A stretch of DNA of 64,000 nucleotides from Pseudomonas viridiflava (lineage in GTDB: Bacteria; Pseudomonadota; Gammaproteobacteria; Pseudomonadales; Pseudomonadaceae): NCBI RefSeq assembly GCF_900589395.1, contig NZ_UUIS01000001.1:184603-248602 (forward strand). The letters are read 5' to 3'. The notes beneath the pieces are model-generated. The model was not told where the DNA came from. It was given only the letters and a program-made list of their open reading frames with translations, and made no database searches. A program made the position numbers and the translations under genes. Positions 1 through 64,000 of the stretch are shown here, in pieces. Each line of letters opens with the position of its first letter. Within the stretch, counting starts at the first letter, position 1.

Positions 1-22
1 GTTGATTAGATGCAACCCATCA

Positions 23-81
23 GCCGCAGGCTGCATGCCGCTGCGCTTCTCACTTGAAGCTTGCGGCGTGCAACCTGTGGC
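23..81. repeat. Imperfect inverted repeat downstream of sucB
   Basis: The arms 23-50 and 57-81 are nearly complementary, with a short loop (CACTTG). They lie just after the sucB stop, in what should be the sucB-lpd intergenic space; lpd itself is outside the window. The GCTGC/GCTTG-rich composition resembles dispersed Pseudomonas intergenic repeats. In transcripts running leftward it would fold into a long stem with no T-run, so it looks more like an mRNA processing or stability element than an intrinsic terminator. The role is inferred. Confidence 0.4.
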
Positions 82-88
82 TGCTTCC

Positions 89-1318
89 TCAGATATCCAG
101 CAGCAGACGCGCCGGATCTTCCAGCAGGTTCTTGATGGTAACGAGGAAGGTCACGGCTTCTTTACCGTCGATCAGGCGGTGATCGTAGGACAGGGCCAGG
201 TACATCATCGGGCGGATCACGACCTGGCCGTTGATGGCCATGGGGCGCTGCAGAATGTTGTGCATGCCCAGGATCGCGGCCTGCGGCGGGTTGACGATCG
301 GGGTCGACATCATCGAGCCGAAGGTGCCGCCGTTGGTGATGGTGAAGGTGCCGCCAGTCATTTCGTCGATCGACAGCTTGCCGTCACGGGCCTTCTTGCC
401 GAAGGTGGCGATGCCGCCTTCGATTTCTGCCAGGCTCATGTGCTCGGCGTTGCGCAGTACCGGCACCACCAGACCGCGGTCACTGGAAACGGCAACGCCG
501 ATGTCCGCATAACCGTGGTAGACGATGTCGTTGCCGTCGATCGAGGCGTTCACGGCCGGGAAGCGCTTGAGCGCTTCGGTCGCAGCCTTGACGAAGAAGG
601 ACATGAAGCCCAGGCGCACGCCGTTGTGCGACTTCTCGAACAGGTCCTTGTACTTGGAACGCAGCGCCATGACTTCGGTCATGTCGACTTCGTTGAACGT
701 GGTCAGCATCGCCATGTTCGACTGGGCTTCGACCAGACGCTTGGCAACGGTGGCCCGTACACGGGTCATCGGTACGCGCTTCTCGGTACGGTCGCCGGCA
801 GCCACGACGGGTGCGGCAGCGGCAGGCTTGGCAGCCGGTGCGGCAGCCGGAGCGGATTTCTTCGCTTCGACGGCAGCAACGATGTCTTCCTTGGTGATGC
901 GACCGTCCTTGCCGGTGCCTTTGACACTGGCCAGGTTGATGCCGTTTTCTTCTGCCAGCTTGCGGGCAGCCGGGGCTGCGATCGCGTCCTCATCACCGGC
1001 GGCCGGGGCGGCAGCAGGTGCGGCAGCGGCGCCTAGAGCAGCCGCTGGTGCAGGAGCAGCCGCTGGAGCGGCGGCAGTGGCGCCGGCGTCCAGGGTGGCA
1101 ATCAGTTCGTTGGAGAGGACGATGTCGCCCTCGCCTTTCACGATCGACGCCAGCACGCCGTCTGCTTCGGCCAGGACTTCGAGGACAACCTTGTCAGTCT
1201 CGATATCGACCAGCAGCTCGTCGCGCTTCACCGCTTCGCCCGGTTGCTTGTGCCACTTGGAAATGGTGCCGTCGGCAACGGATTCCGGGAAAGAGGGGGC
1301 TTTGATCTCGATAGCCAT
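89..1318 (-). CDS. sucB: Dihydrolipoyllysine succinyltransferase, E2 of 2-oxoglutarate dehydrogenase
   Basis: This is the core acyltransferase of the 2-oxoglutarate dehydrogenase complex; it transfers the succinyl group from lipoyl-lysine to CoA. The 409-residue product has an N-terminal lipoyl domain with the lipoylated lysine in ETDK (K43), an Ala/Pro linker at about 80-115, an E3-binding domain at about 112-150 ([21 protein letters not shown]), and a catalytic domain ending in SYDHRLIDG near the C-terminus, which carries the active-site His and Asp. The start at 1318 (MAIEIKAP) is preferred over an upstream in-frame ATG at 1426 because AAGGA lies 10 bases ahead and the lipoyl domain begins right there. 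It follows sucA by 41 bases in the same operon. Confidence 0.97.
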
Positions 1319-1359
1319 TATCTGTAATTCCTTAATTCGGTTTCTAATGCACGAAGGCG

Positions 1360-4191
1360 TTAAACAGTGAAGGCATCTTGCAGCAGTTTTTCCTGCTGCT
1401 CGGCGTGTATCGAAGCGTAGCCACAAGCCGGTGCGGCAGAGGCATCACGACCGGCATACTCGAGCACGAGGTTGCGGTTGTGATTGCCGATGCTGCGGCG
1501 CAGGTGATGCTGGCTGCTGTACCACGCGCCCTGGTTCATCGGCTCTTCCTGACACCAGACCACGTGCTTGAGGTTGGCATAAGGCGCGATGGCCTCCATC
1601 AGGTCGTCCTCAGGGAACGGATACAGCTGTTCGATACGCACGATGGCGATGTCTTCACGACCTTCGGCACGGCGCTTCTCGAGCAGATCGTAGTAGACCT
1701 TGCCGCTGCACAGGACCAGACGCTCGACCTTGGCAGGATCCTGGGTGTCGATTTCCGGGATCACGGTCTGGAACGAACCATGTGCCAGATCTTCCAGGGT
1801 CGAGATGGCCAGTTTGTGACGCAGCAGCGACTTGGGCGACAGCACGACCAGCGGCTTGCGCAGCGGGCGGATGACCTGGCGACGCAGCAAGTGGTAGATC
1901 TGTGCCGGCGTGGTCGGTACGCAAACCTGGATGTTGTGCTCGGCGCACAGCTGCAGGTAACGCTCCAGACGTGCAGACGAGTGCTCCGGGCCCTGCCCTT
2001 CATAACCATGAGGCAGCAGCATGGTCAGGCCGCACAGACGACCCCACTTGTGCTCGCCGCTGGTGATGAACTGGTCGATCACCACCTGGGCACCGTTGGC
2101 GAAGTCGCCGAACTGGGCTTCCCAGATGACCAGCGCGTTAGGCTGGGTGGTCGAATAGCCGTATTCGAACGCCAGCACGGCTTCTTCCGACAGGAACGAG
2201 TCGTACAGGTCGAAGTTGGGCTGGTTCGGCAGCAGGTTCTTCAGCGGCACATAGGCGCTGGCGTCTTTCTGGTTGTGCAGTACCGCATGGCGGTGCGAGA
2301 ACGTGCCGCGACCGACATCCTGCCCGGTGATACGGATCGGATGGCCTTCGAACAGCAACGTGGCGTAGGCCATGGTCTCGGCGTAGCCCCAGTTGATCGG
2401 CAAGCCACCGGCCTGCATCTTCTGGCGGTCTTCGTAGATCTTCTGCACCTGACGCTGGACCACGAGACCTTCAGGCAGCTCCAGCAGCTTGGCGGAGAGT
2501 TCCTGCAGGGTCTTGAGGTCGAAGCTGGTGTCGTGACGCGCGGTCCAGGCATGGCCCAGGTAAGGACGCCAGTCGACGAACAGCTCGCGGTTCGGCTCCT
2601 TGACCAGGCTCTTGACCACGTGCTGACCATTGTCGAGCGCGTTGCGGTAGTCGTCGATCTTGGCCTGGACACCGGCCTCGTCGAACACGCCCGATTTGAT
2701 CAGTTGCTCGGCATACAGTTCACGGGTGGTGCGCTGCTTGGTGATCTGCTGGTACATCAGCGGCTGGGTGCCGCTTGGCTCGTCGGCCTCGTTGTGGCCG
2801 CGACGACGGTAGCAGACCAGGTCGATGACGATGTCACGCTTGAACTGCATGCGGTAATCGATCGCCAGCTGGGTGACGAACACCACCGCCTCGGGATCAT
2901 CGCCGTTCACGTGCAGGATCGGTGCCTGGATCATCTTGGCCACGTCGGTTGCATACTCGGTGGAGCGTGCATCCAGCGGGTTGCTGATGGTGAAGCCAAC
3001 CTGGTTGTTGATCACGATGTGCACGGTGCCGCCGGTCTTGAAACCGCGGGTCTGCGACATCTGGAAGGTTTCCAGGACCACGCCTTGCCCGGCGAAGGCA
3101 GCATCGCCATGCAGGGAGATGGGCAGGACCTTTTCGCCGCTCGAATCGTTGCGGCGATCCTGGCGGGCACGAACGGAACCTTCGACCACCGGAGAGACGA
3201 TCTCCAGGTGCGAGGGGTTGAAGGCCATGGCCAGGTGGACTTCGCCGCCTGCGGTCATGACGTTGGACGAGAAGCCCTGGTGGTACTTGACGTCACCGGA
3301 ACCGAGCTCGACCACTTTCTTGCCTTCGAACTCGTCGAACAGCTCGCGCGGGTTCTTGCCGAAGGTGTTGACCAGTACGTTCAGACGGCCACGGTGGGCC
3401 ATGCCGATCACGACTTCCTTGACGCCGTAGGACCCGGAACGCTGGATCAGCTCGTCGAGCATCGGAATCAGGCTTTCGCCGCCTTCCAGGCCGAAACGCT
3501 TGGTGCCGGGGTACTTGGTGCCCAGGTATTTTTCCAGGCCTTCGGCAGCCGTGACGCGCTCAAGCAGGTGGGCCTTGTTCTCGGCGGAAAACGCCGGGCG
3601 GCCGCGTACGCTTTCGAGGCGCTGCATGAACCAGTTGCGCTGCTCGGAATCGACGATGTGGGCGAACTCGGCCCCGATGGTGCGACAATATGTCTGCTCC
3701 AACGTCTCGTGGATTTCACGTAGGCTCGCTTCCTCCTTGCCGATGAACAGGTCGCCGGCACGGAACACGGTGTCCAGGTCCGCATTGGTCAGGCCGTAAT
3801 GGTTGATCGACAGATCAGCCGGCACGGGACGTTGCCACAGCCCCAGCGGGTCGAGCTGGGCCGCCTGATGGCCGCGTACGCGGTACGCCTGGATAAGCCG
3901 CAACACTTCAACCTGCTTCTTCTCGTGCTCGCTGCTCACGCTGCCGGCAGACACCGGTTGGGCGCGGCGCTGGTTTTTGGCCAGCAACACGAAATGATCG
4001 CGAATTGTCGAGTGCGATACATCGGTGGCAGAGCTGCCAGTGGTCGGCAACGTCTGAAAGTAGGTGCGCCATTCATCTGGCACAGCGTTAGGGTCGTGCA
4101 GGTAGAGCTCATAGAGCTCTTCCACATAGGCAGCGTTACCACCGGAAAGGTGGGCACTGTTCCACATGCGCTGCATCACGCTTTCTTGCAT
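1360..4191 (-). CDS. sucA: 2-oxoglutarate dehydrogenase E1 component
   Basis: This is the thiamine-diphosphate E1 subunit, which decarboxylates 2-oxoglutarate and succinylates the E2 lipoyl group. The 943 residues match the usual family length. The N-terminal E2-contact segment ([20 protein letters not shown]) is followed by the E1 core with [30 protein letters not shown] and NGDDPEAV (ThDP/Mg2+ and substrate pocket) and a C-terminal transketolase-like pyrimidine-binding domain. The gene lies between sdhB and sucB in the standard Pseudomonas order. A 257-base spacer containing a GC-rich hairpin separates it from sdhB, so it may have an extra transcript end or promoter. GAGG precedes the ATG by about 11 bases. 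Confidence 0.97.
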
Positions 4192-4378
4192 GCTTGGTCA
4201 CCCTCGGTAAGGGGACACCACCGGCGAAGACCCAAAGCATGCCTGAGACGGTCGTGTGCAGCGACCAAAACAAGTCACCAAGGATCACGCAGATAGTCCG
4301 GGTACCAGCCCGGATGCCCCTGCTGGTCTCATTTCTTCAAAGTTAGAGCGGCAGCCTTGCGAGCCACGACTCTGGTTA

Positions 4379-4409
4379 AACCGTGGGGCGGGTTTTGCCC
4401 GCGCCACGG
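4379..4409 (-). terminator. GC-rich hairpin between sdhB and sucA
   Basis: CCGTGG...CCACGG arms enclose inner CGGG/CCCG arms around an A-rich loop. On the minus strand the hairpin follows the sdhB stop by about 40 bases and is followed by only three T residues. It is therefore a weak terminator, or an mRNA-processing hairpin that could lower sucAB relative to sdhCDAB. The rest of 4192-4448 shows no credible gene. Confidence 0.45.
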
Positions 4410-4448
4410 CAGCTTTCGGTACAGCGGTGTAACGGTTACAGCGATGTA

Positions 4449-5153
4449 TCAGACACCGTTGCTGAGCAACATGTTGCGTACGTGACCGATTGCCTTGGTT
4501 GGGTTAAGGCCTTTCGGACAGACGTTGACGCAGTTCATGATGCCGCGGCAGCGGAACACACTGAACGGATCGTCCAGCGAAGCGAGACGTTGAGCGGTGT
4601 AGGTGTCGCGGCTGTCGGCCAGGAAGCGATAGGCCTGCAGCAGGGCCGCAGGGCCCAGGAACTTGTCAGGGTTCCACCAGAAGGACGGGCACGAGGTCGA
4701 GCAGCAAGCGCACAGGATGCACTCGTACAGACCATCAAGCTTCTCGCGCTCTTCCGGGCTTTGCAGACGTTCGATGGCCGGAGCCGGCGTGTCGTTCTGC
4801 AGGAATGGCTTCACCTTCTCGTACTGCTTGTAGAAGATGCTCATATCGACGACCAGGTCACGAATGACCGGCAGCCCAGGCAGCGGGCGCAGCACCAGTT
4901 TGTTGCCCTTGACTGCGGCCGACAGCGGCGTGATGCAGGCCAGGCCGTTCTTGCCGTTGATGTTCATGCCATCGGAACCGCATACGCCTTCACGGCACGA
5001 GCGACGGTACGAGAAACCCTCGTCCTGTTCCTTGATCAGGGCCAGCACATCCAGAACCATCAGGTCCTTGCCACCGGTGTCGACGTTGAAGACCTGAGTC
5101 TTGGGTGCCGAGTCGGTGTCAGGGTTATAGCGATAAACTTCGACTTTCAGCAT
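4449..5153 (-). CDS. sdhB: Succinate dehydrogenase iron-sulfur subunit
   Basis: This is the electron-transfer subunit of respiratory complex II and carries three Fe-S clusters. The product is 234 residues. The [2Fe-2S] ligands are in SCREGVCGSDG (C53, C58, with Asp as in E. coli) and GLAC (C73); CILCACCSTSCP binds the [4Fe-4S] cluster and CRGIMNCVNVCPKG supplies the [3Fe-4S] ligands. The ATG at 5153 is chosen over 5162 because TGAGG, which overlaps the sdhA stop, is spaced 9 bases from it but abuts the upstream ATG. The gene is translationally close to sdhA. Confidence 0.96.
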   Translation of the reverse strand: MLKVEVYRYNPDTDSAPKTQVFNVDTGGKDLMVLDVLALIKEQDEGFSYRRSCREGVCGSDGMNINGKNGLACITPLSAAVKGNKLVLRPLPGLPVIRDLVVDMSIFYKQYEKVKPFLQNDTPAPAIERLQSPEEREKLDGLYECILCACCSTSCPSFWWNPDKFLGPAALLQAYRFLADSRDTYTAQRLASLDDPFSVFRCRGIMNCVNVCPKGLNPTKAIGHVRNMLLSNGV

Positions 5154-5164
5154 AGCGGCCATCC

Positions 5165-6937
5165 TCAGTAAGTCCGGATTTTCGGTTCGAACGCCGGTAC
5201 AGTCTTCGGCGCGAAGTTGACTGAACGCTTGGTTACCCGCTTGTCACCCGGGAAGTACAGGGTGTGGCACAGCCAGTTTTCGTCGTCGCGGTCTTCATAG
5301 TCTTCACGGGCGTGAGCGCCGCGGGACTCTTTGCGGGCTTCGGCCGCGATGGCTGTGGCTTCAGCGACTTCCAGCAGGTTCTGCAACTCCAGCGCTTCGA
5401 TGCGCGCAGTGTTGAAGGCCTGGGACTTGTCGTTGATCTTGACGTTGGCGATGCGCGCACGCAGGCCTGCCAGTTGCTCGATACCCTTCTGCATGTATTC
5501 GCCGGTACGGAATACACCGAAGTAGTTCTGCATGCAGCTTTGCAGCTCGCGACGCAGGGTGGCCACGTCTTCACCGTCGGTGCGCGAGTTGAGCGCATTC
5601 AGGCGACCCAGCGCACGCTCGATGTCGGCCTCGGTAGCTTCGTCGTACTGCACGCCATCGGACAGTGCCTTCTCGAGGTGCAGGCCGGCGGCACGACCGA
5701 ACACGACCAGGTCGAGCAGCGAGTTGCCACCCAGACGGTTGGCACCGTGAACCGATACGCACGCCACTTCACCGACCGCGAAAAGACCTGGAAGGATCAC
5801 GTCCTTGCCGTCGGCGTCCTGGGTCATGGCCTGGCCATGAATGTTGGTGGCCACGCCACCCATCATGTAGTGGCAGGTCGGTACGACAGGCACAGGCGCC
5901 AGGACCGGGTCGACGTGGGCGAAGGTCTTGGACAGCTCGCAGATACCTGGCAGGCGGCTGTGCAGCACTTCCTCGCCAAGGTGATCGAGCTTGAGCATCA
6001 CGTGGTCGCCATCAGGGCCACAGCCGTTGCCGGCGATGATTTCCTTGACCATGGAGCGGGCCACGACGTCGCGACCGGCCAGGTCCTTGGCGTTGGGCGC
6101 ATAGCGCTCCATGAAACGCTCGCCATGCTTGTTGATGAGGTAACCACCCTCACCACGGCAGCCTTCGGTCACCAGTACACCGGCACCGGCAATACCGGTC
6201 GGGTGGAACTGCCACATCTCGATGTCCTGCACCGGGACACCGGCACGCAGGGCCATGCCCACGCCGTCGCCGGTGTTGATCAGGGCGTTGGTGGTGGAAG
6301 AGTAGATACGGCCTGCACCGCCGGTGGCCAGTACGGTCGCCTTGGCGCGAATGTACGAGGTCTCGCCGGTTTCGATGCAGATGGCGATGATGCCGACGAA
6401 GTCACCGTTGGCGTTCTTCACCAGGTCGACGGCATAGTATTCGTTGAGGAACACGGTGCCGGCTTTCAGGTTGCCCTGGTACAGGGTGTGCAGCAGAGCA
6501 TGGCCGGTACGGTCGGAAGCGGCGCAGGTACGGGCAGCCTGGCCACCCTTGCCGAAGTCCTTGGACTGGCCACCGAACGGACGCTGATAGATACGGCCGG
6601 TTTCGGTACGCGAGAACGGCAGGCCCATGTGGTCGAGTTCGAATACGGCGGCAGGACCTTCCTGGCACATGTATTCGATCGCGTCCTGGTCACCGATGTA
6701 GTCCGACCCCTTCACGGTGTCGTACATGTGCCAGCGCCAGTCGTCGTTCGGGTCGGCCGAAGCGATCGCGCAGGTGATGCCGCCCTGGGCCGAAACGGTG
6801 TGCGAACGGGTCGGGAATACCTTGGTGACCACGGCAGTCTTGTGACCGCCCTGAGCCAGTTGCAAGGCAGCGCGCATACCCGCGCCGCCGCCACCTACGA
6901 TGATGGCGTCGAAAGAAAGTGTATTAGTGCTAGCCAT
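5165..6937 (-). CDS. sdhA: Succinate dehydrogenase flavoprotein subunit
   Basis: This is the catalytic subunit of complex II and oxidises succinate to fumarate using covalently bound FAD. The 590 residues are typical. A Rossmann motif GGGGAG (15-20) is followed by [10 protein letters not shown], whose H46 is the expected site of covalent FAD attachment. The substrate-site motifs [11 protein letters not shown] and [10 protein letters not shown] are intact, and the C-terminal half has the usual helical and RSVNFAPK tail. It is 3 bases downstream of sdhD and 11 bases upstream of the sdhB start, consistent with one sdhCDAB transcript. Confidence 0.98.
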
Positions 6938-6940
6938 TGA

Positions 6941-7309
6941 TCAGATACCCCAAAGAATCTGCACGCCCCAGACGAAGTAGGCGAACATCGCAACGCCGCA
7001 TACGGTCTGGAAGAGGAAACGTACTGCAGTTGCCGATTTGCCCAACGCCATCGGCGTCAGGTAGTCGGTAGCGATGGTCCACATGCCGACCCAGGCGTGA
7101 GCGCCCAGGGCAACAAGGGCCAGCAGACTGAAAATACGCATCCAGGTGGTCGAGAACAGCTCGTGCCACTGGGCATAGCCGAGACCTGGGTGAGCAATGA
7201 GGTAGCCGATCAGGAAAATGAAGTAAGCCGCGAGCACGACCGCAGAAACCCGCTGCGCCATCCAGTCGTACAGACCCGAGCGGGAAAGGTTAGTGACGTT
7301 GGTTACCAT
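6941..7309 (-). CDS. sdhD: Succinate dehydrogenase membrane anchor subunit
   Basis: This is one of two integral membrane subunits that anchor SdhAB and form the quinone and haem b site. The 122-residue product (MVTNVTNLSRSG start) has three hydrophobic helices, around VVLAAYFIFLIGYLI, FSLLALVALGAHAWVGMW and FLFQTVCGVAMFAYFVW. The His in GAHAWVGMW is the likely haem or quinone-site residue. An upstream extension of the frame is Arg/Gly-rich and unlike the family. The start overlaps the end of sdhC by 7 bases (ATGGTAA), which suggests translational coupling. Confidence 0.93.
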   Translation of the reverse strand: MVTNVTNLSRSGLYDWMAQRVSAVVLAAYFIFLIGYLIAHPGLGYAQWHELFSTTWMRIFSLLALVALGAHAWVGMWTIATDYLTPMALGKSATAVRFLFQTVCGVAMFAYFVWGVQILWGI

Positions 7310-7677
7310 ATCCAGACTCCCGCCAGCACGATCAGTACCACAGAAACGACGATTACGATTTTGGACCCCAGCTTGCCGCCTTCCAGCGTCTCGCCGACAC
7401 CCGCGTCCATGATCAGGTGGCGCACGCCGGCCACCAGGTGATACAGCAGGGCAGACAGCAGGCCCCAGATGACAAGCTTCGCCAGCGGGCTGGTCAGACA
7501 CGCTTTTACTTCACCGAAGCCTTCCTCGGATGCCAGCGACTTGTCCAATGCGTAGAGCATGATGGCAATGCCGACAAACAGGATGACACCGGAAATACGG
7601 TGAAGAATGGACGTGTAAGCAGTGACTGGGAGCTTGATTGTCCTTAGGTCTAGATTTACAGGTCGTTGGCTTTTCAC
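7303..7677 (-). CDS. sdhC: Succinate dehydrogenase cytochrome b556 subunit
   Basis: This is the first gene of the sdh operon and encodes the second membrane anchor of complex II. The best start is GTG at 7677, giving 124 residues beginning VKSQRPVNLDLRTIK. Family signatures are SILHRISGV and YHLVAGVRHLIMD, the latter carrying the haem-ligand His, and there are three membrane segments. The ribosome-binding region is poor in purine GGA signal and instead has an eight-A run directly ahead of the GTG, which fits an Hfq/Crc-type AAnAAnAA motif (inference). The promoter is about 130 bases upstream. Confidence 0.93.
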   Translation of the reverse strand: MKSQRPVNLDLRTIKLPVTAYTSILHRISGVILFVGIAIMLYALDKSLASEEGFGEVKACLTSPLAKLVIWGLLSALLYHLVAGVRHLIMDAGVGETLEGGKLGSKIVIVVSVVLIVLAGVWIW

Positions 7678-7811
7678 GGCTTTTTTTTCACACTGAAGAG
7701 CCCCTAACAGGCAAGGGCAAGTTGTTGGGAAGTGCACTGGTCAGGTACCCACCACCCACGAAGTGACGACTACCTGGAGCGGGCTCTAAAGCCCATGGCA
7801 GTCGGACGCCG

Positions 7812-7840
7812 AGTATAGACAGTTAGGCTATTAATGACAA
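7812..7840 (-). promoter_or_regulatory. Predicted sigma-70 promoter of sdhCDAB-sucAB
   Basis: On the minus strand, TTGTCA (7840-7835) is separated by 17 bases from TATACT (7817-7812). This is close to consensus with ideal spacing. Transcription would start near 7805, leaving a leader of roughly 130 bases before the sdhC GTG that contains a small GGGCT...AGCCC hairpin. Confidence 0.75.
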
Positions 7841-7956
7841 CGCGCAGACAGCCCGCGAACGGCGGATTGCGCAGGCACCCCAAAAGGCGTAGAGGAGTAG
7901 GAATAATACGAAAATCCTTCTTGCTTTAAGCGCTTTGGAACGCGACTTTAGGCAAA

Positions 7957-7984
7957 TTGACTTTAGGATTTATCTCACTATAGT
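7957..7984 (+). promoter_or_regulatory. Predicted gltA promoter with a palindrome over the -10 box
   Basis: TTGACT (7957-7962), a 16-base spacer and TATAGT (7979-7984) form a good sigma-70 promoter. The -10 lies inside a perfect 12-base palindrome, TCACTATAGTGA (7975-7986), which could be a repressor site or could arise by chance. The leader to the gltA ATG is about 50 bases and contains AGGAGG five bases before the start. Confidence 0.7.
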
Positions 7985-8042
7985 GATGCGGGCCCTGCGT
8001 GGGGGGCCTGTCTGATGATTTGAAGCATAAATAGGAGGCCAT

Positions 8043-9332
8043 ATGGCTGACAAAAAAGCGCAGTTGATCATCGAGGGCAACGCCCCCGTCGAGCTGCCCA
8101 TTCTGACCGGCACTGTCGGTCCCGATGTGATCGATGTGCGCGGACTCACTGCCACCGGCCGCTTCACCTTCGACCCCGGCTTCATGTCGACCGCCTCCTG
8201 CGAGTCGCAGATCACCTACATTGACGGTGACCAGGGCATCCTGCTGCATCGCGGCTATCCGATCGAACAACTGGCCAGCCAGTCGGACTATCTGGAAACC
8301 TGCTACCTGCTGCTCAACGGCGAATTGCCGACTTCCGAGCAGAAAGCCCAGTTCGTTGCCGTGGTCAAGAACCACACCATGGTGCACGAACAGCTCAAGA
8401 CCTTCTTCAACGGCTTCCGTCGCGACGCCCACCCGATGGCCGTCATGTGCGGTGTTGTCGGCGCCCTGTCGGCGTTCTACCACGACTCGCTGGACATCAA
8501 TAATCCGCAGCATCGTGAGATTTCCGCGATCCGCCTGGTCGCCAAGATGCCGACCCTGGCCGCGATGGTCTACAAGTACTCCATGGGCCAGCCCATGATG
8601 TACCCGCGCAACGACCTGAGCTACGCCGAAAACTTCCTGCACATGATGTTCAACACCCCGTGCGAGATCAAACCGATCAGTCCGACACTGGCCAAGGCCA
8701 TGGACAAGATCTTCATCCTTCATGCCGACCACGAGCAGAACGCCTCGACGTCCACCGTGCGCATGGCCGGTTCTTCGGGCGCCAACCCGTTTGCCTGCAT
8801 CGCAGCCGGTATCGCGGCACTCTGGGGCCCGGCTCACGGCGGCGCCAACGAAGCCGTGCTGACCATGCTCGACGAAATTGGCGATGTGTCGAACATCGAC
8901 ACCTACATCGCCAAGGCCAAGGACAAGAACGACCCGTTCAAGCTCATGGGCTTTGGTCACCGCGTCTACAAGAACCGCGACCCGCGCGCCACCGTGATGA
9001 AGCAGACCTGCGACGAAGTGCTGGCCGAGCTGGGCATTCACAACGACCCGCAACTCGAACTGGCCATGCGCCTGGAAGAGATCGCCCTGACCGATCCTTA
9101 CTTCATCGAGCGCTCGCTGTACCCGAATGTCGACTTCTACTCGGGGATCATCCTCAAGGCGATCGGCATTCCGACCAGCATGTTCACCGTGATCTTCGCC
9201 CTGGCGCGGACCGTCGGCTGGATCTCGCACTGGAAGGAAATGCTCTCCAGCCCTTACAAGATCGGCCGTCCACGCCAGCTGTACACCGGCGAAACCCAGC
9301 GCGACCTCAAGCCGCTGCAGGATCGCAAGTAA
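8043..9332 (+). CDS. gltA: Citrate synthase (type II)
   Basis: This enzyme condenses oxaloacetate and acetyl-CoA to citrate, the entry step of the TCA cycle. The 429-residue length and N-terminal extension are typical of the hexameric, NADH-sensitive Gram-negative type. The signatures [12 protein letters not shown] and [13 protein letters not shown] contain the catalytic His residues, and PNVDFYSG contains the catalytic Asp. A strong AGGAGG Shine-Dalgarno lies just upstream of the ATG. The gene is monocistronic, divergent from sdhC, and ends at a strong hairpin. Confidence 0.98.
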
Positions 9333-9352
9333 GCTGCAGACGCTGCATACGA

Positions 9353-9384
9353 CAAAGGGCTGCCCATGGGCAGCCCTTTGTTTT
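9353..9384 (+). terminator. gltA intrinsic terminator
   Basis: A perfect 28-base palindrome (9353-9380, CAAAGGGCTGCCC/GGGCAGCCCTTTG) is followed by TTTT. It lies about 20 bases after the gltA stop, and the symmetry with flanking A and T would also let it act on the convergent gene at 9400-10008. Confidence 0.85.
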
Positions 9385-9399
9385 AGCGTCGAGAAAATC

Positions 9400-10008
9400 T
9401 CAGGGCCTGGCCACCCTCTCCTTCAATGCCTTGAGCGTATTGAAGGGCGCATCGACCACGAACTTGTTGGACAGCCACGAGGGTACGCTGCCACCCGGAT
9501 CGGTGTGCACCTGGTAGGTGACCTCGGTACGCCCCGGCCCCTTGGGGGTCATCTGCCAGAAACCCTCGACCCTGGCCACGCGCTCATAGCCCTTCTCTGC
9601 CGGAATGTAGCCAGGCTGCCCTTGCAAGAGACGCTTGATCGAGCCGTCGGCTTGCTGTTCGGTGGTCACCAGCAGCACCGAATCGCGCGGCGTGACAGGC
9701 CAGGGCGTATTGAAGCGGCTGTAGGTCCAGGCCCGGTTCCCCTCGTGTTTGAGCAGCTTCTGCGACTCGCACTCATAGATCCAGGCACAGGCGCCCGCCA
9801 CATCCTCCTGCAACGTGCGCACCCGGTCGATGCCGGCCTCGATCGTGGTCACACCACGGTAAGCCTTGTACTTGGACCCTGGCACCTCGCTCAGCCAGAC
9901 CTTGACCCCTTCCTCATCCTTGGCCAGTTGCCAATCCTCGGCATGCGCGCCACTTCCGAGCAGTACAGTTACACCACATGCAACAGCCAGCCGATACAGC
10001 AACGTCAT
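9400..10008 (-). CDS. Exported START-domain (SRPBCC fold) protein
   Basis: The 202-residue product has a signal peptide (hydrophobic LAVACGVTVLLGSG, cleavage likely after AHA), followed by a single lipid-binding START/SRPBCC-like domain. Motifs such as DEEGVKVWLSEVPGS, NRAWTYSRFNTPWPV and PRDSVLLVTTEQ are typical of bacterial START proteins of unknown ligand. It is probably periplasmic and binds a hydrophobic molecule (inference). It is convergent with gltA and sits upstream of a small cysteine-cluster gene on the opposite side; no operon partner is obvious. Confidence 0.75.
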   Translation of the reverse strand: MTLLYRLAVACGVTVLLGSGAHAEDWQLAKDEEGVKVWLSEVPGSKYKAYRGVTTIEAGIDRVRTLQEDVAGACAWIYECESQKLLKHEGNRAWTYSRFNTPWPVTPRDSVLLVTTEQQADGSIKRLLQGQPGYIPAEKGYERVARVEGFWQMTPKGPGRTEVTYQVHTDPGGSVPSWLSNKFVVDAPFNTLKALKERVARP

Positions 10009-10057
10009 TGGTCATTCCTCACAAGAGAGCTTACCGCCACGCTGCCGACCCAATCGG

Positions 10058-10315
10058 TCATGCCACTGCCGTGGCCTGTTCCCACCAGCCGATCAGGCGA
10101 ATGGCATCGCCTCGATCAACCCCACAGACATCCTCGGCCGCCTTGAACTGACCACACACCTCAGGCCGCTCAGGCTTGCCGAACAGGTCGCAGAAAAAAT
10201 CGACTGTCAGGTGCAGGCAGTGAACACCTGCCGGCTTGCCTTGCGGCATGCCGGGAATGGGAGAGGTGATGGAGGGCGCGATGCAGCAGGCACCACAACC
10301 GGAACGGCAGTCCAT
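10058..10315 (-). CDS. YkgJ-type cysteine-cluster protein
   Basis: This is a small protein of 85 residues with an N-terminal CRSGCGACC cluster and further Cys residues (HCLHL, FFCDLF, EVCGQF, DVCGVD). The arrangement matches the YkgJ / UPF0153 zinc- or iron-chelating family, whose function is not known. The stop is 49 bases from the START-domain gene start on the same strand, so the two may be co-transcribed. Its upstream neighbour is a lipoprotein gene. Confidence 0.8.
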   Translation of the reverse strand: MDCRSGCGACCIAPSITSPIPGMPQGKPAGVHCLHLTVDFFCDLFGKPERPEVCGQFKAAEDVCGVDRGDAIRLIGWWEQATAVA

Positions 10316-10410
10316 GACGCGATTTACCTTGGAAGTCAGAAAGAGAGAATAACGGTATTAAAGGCACTCACAAGCGCTTGAAAATGCCATTGCAGGCGGC
10401 AAACCGGGCG

Positions 10411-11181
10411 TTACTGCTTGAACTTGAAATCCAGCGCCGCGCCTTCGACGTCACGCCGGCTGTCGTTGCGCATCTGCAACTGCATTTCGTTGCTCAGCAG
10501 GCGGCCATTGAGTTCGAAGCCATTGGGATCTTCGGCCGCCGCCTTGTCGCTGAACATGGGCGGCAACAGGGGCTTGCGCCGCGCCGTGATGACCTTGGGC
10601 GGCGGCTCAAGCCCTTGCACCAGTTCGGGCGGCAGGCTGAGGTCCAGGCGCGTCTTGCCCAGACCGGTTTCCTTGGCCACGGCAGCGGTCTTGTTGGCCG
10701 ACTGACGCTTTTGCGCCTGCTGCTCACGCTTGGTGAGCGTCTTGGCCGCCGGCTTGCCTGCTGCAGGCTTGGCCTGGTCGGATGCTGCAGGGGCCTTGGC
10801 GACCTTGGCAACCCTGTCCTTCTCTGGCCGAACCTCGGCAGCCTTGGGCGTCACTCCCGAATCCCCCTTGCCGATCACGACAGGCACAACGGGTATATTG
10901 GGCGTGAGCTGATGCACGGGGGCTGCAGGCGCGTCCACCACCGAGCCGGTCACCGCCTCGGCCACCGGCTTGTCGAGTGTCGATGACACCACCGGCGCTG
11001 CCGGCATGGCTGGCGCCTGCTCGACAACGGGGGCCGCAGCCGGCACAGAAGAAGGAGCAGGCGCTGGCGCCACACTCTGGGCAGCCTGGGTCTTTGGCTT
11101 GGGCACAACCGGCTCCTGGGGCTTGTCACAGGCGCTCAACAGCACAAAAACCAGCAATCCGAGACAACGAAAAGCATTCAT
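10411..11181 (-). CDS. Pro/Ala-rich predicted lipoprotein
   Basis: The ATG at 11181 gives 256 residues beginning with a lipoprotein signal (CLGLLVFVLLSAC, lipobox LSAC). A long low-complexity Ala/Pro/Val/Lys linker (about 20-170, KPAAGKPAAKTLTKREQQAQKR) leads to a conserved-looking C-terminal segment (GKTRLDLSLPPELVQGL, ANDSRRDVEG-type end, FKFKQ). It may extend through the periplasm from a membrane anchor. I do not recognise a named domain; function is unknown. Upstream ATGs at 11256 and 11235 would destroy the signal sequence. Confidence 0.65.
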   Translation of the reverse strand: MNAFRCLGLLVFVLLSACDKPQEPVVPKPKTQAAQSVAPAPAPSSVPAAAPVVEQAPAMPAAPVVSSTLDKPVAEAVTGSVVDAPAAPVHQLTPNIPVVPVVIGKGDSGVTPKAAEVRPEKDRVAKVAKAPAASDQAKPAAGKPAAKTLTKREQQAQKRQSANKTAAVAKETGLGKTRLDLSLPPELVQGLEPPPKVITARRKPLLPPMFSDKAAAEDPNGFELNGRLLSNEMQLQMRNDSRRDVEGAALDFKFKQ

Positions 11182-11277
11182 AGGCAGGCAATTAAATAGG
11201 CATAAAGCCACATGCTGTCCTTTTGCAGCGCACATGACAAGCTTCGGCCCGATCACCGGAGCAAAAACCTGCCGGTC

Positions 11278-12720
11278 TCAGTAACCGTTTGCCGTTTCCT
11301 GGCAGAGTTGTCGGGCCAGCATCCCCAGCGTCATCAACGCCCGCTCTGCCTCGCGGTTCCAGGGCATGCCACAGTTGATGCGAATACAGTGATTGAACTG
11401 CTCTGTATTACTGAAGATCAGCCCCGGTGCAATACTGATGCCCTGCTCCAGCGCCCTGACGTGCAGTTCCTGGGTATTGACCCGTCCCGGCAGACTGACC
11501 CACAGGATGAATCCCCCTACCGGGCGACTCATCTGCGTGCCCTCAGGAAAATACTGCTGCACCGCCAATTGATAGGCGCTGAGGTTTTTGCGGTACTCCA
11601 CACGGATGTAACGCAAATGGCGATCATAGCCGCCATTCTCCAGGTAAGCCGCCACCCCCATCTGCGTCACACTGCACGCCGAATGAGTGCTGAAGGTCTG
11701 CAGGCGCTGGATTTCGCCATGAAACTTGCCACCCGGAATCATCCAGCCAACGCGCACGCCAGGCGAAAGGGTTTTGGAGAAACTTGAGCAATAGATGACT
11801 CGATCCTGGCGGTCATAGGCCTTGAGCGCCTTGGTGCGGCCGATTTCGAACATCAGCTCACCATAGATATCGTCTTCGATGACCTGGATGTCGAAGTCCG
11901 CAACCAGGCGCAGCAGATTTTTCTGTCGCTCTTCGGGCATGGTGGCGCCCAGGGGATTGCTGGTGCGGGCGGTCAGCACCAGTGCCTTGATCGACCACTG
12001 ATTGGCCGCCAGCTGCAGCGCTTCCAGGCTGATGCCGGTGACCGGATCGCTGGGAATTTCAATGACTTTCAGGCCCAGCAGGTCAGCCAGCTGCAACAAG
12101 CCGTAATAAGCCGGCGACTCGGCTGCTATCAGGTCACCGGGACGGGTTACCACCCTGAGCGCCATCTGCAAGGCATCGACGCAACCGTGGGTGATGATCA
12201 CTTCGGACGGATCGACTACAACACCCGCATCACGCATCCGAATGGCTACCTGGCGACGCAGCGGTTCAAACCCCGGGCTGAACATGTAGCTGAACGCTCG
12301 AGGACTGTGAAAGCGCGTGACCTTGGCCAGTTGCTGGTGCAAGGCACGCACCGGCAAGTAGTCGACATGCGGCACCGCAGCCCCCAGGGCAAATACACCT
12401 TCACGTCGCGATTCGACCAACACCTGCTGGATGATGCTGCTGCGAGTCACCAGGCTGGGCCTTTCGACACGCGCAATGTCCGGGGTCGAGGCGGTCAGCG
12501 CCGGGGTCTGGTGCACGTAATAGCCTGATTGCGGGCGCGCGCGGATCAGCCCCTGATCCTCGAGGTTGGCGTAGGCCTGCAACACGGTAGCGTGACTGAC
12601 GTTGAGCTGCGAGCTCATCTTGCGCACTGAGGGTACACGTTCGCCAGGCTGGTAAACGCCGCGACGAATGTCTTCGGCGAGTTGCTTGGCAATACGTTGG
12701 TAAAGCAACAAATTGGTCAT
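11278..12720 (-). CDS. MocR-type GntR/aminotransferase transcriptional regulator
   Basis: The 480-residue product has a GntR winged-helix domain (residues 1-75; PGERVPSVRKMSSQLNVSHATV) fused to a fold-type I aminotransferase-like domain. The PLP region has SSFSKTLSPGVRVGW, with the lysine available for PLP, and TSNPLGATMPEERQK. MocR proteins sense amine, amino-acid or vitamin ligands through this domain. The ligand here is unknown. The upstream region has two 11-base direct repeats 21 bases apart, a spacing typical of MocR sites, so autoregulation is likely (inference). It stands alone, between two minus-strand operons. Confidence 0.88.
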   Translation of the reverse strand: MTNLLLYQRIAKQLAEDIRRGVYQPGERVPSVRKMSSQLNVSHATVLQAYANLEDQGLIRARPQSGYYVHQTPALTASTPDIARVERPSLVTRSSIIQQVLVESRREGVFALGAAVPHVDYLPVRALHQQLAKVTRFHSPRAFSYMFSPGFEPLRRQVAIRMRDAGVVVDPSEVIITHGCVDALQMALRVVTRPGDLIAAESPAYYGLLQLADLLGLKVIEIPSDPVTGISLEALQLAANQWSIKALVLTARTSNPLGATMPEERQKNLLRLVADFDIQVIEDDIYGELMFEIGRTKALKAYDRQDRVIYCSSFSKTLSPGVRVGWMIPGGKFHGEIQRLQTFSTHSACSVTQMGVAAYLENGGYDRHLRYIRVEYRKNLSAYQLAVQQYFPEGTQMSRPVGGFILWVSLPGRVNTQELHVRALEQGISIAPGLIFSNTEQFNHCIRINCGMPWNREAERALMTLGMLARQLCQETANGY

Positions 12721-12769
12721 GAAGCAGCCTCACAACGACCGGCAATTTTTTATTGTTGGCGAAAAACCA

Positions 12770-12801
12770 CCAGAACAGTTTGAAAGTGTACTGGGACAGT
12801 T
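12770..12801 (-). promoter_or_regulatory. Direct repeats upstream of the MocR-type gene
   Basis: On the minus strand AACTGTCCCAG (12801-12791) and AACTGTTCTGG (12780-12770) are repeated with a 21-base period, two helical turns, 50-80 bases ahead of the start codon. Direct repeats on one DNA face are the usual MocR binding mode. A GTACA follows the first copy, giving TGTCCCAGTACA dyad character. Confidence 0.5.
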
Positions 12802-12880
12802 CTTCTGGATGCGGGACATTGTGCACGCTGAAAAAAAATATTGGCAGGCATAAGCGCCAAAAAAGCCCGCTTCAAAGCCA

Positions 12881-12918
12881 AAAAAAGCCCGACACCCTCA
12901 AGGACGTCGAGCTTTTTT
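12881..12918 (-). terminator. Terminator of the OmpA-like lipoprotein operon
   Basis: On the minus strand AAAAAAGCTCGAC and GTCGGGCTTTTTT pair (one G-U) around a loop, ending in a T-run. It lies about 10 bases after the stop at 12930. A second partial AAAAAAGCCCG copy sits 15-20 bases further on. Confidence 0.8.
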
Positions 12919-12929
12919 ACCCAAAACAG

Positions 12930-13736
12930 TCAACGTGGGGCGCTAAGAAGGCCCTTGTCATCAGAAAACACGATCTCCACTCGTCGGTTTTGTGCGCGCC
13001 CGCGTTCAGTGGCGTTCACATCGACCGGAAATTGCTCGCCGTAACCTTCGACCTGTAGCCGTTTTTCATTAACGCCCAGGTCGACCAGCATATCGGCTAC
13101 AGATTGCGCACGCTCCCTGGAGAGTTTCAGGTTGCCCTGCCGGTCGCCGGTGTTGTCGGTATAGCCCTCGATGCGGATGATCCGCCGCGGATTGAGTTGC
13201 ATGAACTGCACCACCTTGAGCACCGTGCGATTGGCCGAGCTTTTCAGCTCCGTATCGCCTTCATCGAACAGCATGTCGCCCAATGTCATGACCAGACCAC
13301 GGTCACTCTGGGCAGTGGCCAGGCTGAAGATCTGCTCTTGCAGCCACTGGCCCTGGCGCTGGACACTGGCCAGCTTGGCTTCGCGCAGGGCCAACTGCAG
13401 ACGCTGGCGATCCAGCTCCATTTTTGCCAATTGCTCTTGCGAGAGCAGCAGATTGCTGTGCTCGCGGGCAATTTCGCTGTAGCGGCGACTCAGGTAGGCG
13501 TAGTGCCGGACGTCCTCGCCACTGCCCACGTACGTGGACAATCGCTCGGCCCGCGCCAGCGATTCACCGGCACGGATCACATCCTTGGGCGCACTGCGCA
13601 GGACGTCGGTGTCCTCCTTGACCTTCTGGAAGTCGGCACTGGCGGCTTGCAGCACTTGATCACTGCCCTGCTGGCTGGCGCAACCACCCAGGCCCAGCAA
13701 CAAGCAGGCGCCCAGAACTGGGGGCAGGCGCTTCAT
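12930..13736 (-). CDS. OmpA-family lipoprotein with N-terminal DUF4398-like region
   Basis: The 268-residue product carries a lipoprotein signal (LLLGLGGCASQ). Residues about 30-150 form a helical, coiled-coil-like region (EHSNLLLSQEQLAKMELDRQ). The C-terminal OmpA peptidoglycan-binding domain (about 155-265) has IEGYTDNTGDRQGN, LSRERAQSVADML and the NRRVEIVF end motif. It probably tethers the outer membrane to peptidoglycan. Its ATG overlaps the stop of the preceding lipoprotein gene by four bases (ATGA), so both are translated from one message with the solute-binding protein gene. Confidence 0.88.
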   Translation of the reverse strand: MKRLPPVLGACLLLGLGGCASQQGSDQVLQAASADFQKVKEDTDVLRSAPKDVIRAGESLARAERLSTYVGSGEDVRHYAYLSRRYSEIAREHSNLLLSQEQLAKMELDRQRLQLALREAKLASVQRQGQWLQEQIFSLATAQSDRGLVMTLGDMLFDEGDTELKSSANRTVLKVVQFMQLNPRRIIRIEGYTDNTGDRQGNLKLSRERAQSVADMLVDLGVNEKRLQVEGYGEQFPVDVNATERGRAQNRRVEIVFSDDKGLLSAPR

Positions 13737-14089
13737 CGGGCCTCCTTCAACTGCTTGCGCAGGCGCTCGAGGCGGGTCTCAAGCTGCGCACGCTGCTCTT
13801 CGCTCTTGAGCGTCAGCACACGTGCCTCAGCCAGACGCGCATCAAGCTCGGCCTGCTCGGCCTGCATACGTGCCTGCTTGTAGGACTGAGCCAGCATGTC
13901 GGCGCGCGCCTGGGCAAACTTGGCAGTCGCCTGCTCCATTGCGGGCTGCTCTTGAGCATCGGCGCCTACCGCCTTGGCCTGCTGCAAGGCTTGCTCGGTC
14001 AGTTTCATTTGTTCGGATGGCGCCGGGTCGCTGGCACAGCCGACCAGGCAGACAGTCGCCACGCAGGCGAACAGAAAACGAATTCTCAC
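13733..14089 (-). CDS. DUF4398-type lipoprotein
   Basis: A GTG at 14089 gives 118 residues: RIRFLFACVATVCLVGCASD is a lipoprotein signal with lipobox LVGC, and AGGA lies 9 bases upstream, overlapping the end of the previous gene. The rest is a highly charged helical region (EQALQQAKAVGADAQEQPA ... LETRLERLRKQLKEAR) of the DUF4398 type, probably coiled coil. It shares this helical domain type with the OmpA-like protein encoded immediately downstream, so the two may interact (inference). The upstream extension of the frame is not family-like. Confidence 0.8.
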   Translation of the reverse strand: MRIRFLFACVATVCLVGCASDPAPSEQMKLTEQALQQAKAVGADAQEQPAMEQATAKFAQARADMLAQSYKQARMQAEQAELDARLAEARVLTLKSEEQRAQLETRLERLRKQLKEAR

Positions 14090-14099
14090 AAAAACATTC

Positions 14100-14924
14100 C
14101 TACTGTTTGGAGACAGGCGCGAGCAACTGGCTTTTCCATACGCCCAGGTTGCGCCTGACAGCTTCATCGGCAAAGCCGGAGGCGGCCGATTCTGTCATCT
14201 TTTTCACCAACTGTCCGCGCAACCACGGATCAAGGCAGGCCGAATTGAACGACAGCGCCAGGTAGGATCCGGGCCTGTCGACCACCACAGGCAGTGCCTG
14301 CAGATTGTTTTGCAGCCCCAGGGCCTGGGCCATGACCATCGCGGCATAACGCCCGGCCAGTACATAGTCAACCTCACCCAGCACCAGCTTCTGCAGCGCC
14401 TGGGTCAATCCGGCCGTGCGCTGCAACTGCAGCAGTTGCCCGGCAGCCACGCTTTCGAATTCCGGACTCAGGCGGGTACGCTGCGAAACGGCGCCAGCCA
14501 GGCCGTGCAAGTCCTGGAGCGCCTGAATGCCCGCTTGCGTGTCTGCACGCACCCAGACCACGATCTCGTTGTGGGTCGCGGCCGGATGGATGTAATCGAA
14601 ATCATCGAGCCAGGCCGTGTTCAAGGGGGCATCGACCAGCATGTCCATGCGCCCGCTGCGCACTTCCTCCTGGGCCTGGCTGCGCTTGCCGGCGTACAGA
14701 AACTCCACAGCGATGCCCAGCTCTTTCAGCGCCTGGCCGAGCAGGTCGGCATTGGCGCCCATCAGGTGCCTGGGATCCTGTGGGTCGCGCCACAGGTAGG
14801 GCGGCGAATCCGGACTGCCGGTGACAATCAGTCGCTCACACTTGCCGGCTGCCCACCCCGCACCCGGCAACATCGTCATGACGCCCAGCAGCACCGCTGA
14901 CCAGACTGGCCGTGAAACTCGCAT
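14100..14924 (-). CDS. Periplasmic solute-binding protein, family 3
   Basis: The start at 14924 gives 274 residues with a signal peptide (MRVSRPVWSAVLLGVM, cleavage near GWAA). The mature part has SBP-3 features: TGSPDSPPYLWRD, MGANADLLGQALKELGI, RSGRMDMLVDAPLNTAWLDDFDY. Such proteins bind amino acids, but no permease or ATPase gene is adjacent. Instead it is followed by two lipoprotein genes 10 bases away and overlapping, so it may be a sensor or scavenger rather than a transporter subunit (inference). Confidence 0.8.
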   Translation of the reverse strand: MRVSRPVWSAVLLGVMTMLPGAGWAAGKCERLIVTGSPDSPPYLWRDPQDPRHLMGANADLLGQALKELGIAVEFLYAGKRSQAQEEVRSGRMDMLVDAPLNTAWLDDFDYIHPAATHNEIVVWVRADTQAGIQALQDLHGLAGAVSQRTRLSPEFESVAAGQLLQLQRTAGLTQALQKLVLGEVDYVLAGRYAAMVMAQALGLQNNLQALPVVVDRPGSYLALSFNSACLDPWLRGQLVKKMTESAASGFADEAVRRNLGVWKSQLLAPVSKQ

Positions 14925-14952
14925 GGCAAACGCCCTTTGATGACAGAAACAC

Positions 14953-15006
14953 AAAAGCCCGCTGTGTCCGGCCATGCTTGCACATGGACCGGACACAGCG
15001 GGCTTT
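14953..15006. terminator. Long bidirectional hairpin terminator between etfA and the solute-binding protein gene
   Basis: AAAAGCCCGCTGTGTCCGG (from 14953) pairs with CCGGACACAGCGGGCTTTT (to 15006), with a further CCATG/CATGG pair inside a short loop. The stem exceeds 20 base pairs with A/T runs at both ends. It lies 21 bases after the etfA stop and directly ahead of the next minus-strand gene. Confidence 0.9.
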
Positions 15007-15026
15007 TCAATGCATGGAAGCCTGGG

Positions 15027-15956
15027 TCAGACCAGTTTTTCCAGCTCTGGAATGGCCTCGAACAGATCCGCGACCAGACCGTAGTCAGCCACCTGGAAGA
15101 TCGGCGCCTCTTCGTCCTTGTTGATCGCCACGATCACTTTGGAGTCCTTCATGCCGGCCAGATGCTGGATGGCACCGGAGATGCCTACCGCGATGTACAG
15201 CTGCGGTGCGACGATCTTGCCGGTCTGGCCGACCTGCATGTCGTTGGGCACAAAGCCTGCGTCAACGGCGGCACGCGAAGCCCCCACGGCCGCACCAAGC
15301 TTGTCGGCCAAGGCATAAAGGTGCTTGAAGTTCTCGCCGTTCTGCATGCCACGACCGCCGGACACCACCACCTTGGCGGCAGTCAGCTCGGGACGGTCAG
15401 AGGTCGCCAGCGCCTCGCTGACAAAGCTCGACTTGCCGGCATCGTGCGCGGCCGCCACGGTTTCAACCGTCGCAGAACCACCTTCGGCAGCCACCGGGTC
15501 AAAACCGGTGGAGCGCACGGTGATGACCTTGATCGCCGCCGTGGACTGCACGGTGGCGATGGCATTACCGGCATAGATCGGACGCTGGAAGGTGTCGGGC
15601 GAAACCACCGCAACGATCTCGGAGATCTGATCGACGTCCAGGTGAGCGGCGACACGCGGCAGGATGTTCTTGCCATTGGAAGTGGCTGCCGCCAGCACAT
15701 GGCTGTAGCCGGCTGCCAGTTCGACCACCAGCGGCGCGACGTTTTCCGGCAGCAGGTGCGCGTAGGCGGCATGATCGGCCACCAGCACCTTGGCGACGCC
15801 TGCGATCTTTGCAGCGGCCTCGGCTACGGCAGCAACGCCCTCGCCTGCGACCAGCACATGGATGTCGCCACCGATTTTCTGGGCAGCCGCCACCGTATTG
15901 AGGGTGGCAGGTACCAAGGCGCCCTTGTCGTGTTCAGCGATAATCAGGATGGTCAT
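15027..15956 (-). CDS. etfA: Electron transfer flavoprotein alpha subunit
   Basis: This is the FAD-binding large subunit of the ETF dimer, which carries electrons from acyl-CoA and other dehydrogenases to ETF:quinone oxidoreductase. It is 309 residues. The C-terminal FAD-binding domain has [37 protein letters not shown] and [17 protein letters not shown], all family hallmarks. Its ATG overlaps the etfB stop (TAATG), so the two are translationally coupled. It ends at a strong hairpin. Confidence 0.97.
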
Positions 15957-16705
15957 TAGATTACCTTCGCTTCGTTCTTCAGTTTCTCGACCAGTTCGGC
16001 CACCGATTTGACCTTGATGCCCGCGCTGCGTGCAGCCGGGGCTTCGACCTTGACGGTCTTGTTGGTCGAGGCGGTGGAAACGCCCAGTGCTTCAGGGGTC
16101 AGCGTTTCGATCGGCTTCTTCTTGGCCTTCATGATGTTGGGCAAGGAAGCGTAGCGAGGCTCGTTCAGGCGCAGGTCGGTGGTGACGATGGCGGGCAGGT
16201 TCAACGAAACGGTCTGCAGACCGCCGTCGATCTCACGGGTTACGGCCACCTTGTCGCCTTCGACCTCGACCTTGGACGCGAAGGTGCCCTGGGCGTAGCC
16301 GCTCAGCGCCGCCAGCATCTGGCCGGTCTGGTTGTTATCGCTGTCGATGGCCTGCTTGCCAAGGATCACCAGTTGCGGCTGTTCCTTGTCGACCACCGCC
16401 TTGAGCAGCTTGGCAATGGCCAGCGAGGTGAGTTCTTCGGCGGACTCGACCAGCACGCCACGATCGGCACCCAGCGCCAATGCCGTGCGAAGTTGTTCCT
16501 GAGCAGTGGCAGGACCCACGCTGACCACGACGATTTCGCTGGCTACGCCCTTCTCTTTCAGACGCACGGCCTCTTCCACGGCGATTTCGCAGAAAGGGTT
16601 CATGGACATCTTGACGTTGGCCAGGTCGACGCCGGAGTTGTCCGCCTTGACGCGAACCTTGACGTTGTAGTCGACCACTCTTTTGACAGCTACAAGAACC
16701 TTCAT
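15956..16705 (-). CDS. etfB: Electron transfer flavoprotein beta subunit
   Basis: The 249-residue small ETF subunit starts [20 protein letters not shown] and contains the family signature region with [16 protein letters not shown] and [18 protein letters not shown], an adenine-nucleotide (AMP) pocket. A recognition-loop segment ([21 protein letters not shown]) that contacts partner dehydrogenases is present. It is the first gene of etfBA and divergent from the ETF:quinone oxidoreductase gene. The likely promoter is about 340 bases upstream at a PsrA-like operator, so the leader would be unusually long. Confidence 0.97.
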
Positions 16706-17046
16706 GGATTCCTCGTTACTCTCCGGTGAATAGAAGTCGCCCGGACATGGCCAGGCGATTGAAATGCGTCCTCAACAAGCAATCCTGGGGAGCGCAGGCA
16801 CGGCGCATACCGTCCAGCCCCCGATCCGAAGCCGATTAAAGCCGGCCAACGGCGTTCGGGGTGTGTAAAATGCGCGCCACGACAGGCATCTGTTCATGGC
16901 CTGCGCTGTACTCGCCCCATGCCTTTTACAGGTCTGGCCGGACCGCAGTCGGGCCTTGGGCAAGTACGAAACCGCCCGTATCTTGACTGCAACCTACCGG
17001 ACGGTCAATACGACATATCCGCCAGTCACGGGTGCCACCGCTAGGA

Positions 17047-17075
17047 TTTATAAGGCCTGCGGCCGATTCAAACAA
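17047..17075 (-). promoter_or_regulatory. Predicted etfBA promoter
   Basis: On the minus strand TTGTTT (17075-17070) and TATAAA (17052-17047) are separated by exactly 17 bases. The -35 box lies inside the PsrA-like operator. A leader of about 340 bases would follow; I see no gene in it. Confidence 0.5.
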
Positions 17076-17082
17076 ACGTTTG
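17069..17082. promoter_or_regulatory. PsrA-like operator between etfBA and the ETF-QO gene
   Basis: CAAAC-N4-GTTTG is an exact fit to the published PsrA consensus (G/C)AAAC(N2-4)GTTTG/C, within a perfect 12-base palindrome at 17072-17083. PsrA is the TetR-type long-chain fatty-acid sensor of pseudomonads and is reported to control these etf genes in P. aeruginosa. The site overlaps the minus-strand -35 and ends two bases before the plus-strand -35, so one dimer could control both operons. Confidence 0.75.
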
Positions 17083-17084
17083 TA

Positions 17085-17113
17085 TTGGACCTGCACAGTG
17101 GTGTAGATATAAT
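17085..17113 (+). promoter_or_regulatory. Predicted promoter of the ETF:quinone oxidoreductase gene
   Basis: TTGGAC (17085-17090), a 17-base spacer and TATAAT (17108-17113) form a near-consensus sigma-70 promoter, about 90 bases upstream of the GTG start. The rest of the 16706-17209 intergenic region shows no other supported feature. Confidence 0.75.
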
Positions 17114-17209
17114 GCCTCCCTTTAGAAAGAAGCCGTGAATTCAATGCCGCCCGCATTGTTTATCACCAGCGTTTATAAAAACACCGTGAGCCTTTGTAGG
17201 AGATAGCCT

Positions 17210-18865
17210 GTGGAACGCGAATACATGGAATTCGACGTCGTGATCGTCGGAGCCGGCCCGTCCGGGCTTTCTGCCGCGTGCCGCCTGAAGCAGAAGGCTG
17301 CCGATGCCGGTCAGGAAATCAGCGTCTGCGTCGTGGAAAAGGGCTCCGAAGTGGGCGCACACATCCTGTCTGGCGCCGTTTTCGAACCGCGTGCCCTGGA
17401 TGAGCTGTTCCCTGACTGGAAAGCCCTTGGCGCGCCGCTCAACACCCCTGTCACCCGTGATGACATCTACGTGCTGCGCAGCGAACAGAGCGCGATCAAG
17501 GTCCCGGATTTCTTCGTGCCCAAGGCCATGCACAACGAAGGCAACTACATCATTTCCCTGGGCAACCTGTGCCGCTGGCTGGCCCAGCAGGCCGAAAACC
17601 TCGGGGTCGAGATTTATCCGGGCTTCGCCGCCCAGGAAGCGTTGATCGACGAAAGCGGCGTGGTGCGCGGCATCGTTACCGGCGACCTGGGCGTGGACCG
17701 TGAGGGCAACCCCAAGGACGGCCTGTATACCCCTGGCATGGAATTGCGTGGCAAGTACACGCTGTTCGCCGAAGGCTGCCGCGGGCACATCGGCAAGCAA
17801 CTGATCAAGCGCTTTGCGCTGGACAAGGAGGCCGACGTGCAGCACTACGGCATCGGCCTCAAGGAGCTGTGGGAAATCGATCCGGCCAAGCATCAGCCAG
17901 GCCTGGTGGTACACACCGCCGGCTGGCCGCTGGATAACGACAACGCCGGCGGCTCGTTCCTCTATCACCTGGAGAACAACCAGGTGGTGGTGGGTCTGAT
18001 CGTCGACCTGTCGTACAGCAACCCCTACCTGTCGCCCTTCGACGAATTTCAGCGTTACAAGCATCACCCGGTGGCGAAACAGTACCTCGAAGGCGGCAAG
18101 CGCATCAGCTACGGCGCCCGCGCCCTGGCCAAGGGCGGCTACAACTCGCTGCCCAAGATGGTCTTTGCCGGCGGCGCACTGATCGGCTGCGACCTGGGCA
18201 CCATGAATGCGGCGAAGATAAAAGGCAGCCACACCGCCATGAAGTGCGGCATGCTCGCGGCTGACGCTGTGGCCGAGGCACTGCTGGCCGGTAACGAAGG
18301 CGGCGATGAACTGACCCGCTACACCGAGTCCTTCAAGGCCAGTTGGCTGTATGAAGAGTTGTACGCGGCCCGCAACTTCGGTCCGGCGCTGCACAAGTTC
18401 GGCGCCATTCTCGGGGCCGGCTTTGCCTTCGCCGAACAGAACATCTTCAAGAACAAGCTGCCCTTCACCCTGCACGACACCAAGCCCGACTACGCCTGCA
18501 TGAAACTGGCCAGCGAGTCGAAGAAAATCGACTACCCCAAGCCCGATGGCAAGTTGAGCTTCGACAAACTCAGCTCGGTTTTTCTTTCCAGCACCAACCA
18601 TGAAGAAGAACAACCCTGCCACCTCAAGCTGATCGACCCGAGCATCCCGATCGCCAGAAACCTGCCGATGTACGATGAGCCAGCCCAACGTTATTGCCCG
18701 GCTGGCGTGTACGAAGTGGTGACCCAGGAGGATGGCGAGAAGCGCTTCCAGATCAACGCGCAGAACTGCGTGCACTGCAAGACATGCGACATCAAGGACC
18801 CGTCGCAGAACATTGTCTGGGTGACACCGGAAGGCGCTGGCGGGCCGAACTACCCCAATATGTAA
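17210..18865 (+). CDS. Electron transfer flavoprotein:ubiquinone oxidoreductase
   Basis: This is a membrane-associated FAD/[4Fe-4S] enzyme that passes electrons from ETF to the quinone pool during fatty- and amino-acid oxidation. It has 551 residues. The N-terminal GAGPSG (14-19) binds FAD. The C-terminal ferredoxin-like part has RYCPAGVYE and NCVHCKTCDIKDP, giving the four cluster cysteines. GTG at 17210 is chosen because AGGAG precedes it by 7 bases; the ATG 15 bases later lacks this. It is divergent from etfBA across the PsrA-like site (P. aeruginosa PA2953 equivalent; sometimes named etfD). Confidence 0.95.
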   Translation: MEREYMEFDVVIVGAGPSGLSAACRLKQKAADAGQEISVCVVEKGSEVGAHILSGAVFEPRALDELFPDWKALGAPLNTPVTRDDIYVLRSEQSAIKVPDFFVPKAMHNEGNYIISLGNLCRWLAQQAENLGVEIYPGFAAQEALIDESGVVRGIVTGDLGVDREGNPKDGLYTPGMELRGKYTLFAEGCRGHIGKQLIKRFALDKEADVQHYGIGLKELWEIDPAKHQPGLVVHTAGWPLDNDNAGGSFLYHLENNQVVVGLIVDLSYSNPYLSPFDEFQRYKHHPVAKQYLEGGKRISYGARALAKGGYNSLPKMVFAGGALIGCDLGTMNAAKIKGSHTAMKCGMLAADAVAEALLAGNEGGDELTRYTESFKASWLYEELYAARNFGPALHKFGAILGAGFAFAEQNIFKNKLPFTLHDTKPDYACMKLASESKKIDYPKPDGKLSFDKLSSVFLSSTNHEEEQPCHLKLIDPSIPIARNLPMYDEPAQRYCPAGVYEVVTQEDGEKRFQINAQNCVHCKTCDIKDPSQNIVWVTPEGAGGPNYPNM

Positions 18866-18933
18866 AAGGCTTGCTTGCGGCTCAAAACGCTCCTGCGACC
18901 GTGCGCAAGAGTGGCTTGAGCCGCGAAAAACCC

Positions 18934-19839
18934 TTACGCCGACAGCGACAGCCACTCGACTTCCTGCCCCGGGCTGCGATCGAAATACCGTTTGTACTCC
19001 CGCCCAAACTGCGACGCACTCTGATAACCGACCCTCAGCGCGACCTGGGCCACGCCCAGGCCGTCGCTGACCAGCAGCTGCTGGGCCTTGAGCAGACGCA
19101 GGCGCTTGAGGTATTGCACCGGCGACAGCAAGGTGCTGCGTTTGAAATGCTCATGAAAGGTCGACACGCTCATGTTCGCGCAGCGCGCCAGCGTCTCGAC
19201 ATTCAACGGCTCGGCATAATGCTCGTGCAGGTAGTTGACCGACACCGCCACCCGCGCAAACTGTCCCTGCTGCTCGACCAGCGCCCGCAACACACCGGCC
19301 TGTGGCCCGCGCAGCGCGCTGTACAGCACATCGCGCACCCGCGCCGGGCCCATCACCTGACACTCCAGCGGATCGTGCAGACAACGCAACAGTCGCTCGA
19401 CGCTTTCGCGCATGCCGACATCAAACTGTACGGACGTCATGGACTCCGGGGTCTGCTGGCGGACTTCGTGCCCGGCCACCGGGCCCATGGCTTGCACCAT
19501 GTCACCCAGCAAGGTGCGGTCCAGGGCCACTGAGACGCCGTACAGCGGCATGTCGGGGGTGGCAAACGTCTCGCACTTGAACGGCACCGACAGGGCCTGG
19601 ATCAGGTAATGCCCCGCACCGTACTCGAACGTCCTGGGTCCCAGGAAGGCGACCTTGCTGCCCTGGGCAACGATCATCAGGCTCGGCTCGTAGATCTGCG
19701 GGCTGCTGCCCAGATGGCTGAAGGCGCTGATCAGCCTCACCTCCGGCAGCAGGGTCGAAACCCAGCCCGGCTGGAGGGCCAGCGACTGGATCAGAGACAC
19801 GAGAGTGGCATTGGCTTGAAGATGACGGGTCAGTTGCAT
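18934..19839 (-). CDS. AraC-family transcriptional regulator
   Basis: The 301-residue product (start MQLTRHLQANATLV) has an N-terminal AraC_N-type cupin domain (EVRLISAFSHLGSSPQIYEPSL, MIVAQGSKVAFLG) and a C-terminal double helix-turn-helix (VETLARCANMSVSTFHEHFK; GVAQVALRVGYQSASQFGREYKR). This subclass commonly sits divergent from oxidoreductase genes and activates them. Here it is divergent from a zinc alcohol dehydrogenase gene with a 180-base gap, so that gene is the likely target. The effector is unknown. Confidence 0.88.
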   Translation of the reverse strand: MQLTRHLQANATLVSLIQSLALQPGWVSTLLPEVRLISAFSHLGSSPQIYEPSLMIVAQGSKVAFLGPRTFEYGAGHYLIQALSVPFKCETFATPDMPLYGVSVALDRTLLGDMVQAMGPVAGHEVRQQTPESMTSVQFDVGMRESVERLLRCLHDPLECQVMGPARVRDVLYSALRGPQAGVLRALVEQQGQFARVAVSVNYLHEHYAEPLNVETLARCANMSVSTFHEHFKRSTLLSPVQYLKRLRLLKAQQLLVSDGLGVAQVALRVGYQSASQFGREYKRYFDRSPGQEVEWLSLSA

Positions 19840-20019
19840 GGGGGCGGGCCGGTAGAGAATCAGACAGCCCAATCATCGCAGATCTGCGACCTTGATGGCT
19901 GCTCCTGAACCGCAGCCGTAGAATCAGGCATGAATCACGGAGAAATGGCCATGGCCGCGAGCAGCCCTGAGGATGACAATGGCCCGCCTCAACACGTTGT
20001 CACTTTTGCGAGGCTCCTC

Positions 20020-21072
20020 ATGTACACCGCCATCGGTTATGCCGCCCAATCCCCTACCGCGCCCCTGGCACCCATGACTTTCGAACGCCGCAGCCTGCGC
20101 GCCGATGATGTCGCCATCGAGATCCTCTATTGCGGCGTTTGCCACTCGGATATCCACCAGGCGCGCAACGAATGGGGCATTGCCGTCTATCCCCTGATGC
20201 CCGGCCACGAGATCGTCGGCAAGGTCACCGCCACTGGCTCCCACGCCAGCCGCTACCAGGTCGGCGACCTGGTGGGCGTCGGTTGCATGGTCGACTCGTG
20301 CCGCACCTGCAAGGCGTGCCAGGCGGACCTTGAGCAGTATTGCCTCGAAGGCCCGACCATGACCTACGCCACGCCCGACCGCGTGGACGGCAGCAACACC
20401 ATGGGCGGCTATTCCAGCAGCATCGTGGTCAGCGAGCACTTCGTCGTGCGCATTCCGGAAAACCTCGACCCGGCAGCGGCCGCGCCGATCCTGTGCGCAG
20501 GCATCACCACTTATTCGCCGCTCAAGCATCACGGCGTCAGGGCCGGCCACAAGGTGGGCGTGCTGGGCATGGGCGGCCTGGGTCACATGGGGATCAAGCT
20601 GGCCAAGGCGATGGGCGCCGAAGTGACCCTGTTTACCCGCTCGGCCGCCAAGGCCGCCGAAGCACGTCGCCAGGGTGCCGATCATGTGATCGTGTCCACC
20701 GACGCCGAGCAGATGCAGGCCGCCGCCGGGCGCTTCGATTTCCTGCTCGACACCATTCCGGTGCAGCACGACCTCAACCCTTACCTGGAAACCCTGGCGT
20801 TCGACGGCGTGCACATCCTGGTGGGCCTGATCGAGCCGATCGACCCGCCGGTGCATGCGGCCAACCTGGTCTTGCAGCGCCGCGTGCTGGCCGGCTCCTT
20901 GATCGGCGGCATCGCCGAGACCCAGGAAGTACTGGATTTCTGTGCAGAACATGGCATCAGCTGCGACATCGAGATGCTCGACATCCGCAACATCAACCAG
21001 GCCTACGAGCGCATGCTGGCCGGTGACGTGAAATACCGCTTCGTCATCGACATGAACACCCTCAAGGCCTGA
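20020..21072 (+). CDS. NAD(P)-dependent zinc alcohol/aldehyde reductase (YahK-like)
   Basis: The 350-residue product belongs to the cinnamyl-alcohol-dehydrogenase-like branch of medium-chain dehydrogenases. Catalytic zinc residues are in YCGVCHSDIH and GHEIVG; the structural-zinc cysteines are in DSCRTCKACQADLEQYC. The Rossmann motif GMGGLGHMG is followed by TRS, which suggests NADP preference. The ATG at 20020 has GAGG ahead and matches the family N-terminus; an upstream in-frame ATG at 19930 adds 30 unrelated residues. The stop codon abuts that of the convergent dgo regulator. Broad-range aldehyde reduction is likely. Confidence 0.88.
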   Translation: MYTAIGYAAQSPTAPLAPMTFERRSLRADDVAIEILYCGVCHSDIHQARNEWGIAVYPLMPGHEIVGKVTATGSHASRYQVGDLVGVGCMVDSCRTCKACQADLEQYCLEGPTMTYATPDRVDGSNTMGGYSSSIVVSEHFVVRIPENLDPAAAAPILCAGITTYSPLKHHGVRAGHKVGVLGMGGLGHMGIKLAKAMGAEVTLFTRSAAKAAEARRQGADHVIVSTDAEQMQAAAGRFDFLLDTIPVQHDLNPYLETLAFDGVHILVGLIEPIDPPVHAANLVLQRRVLAGSLIGGIAETQEVLDFCAEHGISCDIEMLDIRNINQAYERMLAGDVKYRFVIDMNTLKA

Positions 21073-21882
21073 TCAGACCGCCCCCAGCTCGGCCGACAGT
21101 TGTGCTGCGATCTGCTTGATCAGCGGCACCAGCTCGGCCATTTTCTCCAGCGGCATGTACGGCACGGTACTGGCCACGCTGATACCGGCCACGATCTGCC
21201 TGCCGGCATCGCGCACCGGTGCTGCCACGCAACGGATCGAAGGTTCGTTGTCCTCAAGGTCGAAGGCATAGCCGCCCTGCACATACTCTTCACGTCGCTG
21301 GCGCAGTTGCTCCCAGGTTTGCGGCTCATGAGCCGGCAAGGCCTGTTGCCGACCCGCCACCGGCTGGCTGATCTCGAACAGGCGCTGCCACTCGTGTTCG
21401 ACGCTGTCGAGCAACAGAGCCTTGCCGATGCCGGTGCGCACCAGCGGCATCCGGTGGCCGACCCGCGAGCGCATTTCCGGGCCGTTGCGGCCCGGATTCT
21501 TGTGCAGATACAGCACCTCGTCACCATCGCGAATCGCCAGGTGCACCGTGTCGCCTGTCAACGTCGATAACTGGTCCAGATAGGGCCGGGCCAGAATCGC
21601 CAAAGGAACTTCTTCACGCGCCTGAAAGCCCAGCTCGATCAGCTTGGGCCCCAGCAGGTACCCCACTTGCGGGACCACGCGCAAATAGCGCTCCTGCACC
21701 AGGCAACTGGCCAGTCGATGGGTGGTGCTGCGCGTGGTGCCGATCGCCCTGGCAATCTCTTTCAGGTCTCGTGCCCCTGCCGCCACCGCCTGCACGACGG
21801 CCAGACCGCGCATCAGAGTCTGGGTGCCGGCCAGCGCCGGTTCTTTGCTGTCGGCGTCGGTCACGGCGGTATCATTTTGCAT
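21073..21882 (-). CDS. IclR-family regulator of the D-galactonate operon
   Basis: The 269-residue product has an N-terminal winged helix (LMRGLAVVQAVAAGARDLKEI, IGTTRSTTHRLASCL) and a C-terminal GAF-like IclR effector domain (ILARPYLDQLSTLTGDTVHL, GIGKALLLD, AGISVASTVPYM). It is the last gene of the dgoKADT cluster, 69 bases after dgoT, so it probably regulates that cluster in response to galactonate or a pathway intermediate. E. coli DgoR is a GntR-family protein, so this is a non-homologous replacement. Confidence 0.85.
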   Translation of the reverse strand: MQNDTAVTDADSKEPALAGTQTLMRGLAVVQAVAAGARDLKEIARAIGTTRSTTHRLASCLVQERYLRVVPQVGYLLGPKLIELGFQAREEVPLAILARPYLDQLSTLTGDTVHLAIRDGDEVLYLHKNPGRNGPEMRSRVGHRMPLVRTGIGKALLLDSVEHEWQRLFEISQPVAGRQQALPAHEPQTWEQLRQRREEYVQGGYAFDLEDNEPSIRCVAAPVRDAGRQIVAGISVASTVPYMPLEKMAELVPLIKQIAAQLSAELGAV

Positions 21883-21951
21883 AGCGAGTCTGGTCCGGTC
21901 TGGAGAAAAGCAGGCGGCATTATGGGCGTGCGCCAGCATCACGGCCAGCCA

Positions 21952-23262
21952 TTACAACTCGATACGCTCCACCTTGCCCACCAGCAGGATGTACGACAAT
22001 GCGCCAATCAGGGCCAGGCAAGCCACGTAGGTGATGGCCGGCGCGAACGAATCGCCGGTGGCCAGGAAACCGATCACGATCGGCGTGGCAATGGCCGCCA
22101 GGTTACCGATGAAGTTGAACGTACCACCGGTCAGGCCCAGCAGGCGCGCCGGCGCGATGGTCGAGACCAGCGACCAGGTGATCGACGCCAGGCCGTTGCC
22201 GAAAAACGCCACGGCCATGCAGGCGATCACCAAGGGCGTCGAGTCGACGAAGTTGGCACCGATGATGGCCGTGGAAATCAACAGCCCGGTGATGATCGGC
22301 AGCTTGCGCGCCAGCCCTACGCTGTAACCACGACGAATCAGCCAGTCGGAAAAGAACCCCGAGCACAGTACGCCGACGAAGGCGGCCAGGAATGGCAGGG
22401 ACGCCAGCAGCCCGGACTTGATGAAGTCCATGCCACGGTATTTGACCAGATAGGTCGGGAACCAGGTCAGGAAGAACCACAGGGTCGAGTTCAGACAGAA
22501 CTGCCCCAGATAAATGCCCCACAACTTGCGCTGGCTGAGCACGATCCCCAGGTCAGCCCATTTGAAGCCGGCTTTCTGTCTGGCAGTGTCGGCCTGGATG
22601 TCCACCAGGCCACCGCCTTCGCGGATCAGCTCGATCTCGGCGTTATTGGCACCCTTGAAGTCTCGCGGCTCGCGGTACACCAGATACCAGATCACCCCCC
22701 ACAGAATGCCGACCGCACCGGTGGCGACAAACACCATGTGCCAGCCGTAATGGGCCTGCAACCACGCCAGTACCGGCGTCAGGAACGCCAGGCCGACGAA
22801 TTGGCCCGAGGTGTAGAAGCCAATCGCCGTGGCGCGCTCACGCTCGGGGAACCACGAAGTCACCACCCGGCTGTTGATCGGGTAGGCCGGCGCTTCCAGC
22901 GCACCGACCGCCATGCGCAGCACGAACAGGGCGATGAAGCTGGCCGCAAAGCCCAGCATCACGGTCGCCAGCGACCAGGAGATGAGCGCCACAGTGTAGA
23001 GAATCCGCGGCGGTACCCGGTCGACCAGCCAGCCACCGGGCAGCTGCATGGCCGCATAGGTCCAGCCGAAGGCCGAAAAGATCAGCCCGACCTCGACCGG
23101 CGTCAGGCCCAGCTCGCTGGTCAACGCCGGCGCGGCAATCGACAGGTTGCTGCGGTCCAGGTAGTTGATGACCACGGTGATGAACAGCAGCACCATGATG
23201 AAAAAGCGCTTGCGGGTAGGCGCGGCCTGGGACGCCGCCGCGCCGATGGTCCGGGTTTGCAT
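21952..23262 (-). CDS. dgoT: D-galactonate transporter, MFS anion:cation symporter family
   Basis: The 436-residue inner-membrane protein has twelve predicted helices and hallmarks of the ACS branch: YLDRSNLSIAAPAL in helix 1, FSAFGWTYAAMQLPGGWLVDRV in helix 2, and AYPINSRVVTSWFPERERA. E. coli DgoT and related hexonate permeases share this pattern. Its position between the dehydratase gene and the regulator supports D-galactonate as the substrate; a related sugar acid cannot be excluded. Confidence 0.88.
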   Translation of the reverse strand: MQTRTIGAAASQAAPTRKRFFIMVLLFITVVINYLDRSNLSIAAPALTSELGLTPVEVGLIFSAFGWTYAAMQLPGGWLVDRVPPRILYTVALISWSLATVMLGFAASFIALFVLRMAVGALEAPAYPINSRVVTSWFPERERATAIGFYTSGQFVGLAFLTPVLAWLQAHYGWHMVFVATGAVGILWGVIWYLVYREPRDFKGANNAEIELIREGGGLVDIQADTARQKAGFKWADLGIVLSQRKLWGIYLGQFCLNSTLWFFLTWFPTYLVKYRGMDFIKSGLLASLPFLAAFVGVLCSGFFSDWLIRRGYSVGLARKLPIITGLLISTAIIGANFVDSTPLVIACMAVAFFGNGLASITWSLVSTIAPARLLGLTGGTFNFIGNLAAIATPIVIGFLATGDSFAPAITYVACLALIGALSYILLVGKVERIEL

Positions 23263-23319
23263 GAGGGTTGCCTCTTATTGGAGTTGTATGAGGACGCAGT
23301 TACAGGGGGCGAAAGCGAC

Positions 23320-24468
23320 TCACCACTCGGCAAAGCTGCCGTCGGCGTGGCGCCAGATCGGGTTGCGCCAGCGATGACCGATGGCGGCCCGCTCGCGCAC
23401 GTATTCTTCGTTGATCTCGATGCCCAGCCCCGGACCGTTGGGAATTTTCACCATGCCGTTGTCGTAGTCGAAGACCTCGGGGTGCTTGACGTAGTCGAGC
23501 AGGTCGTTGCTCTCGTTGTAATGAATGCCCAGGCTCTGCTCCTGGATGAACGCGTTGTAGCAGGCAGCGTCCAGTTGCAGGCAGGCGGCCAGGGCAATCG
23601 GCCCCAGCGGGCAATGCAGCGCCAGCGCCACGTCGTAGGCCTCGGCCATGTTGGCGATCTTGCGGGTTTCGGTGATGCCACCGGCATGCGAGGCATCCGG
23701 CTGGATGATGTCGACATAGCCTTCGCTGAGCACCCGCTTGAAGTCCCAGCGCGAGAACAGCCGCTCGCCCAGTGCAATCGGCGTACTGGTCAGCGGCGCC
23801 AGCTCCTTGAGCGCTTCGTAGTGCTCGCTGAGCACCGGCTCCTCGATGAACATCAGCTTGAAGGGGTCAAGTTCCTTCATCAGCACCTTGGCCATGGGCT
23901 TGTGTACCCGGCCATGGAAATCCACACCGATGCCGACATTCGGTCCGACGGCATCGCGCACCGCCGCCACGCTGGCCAGGGCGCGGTCGACCTTGTCGAA
24001 GGTGTCGAGAAACTGCAGCTCTTCAGTACCGTTCATCTTCACCGCGGTAAAGCCACGCTCCACGGCCTCTTTGGCGGCGCGCGCGGTGTCGGCCGGCCGA
24101 TCGCCGCCAATCCACGAATACACGCGAATCTTGTCACGCACCTGGCCACCGAGCAGGTCACTGACCGACACGCCCAGCGCCTTGCCCTTGATGTCCCACA
24201 GTGCCTGATCGATGCCGGCCAGGGCGCTCATGTGGATCGAGCCGCCACGGTAGAAGCCGCCGCGGTACAGCACGGTCCAGATGTCTTCGATGTTGCGCGG
24301 GTCTTTGCCGATCAGGTAGTCGGACAGTTCATCGACCGCCGCCGCCACGGTATGGGCCCGGCCTTCGACCACCGGCTCTCCCCAGCCGGTCACGCCGTCG
24401 TCGGTCTCGACCTTGAGGAAGCACCAGCGCGGCGGCACGATGAAAGTGGTCAGTTTGGTGATTTTCAT
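23320..24468 (-). CDS. dgoD: D-galactonate dehydratase
   Basis: This enolase-superfamily enzyme dehydrates D-galactonate to 2-dehydro-3-deoxy-D-galactonate. The start at 24468 gives 382 residues, the length of E. coli DgoD, beginning [20 protein letters not shown]. Typical motifs are [27 protein letters not shown], the metal ligands around [10 protein letters not shown] and FIEEPVL, and the catalytic region [17 protein letters not shown]. It lies 33 bases after dgoA and 57 before dgoT. Confidence 0.95.
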
Positions 24469-24501
24469 AAGCAGGGTCTCTCTTGTTGGAGGGGGCGCCA
24501 A

Positions 24502-25137
24502 TCAGTGGGCGCGGTTGGCCGTGCACTGTTTCCAGGCCGTGACGTAGGCCTTGGCACGGGCAGCAACGTCGGCGGCGCTCATGCCCGGCTTGAACAGTCC
24601 GGAGCCCAGGCCAAAGCCCTGGGCGCCGGCTTCAAGCCACGGCTGCATGTTGTCCGGTGAAATGCCGCCCACCGGCAGCAACACGGTGCCGGTGGGCAGG
24701 ACCGCCAGCCAGGCCTTGATCACGGCCGGGGCCATTTGCTCGGCCGGAAACAGCTTGAGCACGTCGGCCCCCTCGCCCAGTGCGGCAAAGGCTTCAGTGG
24801 GCGTGGCCACACCCGGCGACAAAAACAGCCCTTCGGCCTTGGCGGTGCGCAGCACTTCACGGTCACTGTGCGGCATGACGATCAACTGGCCGCCCGCCTC
24901 CTTGACCCGGCGCACCTGTTCGGGCTGCAGCACGGTGCCGGCGCCGACCACGCAATCGGCCGGCAGGTGCAGGCGCAGCAGGCCGATGCTGTCGTAGGGT
25001 GACGGCGAGTTGAGTGGCACTTCGATGACCCGCAGGCCGGCCTCGTACAGTACATCGCCGATGGCCGGCGCCTCCTCGGGGCGCAGGCCGCGCAGGATGG
25101 CAACCAGACCGTTGCTTTTGAGTGCTTGCTGAAACAT
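24502..25137 (-). CDS. dgoA: 2-dehydro-3-deoxy-6-phosphogalactonate aldolase
   Basis: This class I aldolase of the KDPG/KDPGal family cleaves 2-dehydro-3-deoxy-6-phosphogalactonate to pyruvate and glyceraldehyde 3-phosphate. The 211 residues include the substrate-binding VAILRGLRPEEA and GAGTVL, and the Schiff-base lysine in DVLKLFPAEQ. It follows dgoK with a one-base gap, so the kinase and aldolase are probably translationally coupled, with sequential pathway steps encoded side by side. Confidence 0.94.
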   Translation of the reverse strand: MFQQALKSNGLVAILRGLRPEEAPAIGDVLYEAGLRVIEVPLNSPSPYDSIGLLRLHLPADCVVGAGTVLQPEQVRRVKEAGGQLIVMPHSDREVLRTAKAEGLFLSPGVATPTEAFAALGEGADVLKLFPAEQMAPAVIKAWLAVLPTGTVLLPVGGISPDNMQPWLEAGAQGFGLGSGLFKPGMSAADVAARAKAYVTAWKQCTANRAH

Positions 25138-25138
25138 G

Positions 25139-26146
25139 TCAGACCTCGTTGATCAGAGATACGGGAGTGGGCGCCAACAGCCCGGCCTGCTGCGCCACCT
25201 GCCAGAGGCCGCGCTCGGTGGCCTGCCCGGCCAGTGTCACCGTCGGGAAACCACACAGGGCCAGGGCGCGCTGGTAGCGCTGGCACAGCGCATCGCTGCC
25301 GATCAGTACCACGGCGGGCAGCACGGCTGCTTGGCGCTGCAAGAGGTGGCTCAGGGCAGCCAGCTCATGGCCGATCAGCAATCCGGAGAGATAATCAGGC
25401 TGGGCACTGCCCGACAGTTGCCCGGTCAGGCCCAGCGTGCGGCAGCTGAAAATGGTCGACAGCGGACCGGCAGCCCCTTCGCTGGACCGGGCCACGGCCA
25501 CGCCGCGCTCGAAAGCCTCGACATCCAGCGAACCGGCCGATTGCATGGTGCGGCCCAGCAAGGTGTGCGCACACAGCGCTGCATAGACCTCGCCGGTCAT
25601 GAAGGTATCGAAGTGAACGATGCGTCCCTGGACCACCTGCACCCACTTGCTATGGCTGCCAGGCAGGCCGATCAGCAGGGGCTGGGTGTCATGGGGGCGT
25701 TCAACCTGTCCGGCCAGCACCCCGAGCACCTGGGTTTCTTCGCCGCGCATGACGTTGGGCAGTGCCGAGCGCTGGATCACGCCAGGGATGATATGGACAT
25801 CGATGCCGCGCAGGCTGCGCACCTTGACCAGTGCAGCGCTGAGGCCATCGACGCTGGCCGGTGTGTCCTGATACGGCGCCTCCTGCCAGCCCTGGGCGCT
25901 GCCGACCATGCCACAGGCAATGACCGGTACATGCGGCTGGGCCTCGAGCCAGTCGCCACACGCCTGCTCGAACGCCAGCTCAAAGCCGTCGCTGCAGAGC
26001 TGCCCGGCCACAGGGGCTGGCAGGGTCGGTAATTGCATGATGCCCGCGCTCAGGGAGCGTTGTTCCAGGACCCGGCCATGTTCACCGAGTCGATAGGCCC
26101 GAAGGGAGGTGGTTCCCCAGTCGAGTGCGATCAGTTGCGCCTGCAT
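25139..26146 (-). CDS. dgoK: 2-dehydro-3-deoxygalactonokinase
   Basis: This is the first gene of the galactonate operon and phosphorylates 2-dehydro-3-deoxygalactonate at C6. The 335-residue protein starts with the DgoK signature LIALDWGTTSLRAYRL. Other features are IACGMVGSAQGWQEAPY, LIGLPGSHSKWVQV and TFMTGEVYAALCAHTLLG, all typical of the DgoK sugar-kinase family. A promoter and a dyad operator candidate lie immediately upstream. Confidence 0.94.
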   Translation of the reverse strand: MQAQLIALDWGTTSLRAYRLGEHGRVLEQRSLSAGIMQLPTLPAPVAGQLCSDGFELAFEQACGDWLEAQPHVPVIACGMVGSAQGWQEAPYQDTPASVDGLSAALVKVRSLRGIDVHIIPGVIQRSALPNVMRGEETQVLGVLAGQVERPHDTQPLLIGLPGSHSKWVQVVQGRIVHFDTFMTGEVYAALCAHTLLGRTMQSAGSLDVEAFERGVAVARSSEGAAGPLSTIFSCRTLGLTGQLSGSAQPDYLSGLLIGHELAALSHLLQRQAAVLPAVVLIGSDALCQRYQRALALCGFPTVTLAGQATERGLWQVAQQAGLLAPTPVSLINEV

Positions 26147-26184
26147 TGCTTCACCTTTTGTTTTTCTAAGTGACTGCGAGGCGG

Positions 26185-26214
26185 ACTATAAACCTGACCC
26201 GGGCAAAATCTCAA
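26185..26214 (-). promoter_or_regulatory. Predicted dgo operon promoter
   Basis: On the minus strand TTGAGA (26214-26209), an 18-base spacer and TATAGT (26190-26185) lie about 40 bases ahead of the dgoK start. A TTGACA at 26228-26223 lacks a good -10 at the right distance. Confidence 0.5.
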
Positions 26215-26227
26215 TATATAAATGTCA

Positions 26228-26244
26228 ATCCCATATATAGGGAT
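26228..26244. promoter_or_regulatory. ATCCC-N7-GGGAT dyad upstream of dgoK
   Basis: Perfect 5-base arms (26228-26232 and 26240-26244) flank an AT-only centre, 14 bases upstream of the predicted -35. The position suits binding by the IclR-type regulator encoded at the far end of the operon. The assignment is inferred. Confidence 0.4.
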
Positions 26245-26476
26245 CTAACTGCACATCAGAACACCAGACACCGAGCAATTGCCAGCCAGCGCTGCCCCGG
26301 CCATACTCCTTGCCCATCCAGCCCCAGCCTGCCCGTCGGTCAAACCGAGGGTGGTAACGTGCCTGAAATCGCTCCCCTTCGCTCCACCCTCCCTTTCGTT
26401 GACCTGCATGCGGTTTCCACCTGGCTGGCAGTCCGTTTTCGACCGCTCATTTCCCTCAAGTTCAAGGACATGTGCC

Positions 26477-27631
26477 ATGAAACGTTTTCTGGTGCTCGAC
26501 AGCTTTCGCGGGCTGTGTGCGTTGGCCGTGGTGATTTACCACTCACACATTCTGCAAGGTTTCAGCGAGTGGCTTTTTTTCAGGAATGCCCACGTGCTGG
26601 TGGCGTTCTTCTTCGTGCTCAGCGGTTTTGTGATCAGCCATGCCTATGCCGGCAGGCTCGGGTCGCGCCAGCAACTGGGGCGGTTCGTGACCTCGCGAAC
26701 CTGGCGGATCTACCCGTTGCACCTGGCCATGCTGCTGGCCGCCATCGGCCTTGAGTGTGCCAAGGTGCTGGCCGAACACCTGGGAGTGCCGTTCGGCAGT
26801 GGCAGCTTCAGTGGCCCACGGGCGCCAGAGCAGATCCTGCCCAACCTGCTGCTGATCCAGTCATGGTGGCCAGGCTTCGATGCGCTGTCGTTCAACTACC
26901 CGGCCTGGAGCATCAGCGTCGAGTTCTACCTGTACCTGCTGTTCGGGCTGCTTGGCGTGGTTTTGGGAGGCAGGTCAGGGTATGTCTTCGCCGCGTTGGC
27001 CGTGGGCGCCTTTGTGGCCTTGTACCTGAAGGCCGATTGGCCCACGGAACTGGCGCTGCGCGGCATCGGCTGTTTCTTTGCCGGTTGCATGACTTACGCA
27101 CTGTATTGCAAGCGGCCGAACAGGCGCCTGGGCGTCTGGCCAGCCAGTGTCCTGGAGCTGGCAGCACTGGCCTTGACCGGACTGGCGATCATCCGCTTCG
27201 GCACGGGGCAGCCGTGGGTGATGGCTGTGCCGTTCTGCCTGGTCGTGGGCCTGTTTGCGCTCGAGGCCGGCGTGGTGTCCAGAGCCTTGCGCGCCGCGCC
27301 GTTCATCTGGCTGGGCACGCTCTCTTATTCGGTCTACCTGACCCATGCACTGGTGCTCATGCTGCTGTCGATCAGCGCCAGCCTGGCGGAGAAGTTCACC
27401 GGCCGGGCGCTGACCGTGCAGCACGAAGGCAGCGATGGCCTGCACCGCTATTTCAGTTCAGGCAGCGCCATGGGCGACAACGCCTTTCTGTTGCTGCAGC
27501 TGGCGCTGGTGCTGGGAGTGTCAATGCTGACCTGGCGCTTCATCGAGCAACCCGGCATTGCCCTGGGCAAGCGCCTGAGTACATCCCGCGCCGTTTCAGC
27601 CGGTGGCAACCCGGGCAAGCCGGCCACCTGA
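26477..27631 (+). CDS. Acyltransferase 3 family membrane protein
   Basis: The 384-residue inner-membrane protein (start MKRFLVLDSFRGLCAL, AAGGA 8 bases upstream) has about ten hydrophobic helices and the acyltransferase-3 signatures: VVIYHSH with the catalytic His, FFFVLSGFVISH, and TSRTWRIYPLHL. Members O-acylate surface polysaccharides, lipids or secreted metabolites. No glycosyltransferase or polysaccharide cluster is nearby, so the substrate cannot be named. The upstream ATG at 26279 would add 66 residues without membrane character. It ends at a hairpin shared with asd. Confidence 0.88.
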   Translation: MKRFLVLDSFRGLCALAVVIYHSHILQGFSEWLFFRNAHVLVAFFFVLSGFVISHAYAGRLGSRQQLGRFVTSRTWRIYPLHLAMLLAAIGLECAKVLAEHLGVPFGSGSFSGPRAPEQILPNLLLIQSWWPGFDALSFNYPAWSISVEFYLYLLFGLLGVVLGGRSGYVFAALAVGAFVALYLKADWPTELALRGIGCFFAGCMTYALYCKRPNRRLGVWPASVLELAALALTGLAIIRFGTGQPWVMAVPFCLVVGLFALEAGVVSRALRAAPFIWLGTLSYSVYLTHALVLMLLSISASLAEKFTGRALTVQHEGSDGLHRYFSSGSAMGDNAFLLLQLALVLGVSMLTWRFIEQPGIALGKRLSTSRAVSAGGNPGKPAT

Positions 27632-27645
27632 ACGCCGGACACAAA

Positions 27646-27669
27646 AAAACCGCCGATGAAGGCGGTTTT
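27646..27669. terminator. Bidirectional terminator between the acyltransferase gene and asd
   Basis: AAAACCGCC (27646-27654) and GGCGGTTTT (27661-27669) pair around GATGAA, with A-runs on the left and T-runs on the right. It serves the convergent ends of both genes. Confidence 0.8.
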
Positions 27670-27697
27670 CCTGTTCAAGCGTACAGCCGGTGGACAC

Positions 27698-28810
27698 TCA
27701 GCGCTCCAGCAGGATCCGCAGCATGCGGCGCAGCGGCTCGGCCGCACCCCACAGCAACTGGTCGCCTACAGTAAAGGCCCCCAGGTATTGCGAACCCATG
27801 TTCAGCTTGCGCAGGCGGCCGACCGGTACGCTCATGGTGCCGGTCACAGCTGTCGGGCTCAATTCCTTGATGCTGGCTTCGCGGTGGTTCGGCACCAGCT
27901 TGACCCAGGGATTGTGCTGACTGATCAAGCTTTCGATGTCCGCAATCGGCACATCCTTGTTCAGCTTGATGGTCAGTGCCTGGCTGTGGCAGCGCATGGC
28001 ACCGATGCGCACGCAGATGCCGTCGACCGGGATCGGGCTCTTGAAGCGGCCCAGGATCTTGTTGGTCTCGGCCTGGGCCTTCCACTCTTCACGGCTCTGG
28101 CCGTTCGGCAGCTCCTTGTCGATCCAGGGAATCAGGCTGCCGGCCAGCGGCGCGCCGAAGTTCTCGGTCGGGAACGCATCGCCGCGCATGGCGTCGGCCA
28201 CCTTGCGGTCGATGTCGAGGATGGCGCTGGCCGGGTTGGCCAGGTCATCGGCCACCGAGGCATTGACCGCGCCCATCTGGCGGATCAGCTCACGCATGTT
28301 CTGCGCGCCGGCACCCGAGGCCGCCTGGTAGGTCATGGCCGTCATCCACTCGACCAGACCGGCTTCGAACAGCCCGCCCAGGCCCATCAGCATCAGGCTG
28401 ACGGTGCAGTTGCCACCGATGTAGTTCTTGGTGCCGGCGTCCAGCTGCTGGTCGATGACCTTGCGGTTGACCGGGTCCAGCACGATCACGGCATCGTCCT
28501 GCATGCGCAGGCTGGAAGCGGCGTCGATCCAGTAACCCTGCCAGCCGGCCTCACGCAGCTTGGGGAACACCTCGTTGGTGTAGTCGCCGCCCTGGCAGGT
28601 CAGAATCACGTCGAGGGTTTTCAGCTCTTCGATGCTGTACGCATCTTTCAGAGGCGCCACGTCCTTGCCTACCGATGGCGCGGTGCCACCGACATTGGAG
28701 GTGGTGAAAAACACCGGCTCAATGAGGTCGAAGTCCTGTTCTTCACGCATCCGCTGCATGAGCACGGAACCGACCATGCCACGCCAACCGATCAGACCTA
28801 CACGTTTCAT
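27698..28810 (-). CDS. asd: Aspartate-semialdehyde dehydrogenase
   Basis: This enzyme makes aspartate semialdehyde, the branch precursor of lysine, diaminopimelate, threonine and methionine. It has 370 residues. The N-terminal NADP-binding motif is [18 protein letters not shown], the active-site cysteine is in [17 protein letters not shown], and substrate-binding [14 protein letters not shown] and [15 protein letters not shown] are present. This Gram-negative type is encoded, as usual in Pseudomonas, just after leuB (66-base gap). Confidence 0.97.
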
Positions 28811-28876
28811 CGCAACACCTTAACTAAAAGTGGGACCGCCGCCGCGCCTCTGGCGAGTGGCGGCGGGCCAGAGAGA

Positions 28877-29959
<1,083 letters not shown>

Positions 29960-30024
29960 AACATCCTCGGGGTTGGGGTCGCCACGCCGGCGTGCGTTCA
30001 GCAGCGCCGGTCACGGTCAAAAAC

Positions 30025-30789
30025 TTATCGCTCGGCCCACAGCACCAGGACATCGGTGCTGAACGAGCCGTCCGGCTCAATCTCGAAATACTCACGCACT
30101 TCGCGCCCCATGGCCTGTTGCAGCTCACGGATCGCGACGCGCAGCGCTTCGGGGGTGCGCATGCGCGTCACCCACGAGGCAAATTCCAGGTGCAGCCGCT
30201 GGCGCGCATGGCTGCGGGTAAACAGGCCGGCCTCGCTGACCTGCTGCAGCCACTCGGCGGCCGAATAGTCGCGCACATGGCTGGTGTCGCGCAGCACTTC
30301 CACGGTTTGCAAGTAGGTGTCGAGCAGCGGGCTGCCCGGCGACATCACATCGATGAACGCCGCTACCCCGCCCGGCTTGAGCACCCGCCGCACTTCACGC
30401 AGGGCCAGGCCCAGGTCGCTCCAGTGATGCGCCGAATAACGGCTGAAGACAAAATCGAACTCGGCCTCGGCAAACGGCAAGCGCTCGGCCGGCCCACAGA
30501 CGGTGCGGATATTGTCCAGACCGCGTTCGCTGGCGGCGGCCTTGACCACGTCAAGCATCTGCTGTGACAGATCATAGGCCACCACTTCACCTACAGCGGC
30601 GGCGACATTAAAGCTGACGTGCCCGGCTCCGCAACCCAGGTCCAGCACGCGTGCCTGGTCCTGGCCCTGGACTTGCGCCTGCAAGAGCGCGAACTCGCGG
30701 CCCTGTGCGTGCACGGTGCTGCTCAGATAAGCGCTGGCCTGTTCGCCGAACTGACGCTGGACAACATCGGAGTGAGGGGCTTGGGTCAT
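30025..30789 (-). CDS. Class I SAM-dependent methyltransferase within the leu cluster
   Basis: The 254-residue protein has the SAM-binding motif RVLDLGCGAGHVSFNVA (about 45-60), post-motif VVAYDLSQQMLDVVKAAA, and FVFSRYSAHHWSDLGLALRE, matching Methyltransf_11 / UbiE-like enzymes. The substrate is unknown. It lies between leuD and leuB on the same strand, with 108- and 65-base gaps. The position is conserved in Pseudomonas, but no link to leucine synthesis is evident from sequence. Confidence 0.85.
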   Translation of the reverse strand: MTQAPHSDVVQRQFGEQASAYLSSTVHAQGREFALLQAQVQGQDQARVLDLGCGAGHVSFNVAAAVGEVVAYDLSQQMLDVVKAAASERGLDNIRTVCGPAERLPFAEAEFDFVFSRYSAHHWSDLGLALREVRRVLKPGGVAAFIDVMSPGSPLLDTYLQTVEVLRDTSHVRDYSAAEWLQQVSEAGLFTRSHARQRLHLEFASWVTRMRTPEALRVAIRELQQAMGREVREYFEIEPDGSFSTDVLVLWAER

Positions 30790-30897
30790 GTCGTTACACC
30801 TTGTGTGGGGGGTTTACGCCGCCATGGCCGCGCCTGCGTCATGCGCAGGAGCAGCCGGGCGTCAATCCACCTGTGCCTTGTCAGGGCCTTGCCCGCA

Positions 30898-31539
30898 TCA
30901 GTCGCGAAACAGCCACGGCTGGCTTGCACGATGCTTGCTTTCAAAGGTCGCGATGGCGTCGGCATCGACCAGTGTCAGGCCGATGTCATCCAGGCCGTTG
31001 AGCAGGCAATGCTTACGGAACTCGTCGACCTCGAAGCTCAGCACCTTGCCGTCGGGACGGGTCACGGTCTGGGCCTGCAGGTCGATGTTCAACTGGTAGC
31101 CCGGCTCGGCCTCGACCTGCTTGAACAACTGATCGACGTCGTCTTCGGCCAGGATGATCGGCAGCATGCCGTTCTTGAAGCTGTTGTTGTAGAAGATGTC
31201 GGCATAGCTGGGCGCGATGATGGCGCGGAAACCATACTCTTCCAGCGCCCATGGCGCGTGCTCGCGGCTGGAACCGCAGCCGAAGTTTTCCCGGGCGATC
31301 AGGATGCTCGCCCCCTGGTAACGCGGATTGTTGAGCACGAAATCGTGGTTCAGCGGACGCTTGGAGTTGTCCTGGTACGGCTGGCCCACATCCAGGTAGC
31401 GCCATTCATCGAACAGGTTCGGGCCGAAGCCGGTGCGCTTGATCGACTTCAGAAATTGCTTGGGGATGATCTGGTCGGTGTCGACGTTGGCGCGATCCAG
31501 GGGTGCCACAAGGCCGTTGAGCTGGGTAAAGGCTTTCAT
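30898..31539 (-). CDS. leuD: 3-isopropylmalate dehydratase small subunit
   Basis: This is the small, swivelling domain subunit of isopropylmalate isomerase. The 213 residues start [30 protein letters not shown], and the signature [15 protein letters not shown] lies in the substrate-gripping loop. It starts 10 bases after the leuC stop, so subunits are produced from one message. Confidence 0.97.
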
Positions 31540-31549
31540 GCTGGGCTCC

Positions 31550-32974
31550 TCAGTGCTGGATCAGTTCGCGAACATCAATGAAACGACCGGTCACGGCAGC
31601 GGCCGCGGCCATGGCCGGGCTGACCAGGTGGGTGCGTCCACCGGCGCCCTGGCGGCCTTCGAAGTTCCGGTTGGAGGTGGAAGCGCAATGCTCGCCGGCA
31701 CCCAGGCGGTCCGGGTTCATGGCCAGGCACATCGAGCAACCGGGCTCACGCCATTCGAAACCGGCTTCGATGAACACCTTGTCCAGCCCTTCCTGCTCGG
31801 CCAGCGCCTTGATCAGGCCGGAACCCGGCACCACGATGGCCTGCTTGATGGTCGAGGCCACCTTGCGGCCCTTGGCAATCTCGGCGGCGGCGCGCAGGTC
31901 TTCGATCCGCGAGTTGGTGCACGAGCCGATGAAGACCCGGTCCAGCTTGATGTCGGTGATCGGCTGGTTGGCCTGCAGGCCCATGTACTTGAGGGCACGC
32001 TCGATGGAGCCGCGCTTGACCAGGTCCTGTTCCTGGGCAGGGTCCGGCACGTTCTGGTCGACGGCCAGGACCATTTCCGGGGAGGTGCCCCAGCTGACCT
32101 GGGGCTTGATCTGTGCAGCATCGAGCTCAACCACGGTGTCGAACACGGCATCGGGGTCCGAGACCAGGTCTTTCCAGGCCTCGACCGCCTTGTCCCAGTC
32201 GGCGCCCTTGGGTGCGAACGGGCGGCCCTTGACGTAGGCGATGGTCTTTTCATCGGTGGCCACCATGCCGACGCGGGCACCGGCCTCGATAGACATGTTG
32301 CAGATGGTCATGCGACCTTCGACCGACAGGTCGCGAATCGCGCTGCCGGCAAATTCCATGGCATGGCCGTTGCCGCCGGCGGTGCCGATCTTGCCGATCA
32401 CGGCCAGCACGATGTCCTTGGCGGTAACGCCGAACGGCAATGTGCCCTCGACGCGCACCAGCATGTTCTTCATTTTCTTGGCCACCAGGCACTGGGTGGC
32501 CAGCACGTGCTCGACCTCGGAGGTGCCGATACCGTGGGCCAGCGCACCAAAGGCGCCGTGAGTCGAGGTGTGCGAGTCGCCGCAGACCACGCTCATGCCT
32601 GGCAAGGTCGCGCCCTGCTCGGGGCCGACGACGTGGACGATGCCCTGGCGTGGGTCGTTCATCTTGAATTCGGTGATGCCGTACTCGTCGCAGTTATCGT
32701 CCAGGGTCTGGACCTGCAGGCGCGAGACTTCATCGGCAATGGCATTGATACCGCCCTTGCGCTCGGCCGTGGTTGGCACGTTGTGGTCGGGGGTGGCGAC
32801 GATGGAGTCGACCCGCCATGGCTTGCGGCCTGCCAGGCGCAGACCTTCGAAGGCTTGCGGCGACGTCACTTCGTGGATGATATGGCGGTCGATGTAGATC
32901 AGCGACGAGCCGTCGTCGCGCTGCTTGACCACATGGGAATCCCACAACTTGTCGTAAAGCGTTTTGCCAGCCAT
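31550..32974 (-). CDS. leuC: 3-isopropylmalate dehydratase large subunit
   Basis: This is an aconitase-family [4Fe-4S] enzyme that isomerises 2- to 3-isopropylmalate. The 474 residues contain the cluster cysteines in [12 protein letters not shown] and [13 protein letters not shown], and the substrate motif [14 protein letters not shown]. It is the first gene of the leuCD-MT-leuB-asd run and is divergent from a LysR gene. The candidate promoter is near 33052-33080. Confidence 0.97.
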
Positions 32975-33051
32975 CAGCCATCTTCCTCATCAGCGTCTTT
33001 CTATGCCTTGGGTGATCAAAATGCTCGATGACCCCTTGGCTTGTGCGGTCA

Positions 33052-33089
33052 ATGCTATGGAATATGCTTAAATAACTCAAATTCATATT
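33052..33089. promoter_or_regulatory. leuC promoter with flanking LysR-type dyad
   Basis: On the minus strand TTGAGT (33080-33075) and TAGCAT (33057-33052) are 17 bases apart. AATATG (33061-33066) and CATATT (33084-33089) form a perfect inverted repeat around the -35. The divergent LysR gene starts 36 bases from the dyad, matching the usual LysR operator geometry. Confidence 0.5.
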
Positions 33090-33125
33090 TTTTATGCTTT
33101 GGATAACCAACTGGAATCCGTCGCC

Positions 33126-34025
33126 ATGGACCTTGCCAATCTCAACGCTTTTATCGCCATTGCTGAAATCGGCAGCTTTTCCGGGGCCGGCGAACGCCTG
33201 CACCTGACTCAGCCGGCGATCAGCAAACGCATTGCCGGACTGGAACAGCAACTGAACGTGCGCCTGTTCGATCGTCTGGGCCGCGAAGTCAGCCTGACCG
33301 AGGCCGGCCGGGCGCTGTTGCCACGCGCTTACCAGATTCTCAATGTGCTCGATGACACCCGACGCGCCCTGACCAACCTGACCGGCGAGATCAGCGGCCG
33401 CCTGACCCTGGCCACCAGTCACCATATCGGACTGCACCGTTTACCACCGGTACTGCGCACCTTTACCCGGCGCTACCCACAGGTGGCACTGGACATTCAG
33501 TTTCTGGATTCAGAGATTGCCTACGAGGAGATCCTGCACGGTCGCGCCGAGCTGGCGGTCATTACCCTGGCCCCTGCCCCGCACGCCCTGGTGCGCGCCG
33601 TGCCGGTCTGGGATGACCCGCTGGATTTTGTCGCCGCTCCCGAGCACCCGTTGGCCAATAGCGGGTCAGTGAGCCTTGAAGACATCGTGCGTTACCCGGC
33701 GGTGTTTCCGGGGGGCAACACCTTTACCCATCACATTGTCAGCGGCTTATGCGAAGCACGCGGGTTGAAGCCGGATATCGCCATGAGCACCAACTACATG
33801 GAGACCATCAAGATGATGGTCTCCATCGGCCTTGCCTGGAGCGTGCTGCCGCGCACCATGCTCGACGAGCAGGTGGCGCGCATCCCGCTGCCGGGCATCC
33901 AGCTCAATCGCCAGCTGGGCTACATCCTGCACACCGAGCGTACGCTGTCGAATGCAGCGAAGGCGTTCATGGCCCTGCTGGATGCCGAGACCCTTCCTGC
34001 TGGCGCGAACGCTGCAACGCCTTGA
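33126..34025 (+). CDS. LysR-family regulator divergent from leuC
   Basis: The 299-residue product has the LysR winged helix at 4-62 (FIAIAEIGSFSGAGERLHLTQPAISKRI is the HTH region) followed by a periplasmic-binding-protein-like effector domain (LTLATSHHIGLHRLPPVL onward). The ATG at 33126 aligns with the family start; the frame opens 27 bases earlier. It likely controls leuCD and binds a leucine-pathway intermediate (inference from position). Its final 35 codons have a decayed second copy at 37230-37351, on the far side of the large gene that follows. Confidence 0.9.
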   Translation: MDLANLNAFIAIAEIGSFSGAGERLHLTQPAISKRIAGLEQQLNVRLFDRLGREVSLTEAGRALLPRAYQILNVLDDTRRALTNLTGEISGRLTLATSHHIGLHRLPPVLRTFTRRYPQVALDIQFLDSEIAYEEILHGRAELAVITLAPAPHALVRAVPVWDDPLDFVAAPEHPLANSGSVSLEDIVRYPAVFPGGNTFTHHIVSGLCEARGLKPDIAMSTNYMETIKMMVSIGLAWSVLPRTMLDEQVARIPLPGIQLNRQLGYILHTERTLSNAAKAFMALLDAETLPAGANAATP

Positions 34026-34030
34026 CAGGC

Positions 34031-36910
34031 TTATTTCAAAAAGAACCCCCAGGCCGTCTCTCCCGCATTGAGAATCGGCAGGGTCGAGGCCTCCAGAAGA
34101 ATACTGGTGTCGACCAACCCGGTGGTCTCACCGCTGTCAGGGAGATACGCCATCCGCAGCAGCAGTGGCAATCCATATTTAACCTGCAATTGGACATCAC
34201 GGGCCCACACTCTGCGGTGGCGCACGGCGCCATCGGCGTGATCCGGAAAACTCAGCGTGAGGACGCCGCCATTCATGCGGGCCATGGTTTGCCACTCCTG
34301 CACGCTCGGAATCCGCAGGGCGCCTCCAGGGTAGCGGGCGGCCATATCATGCAGCACACCATAGGTGTTGAAGCCCCCAGACAGCATATTCAAGGCGTAG
34401 ACACCCGAAACAAGAACCCTGTAGGTCACTGTGGCGCCGTCCATGTCGGTCACAGTGATGGTCGCCACACCATTACCGCGGGCCGACACCTTGCCAGAGC
34501 TGGCATCAACCTGTGCCACCTCAGGATTGCTCGAGGTGTAGCGGTACGGTGACTTGCCACCTGTCGCCGTGCGGTATTTCCAGCTTTTATCCGGCGGATT
34601 GGCCCGGTAGGCGTCGTCAACCAGGGCAAAGAAGCCGCCAAGGTTGAGATCCCGGGCATCGATACTCAGGGCCGCCCCGGGCGCAGTGCCCGCCTGCCTG
34701 ACGTCCACTTCGCAGGGGCTAAAGGACACCGCTTCGCTTTCATCAATGTCGGCATCCCATGCCACCTTGAAAATGACCTTGAGCTGGCTGCCACTTTTGA
34801 GCGTGACCAGTTCGCTCTTGGCAATTGGAATGCTCAACCGGCCTTGCACGGCAGCATCGGGTATCAACTCGGCAATGCGAGGCGTCAGCACAAACGGCTG
34901 GTTGGCCGTGGTCGTGCCTTCCAGCCGCAGCCAGTACCGCTGTCCGGGCGCGATCAGCGGCCATTTTTCGACAATGACCGTCACCGGATCCGTTGCACTG
35001 GCCAGATCCAGCACGCCCTGAGGCGCCTGCAGGATCCGAGGGGTGGGCAATTCCGATTTGTAGAAACCAAGCTCATGGATCAGCGTTTCAGGCGAGTACA
35101 GGGTCGCGGCCTGCCCTGTACGTGTCACTTCATAAGACACCAATACCTCCCAATTCACCGAGTAGGCAACGGCACTGGCCGGTACGGCCACCTTCAGCGG
35201 ACCCACAACACTGACCCTGACCGGCTCCAGCACGGGCGTTCCAAGGCCGGGACCGCCATTCCAGGACACCCTGACCAGGTCACCGACCTTCATGTTCGGA
35301 TAGACCGGAACATGAATCGTTGCGCCCTGAAGTGCATCCATAGGGTCGAGGGCATCGTCCTCGTCGGCCTGCAGGACGCTGGGCGCCAGCAATTGATCGC
35401 CCGTCAAAGGCCCGATCCTGATCACGGTAAAGGGCGACTCAAGGTGTTCTTCCTCACCGCCGACCCAGCGCTTGATCACATAAAAGAGTGATGCCCGCTT
35501 GCCCGTGGCGGCCTGGACCTGGATCGGGTCAACCGTAAAACTCAGGTCGGCATCCACGTTCTCCTGCGTCACAGTCTGGACGCCCACCACGTACTTTTCC
35601 GACGCCCCTTCGATGCTCCAGTAGACACTCACCTCATCGCCCACCTGCGTGGAGGCAAAAGGCACTACCAGCGTTGCCGAATCGCCTGTCGAGGCGGTGT
35701 CCAGCCAGCCATTCTGCGCCTGCAACACCTGGATGACACCTATGCCACCCGACTCGGCAAACGCGTCCTGTTCTTGTGCATTGCCAATGAAAAACATCAA
35801 CTCCGGGGAACGCAGCACCACGGAGCGCCCATTGATCAACCGGGTCAGGGTGTAATAGACCTTGACCAGCCGCCGGGCATTGACCTGCAGGACGCTGTTA
35901 TTGATTTCAAACTTCAGGTCGGCATTGACGTTGCGCGCCGAGACCGGAAAACGATCCCTGAAACTGCCCAGTTCGCCCGCACCCACCCAATACAGCGTGA
36001 CCATATCGCCAACCAGGGTCGCCCCCGAAGGAATATGCACATATAACTTCGAGGCCAGTGCTTCCAGCTCCAGACGCCCCGCGTCAATCTCGTTGATCAC
36101 AGGTGGCAGGGCCGCCAGGCTGGGGCCGATTCGATACGCGGTCGAGGGTGATACATAACTTCTCTCGGGCGTACCACGATAGACGATGTAATGAACGGTG
36201 ATGACATCGCCACTCAGGTTGGCCAGATCGGCGCCTGGCCAGTGAATCTCGAGGGGATGCCCCAACATGCTGGCGCTCACCGCAATTTCCTGCACTGCAA
36301 GGCCATTGCGGTAGACCTCGACGAAATCCCCCAACTGCATGTCCGGGTAATCGATTTTCACGCTGGCGTAACGCTGACCGTCAGTTCCTGACAACCGGGC
36401 GGTGTCCAGCGAATCACCCTCTGCCTCGGCAATGATGGGCTTATACAAGTCCAGCCCGTCAAGATAGAACTGCACCACACCCGAAGGCTGGATCTTGCCT
36501 GGCGTGTCAGAGTTTGCGCCCCGTGTAATCTGGTAGCTGACAGAGGCCGTGCTGCCCACAAGGGCCTTGACCTTGTCGCTGGGCACGCGAAATTCAAATG
36601 CCTGGGCCGGGACCTGATTAAGTACCTTGATCGCCTGCGACCAACTGACATTCGCGCCATCGAGGCCTTGCCCCTGCCACGACATATCGATTTCATCGCC
36701 GTCGGCAAAGTTGGCATGTTCAATCGTCGTGCCATCGGTGCCGTAGAACAGCGTCGTGGCACTGACCAACAGGACCAGGTCTCGATCCCCCAACGTGCCA
36801 AGGCTGACGGCAGATTCTTCGACCCCATCGTTATTGATATCCACCGATTCCATCAACTCGACCAAGGGGTCGGCGATAAGTTGCTCCGACGCGTTGTATT
36901 CAGTTGTCAT
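34031..36910 (-). CDS. Large Ig-like repeat protein with BIG2 and lectin-like C-terminal domains, no signal peptide
   Basis: I do not recognise a named relative. The 960-residue protein (start MTTEYNASEQ at 36910, with AAGGA 8 bases ahead) has about six tandem beta-sandwich repeats of roughly 115 residues. Each has a GDxVxVYW-like strand (VGDMVTLYWVG, VGDEVSVYWSI, VGDLVRVSWNG) and a VxYxVxR...SP...IG strand pair. At about 790-850 is a bacterial Ig-like 2 domain (YTSSNPEVAQVDASSGKVSA). The last 110 residues (ALRIPSVQEWQTMARMNGG) resemble the C-type-lectin-like tip of invasin-type proteins. There is no N-terminal signal, membrane anchor or Gly-rich RTX secretion tail. Base composition looks less GC-rich than its neighbours. 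It is convergent with the LysR gene, only 5 bases away, and flanked on its other side by a LysR-tail remnant, suggesting insertion. An adhesin-like or surface-binding role is a guess. Confidence 0.8.
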   Translation of the reverse strand: MTTEYNASEQLIADPLVELMESVDINNDGVEESAVSLGTLGDRDLVLLVSATTLFYGTDGTTIEHANFADGDEIDMSWQGQGLDGANVSWSQAIKVLNQVPAQAFEFRVPSDKVKALVGSTASVSYQITRGANSDTPGKIQPSGVVQFYLDGLDLYKPIIAEAEGDSLDTARLSGTDGQRYASVKIDYPDMQLGDFVEVYRNGLAVQEIAVSASMLGHPLEIHWPGADLANLSGDVITVHYIVYRGTPERSYVSPSTAYRIGPSLAALPPVINEIDAGRLELEALASKLYVHIPSGATLVGDMVTLYWVGAGELGSFRDRFPVSARNVNADLKFEINNSVLQVNARRLVKVYYTLTRLINGRSVVLRSPELMFFIGNAQEQDAFAESGGIGVIQVLQAQNGWLDTASTGDSATLVVPFASTQVGDEVSVYWSIEGASEKYVVGVQTVTQENVDADLSFTVDPIQVQAATGKRASLFYVIKRWVGGEEEHLESPFTVIRIGPLTGDQLLAPSVLQADEDDALDPMDALQGATIHVPVYPNMKVGDLVRVSWNGGPGLGTPVLEPVRVSVVGPLKVAVPASAVAYSVNWEVLVSYEVTRTGQAATLYSPETLIHELGFYKSELPTPRILQAPQGVLDLASATDPVTVIVEKWPLIAPGQRYWLRLEGTTTANQPFVLTPRIAELIPDAAVQGRLSIPIAKSELVTLKSGSQLKVIFKVAWDADIDESEAVSFSPCEVDVRQAGTAPGAALSIDARDLNLGGFFALVDDAYRANPPDKSWKYRTATGGKSPYRYTSSNPEVAQVDASSGKVSARGNGVATITVTDMDGATVTYRVLVSGVYALNMLSGGFNTYGVLHDMAARYPGGALRIPSVQEWQTMARMNGGVLTLSFPDHADGAVRHRRVWARDVQLQVKYGLPLLLRMAYLPDSGETTGLVDTSILLEASTLPILNAGETAWGFFLK

Positions 36911-37229
36911 GATCCATTCCTTTGGGGTTGACTGATAAACAGGCTGCTGTCGAATTCCATTCATGGGCAGCCGAAAAAGAACAGCATGTCCATCAAGGCA
37001 AGACAAACAGTCCCTGATCAAAGGCACTGGCATAAATGAGAGGTGCGCACTCGAAAAATGACCCATGGGGGGTTCAAAGATGAGCGCATCTGCTTTAAAA
37101 GCGCATTATTTAGTCGCCGGCTGGCCATCACGGCCTTGACCGCAAGCCGCTTGATCACATCGGATGCGCCCAGCGCCCGTTTACACCCGCGCCAATAACC
37201 GGGTATATGATGCCGGTCAGCCGGATCCG
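36911..37229. other. Intergenic region upstream of the large repeat-protein gene
   Basis: This AT-richer stretch should carry the promoter of the minus-strand large gene, but I see no convincing -35/-10 pair. GCGCAT is repeated at 37084-37089 and 37101-37106 around a TTTAAA core. Short open frames exist, with no recognisable product. Confidence 0.3.
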
Positions 37230-37351
37230 GGCGCTTGACGGGCATACAGCCCGATCGCCAGCTAGGCTACTACCTGCAGGCCGTGCCCATGCTGTCGAAT
37301 GCTGTCAAAGCCTTCATGGCGCGGCCCGATGCAGAGACACGACCCTCGTAA
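37230..37351 (+). pseudogene. Remnant of a LysR gene 3' end
   Basis: Read in frame from about 37241, the codons give GIQPDRQLGYYLQAVPMLSN followed by AVKAFMARPDAETRPS and a TAA stop at 37349-37351. The intact LysR gene (33126-34025) ends with GIQLNRQLGYILHTERTLSN then AAKAFMALLDAETLPA. By hand count 77 of 102 bases and 22 of 34 residues match over the aligned part. Homology fades above 37230, and no 5' part of the gene is present. It is a decayed duplicate tail in the same orientation as the intact gene. Confidence 0.85.
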
Positions 37352-37414
37352 CCCGGGGGCTGCTGGAAGCAGAATGATCGTTTTACCGGCTTTTTCATTC
37401 AGGCTCGTGATCCC

Positions 37415-39610
37415 ATGCCCAACCCCGTGGACAGTAATTCTCTGCAGTTGTCCGATCAGCGCCGTGAGGCCGATGGCGTGCAACAACTGGAACAGGCACT
37501 GCAGCACACTCGCGAGCAGCTGCAATGGGTCCTGGAGGCCGCCAGCATGGGCACCTGGGACTGGCATATCCCCAGCAACATGCTGGAGGCCTCGCCTCGG
37601 GCCGTGCAATTGCATGGCCTGCAGGCCCAGGACTGGCACCAGCCCAGCGAGGCTTTTTTCCAGCGCTTGCCTGTGCAAGAGCGTAAACGTCTGCTGGACC
37701 TTTACCGCACCTGGCTCGAAGGCCGGGACGATCTCCTGCATGCCACCTACTGCCTCGAGCTGCCCGACGGCAGCACACGTCTGCTGGAAACCCGCGTGCA
37801 CCTGTATCGCGATGCACAGGGCGCGCCGTTGCGTCTGTTCGGCACCTTGCTCGACATCACCAACCAGCAGACCCAGGCTGTACTGGACGCTACCCGCGAG
37901 AAGTTCACCAAGGCGTTCTACTCCAGCCCCGACTCGATCACCATCACTGAACGCCACAGTGGCCGTTATCTGGAGGTAAATGACGGCTTTTGCCGCCTGA
38001 CCGGCTATGCCATCGACGAAGTGGTGGGCCGTACCGCCCACGACATCAATATCTGGGGCAGCGTCGAACAACGCCTGCAAATGGTCGATTACCTGCAACA
38101 GCACGGCCGTATCCATCACCGGGAAATGCTCGGGCGCAACAAGCTCGGGGACGCGCTGGTGCTCGATGTCTGCGTCGAGCCGCTCGTACTGCACGATATC
38201 GACTGCCTGCTGATGACCGCCCGTGACATCACTCAGCTCAAAAGCGCCCAGGCTCAGGTCCAGCACCTGGCCTACCACGACTCATTGACCAATCTGCCCA
38301 ACCGGGCCTTGCTCACTGACCGCCTCAACCAACAGATTGCGCTGCTCAGCCATCACAACCTGCGTGGCGCGCTGATGTTTCTCGATCTGGATCACTTCAA
38401 GCACATCAACGATTCGCTGGGCCATCCGGTGGGTGACAGTGTGCTGAAGATCGTCACCGCCCGCCTGGAGGCCAGCGTGCGTCAGGAAGATACGGTGGCC
38501 AGACTGGGTGGCGATGAGTTCGTAGTGCTGATCAGCGGCCTGGAGGGTACGCGCAAAGAGGTGACCGACCAGGTGCGCAAACAGGCCGATACACTGCGCG
38601 AACTGCTGGCCGAGCCAATGTTTCTCGATGGCCACCGCCTGCAAGTCACCCCCAGTATCGGCATTGCCCTGATTCCGGACCACGGCAACAACACCGCCGA
38701 CCTGCTCAAGCGCGCCGACATTGCCCTGTACCGGGCCAAGGATTCGGGGCGCAATACCTCACAGCTGTTTCACTACAGCATGCAAAAGGCCGCCAGTGAC
38801 CGGCTGCGCCTGGAAAACGATTTGCGCATGGCGCTGGTACGCAATGAGTTTTACCTGTGCTACCAGGCCCAGGTGGACGCCCGCGACCAGCGCATTGTCG
38901 GTGCCGAAGCCCTGCTGCGCTGGCACCACCCCGAGCACGGCCTGCTGGCGCCCTCGCAATTTGTGCCGGTGCTCGAAGAAAGCGGAATGATCCTTGAGGT
39001 GGGCAGCCGGGTGCTGGAGCAGGCTTGCCAGGCCTGCAGTCTGCTGCTGCGCCAAGGGCTGATCGAAAAAGACGACTTCAAGATGGGCGTCAATATCAGC
39101 CCTCGCCAGTTTCACCAGAACGACTTTGTCGAACGCATCGAGCATACGCTGCAAGCCTTGCAGCTGCCCGGCAGCATGCTCAAGCTGGAAATCACCGAAA
39201 GCATGGTCATCCAGAGCATGGACGACACCATCACCAAGATGCTGCGCCTGAAAAAGCTGGGTATCAGCTTTGCCATGGACGATTTCGGCACCGGGTATTC
39301 ATCGCTGACCTCGCTCAAACGCCTGCCCATCGACACGTTGAAGATCGACCAGTCGTTCGTGCGCGATGCCACCACCGACCCGAATGATGCAGAGATCATC
39401 CGTGCCATTACGGCCATGGCCCAGAGTCTGAACCTGCACGTGATCGCCGAAGGCGTAGAGACGCCTGAGCAACTGGCGTTTCTCCAACAGTCGGGCTGCC
39501 ACGTCTACCAGGGGTATCTGTTCAGCGAGCCGCTGGAGGACCCGGCCTTCGAAGCCCTGTTGCGCCTGCAGGGGCACCTCCAGGAAAAGGTTTCAAGGCT
39601 GCGAGTGTGA
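37415..39610 (+). CDS. PAS-GGDEF-EAL cyclic-di-GMP signalling protein
   Basis: The 731-residue product lacks membrane segments. Two PAS-like regions come first (about 30-150 with [11 protein letters not shown]; about 155-280 with [25 protein letters not shown]). A diguanylate cyclase domain follows (about 290-455) with intact [10 protein letters not shown], and an EAL phosphodiesterase domain (about 475-725) with [17 protein letters not shown] and ITESMV retained. Both catalytic motifs are preserved, so it could make or break c-di-GMP under PAS control. It begins 63 bases after the LysR remnant and overlaps the convergent dusC end by 18 bases. Confidence 0.93.
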
Positions 39611-40570
39611 AGGCAAGGTCTGGTCAGGCTCGCAACCAAGCAACCGGCCCACACGCGCGCAGTCGGTCTCACGGCGCAACAGGTCGAACATCACGGTCGC
39701 TTCGGGGTAGCTCTTGGTCAGCAGCGCCAGCCACTGCTTGAGCCGGCCCGGCGCCTGCAGCGCGGTGAGCTTGACCAGGCAGGCGGCCCAGAACAGGCGC
39801 AGCATGGGCTGCAACTCGGCCCAGGTCAGCGGCTCGACGGCCTCGCCACGGGCCACGGCGGCAATCTGCCGGGCCAGGTCGGGCCTTGCCACCAGGCCAC
39901 GGCCCAGCATGATGTCTTTGGCACCGCACACCGATTTGCAGCGCTGCCAGTCTTCGACACTCCAGATCTCGCCATTGGCGACCACCGGGACCTTGACCAC
40001 TTCCTGGATGCGCGCGATCCACTCCCAGTGCGCCGGCGGCTTGTAGCCATCAAGCTTGGTGCGCGCGTGCACCACGATCCGCGCCGCACCGCCATCGACC
40101 AGCGCACGGGCGCAATCGAGGGCCTGGTCGGTATTTTCATAGCCCAGGCGCATCTTGGCGGTCACCGGGATGCTGGCCGGCACCGCCCGGCGTACCTGGC
40201 TGACAATGGTGTGCAGCAACTCAGGCTCGCGCAACAGAATCGCCCCACCGCGGGAACGATTGACGGTCTTGGCAGGGCAACCGAAATTGAGGTCCAGCAC
40301 CGGGGCGCCCAGCTCGCAGGCAAAAGCGGCGTTTTCTGCCAGGCAACCCGGATCGGAGCCGAGCAACTGCACATGCATGGGCACGCCGGCGGCGGTTCTG
40401 GCCCCTTTGGGCAGCTCGGAAGCCAGCTTGTAGAAATAACTGGCAGGCATCAGCCGGTCGACCACCCGGATGAACTCGGTCACGCACCAGTCGATACCAC
40501 CGACACGCGTCAGTACATCGCGCAGGATGTCATCAACCAGACCCTCCATGGGCGCCAAGGCAATTTGCAT
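39593..40570 (-). CDS. dusC: tRNA-dihydrouridine(16) synthase DusC
   Basis: This FMN enzyme reduces U16 in tRNA to dihydrouridine. The 325-residue protein begins with the flavin-binding [19 protein letters not shown]. The catalytic cysteine is in [18 protein letters not shown], and [13 protein letters not shown] and [13 protein letters not shown] are typical Dus motifs. The variant APMEGL opening and length fit DusC better than DusA, which is encoded elsewhere in this window at 59651-60667. Confidence 0.92.
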
Positions 40571-40598
40571 GGATCACACTCGAAAAAAGTCCGGCAGT

Positions 40599-41060
40599 TT
40601 ACGGGGCGCCGTCAGGAATGGAAACGCCAGGCGGGCAGATCGCCGCGCCATAGCCTTCGATAAACGCATCCGGCATGCGCCTGGGGCGACCACTGGACAG
40701 CTCGATACAGACAAAGGTGGTTTGCGCACGCAAAAGGGTCAGGCCATCGGCAGGCCGGCGCAGTTGAAAGCGGCGGGTCATTTTCAGCCGCTTGTCCCAG
40801 TCGACGATCCAGGTGGCCAGTTGCAGCTCATCGTTTTCGTAGGCACTGGCCAGGTAATCGATTTCATGCCGGACCACCGCCATCGCCCGATCCAGGCGCC
40901 GGTACTCGCTCAGGTCCAGCCCCAGCTGTTGCGAATGGCGCCAGGCGCTGCGCTCCAGCCAGGTGACATAGACGGCGTTGTTGGCGTGACCCAGCCCGTC
41001 GATATCGTCGGCCGTGACATTCAGATCGATAATGAACGGCGTTGCGAGGTCCCAGACCAT
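40599..41060 (-). CDS. Acyl-CoA thioesterase, hotdog fold
   Basis: The start at 41060 gives 153 residues (MVWDLATPFIIDLNV). The 4HBT-type active-site segment is DIDGLGHANNAVYVTWLERSAW with the characteristic H-x-N and nearby acidic residue, followed by VVRHEIDYLASAYENDEL. It resembles YbgC/FadM-like thioesterases that hydrolyse acyl-CoA or hydroxybenzoyl-CoA; the substrate is not determinable. An upstream in-frame ATG at 41171 would read into the tRNA terminator region. It lies 28 bases ahead of dusC. Confidence 0.82.
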   Translation of the reverse strand: MVWDLATPFIIDLNVTADDIDGLGHANNAVYVTWLERSAWRHSQQLGLDLSEYRRLDRAMAVVRHEIDYLASAYENDELQLATWIVDWDKRLKMTRRFQLRRPADGLTLLRAQTTFVCIELSSGRPRRMPDAFIEGYGAAICPPGVSIPDGAP

Positions 41061-41151
41061 GCGTGCTCCTGCGGTGGCGATTCGATAGAGGCGCCAGTGT
41101 AGCAAGCGCCAGTACAGGCCATGATCGGCAGGCGGCGGGAAAGTGAAACCC

Positions 41152-41191
41152 GGAAAAAACAAAAGGGCCATTCAATAAACGAATGACCCTT
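41152..41191 (-). terminator. Terminator of the tRNA operon
   Basis: On the minus strand AAGGGTCATTC and GAATGGCCCTT (41191-41163) pair around GTTTATT with one G-U pair, followed by TTTGTTTTTT. It lies 24 bases after the last tRNA-Glu. Confidence 0.85.
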
Positions 41192-41214
41192 GGGCCCGCA
41201 TACGCGGAAAATTG

Positions 41215-41290
41215 TGGCGTCCCCTAGGGGACTCGAACCCCTGTTACCGCCGTGAAAGGGCGGTGTCCTAGGCCACTAGACGAAGGGGAC
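41215..41290 (-). tRNA. tRNA-Glu (TTC), copy 2
   Basis: The minus strand folds as a 76-base cloverleaf: acceptor GTCCCC/GGGGAC, anticodon loop CTTTCAC with anticodon TTC, T-loop GGTTCGAGTCC and an encoded CCA end. It is identical over its length to the copy at 41463-41538. It is the last gene of the tRNA operon. Confidence 0.97.
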
Positions 41291-41334
41291 GCATGACCTT
41301 CGTGCGGATTCGCCTGTTGGCGAACCTGGCAAAT

Positions 41335-41410
41335 TGGTGGAGCTAAGCGGGATCGAACCGCTGACCTCCTGCATGCCATGCAGGCGCTCTCCCAGCTGAG
41401 CTATAGCCCC
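41335..41410 (-). tRNA. tRNA-Ala (GGC), copy 2
   Basis: The minus strand gives GGGGCTATAGCTCAGCTGGG..., anticodon stem CCTGC/GCAGG with loop ATGGCAT (anticodon GGC), T-loop GGTTCGATCCC and an encoded CCA. It appears identical to the copy at 41606-41681. Confidence 0.97.
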
Positions 41411-41462
41411 GAATTTAACGCCTTGCGGCGCAGATCAGCCTTGCGGCATCACTGGGTGAAAC

Positions 41463-41538
41463 TGGCGTCCCCTAGGGGACTCGAACCCCTGTTACCGCCG
41501 TGAAAGGGCGGTGTCCTAGGCCACTAGACGAAGGGGAC
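41463..41538 (-). tRNA. tRNA-Glu (TTC), copy 1
   Basis: This has the same cloverleaf as the tRNA-Glu at 41215-41290, with anticodon TTC and encoded CCA. It lies second in the operon, between the two tRNA-Ala genes. Confidence 0.97.
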
Positions 41539-41605
41539 AAACCTTCTTGGGACCGGTTACCCGGTCGATTCACGGCCATTGCTGGATGACCCTGAACCTT
41601 CAAAT

Positions 41606-41681
41606 TGGTGGAGCTAAGCGGGATCGAACCGCTGACCTCCTGCATGCCATGCAGGCGCTCTCCCAGCTGAGCTATAGCCCC
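41606..41681 (-). tRNA. tRNA-Ala (GGC), copy 1
   Basis: This is the first gene of the tRNA operon, with anticodon GGC and an encoded CCA end. It starts about 15 bases after the predicted transcription start of the strong promoter at 41701-41729. Confidence 0.97.
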
Positions 41682-41700
41682 ACATCAGTGGACGGGGCGC

Positions 41701-41729
41701 ATGTTAAGAGCGTTTCGGATCTCTGTCAA
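41701..41729 (-). promoter_or_regulatory. Promoter of the tRNA Ala-Glu-Ala-Glu operon
   Basis: On the minus strand TTGACA (41729-41724), a 17-base spacer and TAACAT (41706-41701) are followed by a GCGCCCC discriminator. The discriminator is the mark of stringently controlled stable-RNA promoters. Poly-T/A tracts upstream (41730-41765) could act as an UP element. Confidence 0.85.
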
Positions 41730-41820
41730 ATTTATTTTCGAACAATTTCAAAAAAAATTTCCGATATAACAATCACTTACCGCCCTACCCCTGAAAAAAG
41801 CCTGAGGCCATGGCCGTCGA

Positions 41821-41839
41821 AACCCCGTTTTCACGGGGT
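41821..41839 (-). terminator. Hairpin after gltX
   Basis: ACCCCGT and ACGGGGT pair around a four-base loop, followed on the minus strand by TTTCG. It lies about 22 bases after the gltX stop, with a further TTTTTT at about 41795-41800. It is a probable weak intrinsic terminator. Confidence 0.55.
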
Positions 41840-41860
41840 CCGACCAGCCTTGCTACTGCC

Positions 41861-43342
41861 TTAACCGATGGCGCCCAACAGCTTTTCCCATTCCTTGTTT
41901 TCTTTCTTCGACACGCCGCCCAGCAGGTCAAGCGCCTGGCGCAGACGGAAACGGGTCAGGTCCGGCCCGAGGATTTCCATCGCGTCGAGCACCGACACCG
42001 AGCTGGCCTGCCCGGTGATGGCGGCAAACATCAACGGCATGGCATCGCGCAGCTTGAGCTGCAAATGATCGACCACGGCCTGGATGGTGGCGGTAATGGC
42101 ATCCTTGTGCCACTGACGCAGCGCCTCAAGCTTCCACAGCAGCAACTGCATCAACTGGCGCACCTGCTCGGGCGACAGTTTCTTGTGTTCGAACAAGGCA
42201 GGATCGGGATTGACACCACCGGCGAAGAAGAAACCGGCCAGCGGTGCAACCTGGCTGAACGTCTCGACCCTGCCCTGCACATGCGGGGCAATCTGCATCA
42301 GGTACTGCGGATTGAATGCCCACTTCTGCAAGCGTCTGGCAAATTCCTCGACCGGCAGTTCGCGCAGCCACTGGCCATTGAGCCAGGACAGTTTCTCGAC
42401 ATCGAAGATCGGCCCGCCCAGGGAAATACGCGACAGATCGAAGTGCTCGACCATTTCCTGCAAGGTGAACTTCTCACGCTCGTCAGGCATCGACCAGCCC
42501 ATGCGGCCCAGGTAGTTGAGCATGGCCTCGGGCATGAAGCCCATGCGTTCGTAGAACGTCACCGAGGTCGGATTCTTGCGTTTGGACAGCTTGCTCTTGT
42601 CCGGGTTACGCAGCAGCGGCATGTAGCACAGTTGCGGCTTGTCCCAGCCGAAGTATTCGTACAGCAGGATCAGCTTGGGCGCCGAGGGCAGCCACTCTTC
42701 GCCGCGCAGCACATGGGTGATGCCCATGAGGTGGTCATCGACCACGTTGGCGAGGAAATAGGTGGGCAGGCCATCGGCCTTCATCAGCACCTGCATGTCC
42801 ATGCGGTCCCATGGAATCTCCACGTCGCCACGCAGCAGGTCAGGTACCACGCAAACGCCTTCGGTGGGGACCTTCATGCGGATCACATGCGGCTCACCCG
42901 CCGCCAGGCGACGCTGCACCTCTTCAGGCGACAGCAACAATGCACGGCCGTCATAGCGCGGGGTTTCACCACGTGCCTGCTGCTCGGCACGCATCTGGTC
43001 CAGCTCTTGGGCCGTACAGAAGCACGGGAAGGCGTGACCCATTTCCACCAGTTGATCGGCGTACTTGCGGTAGATATCGCCCCGCTCGCTCTGCCGGTAC
43101 GGGCCGTGCGGACCGCCCACGTCCGGGCCTTCGTTCCACTCGATGCCCAGCCAGCGCAGTGCATCGAAGATCTGCTGCTCGGACTCGCGGGTGGAGCGCA
43201 CCTGGTCGGTGTCTTCGATCCGCAGGATGAACTCGCCGCCATGCTGCTTGGCAAAGCAGTAGTTGAACAGGGCGATGTAGGCGGTGCCAACATGGGGATC
43301 GCCAGTGGGCGAAGGCGCGATGCGGGTACGAACGGTGGTCAT
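41861..43342 (-). CDS. gltX: Glutamyl-tRNA synthetase
   Basis: This class I synthetase charges tRNA-Glu and is encoded next to two of its own tRNA substrates. It has 493 residues. The HIGH-type motif is [11 protein letters not shown] (10-20) and the KMSKS-type motif is SKLSKRKN (about 250). The C-terminal anticodon-binding helical domain is present. The tRNA operon downstream on the same strand has its own promoter, so co-transcription is not required. Confidence 0.98.
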
Positions 43343-43489
43343 GAATAATCCCGGGTAGGTCGATCAAACGACGAATCTTAGCAGGCCGGACGGCAGCTGC
43401 GTAGGACCGGCTTGAGCCGGGAAGCAGACGCCGCCCGCCCTGTGTCGCGCCCTTGGCAGCTGAAAACTGCGGGACCGCCCAGCCCGTTG

Positions 43490-45505
43490 CTACACCTTCA
43501 ACAACCGCTCACGCAGCTTGGTGATCTCGTCGCGCATCTGGGCTGCAGCCTCGAACTCCAGATCGCGGGCCAGCTCGTACATTTTCTCTTCCAGCTGGCG
43601 AATACGCTTGGTGATCTCGCTGGGCGAACGCAGTTCGTTCTCGGCACGGGCCAGCTCCTCGGCCGCCTTGGCCGCGCCCTTGCGCTTCTTGCTGCGCGCC
43701 CCCGGCACGGTAGCGCCTTCAAGAATATCGGCCACGTCGCGCGACACGCCCTTGGGCGTGATGCCATTGGCCAGGTTGAAGGCGACCTGCTTCTCGCGGC
43801 GCCGCTCGGTCTCGCCAATGGCCCGCTCCATCGAGCCGGTCATCTGGTCGGCATACAGGATGGCGCGGCCGTTGAGGTTACGCGCCGCCCGGCCGATGGT
43901 CTGTATCAGCGAACGTTCGGAGCGCAGGAAGCCTTCCTTGTCGGCATCCAGAATCGCCACCAGTGCCACTTCGGGCATGTCCAGGCCCTCACGCAGCAGG
44001 TTGATGCCCACCAGCACATCGAAGGCGCCCAGGCGCAGGTCGCGAATGATCTCGACCCGCTCCACCGTATCGATGTCCGAGTGCAGGTAGCGCACGCGCG
44101 CGCCATGGTCGCCCAGGTAGTCAGTGAGGTCTTCGGCCATGCGCTTGGTCAATGTGGTGACCAGCACCCGCTCGTCGACCGCCACGCACTTCTTGATTTC
44201 CGAGAGCAGGTCGTCGACCTGGGTCAGCGCCGGGCGGATCTCCACCAGCGGGTCGACCAGCCCGGTCGGCCGCACCACCTGCTCGATCACCCGCCCGGCG
44301 TGCTCGGCCTCGTAATTGCCGGGGGTGGCCGAGACAAAGATGGTCTGCGGGCTGATGGCCTCCCATTCGTCGAAGCGCATCGGCCGGTTATCCAGGGCCG
44401 AAGGCAGGCGAAAGCCGTATTCGACCAGGGTTTCCTTGCGCGAACGGTCGCCTTTGTACATGGCACCGACCTGCGACACGCTGACGTGGGACTCGTCGAT
44501 CACCAGCAGCGCATCGGCCGGCAGGTAATCGAACAGGGTCGGCGGCGGCGCGCCACTAGGCCGGCCGGACAGGTAGCGCGAGTAGTTTTCGATGCCGTTG
44601 CAGTAGCCCAGCTCCAGCATCATTTCCAGATCGAAACGGGTGCGCTGCTCCAGGCGCTGGGCCTCCAGCAGCTTGTTGGCGCCGCGCAGGTATTCCAGAC
44701 GCTCCTGCAGCTCGACCTTGATGCCCTCGATGGCTTCCAGCAGCGTCTCGCGCGGGGTGACGTAGTGGCTCTTTGGGTAGAAGGTGAAGCGCGGCAGTTT
44801 GCTGATCACCTCGCCGGTCAGCGGATCGAAGGCCGACAGGCTTTCGACCTCGTCATCGAACAGCTCGATGCGGATGGCCTCAAGGTCTGACTCGGCCGGA
44901 TAAACGTCGATTACATCACCGCGCACCCGAAAGGTGGCACGGGCAAAATCCATGTCGTTGCGGGTGTATTGCAGGTCTGCCAGGCGGCGCAGCAAGGCGC
45001 GCTGGTCGAGCTTGTCGCCACGATCGATGTGCAGGACCATGCGCAGGTAGGTTTCAGGGCTGCCCAGGCCATAGATGCACGACACCGTAGTCACAATGAT
45101 GGCGTCCTTGCGTTCCAGCAAGGCCTTGGTGGCTGACAAGCGCATCTGCTCGATGTGGTCGTTGATCGAGGCATCCTTCTCGATGAAGGTGTCCGACGAC
45201 GGTACATAGGCTTCGGGCTGGTAGTAGTCGTAGTAAGAAACGAAATATTCCACGGCGTTGTTGGGGAAAAACGCCTTGAACTCACCATACAGCTGCGCGG
45301 CCAGCGTCTTGTTCGGGGCCAGCACCAGCGTCGGGCGCTGCACCTGGGCGATCACGTTGGCAATGCTGAACGTCTTGCCCGAGCCGGTCACGCCCAGCAG
45401 GGTCTGGTGGGCCAGCCCCGCCTCGATGCCTTCGACCATCTGCCGGATGGCTTCAGGCTGGTCGCCGGCGGGTTGAAAACGCGTAACGAGCTGAAACTCG
45501 GACAT
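43490..45505 (-). CDS. uvrB: Excinuclease ABC subunit B
   Basis: This is the damage-verifying helicase of nucleotide excision repair; it receives DNA from UvrA and recruits UvrC. The start at 45505 gives 671 residues ([16 protein letters not shown]). The Walker A motif is GVTGSGKT (38-45), the beta-hairpin is [15 protein letters not shown], motif II is DESHVSV, motif VI is QTIGRAARN, and the C-terminal UVR domain is [21 protein letters not shown] see no clear LexA box upstream. An in-frame upstream ATG at 45721 lacks family similarity. Confidence 0.98.
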
Positions 45506-45815
45506 AGCCTGCCTCTTGGGTAAATAGGCGCCGGGCGCCGCTGCACTGTGCGACGCCCGCAAGACGCCTGGTCTATTCAGATGGAGCCGGGCGCATGACT
45601 TTTCAAGACAGCACCAAAACCCGCCCTTACAGCATTGAGGCTGCCAGGCAGGCATCGTTCGGCAAAAATTTTGAAATACCTTGAAAAAATCATGACCGCC
45701 CAGTCGCCGTGCCGCACACACCTCACTATACTGACTCCCCGTTTATGCACAGCTTTGGGGCATTCGGACCGGGCGTGCATTTCCCACTCTCCCCTACTCA
45801 GAGCTGCCGCAAACA
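45506..45815. other. Divergent intergenic region, uvrB / aminotransferase
   Basis: A TATACT at about 45728-45733 could be the -10 of the aminotransferase gene, but no good -35 is seen. GGCGCCGGGCGCC lies at about 45527-45539. No gene is supported here. Confidence 0.3.
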
Positions 45816-47012
45816 ATGAGCCTGTTCTCCGCTGTCGAAATGGCCCCACGCGATCCTATCCTGGGCCTCAACGAAGCCTTCAACGCCGACGCCCGCACCG
45901 ACAAGGTCAACCTGGGCGTCGGCGTCTATTGTGACGAAGACGGGCGCATTCCCCTGCTGCGTGCCGTGGCCGAAGCCGAGAAGATTCGTGTCGCACAGCA
46001 CGCCCCGCGCGGCTACCTGCCGATCGACGGCATTGCCGCCTACGACCTGGCGGTGCAGAAGCTGCTGCTGGGCGCCGACTCGCCACTGATCGCCTCCGGC
46101 CGGGTGCTGACCACCCAGGCCGTCGGCGGCACCGGCGCGCTGAAGATCGGGGCCGACTTCCTCAAGCAACTGCTGCCCGGCGCTGTCGTGGCCATCAGCG
46201 ACCCAAGCTGGGAAAACCACCGTGCGCTGTTCGAGACCGCCGGTTTCCCGGTACAGACCTACCGCTACTACGATGCTGCCAGCCATGACGTAGACCGTGC
46301 CGGCATGCTCGAAGACCTGCAGAACCTGCCCCAGGGCTCGATCATCGTCCTGCACGCCTGCTGCCACAACCCGACCGGCGTCGACCTGAGCCTGGACGAC
46401 TGGAAAAAAGTCCTGGACGTGGTCAAGACCAAGGGCCATGTACCGTTTCTGGACATGGCCTACCAGGGCTTCGGCAAGGGCATCGACGAAGACGCCGCCG
46501 CCGTGCGCCTGTTCGCCGATTCGGGCCTGACCTTCTTCGCCTCCAGCTCCTTCTCCAAGTCGCTGTCGCTGTACGGCGAGCGCGTCGGTGCCCTGTCGAT
46601 CATCACAGCGTCCAGGGAAGAAACCGCCCGGGTGCTGTCGCAGGTCAAGCGCGTGATCCGCACCAACTACTCCAACCCGCCCACGCACGGCGCCATCATT
46701 TCCGCTGCCGTGCTCAATGACCCGGCGCTGCGGGCGATGTGGGAAGAAGAACTGGGCGAAATGCGCGTGCGTATCCACAGCATGCGCAAGGCCATGGTCG
46801 AGCGCCTGGCCAACAACCCGGCCGGCCAGGACTTCAGCTTCGTCAGCCGCCAGCAGGGCATGTTCTCCTATTCGGGCCTGACCGCCGCCCAGGCCCAGCG
46901 TCTGCGCAACGAGTTCGGCATTTATGCGCTGGACACCGGCCGGATCTGCGTGGCAGCCCTGAACCAGAAGAACATCGACCAGGTGTGCCAGGCCATCATG
47001 CAGGTGCTGTAA
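45816..47012 (+). CDS. tyrB: Aromatic amino acid / aspartate aminotransferase
   Basis: This is a fold-type I PLP enzyme of the aspartate/tyrosine aminotransferase Ia subgroup, which transaminates aromatic amino acids or aspartate with 2-oxoglutarate. It has 398 residues. The PLP-binding lysine is in SSFSKSLSLYGERVG, and DPSWENHRALFETAG, HACCHNPTGVDL and the C-terminal arginine region (GIYALDTGRICVAAL) are typical. The symbol follows the P. aeruginosa gene beside uvrB (PA3139); aspC-like specificity is also possible. Confidence 0.9.
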   Translation: MSLFSAVEMAPRDPILGLNEAFNADARTDKVNLGVGVYCDEDGRIPLLRAVAEAEKIRVAQHAPRGYLPIDGIAAYDLAVQKLLLGADSPLIASGRVLTTQAVGGTGALKIGADFLKQLLPGAVVAISDPSWENHRALFETAGFPVQTYRYYDAASHDVDRAGMLEDLQNLPQGSIIVLHACCHNPTGVDLSLDDWKKVLDVVKTKGHVPFLDMAYQGFGKGIDEDAAAVRLFADSGLTFFASSSFSKSLSLYGERVGALSIITASREETARVLSQVKRVIRTNYSNPPTHGAIISAAVLNDPALRAMWEEELGEMRVRIHSMRKAMVERLANNPAGQDFSFVSRQQGMFSYSGLTAAQAQRLRNEFGIYALDTGRICVAALNQKNIDQVCQAIMQVL

Positions 47013-47031
47013 CGCGCTGACAGCTGCAATC

Positions 47032-47066
47032 GCCCGCCAACATGCGCCGTGTTGGCGGGCTTTCTC
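47032..47066 (+). terminator. Terminator after the aminotransferase gene
   Basis: GCCCGCCAACA (47032-47042) and TGTTGGCGGGC (47050-47060) form an 11-base perfect stem, followed by TTTCTCT. It separates the aminotransferase gene from the fpv operon, which therefore needs its own promoter. Confidence 0.85.
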
Positions 47067-47120
47067 TGCCCAGGCCAGACACTCGGTTCTTCCCCCGCAG
47101 CTCCCCCCTCCCGACACCCC

Positions 47121-47145
47121 GGAAATATTTTTTTACATATTTATC
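47121..47145 (+). promoter_or_regulatory. Candidate FecI-type ECF sigma promoter of the fpv operon
   Basis: GGAAAT (47121-47126), 17 bases, then TC (47144-47145) exactly fits the minimal pattern of FecI-dependent promoters in E. coli, with a T-rich spacer. Iron-starvation sigma factors control pyoverdine genes in pseudomonads. No clear Fur box, Zur box or PvdS TAAAT-N16-CGT element was found in 47061-47284. Confidence 0.35.
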
Positions 47146-47284
47146 GCAGCCAACGTTGCGGGTATTTCGTTCTCGTTCGTCTTTATCTAGATACGACGGC
47201 TACGTCTGCTGCAGTCACGCCGTATGCAAATACATGGAGTGCGCCTTCGGGCCGCTCCACTCCGTGAATCGAGACCTCACTCCA

Positions 47285-48511
47285 ATGTCGAAGAAATCCC
47301 GCTCAAAACTCTGGTTCCTGGTCCACAGCTGGCTGGCGTTGCCTATCTGGTTCTTTGTCCTCATCGTGTGCGTGACGGGCACACTGGCCGTGGTCAGCAA
47401 GGAGATCATGTGGCTGGCCAACCCCGAGATGCGCGCCAACCCGCCCTCGGACGATGCGCCGCGCCTGAGCTTCGAACAGGTGCGCAATACCCTCAGGCAG
47501 AATGAACCAGACCTGCACGTTGGCTCGATTTCACAGCCTGATGGCGACTATTTCGCGCTCAATGTCCGTGTGACCCATCCGGACGGGCGGGCGGTTACCG
47601 TGTACGTGAACCCTTTTAGCGGAATGATCCAGGGTGCGACGCCCTCGTTTGATTTCCGCTTCTTCACCCGTGCCCTGCATGGCTGGTGGCTGGTGCCCTT
47701 TACCAATGGGTATTCATGGGGCTGGTACCTGGTGTCGTTCCTGGGCATCCCCATGCTGGTGTCGCTGATCACAGGTCTGGTGGTCTACAAGAAATTCTGG
47801 AAAGGGTTCTTCAAGCCCACCCTGCGCTTCAATCAGGGCTCACGCATTTTCTGGGGCGACTTCCACCGCTTGAGTGGTATCTGGTCGATCTGGTTCATCC
47901 TGGTGATTTCGATTACCGGCACCTGGTTTCTGATTCAGGCCATCCTGGGCGATAACCAGATCAGCCTGTCCAGCCGGGCAGCCGCCGCCTCGATCCTGCC
48001 GCACAGCGCAGTGCCACTGACGGCCGATGGCCAGCCGGTCCCGACCATCAGCCTGGACCGTGCCGTGCAGATTGCCCAGGCGCGCATTCCGGGCCTGGAG
48101 GCCAGTTTCATCAGCCCACCTTTGAATGCCTACAGCAACATGAATATCAGCGGCCGCAGCTGGTATCCCTTGATGTTCCAGACCGCTGAAATCAACCCTT
48201 ACACAGGGGAAATCGCCTCGACTCACTTGTTGTCGGACCGCAACAAGATCGAGTTCGTTACCGAATCCATGCGCCCGCTGCACACCGGCGACTTTGGCGG
48301 CATCTGGATCAAGCTGATCTGGGCCTTTTTCGGCCTGGTGCTGAGCATGATGGTCCTCAGTGGCTTGCTGATCTGGACCAAACGCACCGCCCAGGCCACC
48401 CTCAACGCCCTCAAGCGCGAAGCCAGGACCACCCATTCCAAGGCCCCTCCTGCACCGCACGCAGGCAACCGCCCTGTCATGGCCAACGAAACTGCGGAGA
48501 ATGCCCTGTGA
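47285..48511 (+). CDS. fpvG: FpvG-like PepSY-TM inner-membrane protein
   Basis: This is the first gene of an eight-gene run that matches the P. aeruginosa fpvGHJKCDEF (PA2403-2410) order, in which FpvG is the inner-membrane reductase that frees iron from ferripyoverdine. The 409-residue protein has four membrane segments (ALPIWFFVLIVCVTGTLAVV near 15-35; two in the middle, around YSWGWYLVSFLGIPMLVSLI and SIWFILVISITGTWFL; one near 355) and PepSY periplasmic regions (EINPYTGEIASTHLL). The start MSKKSRSKLW has a weak ribosome site. Sequence upstream of it in frame is not membrane-like. Confidence 0.88.
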   Translation: MSKKSRSKLWFLVHSWLALPIWFFVLIVCVTGTLAVVSKEIMWLANPEMRANPPSDDAPRLSFEQVRNTLRQNEPDLHVGSISQPDGDYFALNVRVTHPDGRAVTVYVNPFSGMIQGATPSFDFRFFTRALHGWWLVPFTNGYSWGWYLVSFLGIPMLVSLITGLVVYKKFWKGFFKPTLRFNQGSRIFWGDFHRLSGIWSIWFILVISITGTWFLIQAILGDNQISLSSRAAAASILPHSAVPLTADGQPVPTISLDRAVQIAQARIPGLEASFISPPLNAYSNMNISGRSWYPLMFQTAEINPYTGEIASTHLLSDRNKIEFVTESMRPLHTGDFGGIWIKLIWAFFGLVLSMMVLSGLLIWTKRTAQATLNALKREARTTHSKAPPAPHAGNRPVMANETAENAL

Positions 48512-49050
48512 GCAAGGCTGTGACTGCCCAACCGTCCTCGCCCCTGAGCCGCCTCTGGTACAAGTGGCGCTTTCATATCAACGTGCTGTTGCTATTGATT
48601 CCGTTGGGCTTCATGCCCAAATACTTTGCCGATGCGGCCCTGTTTCGCGGTGACAGCGGCCTGGGCCAGCGTGAAGTCGGCGAGGTGCCAGTCGGCCCAT
48701 GGCGCCTGCGCCTGGCCGAGTTGCGTGAAGAGGCGCCGCGCCTGGATGGCAGTCTCGGCTACATGAAAGTCTTCAATGCCTCGCTGTGCACCGAGTGCAT
48801 CGACCGGGTCAAGGCCACCTACCTGCGCATCGGCAAGCCGCGCAGCCTGCGCACCGCCGGGGTGATTTTCTTCGGTCCCGGCTACCGCATGGGCGCTTTC
48901 ATGCAAATCGGGCCGGACACCGCCCCCGACGCCGACCTGTGGATCACCATGGAAGGCTGGGATGGCGCCGTCCACCAGACCTCGATCCCCCTGTCGCAAG
49001 CCTCGCCTACCACCGTCGCCTGGCTGAAGAAGCAAGGAGTGAAAAAATGA
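48508..49050 (+). CDS. fpvH: FpvH-like membrane-anchored protein
   Basis: A GTG start overlaps the fpvG stop by four bases (GTGA). The 180-residue product has one N-terminal membrane helix (INVLLLLIPLGFMPKYF, about 24-40) and a soluble, probably periplasmic domain containing NASLCTECIDRV, a CxxC pair that might bind metal or be redox-active (inference), then FFGPGYRMGAFMQIG. FpvH is reported to be needed with FpvG, FpvJ and FpvK for iron release from pyoverdine; its biochemical role is not settled. Confidence 0.82.
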   Translation: MSKAVTAQPSSPLSRLWYKWRFHINVLLLLIPLGFMPKYFADAALFRGDSGLGQREVGEVPVGPWRLRLAELREEAPRLDGSLGYMKVFNASLCTECIDRVKATYLRIGKPRSLRTAGVIFFGPGYRMGAFMQIGPDTAPDADLWITMEGWDGAVHQTSIPLSQASPTTVAWLKKQGVKK

Positions 49051-49370
49051 TCAGCACTTACCTACGTCGATTTGCCACGCTTTGCCTGCTGGGCCTGAGC
49101 GGCACCGCCCTGGCACACAACCCGATCTGCGAATGCCAGCAGGTCGACAGCGAAACCATCCGCTGCACCGGTGGTTTTTCCGACGGCAGCGGTGCCGCCG
49201 GCGTAACCCTGGATGTGATCGGTTATGACGAAACCATTCTGGTGCCCGGCAAGCTGGGCGACGATTCGACCCTGACCTTCAAGAAACCGGCCGCCGAATT
49301 CTATGTGCTGTTCGATGCCGGTCCCGGCCACGTCGTGGAAATCGACCAGGCGGACATCGCCTCCCGATGA
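49047..49370 (+). CDS. fpvJ: FpvJ-like periplasmic protein
   Basis: The 107-residue product overlaps fpvH by four bases (ATGA). A signal peptide (FATLCLLGLSGTALA, cleavage after ALA) leads to a small mature domain that starts HNPICECQQVDSETIRCTGG, with three cysteines, and continues as beta-rich sequence (GVTLDVIGYDETILVPGKLG). Position and size match P. aeruginosa FpvJ, which interacts with FpvC and FpvF. A free His at the mature N-terminus is a possible metal ligand. Confidence 0.82.
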   Translation: MISTYLRRFATLCLLGLSGTALAHNPICECQQVDSETIRCTGGFSDGSGAAGVTLDVIGYDETILVPGKLGDDSTLTFKKPAAEFYVLFDAGPGHVVEIDQADIASR

Positions 49371-49951
49371 GTACCTCGACCCGCCAGATCGTCCGCCCGG
49401 CCGGTGCCGGGCATGAAACCCTTTATGTCCTGCTGCTGTGCCTGCTGATCCTCATGGTCGCCGCTGGTGTAGTCGGGCTGCGTGGTGAAAGCCATGAACC
49501 CGAGGCCATTGCCAGCCATCAACTCGATGCCAGGCGCGACCTGACCGCCGCCGAGCAAGGCATCTATGCCGACCTGCGCGTAACCCTGGATGAAATCCGC
49601 CTGCTGGCCCAGGAACAGGCCTCCCCGGTAACCGTGCAACAACTGGCCGAGGACGGCTTTGCGCCGTTCGCCCAGGACGCCAGTTCCGTCGCCCGTGGTG
49701 CCCACGCCTGGCAGTTGCAAGGGCAGTCCTATCTTGGGCTGAGCCAGGCACCCGAGGTGTCGGGCTCGTTCTTGCTGCGCGGCCATTCCGGCGCCGAGCC
49801 GCATGATGATGAGCCAGCGGACATCTGGCTCAACCGCACCGCCTCCGCTGCGGCACCTACGCAGCTGAGCGACCAGGCCCTGATTGCGACCGGCTGGAAA
49901 CAGGTCGTTGCCCAATTCGATGCCGGGGTAACCCGCCAGCATCAGCACTGA
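49367..49951 (+). CDS. fpvK: FpvK-like inner-membrane protein (DUF6162-like)
   Basis: The 194-residue product overlaps fpvJ by four bases (ATGA). One membrane helix (ETLYVLLLCLLILMVAAG, about 17-40) is followed by a periplasmic domain of helical then mixed character (QGIYADLRVTLDEIRLLAQE; GHSGAEPHDDEPADIWLN) and a His-containing tail (TRQHQH). It corresponds in position to FpvK. The His- and Asp-rich stretches might contact iron (inference). Confidence 0.82.
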   Translation: MSTSTRQIVRPAGAGHETLYVLLLCLLILMVAAGVVGLRGESHEPEAIASHQLDARRDLTAAEQGIYADLRVTLDEIRLLAQEQASPVTVQQLAEDGFAPFAQDASSVARGAHAWQLQGQSYLGLSQAPEVSGSFLLRGHSGAEPHDDEPADIWLNRTASAAAPTQLSDQALIATGWKQVVAQFDAGVTRQHQH

Positions 49952-49986
49952 ACCCACGCATTCATCGCACGGAAGATCGCCTGACC

Positions 49987-50916
49987 ATGCCCATTTCATT
50001 CAAACGCCGCCCCATGCTGCGCGTGCTGCTGGCCGGCCTGTTCGCCGCCCTGCTCACCCCTGTGGCCAGTGCCGACGCGACCAAGCGCCTGCGCATCGGC
50101 ATCACCCTGCATCCTTACTACAGCTACGTGAGCAATATCGTCGGCGACAAGGCCGAGGTGGTGCCGTTGATTCCGGCAGGCTTCAACCCGCACGCCTACG
50201 AACCGCGCGCCGAGGACATCAAGCGCATCGGCTCGCTGGACGTGATCGTGCTCAACGGTGTCGGTCATGACGACTTCGCCGACCGCATGATCCAGGCCAG
50301 CGAGAAACCGGATGTACCGGTGATCGAGGCCAACGCCGACGTGCCATTGCTGGCCGCTACCGGCATTGCCGCGCGCGGCGCCGGCAAGGTGGTCAACCCG
50401 CACACCTTCCTGTCGATCAGCGCCTCCATCGCCCAGGTCAATAATATTGCCCGCGAACTGGGCAAGCTTGACCCGGACAACGCCAAGGCCTACACCGCCA
50501 ACGCCCGCGCCTATGGCAAGCGCTTGCGGCAGATGCGTGCCGATGCCCTGGCCAAGCTGACCCAGGCGCCCAAGGCCGAACTGCGGGTGGCCACCGTGCA
50601 CGCAGCTTACGATTACCTGCTGCGTGAATTCGGCCTGGAAGTGACGGCAGTGGTGGAACCGGCCCACGGTATCGAGCCCAGCCCGAGCCAGTTGAAAAAG
50701 ACCATCGATCAGTTGCGTGAGCTGGACGTGAAAGTGATCTTTTCGGAAATGGACTTCCCTTCCAGCTACGTCGACACCATCCAGCGCGAGTCGGGTGTGA
50801 AGCTGTACCCGCTGTCGCACATTTCCTACGGCGAATACACCGCCGACAAGTATGAAAAAGACATGAAGGGCAACCTCGACACCGTGGTCCGCGCCATTCA
50901 GGAGAGCGGCGCATGA
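49987..50916 (+). CDS. fpvC: FpvC-like TroA-family periplasmic metal-binding protein
   Basis: This is the solute-binding protein of the FpvCDEF ABC system. The 309 residues have a signal peptide (VLLAGLFAALLTPVASA) and cluster A-I metal-binding features: PAGFNPHAYEPRAEDI, VVNPHTFLSISASI and VEPAHGIEPSPSQL each supply a His, and an acidic ligand is likely in the C-terminal region. The His-rich loop of zinc-specific ZnuA is missing. In P. aeruginosa FpvC binds the iron-releasing pyoverdine system's metal and FpvF binds ferripyoverdine. A general Zn/Mn transporter would be the alternative from domains alone; operon order argues against it. Confidence 0.85.
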   Translation: MPISFKRRPMLRVLLAGLFAALLTPVASADATKRLRIGITLHPYYSYVSNIVGDKAEVVPLIPAGFNPHAYEPRAEDIKRIGSLDVIVLNGVGHDDFADRMIQASEKPDVPVIEANADVPLLAATGIAARGAGKVVNPHTFLSISASIAQVNNIARELGKLDPDNAKAYTANARAYGKRLRQMRADALAKLTQAPKAELRVATVHAAYDYLLREFGLEVTAVVEPAHGIEPSPSQLKKTIDQLRELDVKVIFSEMDFPSSYVDTIQRESGVKLYPLSHISYGEYTADKYEKDMKGNLDTVVRAIQESGA

Positions 50917-51665
50917 CCGCTGCCGAACACATCCAGGTCGCCCATCAGGGCCCGGGCATCGAATTTTCCGAAGTCAGCCTGACGCTGGGCCGCACCACGA
51001 TCCTGGACCGCATCAGCTTCGACGTTCACGCCGGCAGCGTGCATGCACTGGTCGGCCCCAATGGGGGCGGCAAGAGTTCGCTGATCAAGACCCTGCTCGG
51101 CCAGATGCCGCACCAGGGCCAGCTCAGCCTGCTGTGGCCAGGCGCCCAGGGCGTGATCGGCTACGTGCCGCAGGCACTGGAATTCGATCGCGGCCTGCCG
51201 ATGACCGTCGAGGACTTCATGGCTGCCATGTGCCAGCGGCGCCCGGCCTTCCTGGGGCTGTCGCGGCACTATGCCGGACCCATTGGCGAGGCGCTGGAGC
51301 GGGTCGGCATGCAGGACAAGCGCAAACGACGCATGGGCGCGCTGTCGGGCGGCGAGCGCCAGCGCGTGCTGCTGGCGCAGGGCCTGATTCCGGCACCGCA
51401 CCTGCTGGTGCTTGATGAGCCGATGTCGGCCCTCGACGAACCCGGCATCCAGGTGTTCGAGCGGCTGCTGGTCGACTGGCGTCAGAGCGGCATCACCGTA
51501 CTGTGGATCGAGCACGACCTGGAAGCGGTCAAGCGCCTGGCCGACCGGGTGACCGGCCTGAATCGCCGGGTGCTGTTCGATGAGCCGGCGCACACGGCCC
51601 TGACGCCTGAACGGCTGTTGACGCTGTTTTCCGCCCATCCACGCAGTGCCGGGAGTGCCCAGTGA
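50913..51665 (+). CDS. fpvD: FpvD-like ABC transporter ATPase
   Basis: The 250-residue nucleotide-binding protein has Walker A GPNGGGKSSL, signature LSGGERQR, Walker B LLVLDEPMSALD and the H-loop in WIEHDLEAV. It is of the metal-type family and is encoded with a four-base overlap (ATGA) after fpvC. It powers the permease encoded next. Confidence 0.92.
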   Translation: MTAAEHIQVAHQGPGIEFSEVSLTLGRTTILDRISFDVHAGSVHALVGPNGGGKSSLIKTLLGQMPHQGQLSLLWPGAQGVIGYVPQALEFDRGLPMTVEDFMAAMCQRRPAFLGLSRHYAGPIGEALERVGMQDKRKRRMGALSGGERQRVLLAQGLIPAPHLLVLDEPMSALDEPGIQVFERLLVDWRQSGITVLWIEHDLEAVKRLADRVTGLNRRVLFDEPAHTALTPERLLTLFSAHPRSAGSAQ

Positions 51666-52564
51666 TGTCCTACGAAAGCTTTCGGCTGTTGATCCAGGAC
51701 CTGGCCAATTCAGGCTACCTGCCCGAGTCGCTGGCCTATGGGTTTGTGCTCAACGCGCTGCTGGCCGGCATGCTGATCGGCCCGGTGCTGGGCGGCCTGG
51801 GCACCTTGGTGGTGGTCAAGCGCTTTGCATTCTTCTCTGAAGCGGTCGGCCATGCCGCGCTGACCGGCGTGGCCATTGGCATTCTGTTGGGCGAACCCTA
51901 CACGGGCCCGTATGGCAGCCTGTTCGGTTACTGCCTGCTGTTCGGCATCGTGCTCAATTACTTGCGCAACCGTACCGGCCTGACGCCCGACACCCTGATC
52001 GGCGTGTTCCTGTCGGTGTCGCTGGCGTTGGGGGCCAGCCTGCTATTGGTGCTGGCCGGCAAGATCAACGTGCATATTCTGGAAAACGTACTGTTCGGCT
52101 CGGTGCTGACGGTCAACAGCAACGACCTGCTGGTACTGGCCATTGTCGGCGCACTGGTCATGGGCCTGAGCCTGCCGCTGTACAACCGCATCATGCTGGC
52201 CAGCTTCAATCCGCAACTGGCGGCCGTACGCGGTGTGGCGGTCAAGGTGCTGGACTACCTGTTCGTGATTCTGGTGACCCTGATCACCGTGGCGGCGGTC
52301 AAGGTCATCGGTGCGATTCTGGTCGGCGCCCTGCTGGTCATCCCGGCCGCCGCCGCACGCTTGCTCAGCCAGTCGCTCAAGGGTTTTTTCTGGGCCTCGG
52401 TGCTGATCGCCACGGTCAGCACCCTGTGCGGCATTTTGCTGCCCATCGTCTTCGACCTGCCCGTGCCGTCGGGTGCTGCGATCATCCTGGTCTGCGGCGC
52501 GGCCTTCGCCCTGGCCGCCATTGCCCGCGGCACCCTGCCCAGCCTCAAGGGAAATATCGGATAA
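51662..52564 (+). CDS. fpvE: FpvE-like ABC transporter permease
   Basis: The 300-residue inner-membrane protein has about eight hydrophobic helices and belongs to the ZnuB/TroC-type ABC-3 permeases (GTLVVVKRFAFFSEAVGHAAL, VKVIGAILVGALLVIPAAAARLL). It overlaps fpvD by four bases. A second ATG is the next codon, so the true start may be residue 2. Confidence 0.9.
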   Translation: MMSYESFRLLIQDLANSGYLPESLAYGFVLNALLAGMLIGPVLGGLGTLVVVKRFAFFSEAVGHAALTGVAIGILLGEPYTGPYGSLFGYCLLFGIVLNYLRNRTGLTPDTLIGVFLSVSLALGASLLLVLAGKINVHILENVLFGSVLTVNSNDLLVLAIVGALVMGLSLPLYNRIMLASFNPQLAAVRGVAVKVLDYLFVILVTLITVAAVKVIGAILVGALLVIPAAAARLLSQSLKGFFWASVLIATVSTLCGILLPIVFDLPVPSGAAIILVCGAAFALAAIARGTLPSLKGNIG

Positions 52565-53512
52565 ATGCCCACTTCAAACCTGCACCGCCTCGTTCTTGCC
52601 CTGGCCCTGGGCGGCCTGTTCAGCCACAGCGTGCTGGCCGCCCAGGCACAACCTGCTGCCTCCCAGGCCTCGGCGACCCCGGCAGCGACCAAGCCGGTAC
52701 GGATTCTGGCCAGCCTGCCGATCACCTATGGCCTGGGGCAGATCCTGCTCAAGGACACCGGCGTGGTACTGGAACGCGCCGCTGCGGCCAACCTGCCAGG
52801 CTCGCGGCAGAGCGCCTATTTCACCGGACGCGGCGCCGAGGCGTTGCACAGGCTGGCCACGGATGCCGATGCGGTGATCGGCCTGCGCTCGATCTGGGGC
52901 GAAGACTCGCTGTACCCCAATGCGCGGCGCAGCAATATCCGCATTGTCGAGATCGACGCGGCGCGTCCTGTCGACGGTGCCCTGCCCGGTGTTGCCCTGC
53001 AGGCCGGACAAGGTATCGACGGCCTCAACAGCCAGCCCTGGCTGGCCAGCCACAATCTGGGGCGCATGGCCGATGTCTTGAGCGCCGACCTGGTGCGCCT
53101 GGCACCTGAGGCCAAGCCACGCATCGAAGCCAACCTGGCGGCCTTCAAGCAACAGTTGCTCACCCTCAGCGCCGACAGCGAAAAACGCCTGGCCCAGGCC
53201 GACAATGTGGCGGTGGTGAGCCTGTCCGATCGCTTGAACTACCTGATCAGCGGGCTCAACCTGGAGCTGGTCGAGCGCCAGGTACTGACCGATGAGCAAT
53301 GGACACCCGCGACCTTGCAGAAGCTGACCACCACCCTCAAGGACAACGAGGTCGCGGTGGTCCTCGACCACCGCGAGCCACCGGCACCGGTCAAGGCCGC
53401 TATCAGTGCCGCCGGCAGCCAGTTACTGGTACTGGGCAGCGAAAACGACGACCCGCTGGCCGGGCTGCAACAGGATGTCGACCTGCTGCTCAAGGCGCTG
53501 ACCAAAGGCTGA
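52565..53512 (+). CDS. fpvF: FpvF-like second periplasmic binding protein
   Basis: The ATG directly follows the fpvE stop (TAAATG). The 315-residue product has a signal peptide (ALALGGLFSHSVLA) and an Ala/Pro/Gln-rich linker (about 26-45), then a TroA-like fold that lacks the three-His metal site of FpvC (ILASLPITYGLGQILLKDTG; YFTGRGAEALHRLATDADAV). P. aeruginosa FpvF binds ferripyoverdine, so two binding proteins in one operon is expected here. It ends at a strong terminator. Confidence 0.83.
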   Translation: MPTSNLHRLVLALALGGLFSHSVLAAQAQPAASQASATPAATKPVRILASLPITYGLGQILLKDTGVVLERAAAANLPGSRQSAYFTGRGAEALHRLATDADAVIGLRSIWGEDSLYPNARRSNIRIVEIDAARPVDGALPGVALQAGQGIDGLNSQPWLASHNLGRMADVLSADLVRLAPEAKPRIEANLAAFKQQLLTLSADSEKRLAQADNVAVVSLSDRLNYLISGLNLELVERQVLTDEQWTPATLQKLTTTLKDNEVAVVLDHREPPAPVKAAISAAGSQLLVLGSENDDPLAGLQQDVDLLLKALTKG

Positions 53513-53530
53513 ATGGCATCGTGCATGCAC

Positions 53531-53564
53531 AAAAAGGCGGATCGCACCTGGATCCGCCTTTTTT
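53531..53564. terminator. Terminator after the fpv operon
   Basis: AAAAAGGCGGATC (53531-53543) and GATCCGCCTTTTTT (from 53551) pair perfectly around GCACCTG with a T-run. It lies 19 bases after fpvF and just ahead of the convergent gene end at 53574. Confidence 0.9.
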
Positions 53565-53573
53565 GCCTGAAGG

Positions 53574-54095
53574 TCAATGGCTGGCGTGCAGCAGAGGCTG
53601 GACCTGCGGCATTGCCGAAGAGTGGTGATTGAGAATCTTCCACTTCCCGTCCACCTGGGTGTACAGGAAGGTGTAGCGCGCCTGAACTTCGCTGATTTTG
53701 CCGTCGGCGGCGGTCAGGGTGAAGGTGTAGACGCCGCTGTCCATGGCAGCCGTTGGGCCCAGGCTGCGGATTTCCCGATAGTTGATCCGCCCTACCGGCT
53801 TGAGCACCAGGAAGTGATCGAAGTAATCACTGATTTGCGTCGGTGTGGCACGCACTTCATTGGACACCGTCGGTTGCAGCACCGCGTTGGTGGCATACAG
53901 GCCGGTCACGGTCTTGGCGCTGCCGGTCTTGAGGGCGGCATTCCACTGGTCGAACAATCCGGCAATTTCACGTTCGCGGCTGTCGCTCGGCAGTTCGGCC
54001 ACTGTGCGGTACACGTACGGAGTGGTTTCAACGGCCTGGACCCAAGGCGCACTGACGGCCAGGGCCAGGGCTACAACGACGGTTTTCAATTTCAT
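53574..54095 (-). CDS. Exported NTF2-like / CaMKII-association-domain protein
   Basis: The 173-residue product has a signal peptide (VVVALALAVSAPWVQA) followed by an NTF2-like cone domain of the SgcJ/EcaC or CaMKII_AD type: REREIAGLFDQWNAALKTGS, VTGLYATNAVLQP, and RYTFLYTQVDGKWKILNHHSS. Such proteins are small-molecule-binding or polyketide-cyclase-like; function is unknown. It is divergent from the histidine kinase operon, so it may be one of its targets (inference). Confidence 0.75.
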   Translation of the reverse strand: MKLKTVVVALALAVSAPWVQAVETTPYVYRTVAELPSDSREREIAGLFDQWNAALKTGSAKTVTGLYATNAVLQPTVSNEVRATPTQISDYFDHFLVLKPVGRINYREIRSLGPTAAMDSGVYTFTLTAADGKISEVQARYTFLYTQVDGKWKILNHHSSAMPQVQPLLHASH

Positions 54096-54175
54096 GACAT
54101 TTCTCCTTCACGTTGGTCAGGCCACTACTGTGCCGGGCTTGGAGAACGGGGCCATCGGCCAACCGGCGTCTTTTT

Positions 54176-54197
54176 CCTATGCCATTCGGCAGATAGG
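54176..54197. promoter_or_regulatory. Inverted repeat between the secreted protein gene and the kinase operon
   Basis: CCTAT...ATAGG with inner GCC/GGC arms (CCTATGCC ATTC GGCAGATAGG) forms a 22-base imperfect dyad in the divergent region. It is a candidate site for the NarL/LuxR-type regulator encoded downstream; this is inference. Confidence 0.35.
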
Positions 54198-54271
54198 CAG
54201 GCAGGGGTCCGACAGGTTCTAATGGCGCATGATTGCCCGCACAAGCGCGCGCCCCTGCAGGAACGTCCTAC

Positions 54272-55459
54272 ATGCCTACCTCCTCCCACGATCCGGCCAG
54301 CGCCCTGGCCATCCGCGCGCATTACCGGCAGGCCCAAAGCCGTGCAGCACGCTTGCGCCTGCTGGTGGACACCGGCCAGCAATTGACCGGCCTGGCCCCT
54401 GAGGCCATGCGCCAACAGGTCCTGCAGCGCGCCTGCGCCTTCGTGGCCATGGACCATGGCCTGCTGCTGGAATGGCCTGCGGACAGGACCGCCTGCTGCA
54501 CCGCCAGCCTGGGCAGCCATGAACGCCTGGGCAGCCTGGTCGGGCACGCGGACACCACACTGCGCCAGCCTGCCTGGCTGGAAACAGCCGACACGCCACT
54601 GCATGCCGTACTGCAACTGCCCCTGCGCGGTGCCGACGACCGCACGTTCGGCCTGTTGCTCCTGGCCAACAGCCTGCCCATCAGCGCGCCCGACAGCGAA
54701 GACATCGAGTCGCTACAATTGCTCGCCACCTTGCTGGCCGCCCACCTGGAAAACAATCGCCTGCTGCAGACCCAGATCAGCCGTGAACGCAGCATGTCGG
54801 AGCTGGTGCATCGCCTGTTCACTGCCCAGGAAGACGAACGCAAGCGCATGGCCTATGACCTGCATGATGGGCTGGCGCAATCTCTGGCCGGCCTGCACCA
54901 GCGCCTGCAAGGCTTTGCCGGGCGCTGCCCGTCGCTGCCTGCCCCACTGGACGGCGACCTGGAAAACATTCTCGACCTGGCCCGGCATTGCGTGGGCGAA
55001 GCGCGCCAGCTGATCGGCGGCCTGCGGCCCAGTGTGCTGGACGACTTCGGCCTGTGGCGCGCCATCGACAAGGAAGCCGACCGCCTGCGCGACGCCGGTA
55101 TCGACGTGCACTGGCAGGCCCGCTCGCACGAGCGCCTGCCGCCTTCGGTCGAAATCGCCCTGTTTCGTATCGCCCAGGAAGGCATCAACAACGTCCTCAA
55201 GCATGCCGGGGCACAGCGTGTCGAGCTGGGTCTGCAACACCACGGCCAACAGGTGTCGCTGCACCTGAGCGATGACGGCTGCGGTTTCGATATCGACAGC
55301 CTGCAACCTCATCACCCGGCCAGCTCGCTGGGCCTGGTCACCATGCAGGAGCGCGCCAGCCTGCTGGGCGGGCATTTCAGCTGTATCCGTTCGTCCGCTG
55401 GCGGTACACGGTTGCAGACCCGCGTGCCCCTGGCCCCGGCACAGCAGGTGCAGCCATGA
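54272..55459 (+). CDS. GAF-domain sensor histidine kinase, NarX/HisKA_3 type
   Basis: The ATG at 54272 (AGGAACG 6 bases upstream) gives 395 residues with no membrane segment, so it is likely cytosolic. A GAF-like domain (about 20-180; ACAFVAMDHGLLLEW, LLLLANSLP) precedes the HisKA_3 domain, where the phosphorylated His lies in ERKRMAYDLHDGLAQSL, and a HATPase_c domain (FRIAQEGINNVLKHA N-box, DDGCGFD). It overlaps the response regulator gene by four bases, so the two form a kinase-regulator pair. Confidence 0.92.
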   Translation: MPTSSHDPASALAIRAHYRQAQSRAARLRLLVDTGQQLTGLAPEAMRQQVLQRACAFVAMDHGLLLEWPADRTACCTASLGSHERLGSLVGHADTTLRQPAWLETADTPLHAVLQLPLRGADDRTFGLLLLANSLPISAPDSEDIESLQLLATLLAAHLENNRLLQTQISRERSMSELVHRLFTAQEDERKRMAYDLHDGLAQSLAGLHQRLQGFAGRCPSLPAPLDGDLENILDLARHCVGEARQLIGGLRPSVLDDFGLWRAIDKEADRLRDAGIDVHWQARSHERLPPSVEIALFRIAQEGINNVLKHAGAQRVELGLQHHGQQVSLHLSDDGCGFDIDSLQPHHPASSLGLVTMQERASLLGGHFSCIRSSAGGTRLQTRVPLAPAQQVQP

Positions 55460-56109
55460 CGCCCCCTCTGCGCCTGGTGCTGGCCGATGACCATGAAGTG
55501 ACCCGCACCGGGTTTGTTTCCATGCTGGCCGGCCATCCCGAATTCGTCGTGGTCGGCGAGGCCTGTGACGGCCAGCAGGCCGTGGACATGTGCCAGGCCC
55601 TGAAACCCGATATCGCCATCCTCGACATCCGCATGCCGGTGCTCAACGGCCTGGGGGCCGCCCGCCTGCTGCAACAGTGCATGCCCGGCCTGAAAGTGGT
55701 GATGTTCACCATGGATGACAGCACCGATCACCTGGAGGCGGCGATCAGCGCCGGGGCTGTGGGCTACCTGCTCAAAGATGCCAGGCGCGAAGAAATGATC
55801 GCCAGCCTGCAACGCGTGGCCCGTGGCGAGGAAGCCCTGAACGGCGCGGTCAGTGCCCGCCTGCTGCGGCGCATGGCCGAGCGCGGCGGGCAGGCGGCAC
55901 CGGCCCTGGAAACCCTGACCGCCCGTGAGCGTCAGGTGCTGGCGCTGGTTGCTGGCGGCTGCAGCAACCGGGTCATCGGTGAACGCCTGGGGATTACCAC
56001 CGGCACGGCCAAGGCGCATGTCGAACGGGTCATCGGCAAACTGGGCGCATCCGACCGCACCCAGGCTGCGGTGCGGGGCGTGGCCCTGGGTCTGGTGCCC
56101 GGCCAATGA
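55456..56109 (+). CDS. NarL/LuxR-type response regulator
   Basis: The 217-residue product has a receiver domain (VLADDHEVTRTGF acidic pair; phospho-Asp in IAILDIRMPVLNG; Thr in VVMFTMDDS; Lys in YLLKDA) and a C-terminal LuxR HTH (TARERQVLALVAGGCSNRVIG). It is overlapped on both sides by ATGA junctions, linking it to the kinase upstream and the hybrid kinase downstream. The targets are unknown; the dyad at 54176 is one candidate. Confidence 0.93.
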   Translation: MTPPLRLVLADDHEVTRTGFVSMLAGHPEFVVVGEACDGQQAVDMCQALKPDIAILDIRMPVLNGLGAARLLQQCMPGLKVVMFTMDDSTDHLEAAISAGAVGYLLKDARREEMIASLQRVARGEEALNGAVSARLLRRMAERGGQAAPALETLTARERQVLALVAGGCSNRVIGERLGITTGTAKAHVERVIGKLGASDRTQAAVRGVALGLVPGQ

Positions 56110-58430
56110 CCGAGGTCATGCACACACCGGCCAGTCGCTGGGCCGACCTGCCGCTGCGCGGCAAGGCACTGGTGGCCATCTCTTTGCCGCTGGTCTTGTT
56201 GATGGGGTCGCTGATACTGATTTACATCACCGAGCGCCAGACAGCTCAAGCCGAGGAAGATGTGCGCCGGGTTCTGCTGGTCCAGGGCGATATCCAGACC
56301 GTGCACACCCAGTTGGCCGAAGCGGCGGCCAGTGTCCGTGGTTATCTGCTGACCCGCCACGAAGACTTCCTGCCGGCCTATCGGCAGGCCGGCGCCCTGA
56401 TCGAAGCCGCCCGCCAGCGCCTCAATGACAACGTGCGCGACCCTCAGATGCGCGAACACCTGCAGGCCATCGCGCCGCTGATTGCCTCCAAGCTCGAGGG
56501 CCTGGCGGCCTTGCACAACCTGCAACCGGCCGAACGGGACTTGATCTCGGCGATTCTGGTAGAGAACAAGTCGATTCTCGACGAGCTGCGCCAGCGCATC
56601 GACACCATGCGCACGCGCGAAGACACGTTGCTGGCCGAGCGCACGGCGGCCGCGGCGGCCACCCGCCAGCGCCTGCTGTTCTCGACCCTGCTTGCCGCCG
56701 GTTGTGGGCTGTTCGGGGCGATCATTGCCGTGCTGTTGCTGACGCGAGGCATCGTCGCCCGGGTCCAGCAAGTGCAAGGCAACGCCCAGCGCCTGGCGCT
56801 CGGCCAGCCCTTGTGGCCGCAGCCGCCGGAAAACGATGAGGTCGGCCAGTTGGGCAGCCGCCTGGTGGAGGCCGGTCACCTGCTGACCGAGCGTGAACGG
56901 GCCTTGCGCGATAACGAAGAACGCTTGCGGCTGATCATCGACGGGGTCAAGGACTATGGGATCTTCGCCCTGGATATCCACGGCAGTGTCACCAGCTGGA
57001 ACGTCGGCGCCGAGCGCATCAAGGGCTACACCGAACAGGAAATCATCGGCCGGCACTTTTCGGTGTTCTACCTGCTCGACGAATGCCCGGACCATCCGGC
57101 CAGGGCCCTGGAAGCCGCCACACGCGACGGCCACTACATGGAAGAAGGCTGGCGCTGCCGCAAGGATGGCAGCCGGTTCTGGGCCAGCGTGGTCATCACC
57201 GCCCAGTACGATGCCAGCGGCGCCCTGCGCGGGTTTTCCAAGATCACCCGTGACATCACCGACCGTCGCGCCGCCGAAATCGACCTGCGCAATGCACGCG
57301 AGCTGGCCGAACGCGCCAGCCGGGCAAAAAGCGAATTCCTGTCGCGCATGAGCCATGAACTGCGCACGCCCCTGAACGCCATTCTGGGGTTTGCGCAATT
57401 GCTGGACATGGACGCCGCACCGGGCCAGGCCACTCATGCCAGGCACATCCTGCGCGCAGGCCAGCACCTGCTGACCCTGATCAATGAAGTGCTGGACATC
57501 GCGCGCATCGAGGCCGGTCGCCTGGCCCTGAACCTGGAGCCGGTGGCCCTGGGTCCGGCCTTGCAGGAAGCGCTGACGCTGGTCTGGCCCATGGCCACAG
57601 AGGCAGGCATCGAACTGAGCCCGCTGCCCCTGCACATCGACGATCATGGTGTGCTGGCCGATCGGCAACGACTGATCCAGGTGCTGCTGAACCTGCTGTC
57701 CAACGCCATCAAGTACAACCGTCCGGCAGGCCGGGTGTGGGTCGAAGTGCAGGCGCGTGCCGGGCGCCTGGGCATTTCGGTCAACGACACCGGGCATGGT
57801 ATTGCCACCGACAAGCTTGAGCGCCTGTTTACCCCTTTCGAACGCCTGGAGGCCGACCCGCGCGTCGAAGGCACCGGCCTCGGCCTGGCGTTGAGCAAAA
57901 ACCTGCTGCAGGCCATGCAGGGCACCTTGACGGTACACAGCACACCCGGGCAAGGCTGTCGCTTTACCCTTGAACTGCCCGTTGCACAGGCACAGCGTGC
58001 TGCGGCCGTCGCGTTGCACCTGCCGGCCTTGCCGGCCGCGCCGGCGTTGCACAATCGCGGCACCGTGCTGTGCATCGAAGGCAACCTGTCGAGCATGGCC
58101 CTGATTGAAACCCTGCTGCAACGTCGGCCGGGCATCGGCCTGTTGTCGAGCATGCTCGGCCAGCTGGGCCTGGACCTGGCCCGCCAGCACGCGCCGCAGC
58201 TGATCCTGCTGGACATCGACCTGCCGGATTTGCCGGGCCTTGAGGTCTTGAGGCGCCTGCGTGAGTGGCCCGCCACGGCACAGACGCCCGTGATCATCCT
58301 GACCGCAGACGCCAGTCACCTGGGCCGCAGCACCCTGCAAGCGGCCGGTGCTACCGCGACCCTGGTCAAACCCCTGCATGTACCAGGCTTTCTCGCCTAT
58401 CTGGACCAGTACTTACCGGAGCCTGAATGA
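56106..58430 (+). CDS. Membrane hybrid histidine kinase (CHASE3-PAS-HisKA-HATPase-REC)
   Basis: The 774-residue protein has two membrane helices (about 20-42 and 188-215) bracketing a periplasmic CHASE3-type helical domain (VHTQLAEAAASVRGYLLTRHEDF). A PAS domain (about 265-390) precedes HisKA with the phospho-His H417 in RMSHELRTPLNA, and HATPase_c with LLNLLSNAIKYN, DTGHGIA and GTGLGLALS. The C-terminal receiver (about 655-770) keeps the phospho-Asp (LILLDIDLPDLPG) and Lys (VKPL), but its usual acidic pair reads CIEGN, with one Asp lost. It overlaps genes on both sides by four bases. Confidence 0.92.
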   Translation: MTEVMHTPASRWADLPLRGKALVAISLPLVLLMGSLILIYITERQTAQAEEDVRRVLLVQGDIQTVHTQLAEAAASVRGYLLTRHEDFLPAYRQAGALIEAARQRLNDNVRDPQMREHLQAIAPLIASKLEGLAALHNLQPAERDLISAILVENKSILDELRQRIDTMRTREDTLLAERTAAAAATRQRLLFSTLLAAGCGLFGAIIAVLLLTRGIVARVQQVQGNAQRLALGQPLWPQPPENDEVGQLGSRLVEAGHLLTERERALRDNEERLRLIIDGVKDYGIFALDIHGSVTSWNVGAERIKGYTEQEIIGRHFSVFYLLDECPDHPARALEAATRDGHYMEEGWRCRKDGSRFWASVVITAQYDASGALRGFSKITRDITDRRAAEIDLRNARELAERASRAKSEFLSRMSHELRTPLNAILGFAQLLDMDAAPGQATHARHILRAGQHLLTLINEVLDIARIEAGRLALNLEPVALGPALQEALTLVWPMATEAGIELSPLPLHIDDHGVLADRQRLIQVLLNLLSNAIKYNRPAGRVWVEVQARAGRLGISVNDTGHGIATDKLERLFTPFERLEADPRVEGTGLGLALSKNLLQAMQGTLTVHSTPGQGCRFTLELPVAQAQRAAAVALHLPALPAAPALHNRGTVLCIEGNLSSMALIETLLQRRPGIGLLSSMLGQLGLDLARQHAPQLILLDIDLPDLPGLEVLRRLREWPATAQTPVIILTADASHLGRSTLQAAGATATLVKPLHVPGFLAYLDQYLPEPE

Positions 58431-58891
58431 ACGCCGACTTTCGTATCCTGATCATTGATGATCAACGCCCCAATCTGGAACTGATGGAACACTTGCTGGC
58501 CCGCGAAGGGTTGCACAACGTACTGAGCAGCAGCGAGCCGCTGCGTACCCTGGACCTGTTCAACGGCTTCGAGCCGGACCTGGTGATCCTGGACCTGCAC
58601 ATGCCCCAGTTCGATGGTTTTGCCGTGCTCGAGCAACTGAACCGCCGCATCCCTGCCAACGACTACCTGCCCATCCTGGTACTGACGGCCGACGCGACCC
58701 GCGACACCCGCCTGCGAGCCCTGGCGCTGGGGGCCCGGGACTTCATCAGCAAGCCCCTGGATGCACTGGAAACGATGCTGCGCATCTGGAACCTGCTGGA
58801 AACACGAGCCTTGTACAAACGGCTGCGGCAACTGGTGCCGCCCGAGTCGATCGAGTTGCTGCGCCAGCACACCGCACCAACGCCGTCTTGA
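58427..58891 (+). CDS. Stand-alone receiver-domain response regulator
   Basis: The 154-residue product is a complete receiver domain (RILIIDDQRPNLELM, phospho-Asp in LVILDLHMPQFDG, LTADA, ISKPLD) with a short helical tail (RALYKRLRQLVPPES) and no DNA-binding domain. The tail resembles the linker in RpfG-like proteins but lacks the HD-GYP domain. It overlaps the hybrid kinase by four bases and probably acts through protein contact or as a phosphate relay or sink. Confidence 0.9.
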   Translation: MNADFRILIIDDQRPNLELMEHLLAREGLHNVLSSSEPLRTLDLFNGFEPDLVILDLHMPQFDGFAVLEQLNRRIPANDYLPILVLTADATRDTRLRALALGARDFISKPLDALETMLRIWNLLETRALYKRLRQLVPPESIELLRQHTAPTPS

Positions 58892-58900
58892 GGGGCCGGC

Positions 58901-59332
58901 CTATTTGATCAGTACGACCGGTACTGGCGCATCATGAATCACGCGATTGGCCACTGAACCCAGCAGCAAGCCGCCGAAGCTGCCCAGGCCACGCGTGCCC
59001 ATCACCACGGTGTCGCATTCGAGCTTCTTGACCATAACGACAATCTGTTCGGCGACATTGCCCAGGTCCATGTGCACCTGGTGAGCAACACCCCGGGCAT
59101 TGAGCAATGCGCTGGCCTGTTCGATCACGTCTCGGGCCGAGTTGAACAAACCAGCCTTGACGCCCTCGATCATGTCCGGCGCCAGATAATCGCTGTAGGC
59201 AATCGGACTGGACTGCACATTGAGCACATGAATCTCCAGCGGCCGGGTCATCTGCCCGGTCAGGTCGATGACATAGTTCAGTGCATGCAGGGCATGGACC
59301 GAACCATCGAAAGGAACCAGAACCTTGTGCAT
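58901..59332 (-). CDS. Universal stress protein UspA family
   Basis: The start at 59332 gives 143 residues (MHKVLVPFDGSVHAL). The ATP-binding motif G-2X-G-9X-G-S is present as GTRGLGSFGGLLLGS, so this is the nucleotide-binding UspFG/MJ0577 type. Such proteins in Pseudomonas often respond to low oxygen, but I see no Anr box upstream. It is convergent with the response regulator gene, ten bases apart. Confidence 0.92.
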   Translation of the reverse strand: MHKVLVPFDGSVHALHALNYVIDLTGQMTRPLEIHVLNVQSSPIAYSDYLAPDMIEGVKAGLFNSARDVIEQASALLNARGVAHQVHMDLGNVAEQIVVMVKKLECDTVVMGTRGLGSFGGLLLGSVANRVIHDAPVPVVLIK

Positions 59333-59650
59333 GACTGCTCTCCTGCAAATGGGTATGTGATGAACATAGCCATCGCAGAGGCAATCGGCCAGTGCGATCG
59401 CTCGCTGTGTTGACCCACGGCAAGCCACCCTCTTCTTTCACGCCAATGAATCCCTCATGCCTTATGCACTGGCAATGACAGGCGCTTGCAAAGGAGGGAT
59501 ATGACGCACAGGCAAATGAAATTCGGGGTGGTATTAAACCGGTTCAGGACCCAGGCGCTGCCGGCCAGCCATGGTGCAGCCAGGAGAATGGCTGGTCAGA
59601 CTGCACCGTCAGTGGTTGCGCACGCCTCAGGAGCCGCCTGTGGCAGGCGG
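59333..59650. other. Intergenic region with two hairpins, usp / dusA
   Basis: CCAGCCAT (59565-59572) pairs with ATGGCTGG (59588-59595), and AGCCGCCTG (59632-59640) pairs with CAGGCGGCT (59644-59652) around TGG. The second hairpin overlaps the dusA TAG stop and has no T-run after it, so it is a poor intrinsic terminator. No gene is supported. Confidence 0.45.
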
Positions 59651-60667
59651 CTAACGCCCCTCGAGCAACTTCGCAGCCTGGTCAAGCAGCGCCAGGGGAC
59701 TTTCAGCCTTGTGAATGTCCACCGACAACAACTGCCGAAAGCGCCGGGCGCCCGCAAATCCCTGGGCCAGGCCCAGCACATGCCGGGTGATGTGGTGCAT
59801 GTTGCCGCCGCGGCCAATGTAGTCGGCAATGTAGGGGCGCAAAGCGGCCAAGGCGTCGGCGCGACTGATCGGTGGCTGGCTTGAGCCGAACAATTGGCTG
59901 TCCACTGCGGCCAGCAGATAAGGATTGTGGTAAGCCTCGCGCCCCAGCATGACGCCATCGAATACCTGCAAGTGCTCACGGCAGTCGTCCAGGGTCTTGA
60001 TGCCGCCATTGAGAATGATCTCAAGGTCCGGAAAGTCTGCCTTCAGGCGCGCGGCCACGTCGTAGCGCAATGGCGGGATATCACGGTTTTCCTTGGGCGA
60101 GAGCCCCTCGAGAATCGCAATGCGGGCATGCACGGTAAAACTGCGGCATCCGGCTTCGCGCACCTGGCCGACGAAATCGCACAACTGCTCGTAAGTGTCA
60201 CGGCCGTTGATGCCGATACGGTGCTTGACCGTGACCGGAATACTCACCGCATCAAGCATGGCCTTGACGCACTCGCTGACCAGCGTCGGGTGCCCCATCA
60301 GGCAGGCACCGATCATGTTGTTCTGCACCCGGTCACTGGGGCAGCCGACATTGAGGTTGACCTCGTCATACCCCGCCGCTTCGGCCAGCCTGGCACAAGC
60401 GGCCAGATCGGCAGGATTGCTGCCGCCCAATTGCAGGGCCAGGGGATGCTCGGTTTCATCGTGCCCCAGAAAACGCTCCTGGTCGCCATGCAGCACGGCA
60501 CCGGTCGTCACCATCTCGGTGTACAGCAAAGCGTTTTTCGACAGCAGGCGCAGGAAGAAACGGCAGTGGCGGTCCGTCCAATCCATCATCGGCGCCACGG
60601 AGAACCGGCGCGACAGCGCAGGCCTTGTGGGCTGGGGGTTTGGGGCAATATCGGGTGGCATTTTCAT
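59651..60667 (-). CDS. dusA: tRNA-dihydrouridine(20/20a) synthase DusA
   Basis: This is an FMN-dependent enzyme reducing U20/U20a in the tRNA D-loop. The 338-residue protein has FSVAPMMDWTDRHCRFFLRL (flavin-binding), the catalytic cysteine in VGCPSDRVQNNMIG, RHRIGINGRD-type motif (VKHRIGINGRDTYEQL) and LNGGIKTLDDC, all DusA-like. It is the second Dus gene in this window. The neighbours Imm11-like, LysE, tal and rssC follow P. aeruginosa order in part (dusA, tal, rssC). Confidence 0.94.
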   Translation of the reverse strand: MKMPPDIAPNPQPTRPALSRRFSVAPMMDWTDRHCRFFLRLLSKNALLYTEMVTTGAVLHGDQERFLGHDETEHPLALQLGGSNPADLAACARLAEAAGYDEVNLNVGCPSDRVQNNMIGACLMGHPTLVSECVKAMLDAVSIPVTVKHRIGINGRDTYEQLCDFVGQVREAGCRSFTVHARIAILEGLSPKENRDIPPLRYDVAARLKADFPDLEIILNGGIKTLDDCREHLQVFDGVMLGREAYHNPYLLAAVDSQLFGSSQPPISRADALAALRPYIADYIGRGGNMHHITRHVLGLAQGFAGARRFRQLLSVDIHKAESPLALLDQAAKLLEGR

Positions 60668-61095
60668 TGGTCGGTTTTTAGCACTTTCGGGGCGTTTTCA
60701 GCGGTTTCTTCGGCGCAGCGGCTACACGCAGCCACGGTTGTCAGCCATCCAGTCATCAAGACCAGGAGGCATCACAGCACGTCAAGACAAGCACACCTGC
60801 TCGGCCACATCACACCGCTCAGGGTCAATCGCGACGGTCGAGCAGTCTATCAGGAAAGCCAGGCGTTCGACGGCAAGCGGTTGGTACCTCTGCGGCCATG
60901 CACCGCTTCCAGGTTCAATTCTGGATTGATCCCAGCCGAGGGATGAGTGAGCATGCCGGCTGGATAGGCTCACTTAGGTTGCGTTTTACCGAGCACGATC
61001 TTGAGCGGGTTGTATTCGTGGGTGTTGGCTATCAGCGCTTGCCCACACAGATGCGGGCATCAAAGGTGCTTGTTCAACCTGTCAGCCGAGGCAGC
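60668..61095. other. Gene-poor region upstream of the Imm11-like gene
   Basis: Several overlapping short open frames exist, but none has a recognisable product or a convincing start. A minus-strand stretch ending at 60970 reads ...YNPLKIVLGKTQPK-stop for 29 codons, which is too short to call. This may be decayed coding DNA. Confidence 0.3.
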
Positions 61096-61695
61096 ATGCA
61101 GTACTACATTCTTCGTCACGAAGATTTGCAGGGCCGGGTCATTGATGGTGATGTCACCTTCATTCCTGCCCTTGCGGATTACTATCAAGTGGGTAGAGAC
61201 CTGATACCGGCCGGGACCCGTGTGATCCTTGAGCTGGACCGCTGCGTGAAAAAACTCGAGGCCGATTTCTTTCTGACGACCTGCGGGGCATTCTTCGTGT
61301 CGCAAGCCATGAAGAACCTGCTGGACCTGCACAGCCATGACCTGGACCTTTTACCGGCAGACACACGTTACGCCAGCGGAAACGCCACGCAACACCGCTA
61401 TTTTCTGGTTCACGCCCGCCACAACACGGCCTGCGTTGATTACCTGAATTCAGAGTACTCGGGCAAGTCCATGATTCTGGACAGACTTGCCCGTGGCGAG
61501 CTCTCGGCCGATTACAAAGTCAGGGGAATAAAAAAGCTTTGCATCACGATGAACGAAGGCGTGGCGCCGGACTTTTTCTTTGTCGATAACATCCTGTGGA
61601 TTGACCCGCTGATTTCCGAGACCGTTGTGAATGCCGCCAAAAGCCTCCGGTTGCGGCTGAACGTCGAAAAGATCTGTCAGCCCCAGCCCACCTGA
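61096..61695 (+). CDS. Imm11-like (DUF1629) orphan protein
   Basis: The ATG at 61096 (GAGG 4 bases upstream) gives 199 residues beginning MQYYILRHEDLQGRVIDGDV. The C-terminal pattern GVAPDFFFVDNILWIDPLIS followed by SETVVNAAKSLRLRLNV resembles Imm11-family immunity proteins, which neutralise toxins of polymorphic toxin systems. No toxin, Rhs or secretion gene is adjacent. The frame runs 66 codons further up, but that part is not similar in style. An unrelated domain of the same general type is possible. Confidence 0.55.
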   Translation: MQYYILRHEDLQGRVIDGDVTFIPALADYYQVGRDLIPAGTRVILELDRCVKKLEADFFLTTCGAFFVSQAMKNLLDLHSHDLDLLPADTRYASGNATQHRYFLVHARHNTACVDYLNSEYSGKSMILDRLARGELSADYKVRGIKKLCITMNEGVAPDFFFVDNILWIDPLISETVVNAAKSLRLRLNVEKICQPQPT

Positions 61696-61743
61696 TGGAG
61701 AAACCCGCTTGCCATGTTCTGCGTGAATCGGCGGCTCAACAGG

Positions 61744-62385
61744 CTACCGACGTGCCTCCATCATCATGCGCACCGCCAGCCCGGCCAGTACCGTGCCCAT
61801 CAACCAGCGCTGCACCACTTGCCACAGTGGCCGACCGGCCAGGAACACCGCAATGGAACCGGCCATCACTGCGATGATCGCATTGACGCTCACACTGACG
61901 AGGATCTGGGTCGAGCCCAGGATCAGCGATTGCAGCAGCACGCTGCCGTGACCTTCAGGCTGGATGAATTGCGGCAGCAGCGACAGGTACATGACCGCGA
62001 TCTTCGGGTTCAACAGGTTGGTGACAAACCCCATCATCAGCAGTTTGCGCGGGCTGTCCTTGGGCAGGTCGCGCACCTGAAACGGTGAACGGCCGCCGGG
62101 TTTGACTGCTTGCCAGGCCAGGTACAAGAGGTAGAGCGCACCGCCGATGCGCAACGTGTCATAGGCATAGGGCACGGCCATGACCAGCGCGGTGATGCCC
62201 ACCGCAGCACAGAGCATGTAGAAGACAAAACCCAACGCCACACCACCGAGCGAGATAAGTCCGGCCACGCGCCCCTGGCAGATTGAGCGCGAGATGAGAT
62301 AGACCATGTTCGGCCCGGGCGTGAGCACCATGCCCAAAGAGATCAGGGCGAAAGCCAACAGGCTGGAAACTTCGGGCATGGTCAT
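61744..62385 (-). CDS. LysE/RhtB-family amino acid exporter
   Basis: The 213-residue inner-membrane protein has six hydrophobic helices and the LysE/RhtB hallmarks LGMVLTPGPNMVYLISRSI near the N-terminus, VALGFVFYMLCAAVGITAL, and FVTNLLNPKIAVMYLSLLPQF. Members export amino acids or homoserine lactones; the substrate is unknown. A second in-frame ATG two codons in (MPEVSS) is an alternative start. It stands alone between the Imm11-like gene and talB. Confidence 0.88.
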   Translation of the reverse strand: MTMPEVSSLLAFALISLGMVLTPGPNMVYLISRSICQGRVAGLISLGGVALGFVFYMLCAAVGITALVMAVPYAYDTLRIGGALYLLYLAWQAVKPGGRSPFQVRDLPKDSPRKLLMMGFVTNLLNPKIAVMYLSLLPQFIQPEGHGSVLLQSLILGSTQILVSVSVNAIIAVMAGSIAVFLAGRPLWQVVQRWLMGTVLAGLAVRMMMEARR

Positions 62386-62666
62386 GCGTCCTTGATGAGT
62401 GTGCGTGCGGGAAGTCTACGACAAAGCATCGAGCACAGTGCCATGCCTGCGCATTTTTATAGTGGCCTGTGCCTGAATCGTCAGAAAGCCAGGCGTACAC
62501 TCGTTAACCCAGGCACGACGCACAAGCATCGGCACATTGCGGGAACAAGCCGTCGCCCTGAGGCTCAAACCCAGTCTGCATGGCGTGCAAGCGCCGCCAC
62601 GACCACACCCTTGAGCGGTCGACTACGCTCGGGTAATGTCACTCCACCAAAGGACAGAGCACACTC

Positions 62667-63593
62667 ATGACTTCCAAGCTGGAACAACTCAAAGAAATCA
62701 CCACCGTTGTGGCCGATACCGGCGACTTCGATGCCATCGCCCGCCTCAAGCCGGTCGACGCCACCACCAACCCTTCCCTGCTGCTCAAGGCAGCCTCCAG
62801 CGAAAGCAATGCAGCGCTGCTGGGTGAGGCGTTCAGTGGCAGCCAGGGCGACATCGGCCTGGCCTGCGACCGCTTTGCCGTGGCCATCGGCCGCAAGATC
62901 CTGGACGTCGTGCCAGGCCGGGTGTCCACCGAAGTCGACGCTCGCCTGTCTTTCGATACGCCGGCCCTGATCGAGCGCGGCCAGCGCCTGATCAACCTCT
63001 ATGAAGAAGCCGGTGTCGGTCGCGAGCGCATCCTGATCAAGCTGGCGTCAACCTGGGAAGGCATCCGCGCCGCCGAGACGCTCGAGAAACAGGGCATCCA
63101 GACCAACCTGACCCTGCTGTTCTCCTTTGCCCAGGCCGTGGCCTGTGCAGACGCCGGCGTGTTCCTGATCTCGCCCTTCGTGGGCCGCATCTACGACTGG
63201 TACAAGAAGTCCACCGGCCAGGAATACACCGGCGCTGAAGACCCGGGCGTGCAATCGGTGGCGCGCATCTACAACTATTACAAGGCCAACGGCTTCAATA
63301 CCGTGGTCATGGGCGCCAGTTTCCGCAACATCGGCCAGATCGAGCAACTGGCCGGTTGTGATCGCCTGACCATCAGCCCGGACCTGCTCAAGCAACTGGC
63401 TGAAGACCAGGGCACCCTGGAGCGCAAGCTGGTTCCGGGCCAGGCCGGCGAACCGCGTCAGAGCCTCAGTGAACGTGAATTCCGCTGGCTGTCCAATGAA
63501 GATGCCATGGCCACCGAGAAACTGGCCGAAGGCATCCGGCAATTTGCCCGTGACCAGGAAAAGCTCGAAGCCCTGCTCGCCGCGAAGGCCTGA
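62667..63593 (+). CDS. tal: Transaldolase
   Basis: This pentose-phosphate enzyme transfers a dihydroxyacetone unit between sedoheptulose 7-phosphate and glyceraldehyde 3-phosphate through a Schiff base. The 308 residues have [12 protein letters not shown] near the N-terminus (D31), the Schiff-base lysine K125 in RILIKLAST, and [16 protein letters not shown]. It is the classical TalB type (about 310 residues). An AAAGGACAG ribosome site lies upstream. Confidence 0.97.
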
Positions 63594-63598
63594 TGCAA

Positions 63599-63631
63599 AA
63601 AGGGCGATACCCAAACGGGTACCGCCCTTTC
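63599..63631. terminator. Bidirectional terminator between tal and rssC
   Basis: AAAGGGCGATACCC (63599-63612) pairs with GGGTACCGCCCTTT with one mismatch around AAAC. A-run and T-run ends suit both convergent genes. Confidence 0.85.
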
Positions 63632-63662
63632 TCATTGAGGCTGTGAAAGCGGTGTGTCGCTG

Positions 63663-64000
63663 TCAGCGCTGCCCTTCGAGCGCATTGACCAGGTCATGGA
63701 ACGCTTCGCGATTGGACTCGTTGAGCCCCATCAGAATCTTGTGGGCTTCCAGCACCTTGGCCTTGACCACTTCCTCACCCTGATCCTGCGATGGCAGGTC
63801 GGTAAGGCACTCCGGGCATGGCACCGGGTGGTCGACGATATTGAACACCTGATCGAAGCCCATCGACTGTAACAGCCGTGTGATGTCTTCGTGAGTGGTG
63901 ACTACGGTAGGCAGCAACCCGACCTTTTGCCGCGACAGGATCGAAAGCTTGGCCAGCAGGCCCAGCGTGGTGCTGTCGATGCTGCGCGTTTCGGTCAGGT
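63663..64000 (-). CDS. rssC: Anti-sigma factor antagonist (RssC-like STAS protein), 5' end outside window
   Basis: The open frame continues to the window edge, so only the C-terminal 112 codons are visible; a TTG at 63917 is internal. The in-frame sequence TETRSIDSTTLGLLAKL contains the phosphorylatable Ser/Thr context of STAS anti-anti-sigma factors (IDSTTLG). The C-terminal part (HPVPCPECLTDL, NREAFHDLVNALEG) is typical of the Pseudomonas RssC family, which works with RssB in RpoS control. The tal-rssC neighbourhood matches P. aeruginosa PA2796-PA2797, so rssB is expected just beyond the edge. Confidence 0.85.
   Translation of the reverse strand, partial: LTETRSIDSTTLGLLAKLSILSRQKVGLLPTVVTTHEDITRLLQSMGFDQVFNIVDHPVPCPECLTDLPSQDQGEEVVKAKVLEAHKILMGLNESNREAFHDLVNALEGQR

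Follow-up and report, generated by a model that had tools for sequence, protein, structure and literature searches.

The locus considered here raises the question of what a four-gene signalling operon of Pseudomonas viridiflava, encoding two histidine kinases, a DNA-binding response regulator and a lone receiver, is there to control. It lies in a stretch of 64,000 nucleotides, referred to below as the window. The reading favoured here, to which we assign a probability of roughly 0.7, is that the operon and the gene divergent from it form one dedicated control module of five genes for an exported iota-carbonic anhydrase, which the regulator RR2 would activate through an operator in the gap between the two transcription units. 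The five genes are the following.

53574 to 54095, minus strand: iota-carbonic anhydrase homologue of the COG4875 / SgcJ-EcaC type with the CaMKII_AD fold, 173 amino acids (Pfam/NCBIfam).
54272 to 55459, plus strand: HK1, a soluble HisKA_3-type histidine kinase with HisKA_3 and HATPase_c domains (Pfam).
55456 to 56109, plus strand: RR2, a NarL-type response regulator with Response_reg and GerE domains (Pfam), the putative ligand of the operator.
56106 to 58430, plus strand: HHK3, a membrane hybrid kinase with CHASE3, PAS, HisKA, HATPase_c and Response_reg domains (Pfam).
58427 to 58891, plus strand: REC4, a lone receiver with Response_reg alone (Pfam) and a short C-terminal extension.

A preliminary description of this DNA had reported an operon with overlaps at every junction, and three four-base stop/start overlaps, each reading ATGA, are indeed found at 55456-55459, 56106-56109 and 58427-58430. 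The -4 overlap recurs at the first junction in 41 of 42 loci and at the second and the third in 40 of 42 each; the sole locus unlisted for the first junction, L021, still reads ATGA there. Junctions of this kind are frequent in bacterial operons generally, and the fixed stoichiometry that had been read into them does not follow from the overlaps. HK1 probably starts at ATG 54272, since the long form is conserved only from residue 14-15 onwards and relatives start at this point; the upstream TTG at 54233 was rejected as the start of gene 1, being unconserved. The Pfam domains agree with the earlier assignment of a histidine kinase, a LuxR-type regulator, a hybrid kinase and a lone receiver and with a CHASE3/PAS sensor in HHK3, whereas the GAF sensor proposed for gene 1 is a weak match (20.1 bits against a Pfam gathering score of 22.4). 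The N box and phospho-acceptor region of HK1 are intact, and the catalytic residues of the RR2 receiver are kept in 42/42 loci.

Among 298 Pseudomonas genomes, HK1, HHK3 and the enzyme gene occur in an identical set of 67, side by side, a set from which six genomes with weak enzyme matches (E 1.1e-32 to 4.4e-31) and no module are left out, as is the second enzyme copy of genome G018. The matches to HK1 and HHK3 lie 650-710 bp apart on the same strand in 67/67, a gap that fits RR2, whose presence in these genomes was read from the size of the gap rather than from a search with RR2. REC4 was found in 66 of the 67, in every case 0-68 bp after HHK3, and is missing from G306, in which the HHK3 match stops at residue 736. 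All five genes, RR2 included, stand in the same order in 41/41 loci with flanking sequence, in several settings; three of 37 loci (L062-L064) had been dropped before these counts as distant kinases. Pseudomonas protegens is among the species with the module (L053). An explanation by chance neighbourhood is rejected, given that the genes share the same 67 of 298 genomes and keep a constant spacing; the survey of co-occurrence that had been suggested for the operon and the divergent gene finds them together.

The divergent gene, which the preliminary description had mentioned only in passing as exported and NTF2-like, belongs to the unit and is, by sequence and modelled fold, an iota-carbonic anhydrase homologue. 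In the parts of the literature available to us, iota is the most recently named carbonic anhydrase class, carried by many bacteria as SgcJ/EcaC oxidoreductase, and the COG4875-type enzymes named as assayed come from Burkholderia territorii and a diatom, the Xanthomonas protein 3h51 itself not being among them. The AlphaFold model of the window protein (mean pLDDT 82.2) matches 3h51 over 140 residues with 59% identity, a Z score of 25.2 and an rmsd of 1.2. An NTF2/CaMKII fold alone says nothing about function. The accessible text of two articles defines COG4875-type iota-carbonic anhydrases by a C-terminal (H)HHSS motif (PMC8425729, PMC6776030), and the second of them reports this motif to be missing from other NTF2-like domains (PMC6776030). 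The window protein has HHSS at residues 157-160 (NHHSS at 156-160), as do 42/42 rows of the alignment. A function like that of the CaMKII hub, ketosteroid isomerase or SgcJ was considered and rejected: these share the fold, but their domains are said to be without HHSS. Residues T76, Y91, H157 and S159, also kept in 42/42, match the catalytic Thr106, Tyr124, His197 and Ser199 of AspCA when mapped by motif rather than by superposition on 7c5v. AspCA and BnaCA were absent among the Foldseek and VIA-align rows shown for the window protein, and BnaCA was found by sequence, as a weak match to the profile of the window protein. Activity as a carbonic anhydrase is predicted from these residues and the model, and export from a signal-peptide-like N-terminus recognised by eye in the window protein and in two rhizobial proteins.

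The connection between the enzyme gene and the operon would be made by three elements of the divergent gap.

54153 to 54195, no strand assigned: 43-bp double-dyad operator, CATCGGCC-N4-GGNG-N9-TATGCC-N4-GGCAGATR, present in 42/42 loci.
54126 to 54134, minus strand: candidate -10 element of the carbonic anhydrase promoter, TACTGTGCC (CACTTTGCC-like in relatives).
54219 to 54224, plus strand: candidate -10 element TCTAAT of the kinase operon promoter.

The dyad centres of the operator lie near 54162.5 and 54185.5, 23 bp apart, and in Pseudomonas the first dyad (GGNG) is less perfect than the second. With up to three mismatches allowed, the pattern matches once in the window and never in 100 shuffles. 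The importance given to a dyad in the preliminary description is borne out, in that the 43-bp double operator stands in the divergent gap of 67/67 module genomes, as a single copy in 65 and as two copies in G018 and G290; in G018, a tandem duplication of the enzyme gene includes the operator. By a permissive pattern, 38 of 43 elements have the candidate -10 of the enzyme at a constant distance of 27 nt from the operator; that of the window, which was read by eye, is among the five misses. TNTAAT follows the operator after 21 or 22 nt in 40 of 43. RR2 is the presumed ligand of this operator, and activation rather than repression is the effect we infer.

It could be argued that the operator serves a general cell regulator, with RR2 acting elsewhere and the genes being neighbours by shared ancestry only, and single-box patterns do have matches elsewhere in the genomes. 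A general regulator should, however, leave sites in genomes that lack the module, and among the 231 module-free genomes the whole element recurs only in G093 and G309, as the same sequence with three mismatches; this alternative is accordingly held to be very improbable. Open reading frames were tried as a means of deciding whether such stray matches are coding, and this test fails because stop-free stretches of 229-494 codons cover true operator sites as well in these G+C-rich genomes, so the frames at the sites in G093 and G309 are uninformative.

With RR2 retained as the regulator of the module, its regulon may still be wider than the module promoters. The single-box pattern box B, with one mismatch allowed, has 20 extra matches spread over 11 of the 13 other module genomes, compared with 7 when the pattern is reversed, and in the genome of the window it finds the known site alone. 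An idealised single palindrome has 8-28 sites per genome against 0-2 when reversed; in the window, the boxes of the operator itself do not fit this palindrome. The single-box excess allows a wider regulon, and for this reason the stricter form of the proposal, in which two kinases would feed one decision, one operator and one exported enzyme of either iota type as a closed and portable circuit responding to CO2 and bicarbonate (or pH), is judged to have slightly less than an even chance of being correct.

Outside Pseudomonas, coverage is thin, and some of the alphaproteobacterial loci are nearly identical to one another. In a sample of the family (148 genomes, 19 genera), the kinase was matched at E 1e-110 or better in two genera, outside Pseudomonas in G331, and in a sample of the phylum (235 genomes, E 1e-100) the set was found beyond Pseudomonas in G498 only, G521 having the kinase core only. 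Of 58 plasmid records, those examined comprised 9 of 50 from Rhizobium, Agrobacterium and Phyllobacterium, all three from Asticcacaulis and three of five others. The nine rhizobial plasmids each carry the five genes and paired GCC-N4-GGC dyads 23 bp apart, and paired dyads stand at the equivalent place in 12/12 alphaproteobacterial loci. In Asticcacaulis (3/3), the same four-gene operon and paired dyads are accompanied by a divergent gene for an iota-carbonic anhydrase of the COG4337 type, 105 of whose 162 residues are identical to AspCA. The enzyme of Asticcacaulis excentricus CB 48 belongs to this metal-free type. According to the accessible part of one report, the COG4875 and COG4337 subtypes rarely occur together in one genome (PMC8132391). 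That either iota type can stand next to the same operon is an argument for the enzyme being the operon's purpose, and the exported enzyme gene is likely to be the point of the system.

Neither iota type is tied to this operon everywhere. No COG4875-type gene was found on the plasmids of Cupriavidus (L134), Gemmatirosa (L129) and Arthrobacter (L132), nor a COG4337-type gene on the first two or, by annotation, on the third; in Cupriavidus, the gene after an HHK3 relative encodes a receiver that is 42% identical to REC4 and fused to an output domain. An unrelated OmpR-type pair adjoins iota-carbonic anhydrases of both types, a point in favour of the proposed control module. Two of two Enterobacterales COG4875 loci examined are without the module, and four of seven COG4337 plasmid loci from outside Asticcacaulis have neither the module nor the OmpR-type pair annotated.

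These loci also bear on the possibility that the exported protein acts as a periplasmic sensor partner, its cone holding a small molecule or anion whose presence would be signalled to HHK3 through the CHASE3 domain. TorT and CpxP are examples of accessory proteins that serve their kinases in this way, the NTF2 fold is frequently a binding pocket, and the protein is predicted to be exported and is always encoded beside the operon of the membrane kinase, facing the same operator. The catalytic positions are nevertheless retained throughout, the very different protein at the same place in Asticcacaulis is hard to reconcile with a specific partner, and the OmpR-type pair likewise accompanies both iota types. 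We regard a role as sensor partner as improbable, and the exported protein is taken below as the enzyme that the module controls.

How the two kinases might be combined is a separate matter. In a true phosphorelay, the two kinases would both reach RR2 by way of the hybrid receiver and of an HPt protein from another locus, with REC4 as a phosphate sink. In favour of this scheme are the presence of a hybrid kinase and a lone receiver, which are typical relay parts, and the co-inheritance of the module genes (Mantel r 0.84-0.95; row L021 excluded for all five genes from this and the identity comparison). Against the strict phosphorelay of the preliminary description stand three observations: Pfam finds no HPt domain in any of the four operon proteins; the receiver domain of HHK3 is missing, though REC4 is retained, in five of nine rhizobial loci and in Asticcacaulis; and in the window lineage this receiver has lost its second acidic residue, with G at a position that is D in 39/42. 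A relay completed by an outside HPt is therefore considered unlikely, although somewhat less so than a sensor partner. The two sensors may still converge on one regulator, as the preliminary description had proposed. REC4 is the best conserved protein of the set (mean pairwise identity 85.6% vs 76.1% for HHK3, 41 rows) and distantly resembles the receivers of PleD and DivK.

We infer instead the pairs HK1-RR2 and HHK3-REC4, the second of which is favoured by the receiver found behind the HHK3 relative in Cupriavidus. In the proposed module, HK1 would phosphorylate RR2, and RR2~P would occupy the 43-bp operator with one dimer on each of its two dyads and turn on both divergent promoters, such that the enzyme and its own sensors would rise together by positive feedback. 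HHK3 would sense the outside through its extracytoplasmic CHASE3 domain and pass phosphate mainly to REC4, which in turn may modulate HK1 or drain phosphate, merging the inside and outside readings before RR2 acts. The signal would most likely be linked to periplasmic CO2, bicarbonate or pH. The diatom iota enzyme is induced by low CO2, according to the portion of the literature available.

If the closed-circuit form of this proposal is true, genetic control of iota-carbonic anhydrases in bacteria would be known for the first time from this module, which is common to alpha- and gammaproteobacteria. The signal that activates the operator would indicate the condition in which non-photosynthetic bacteria need the enzyme. 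The module would also provide a compact test bed for the combination of two kinases of one operon, and the swap between COG4875 and COG4337 enzymes at this operon would serve as a natural experiment comparing the two subtypes. Among the papers listed from open PubMed Central, where subscription journals are mostly missing and the Greek letter iota is unsearchable, none deals with two-component control of an iota-carbonic anhydrase or with this gene set.

Among known proteins, the COG4875 iota-carbonic anhydrases (XcaCA 3h51, BteCA and the diatom LCIP63) share with the window protein the fold, the CaMKII_AD/SgcJ-EcaC assignment, HHSS, the T/Y/H/S positions and, as judged by eye, a signal-peptide-like start; the genetic control of the bacterial enzymes is undescribed in the accessible literature. 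The metal-free AspCA (7c5v) and BnaCA (7c5x) belong to the other subtype, COG4337, which occupies the place of the COG4875 enzyme beside the operon in Asticcacaulis. NarX-NarL and similar pairs have the same domain types as HK1 and RR2, and the right-hand dyad TATGCCN-NN-NGGCAGA fits a 7-2-7 layout. HK1 differs from NarX in being soluble and scores 69.9 bits against a NarX NCBIfam cut-off of 578, and RR2 scores 154.8 bits against a NarL cut-off of 250. NarX-NarL and other named systems were rejected because all NCBIfam scores among the best 25 per protein (for genes 2-4, the best 25 of 85-128) are below their cut-offs, and the earlier impression that the set is unlike any named system is in keeping with these scores and with the literature searched. 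DivK-like connectors and pairs of a hybrid kinase and a lone receiver resemble the HHK3-then-REC4 arrangement, which differs from them in sharing its operon with a second, NarX-like pair and in adjoining an enzyme gene.

The four genes of the signalling operon and the enzyme gene that diverges from it are as follows.

HK1, + strand: soluble HisKA_3 kinase with a weak GAF match
RR2, + strand: NarL-type regulator
HHK3, + strand: CHASE3-PAS-HisKA-HATPase-REC protein
REC4, + strand: lone receiver
53574-54095, - strand: divergent gene, CaMKII_AD/SgcJ-EcaC protein, predicted to be exported

In the window sequence an ATGA overlap is found at every junction of HK1-RR2-HHK3-REC4, as the preliminary description had it, and the -4 overlap is kept at the three junctions in 41, 40 and 40 of 42 loci, the remainder being +2 or unlisted. 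The two sensors claimed there fared unevenly, with CHASE3/PAS found in HHK3 and the GAF domain of HK1 only weakly matched. HHK3 of the window is 91% identical to that of P. ovata F51, the closest named locus.

The order of all five genes is the same in 41/41 loci with flanks (7 genomes and 34 named Pseudomonas contigs). Among 298 Pseudomonas genomes, HHK3, HK1 and the divergent gene (E < 1e-54) occur in the identical 67, and REC4 in 66 of these, the exception being G306, where the HHK3 match is truncated; the survey of co-occurrence with the divergent gene suggested at the outset thus bears the grouping out. HK1 and HHK3 lie on one strand 650-710 bp apart in 67/67 genomes, a gap that by its length would fit RR2, and REC4 starts 0-68 bp past HHK3 in 66/66. 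The five genes are one unit. Their protein distances correlate (Mantel r 0.84-0.95, with 0/999 permutations as high; 41 rows), which indicates joint inheritance and not function, because shared descent alone suffices to produce such a correlation. The neighbourhood varies among the 41 loci: usp and dusA lie downstream in nine and in the window, and other lineages have other neighbours. Upstream znu genes are confined, among 42 loci, to the window and P. ovata (L028); in the window, znuC, znuB and a ZnuA-like gene (50913-53512) directly adjoin the enzyme gene, and this adjacency to a possibly metal-requiring enzyme class may or may not be coincidence. An additional partial RR2-HHK3 copy lies within the operon of P. 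cichorii MAFF 302096 (L029, 7361-8980). Six further Pseudomonas genomes, lacking the module, have more distant matches to the divergent gene (E 1.1e-32 to 4.4e-31); in two loci from these (L153 4204-4719 and L154 near 4102-4548; SgcJ/EcaC genes of 44-45% identity), no relative of HK1, RR2, HHK3 or REC4 was found within 9 kb.

The model of the divergent protein (mean pLDDT 82.2) superimposes on 3h51 of Xanthomonas campestris with Z 25.2 and rmsd 1.2 over 140 residues at 59% identity, the next-best structure scoring Z 16.6. 3h51 is an iota-carbonic anhydrase according to PMC8425729, and apparently one according to PMC8132391. An excerpt of PMC6776030 gives a C-terminal (H)HHSS as the mark of the class, a motif that other NTF2-like and CaMKII domains are said to lack. 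For the metal-free Anabaena enzyme AspCA, part of PMC8132391 reports activity abolished by mutating Thr106, Tyr124, His197 or Ser199, a numbering that agrees with its chain (T of KPT, Y of AYF, and the first H and first S of HHSS). T76, Y91, H157 and S159 of the window protein stand in the same motifs and are invariant in 42/42 rows. Sequence and modelled fold make the divergent protein a homologue of iota-carbonic anhydrases, with predicted activity. It is of the COG4875 type, on whose metal need published accounts disagree.

A dyad had been noted between the divergent gene and the operon, and a 43-bp element does stand at that place in all 67 module genomes. The fixed-length block, CATCGGCC-N4-GGNG-N9-TATGCC-N4-GGCAGATR (window 54153-54195), is present in the aligned enzyme-HK1 gaps of 42/42 loci and is a putative double operator. 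With up to three mismatches, the pattern was matched in 69/298 Pseudomonas genomes, including all 67 with the module; the other two (G093 and G309) have one common three-mismatch sequence near dusA, and the reversed pattern gave no matches. The element is single in 65/67 module genomes. G290 has an additional three-mismatch match, and G018 has two elements, the second preceding a duplicated divergent gene (tandem enzyme-gene duplication with its operator, L021 4313-5545). On the operon side, TNTAAT lies 21 or 22 nt past the element in 40/43 elements; on the enzyme side, a CACTTTGC-like stretch is found 27 nt from it in 38/43 when the pattern is permissive, and the window is one of the exceptions. 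Such candidate promoters at fixed distances are expected if a single regulator drives both. Box B, one part of the operator, gave at one mismatch 20 extra matches in 11/13 other module genomes against 7 for the reversed pattern, and none extra in the window's own genome. The idealised palindrome YATCNGCCNNNNGGCNGATR, which does not match the operator's own boxes, gave at one mismatch 8-28 matches per genome against 0-2 reversed (14 Pseudomonas genomes including that of the window), an excess that may reflect codon usage or real sites. Both excesses count against a strictly single target.

The module crosses classes. The best plasmid matches to HHK3 are in Rhizobium, Agrobacterium and Phyllobacterium (42-48% identity), and all five genes, with the SgcJ/EcaC gene divergent, were found in 9/9 plasmid records examined out of 50 from these genera. 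Two GCC-N4-GGC dyads stand in the enzyme-HK1 gap, 23 bp apart in 9/9 rhizobial loci and 26 bp apart in 3/3 Asticcacaulis loci, and the two layouts together occur once more in the remaining 157 kb of these twelve loci; the independent cases are fewer than twelve, because several of these alphaproteobacterial loci are near-copies of each other. One further complete set came from the phylum sample (G498), and another, in a different genus, from the family sample (G331). In Rhizobium etli IE4771 (L128), HHK3 and REC4 have an IS110-family transposase gene between them (8102-9037), which parts the lone receiver from the operon.

Asticcacaulis (L127, L135 and L136) retains the four-gene operon with its paired dyads, and the divergent protein of L127 is identical to AspCA, of the metal-free COG4337 type, at 105/162 residues (NCBIfam 'metal-independent carbonic anhydrase', 264 bits, under the cut-off of 350); the plasmids L135 and L136 encode proteins 97-98% identical to it. 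A COG4337 enzyme thus takes the COG4875 place beside the operon, and the signalling set therefore accompanies either iota type. An unrelated pair, a HAMP kinase of about 540 aa and an OmpR-type regulator, likewise adjoins iota enzymes of both types: COG4337 in Agrobacterium, Peteryoungia and Paracoccus, COG4875 in Cupriavidus and Variovorax.

Loci of the HAMP-kinase/OmpR-type pair
L137: 4911-7824
L138: 4905-7847
L139: 4908-7831
L144 (Cupriavidus sp. EM10): 1376-4372
L155/L156: 3923-6825
L157: 4001-6906

An iota gene is present in 10/10 plasmid records with a close match to the HAMP kinase (five viewed as loci, L139, L144 and L155-L157, and five from Agrobacterium by COG4337 match). The association is looser from the enzyme side than from the kinase side: three of seven non-Asticcacaulis COG4337 loci have the pair (L137-L139), it is absent by annotation from L140, L141, L145 and L146, and neither the four-gene module nor the pair is present at two COG4875 loci of Enterobacterales. 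In L144 the OmpR-type regulator matches in separate pieces (3009-3675), which may mean a broken gene or an error in the sequence. With two unrelated regulator families each beside both enzyme types, dedicated enzyme control is the simplest reading where they are present. The function of the module is most likely dedicated control of the predicted exported iota-carbonic anhydrase; the unit first described as a phosphorelay is real and well kept, and was named from the wrong end.

Within the unit, all receiver residues of RR2 and REC4 are intact (42/42), as are the H and N boxes of HK1 (41/41 usable rows) and the histidine of HHK3 (42/42). The HHK3 receiver is the loose part of the set: at its second acidic position the window and P. 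ovata have G and L050 has E, and the domain is missing in 5/9 rhizobial loci (L122, L124, L128, L130 and L133) and in Asticcacaulis, as judged by CDS length or match extent, with Pfam for L122 and L127. No module locus read with its flanks lacks REC4, which, at a mean pairwise identity of 85.6%, is better conserved than any other protein of the unit. In a Cupriavidus necator plasmid (L134, 5857-8717), a PAS-HisKA-REC relative of HHK3 overlaps the gene for a receiver, 42% identical to REC4, with a fused domain that reads as nucleotide-cyclase-like. From the kept REC4, the loose HHK3 receiver and this Cupriavidus arrangement, HHK3-REC4 and HK1-RR2 are proposed as pairs: HK1 would signal to RR2, HHK3 to REC4, and REC4 would link the two, a scheme that is tentative and, in exactly this form, less likely than not. 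RR2 would act as an activator, since the dyads stand near the expected -35 place.

In the open-access literature no paper was found on such control of an iota-carbonic anhydrase, one search being swamped by matches. The module is a two-component system built of known parts, and its architecture and target are new.
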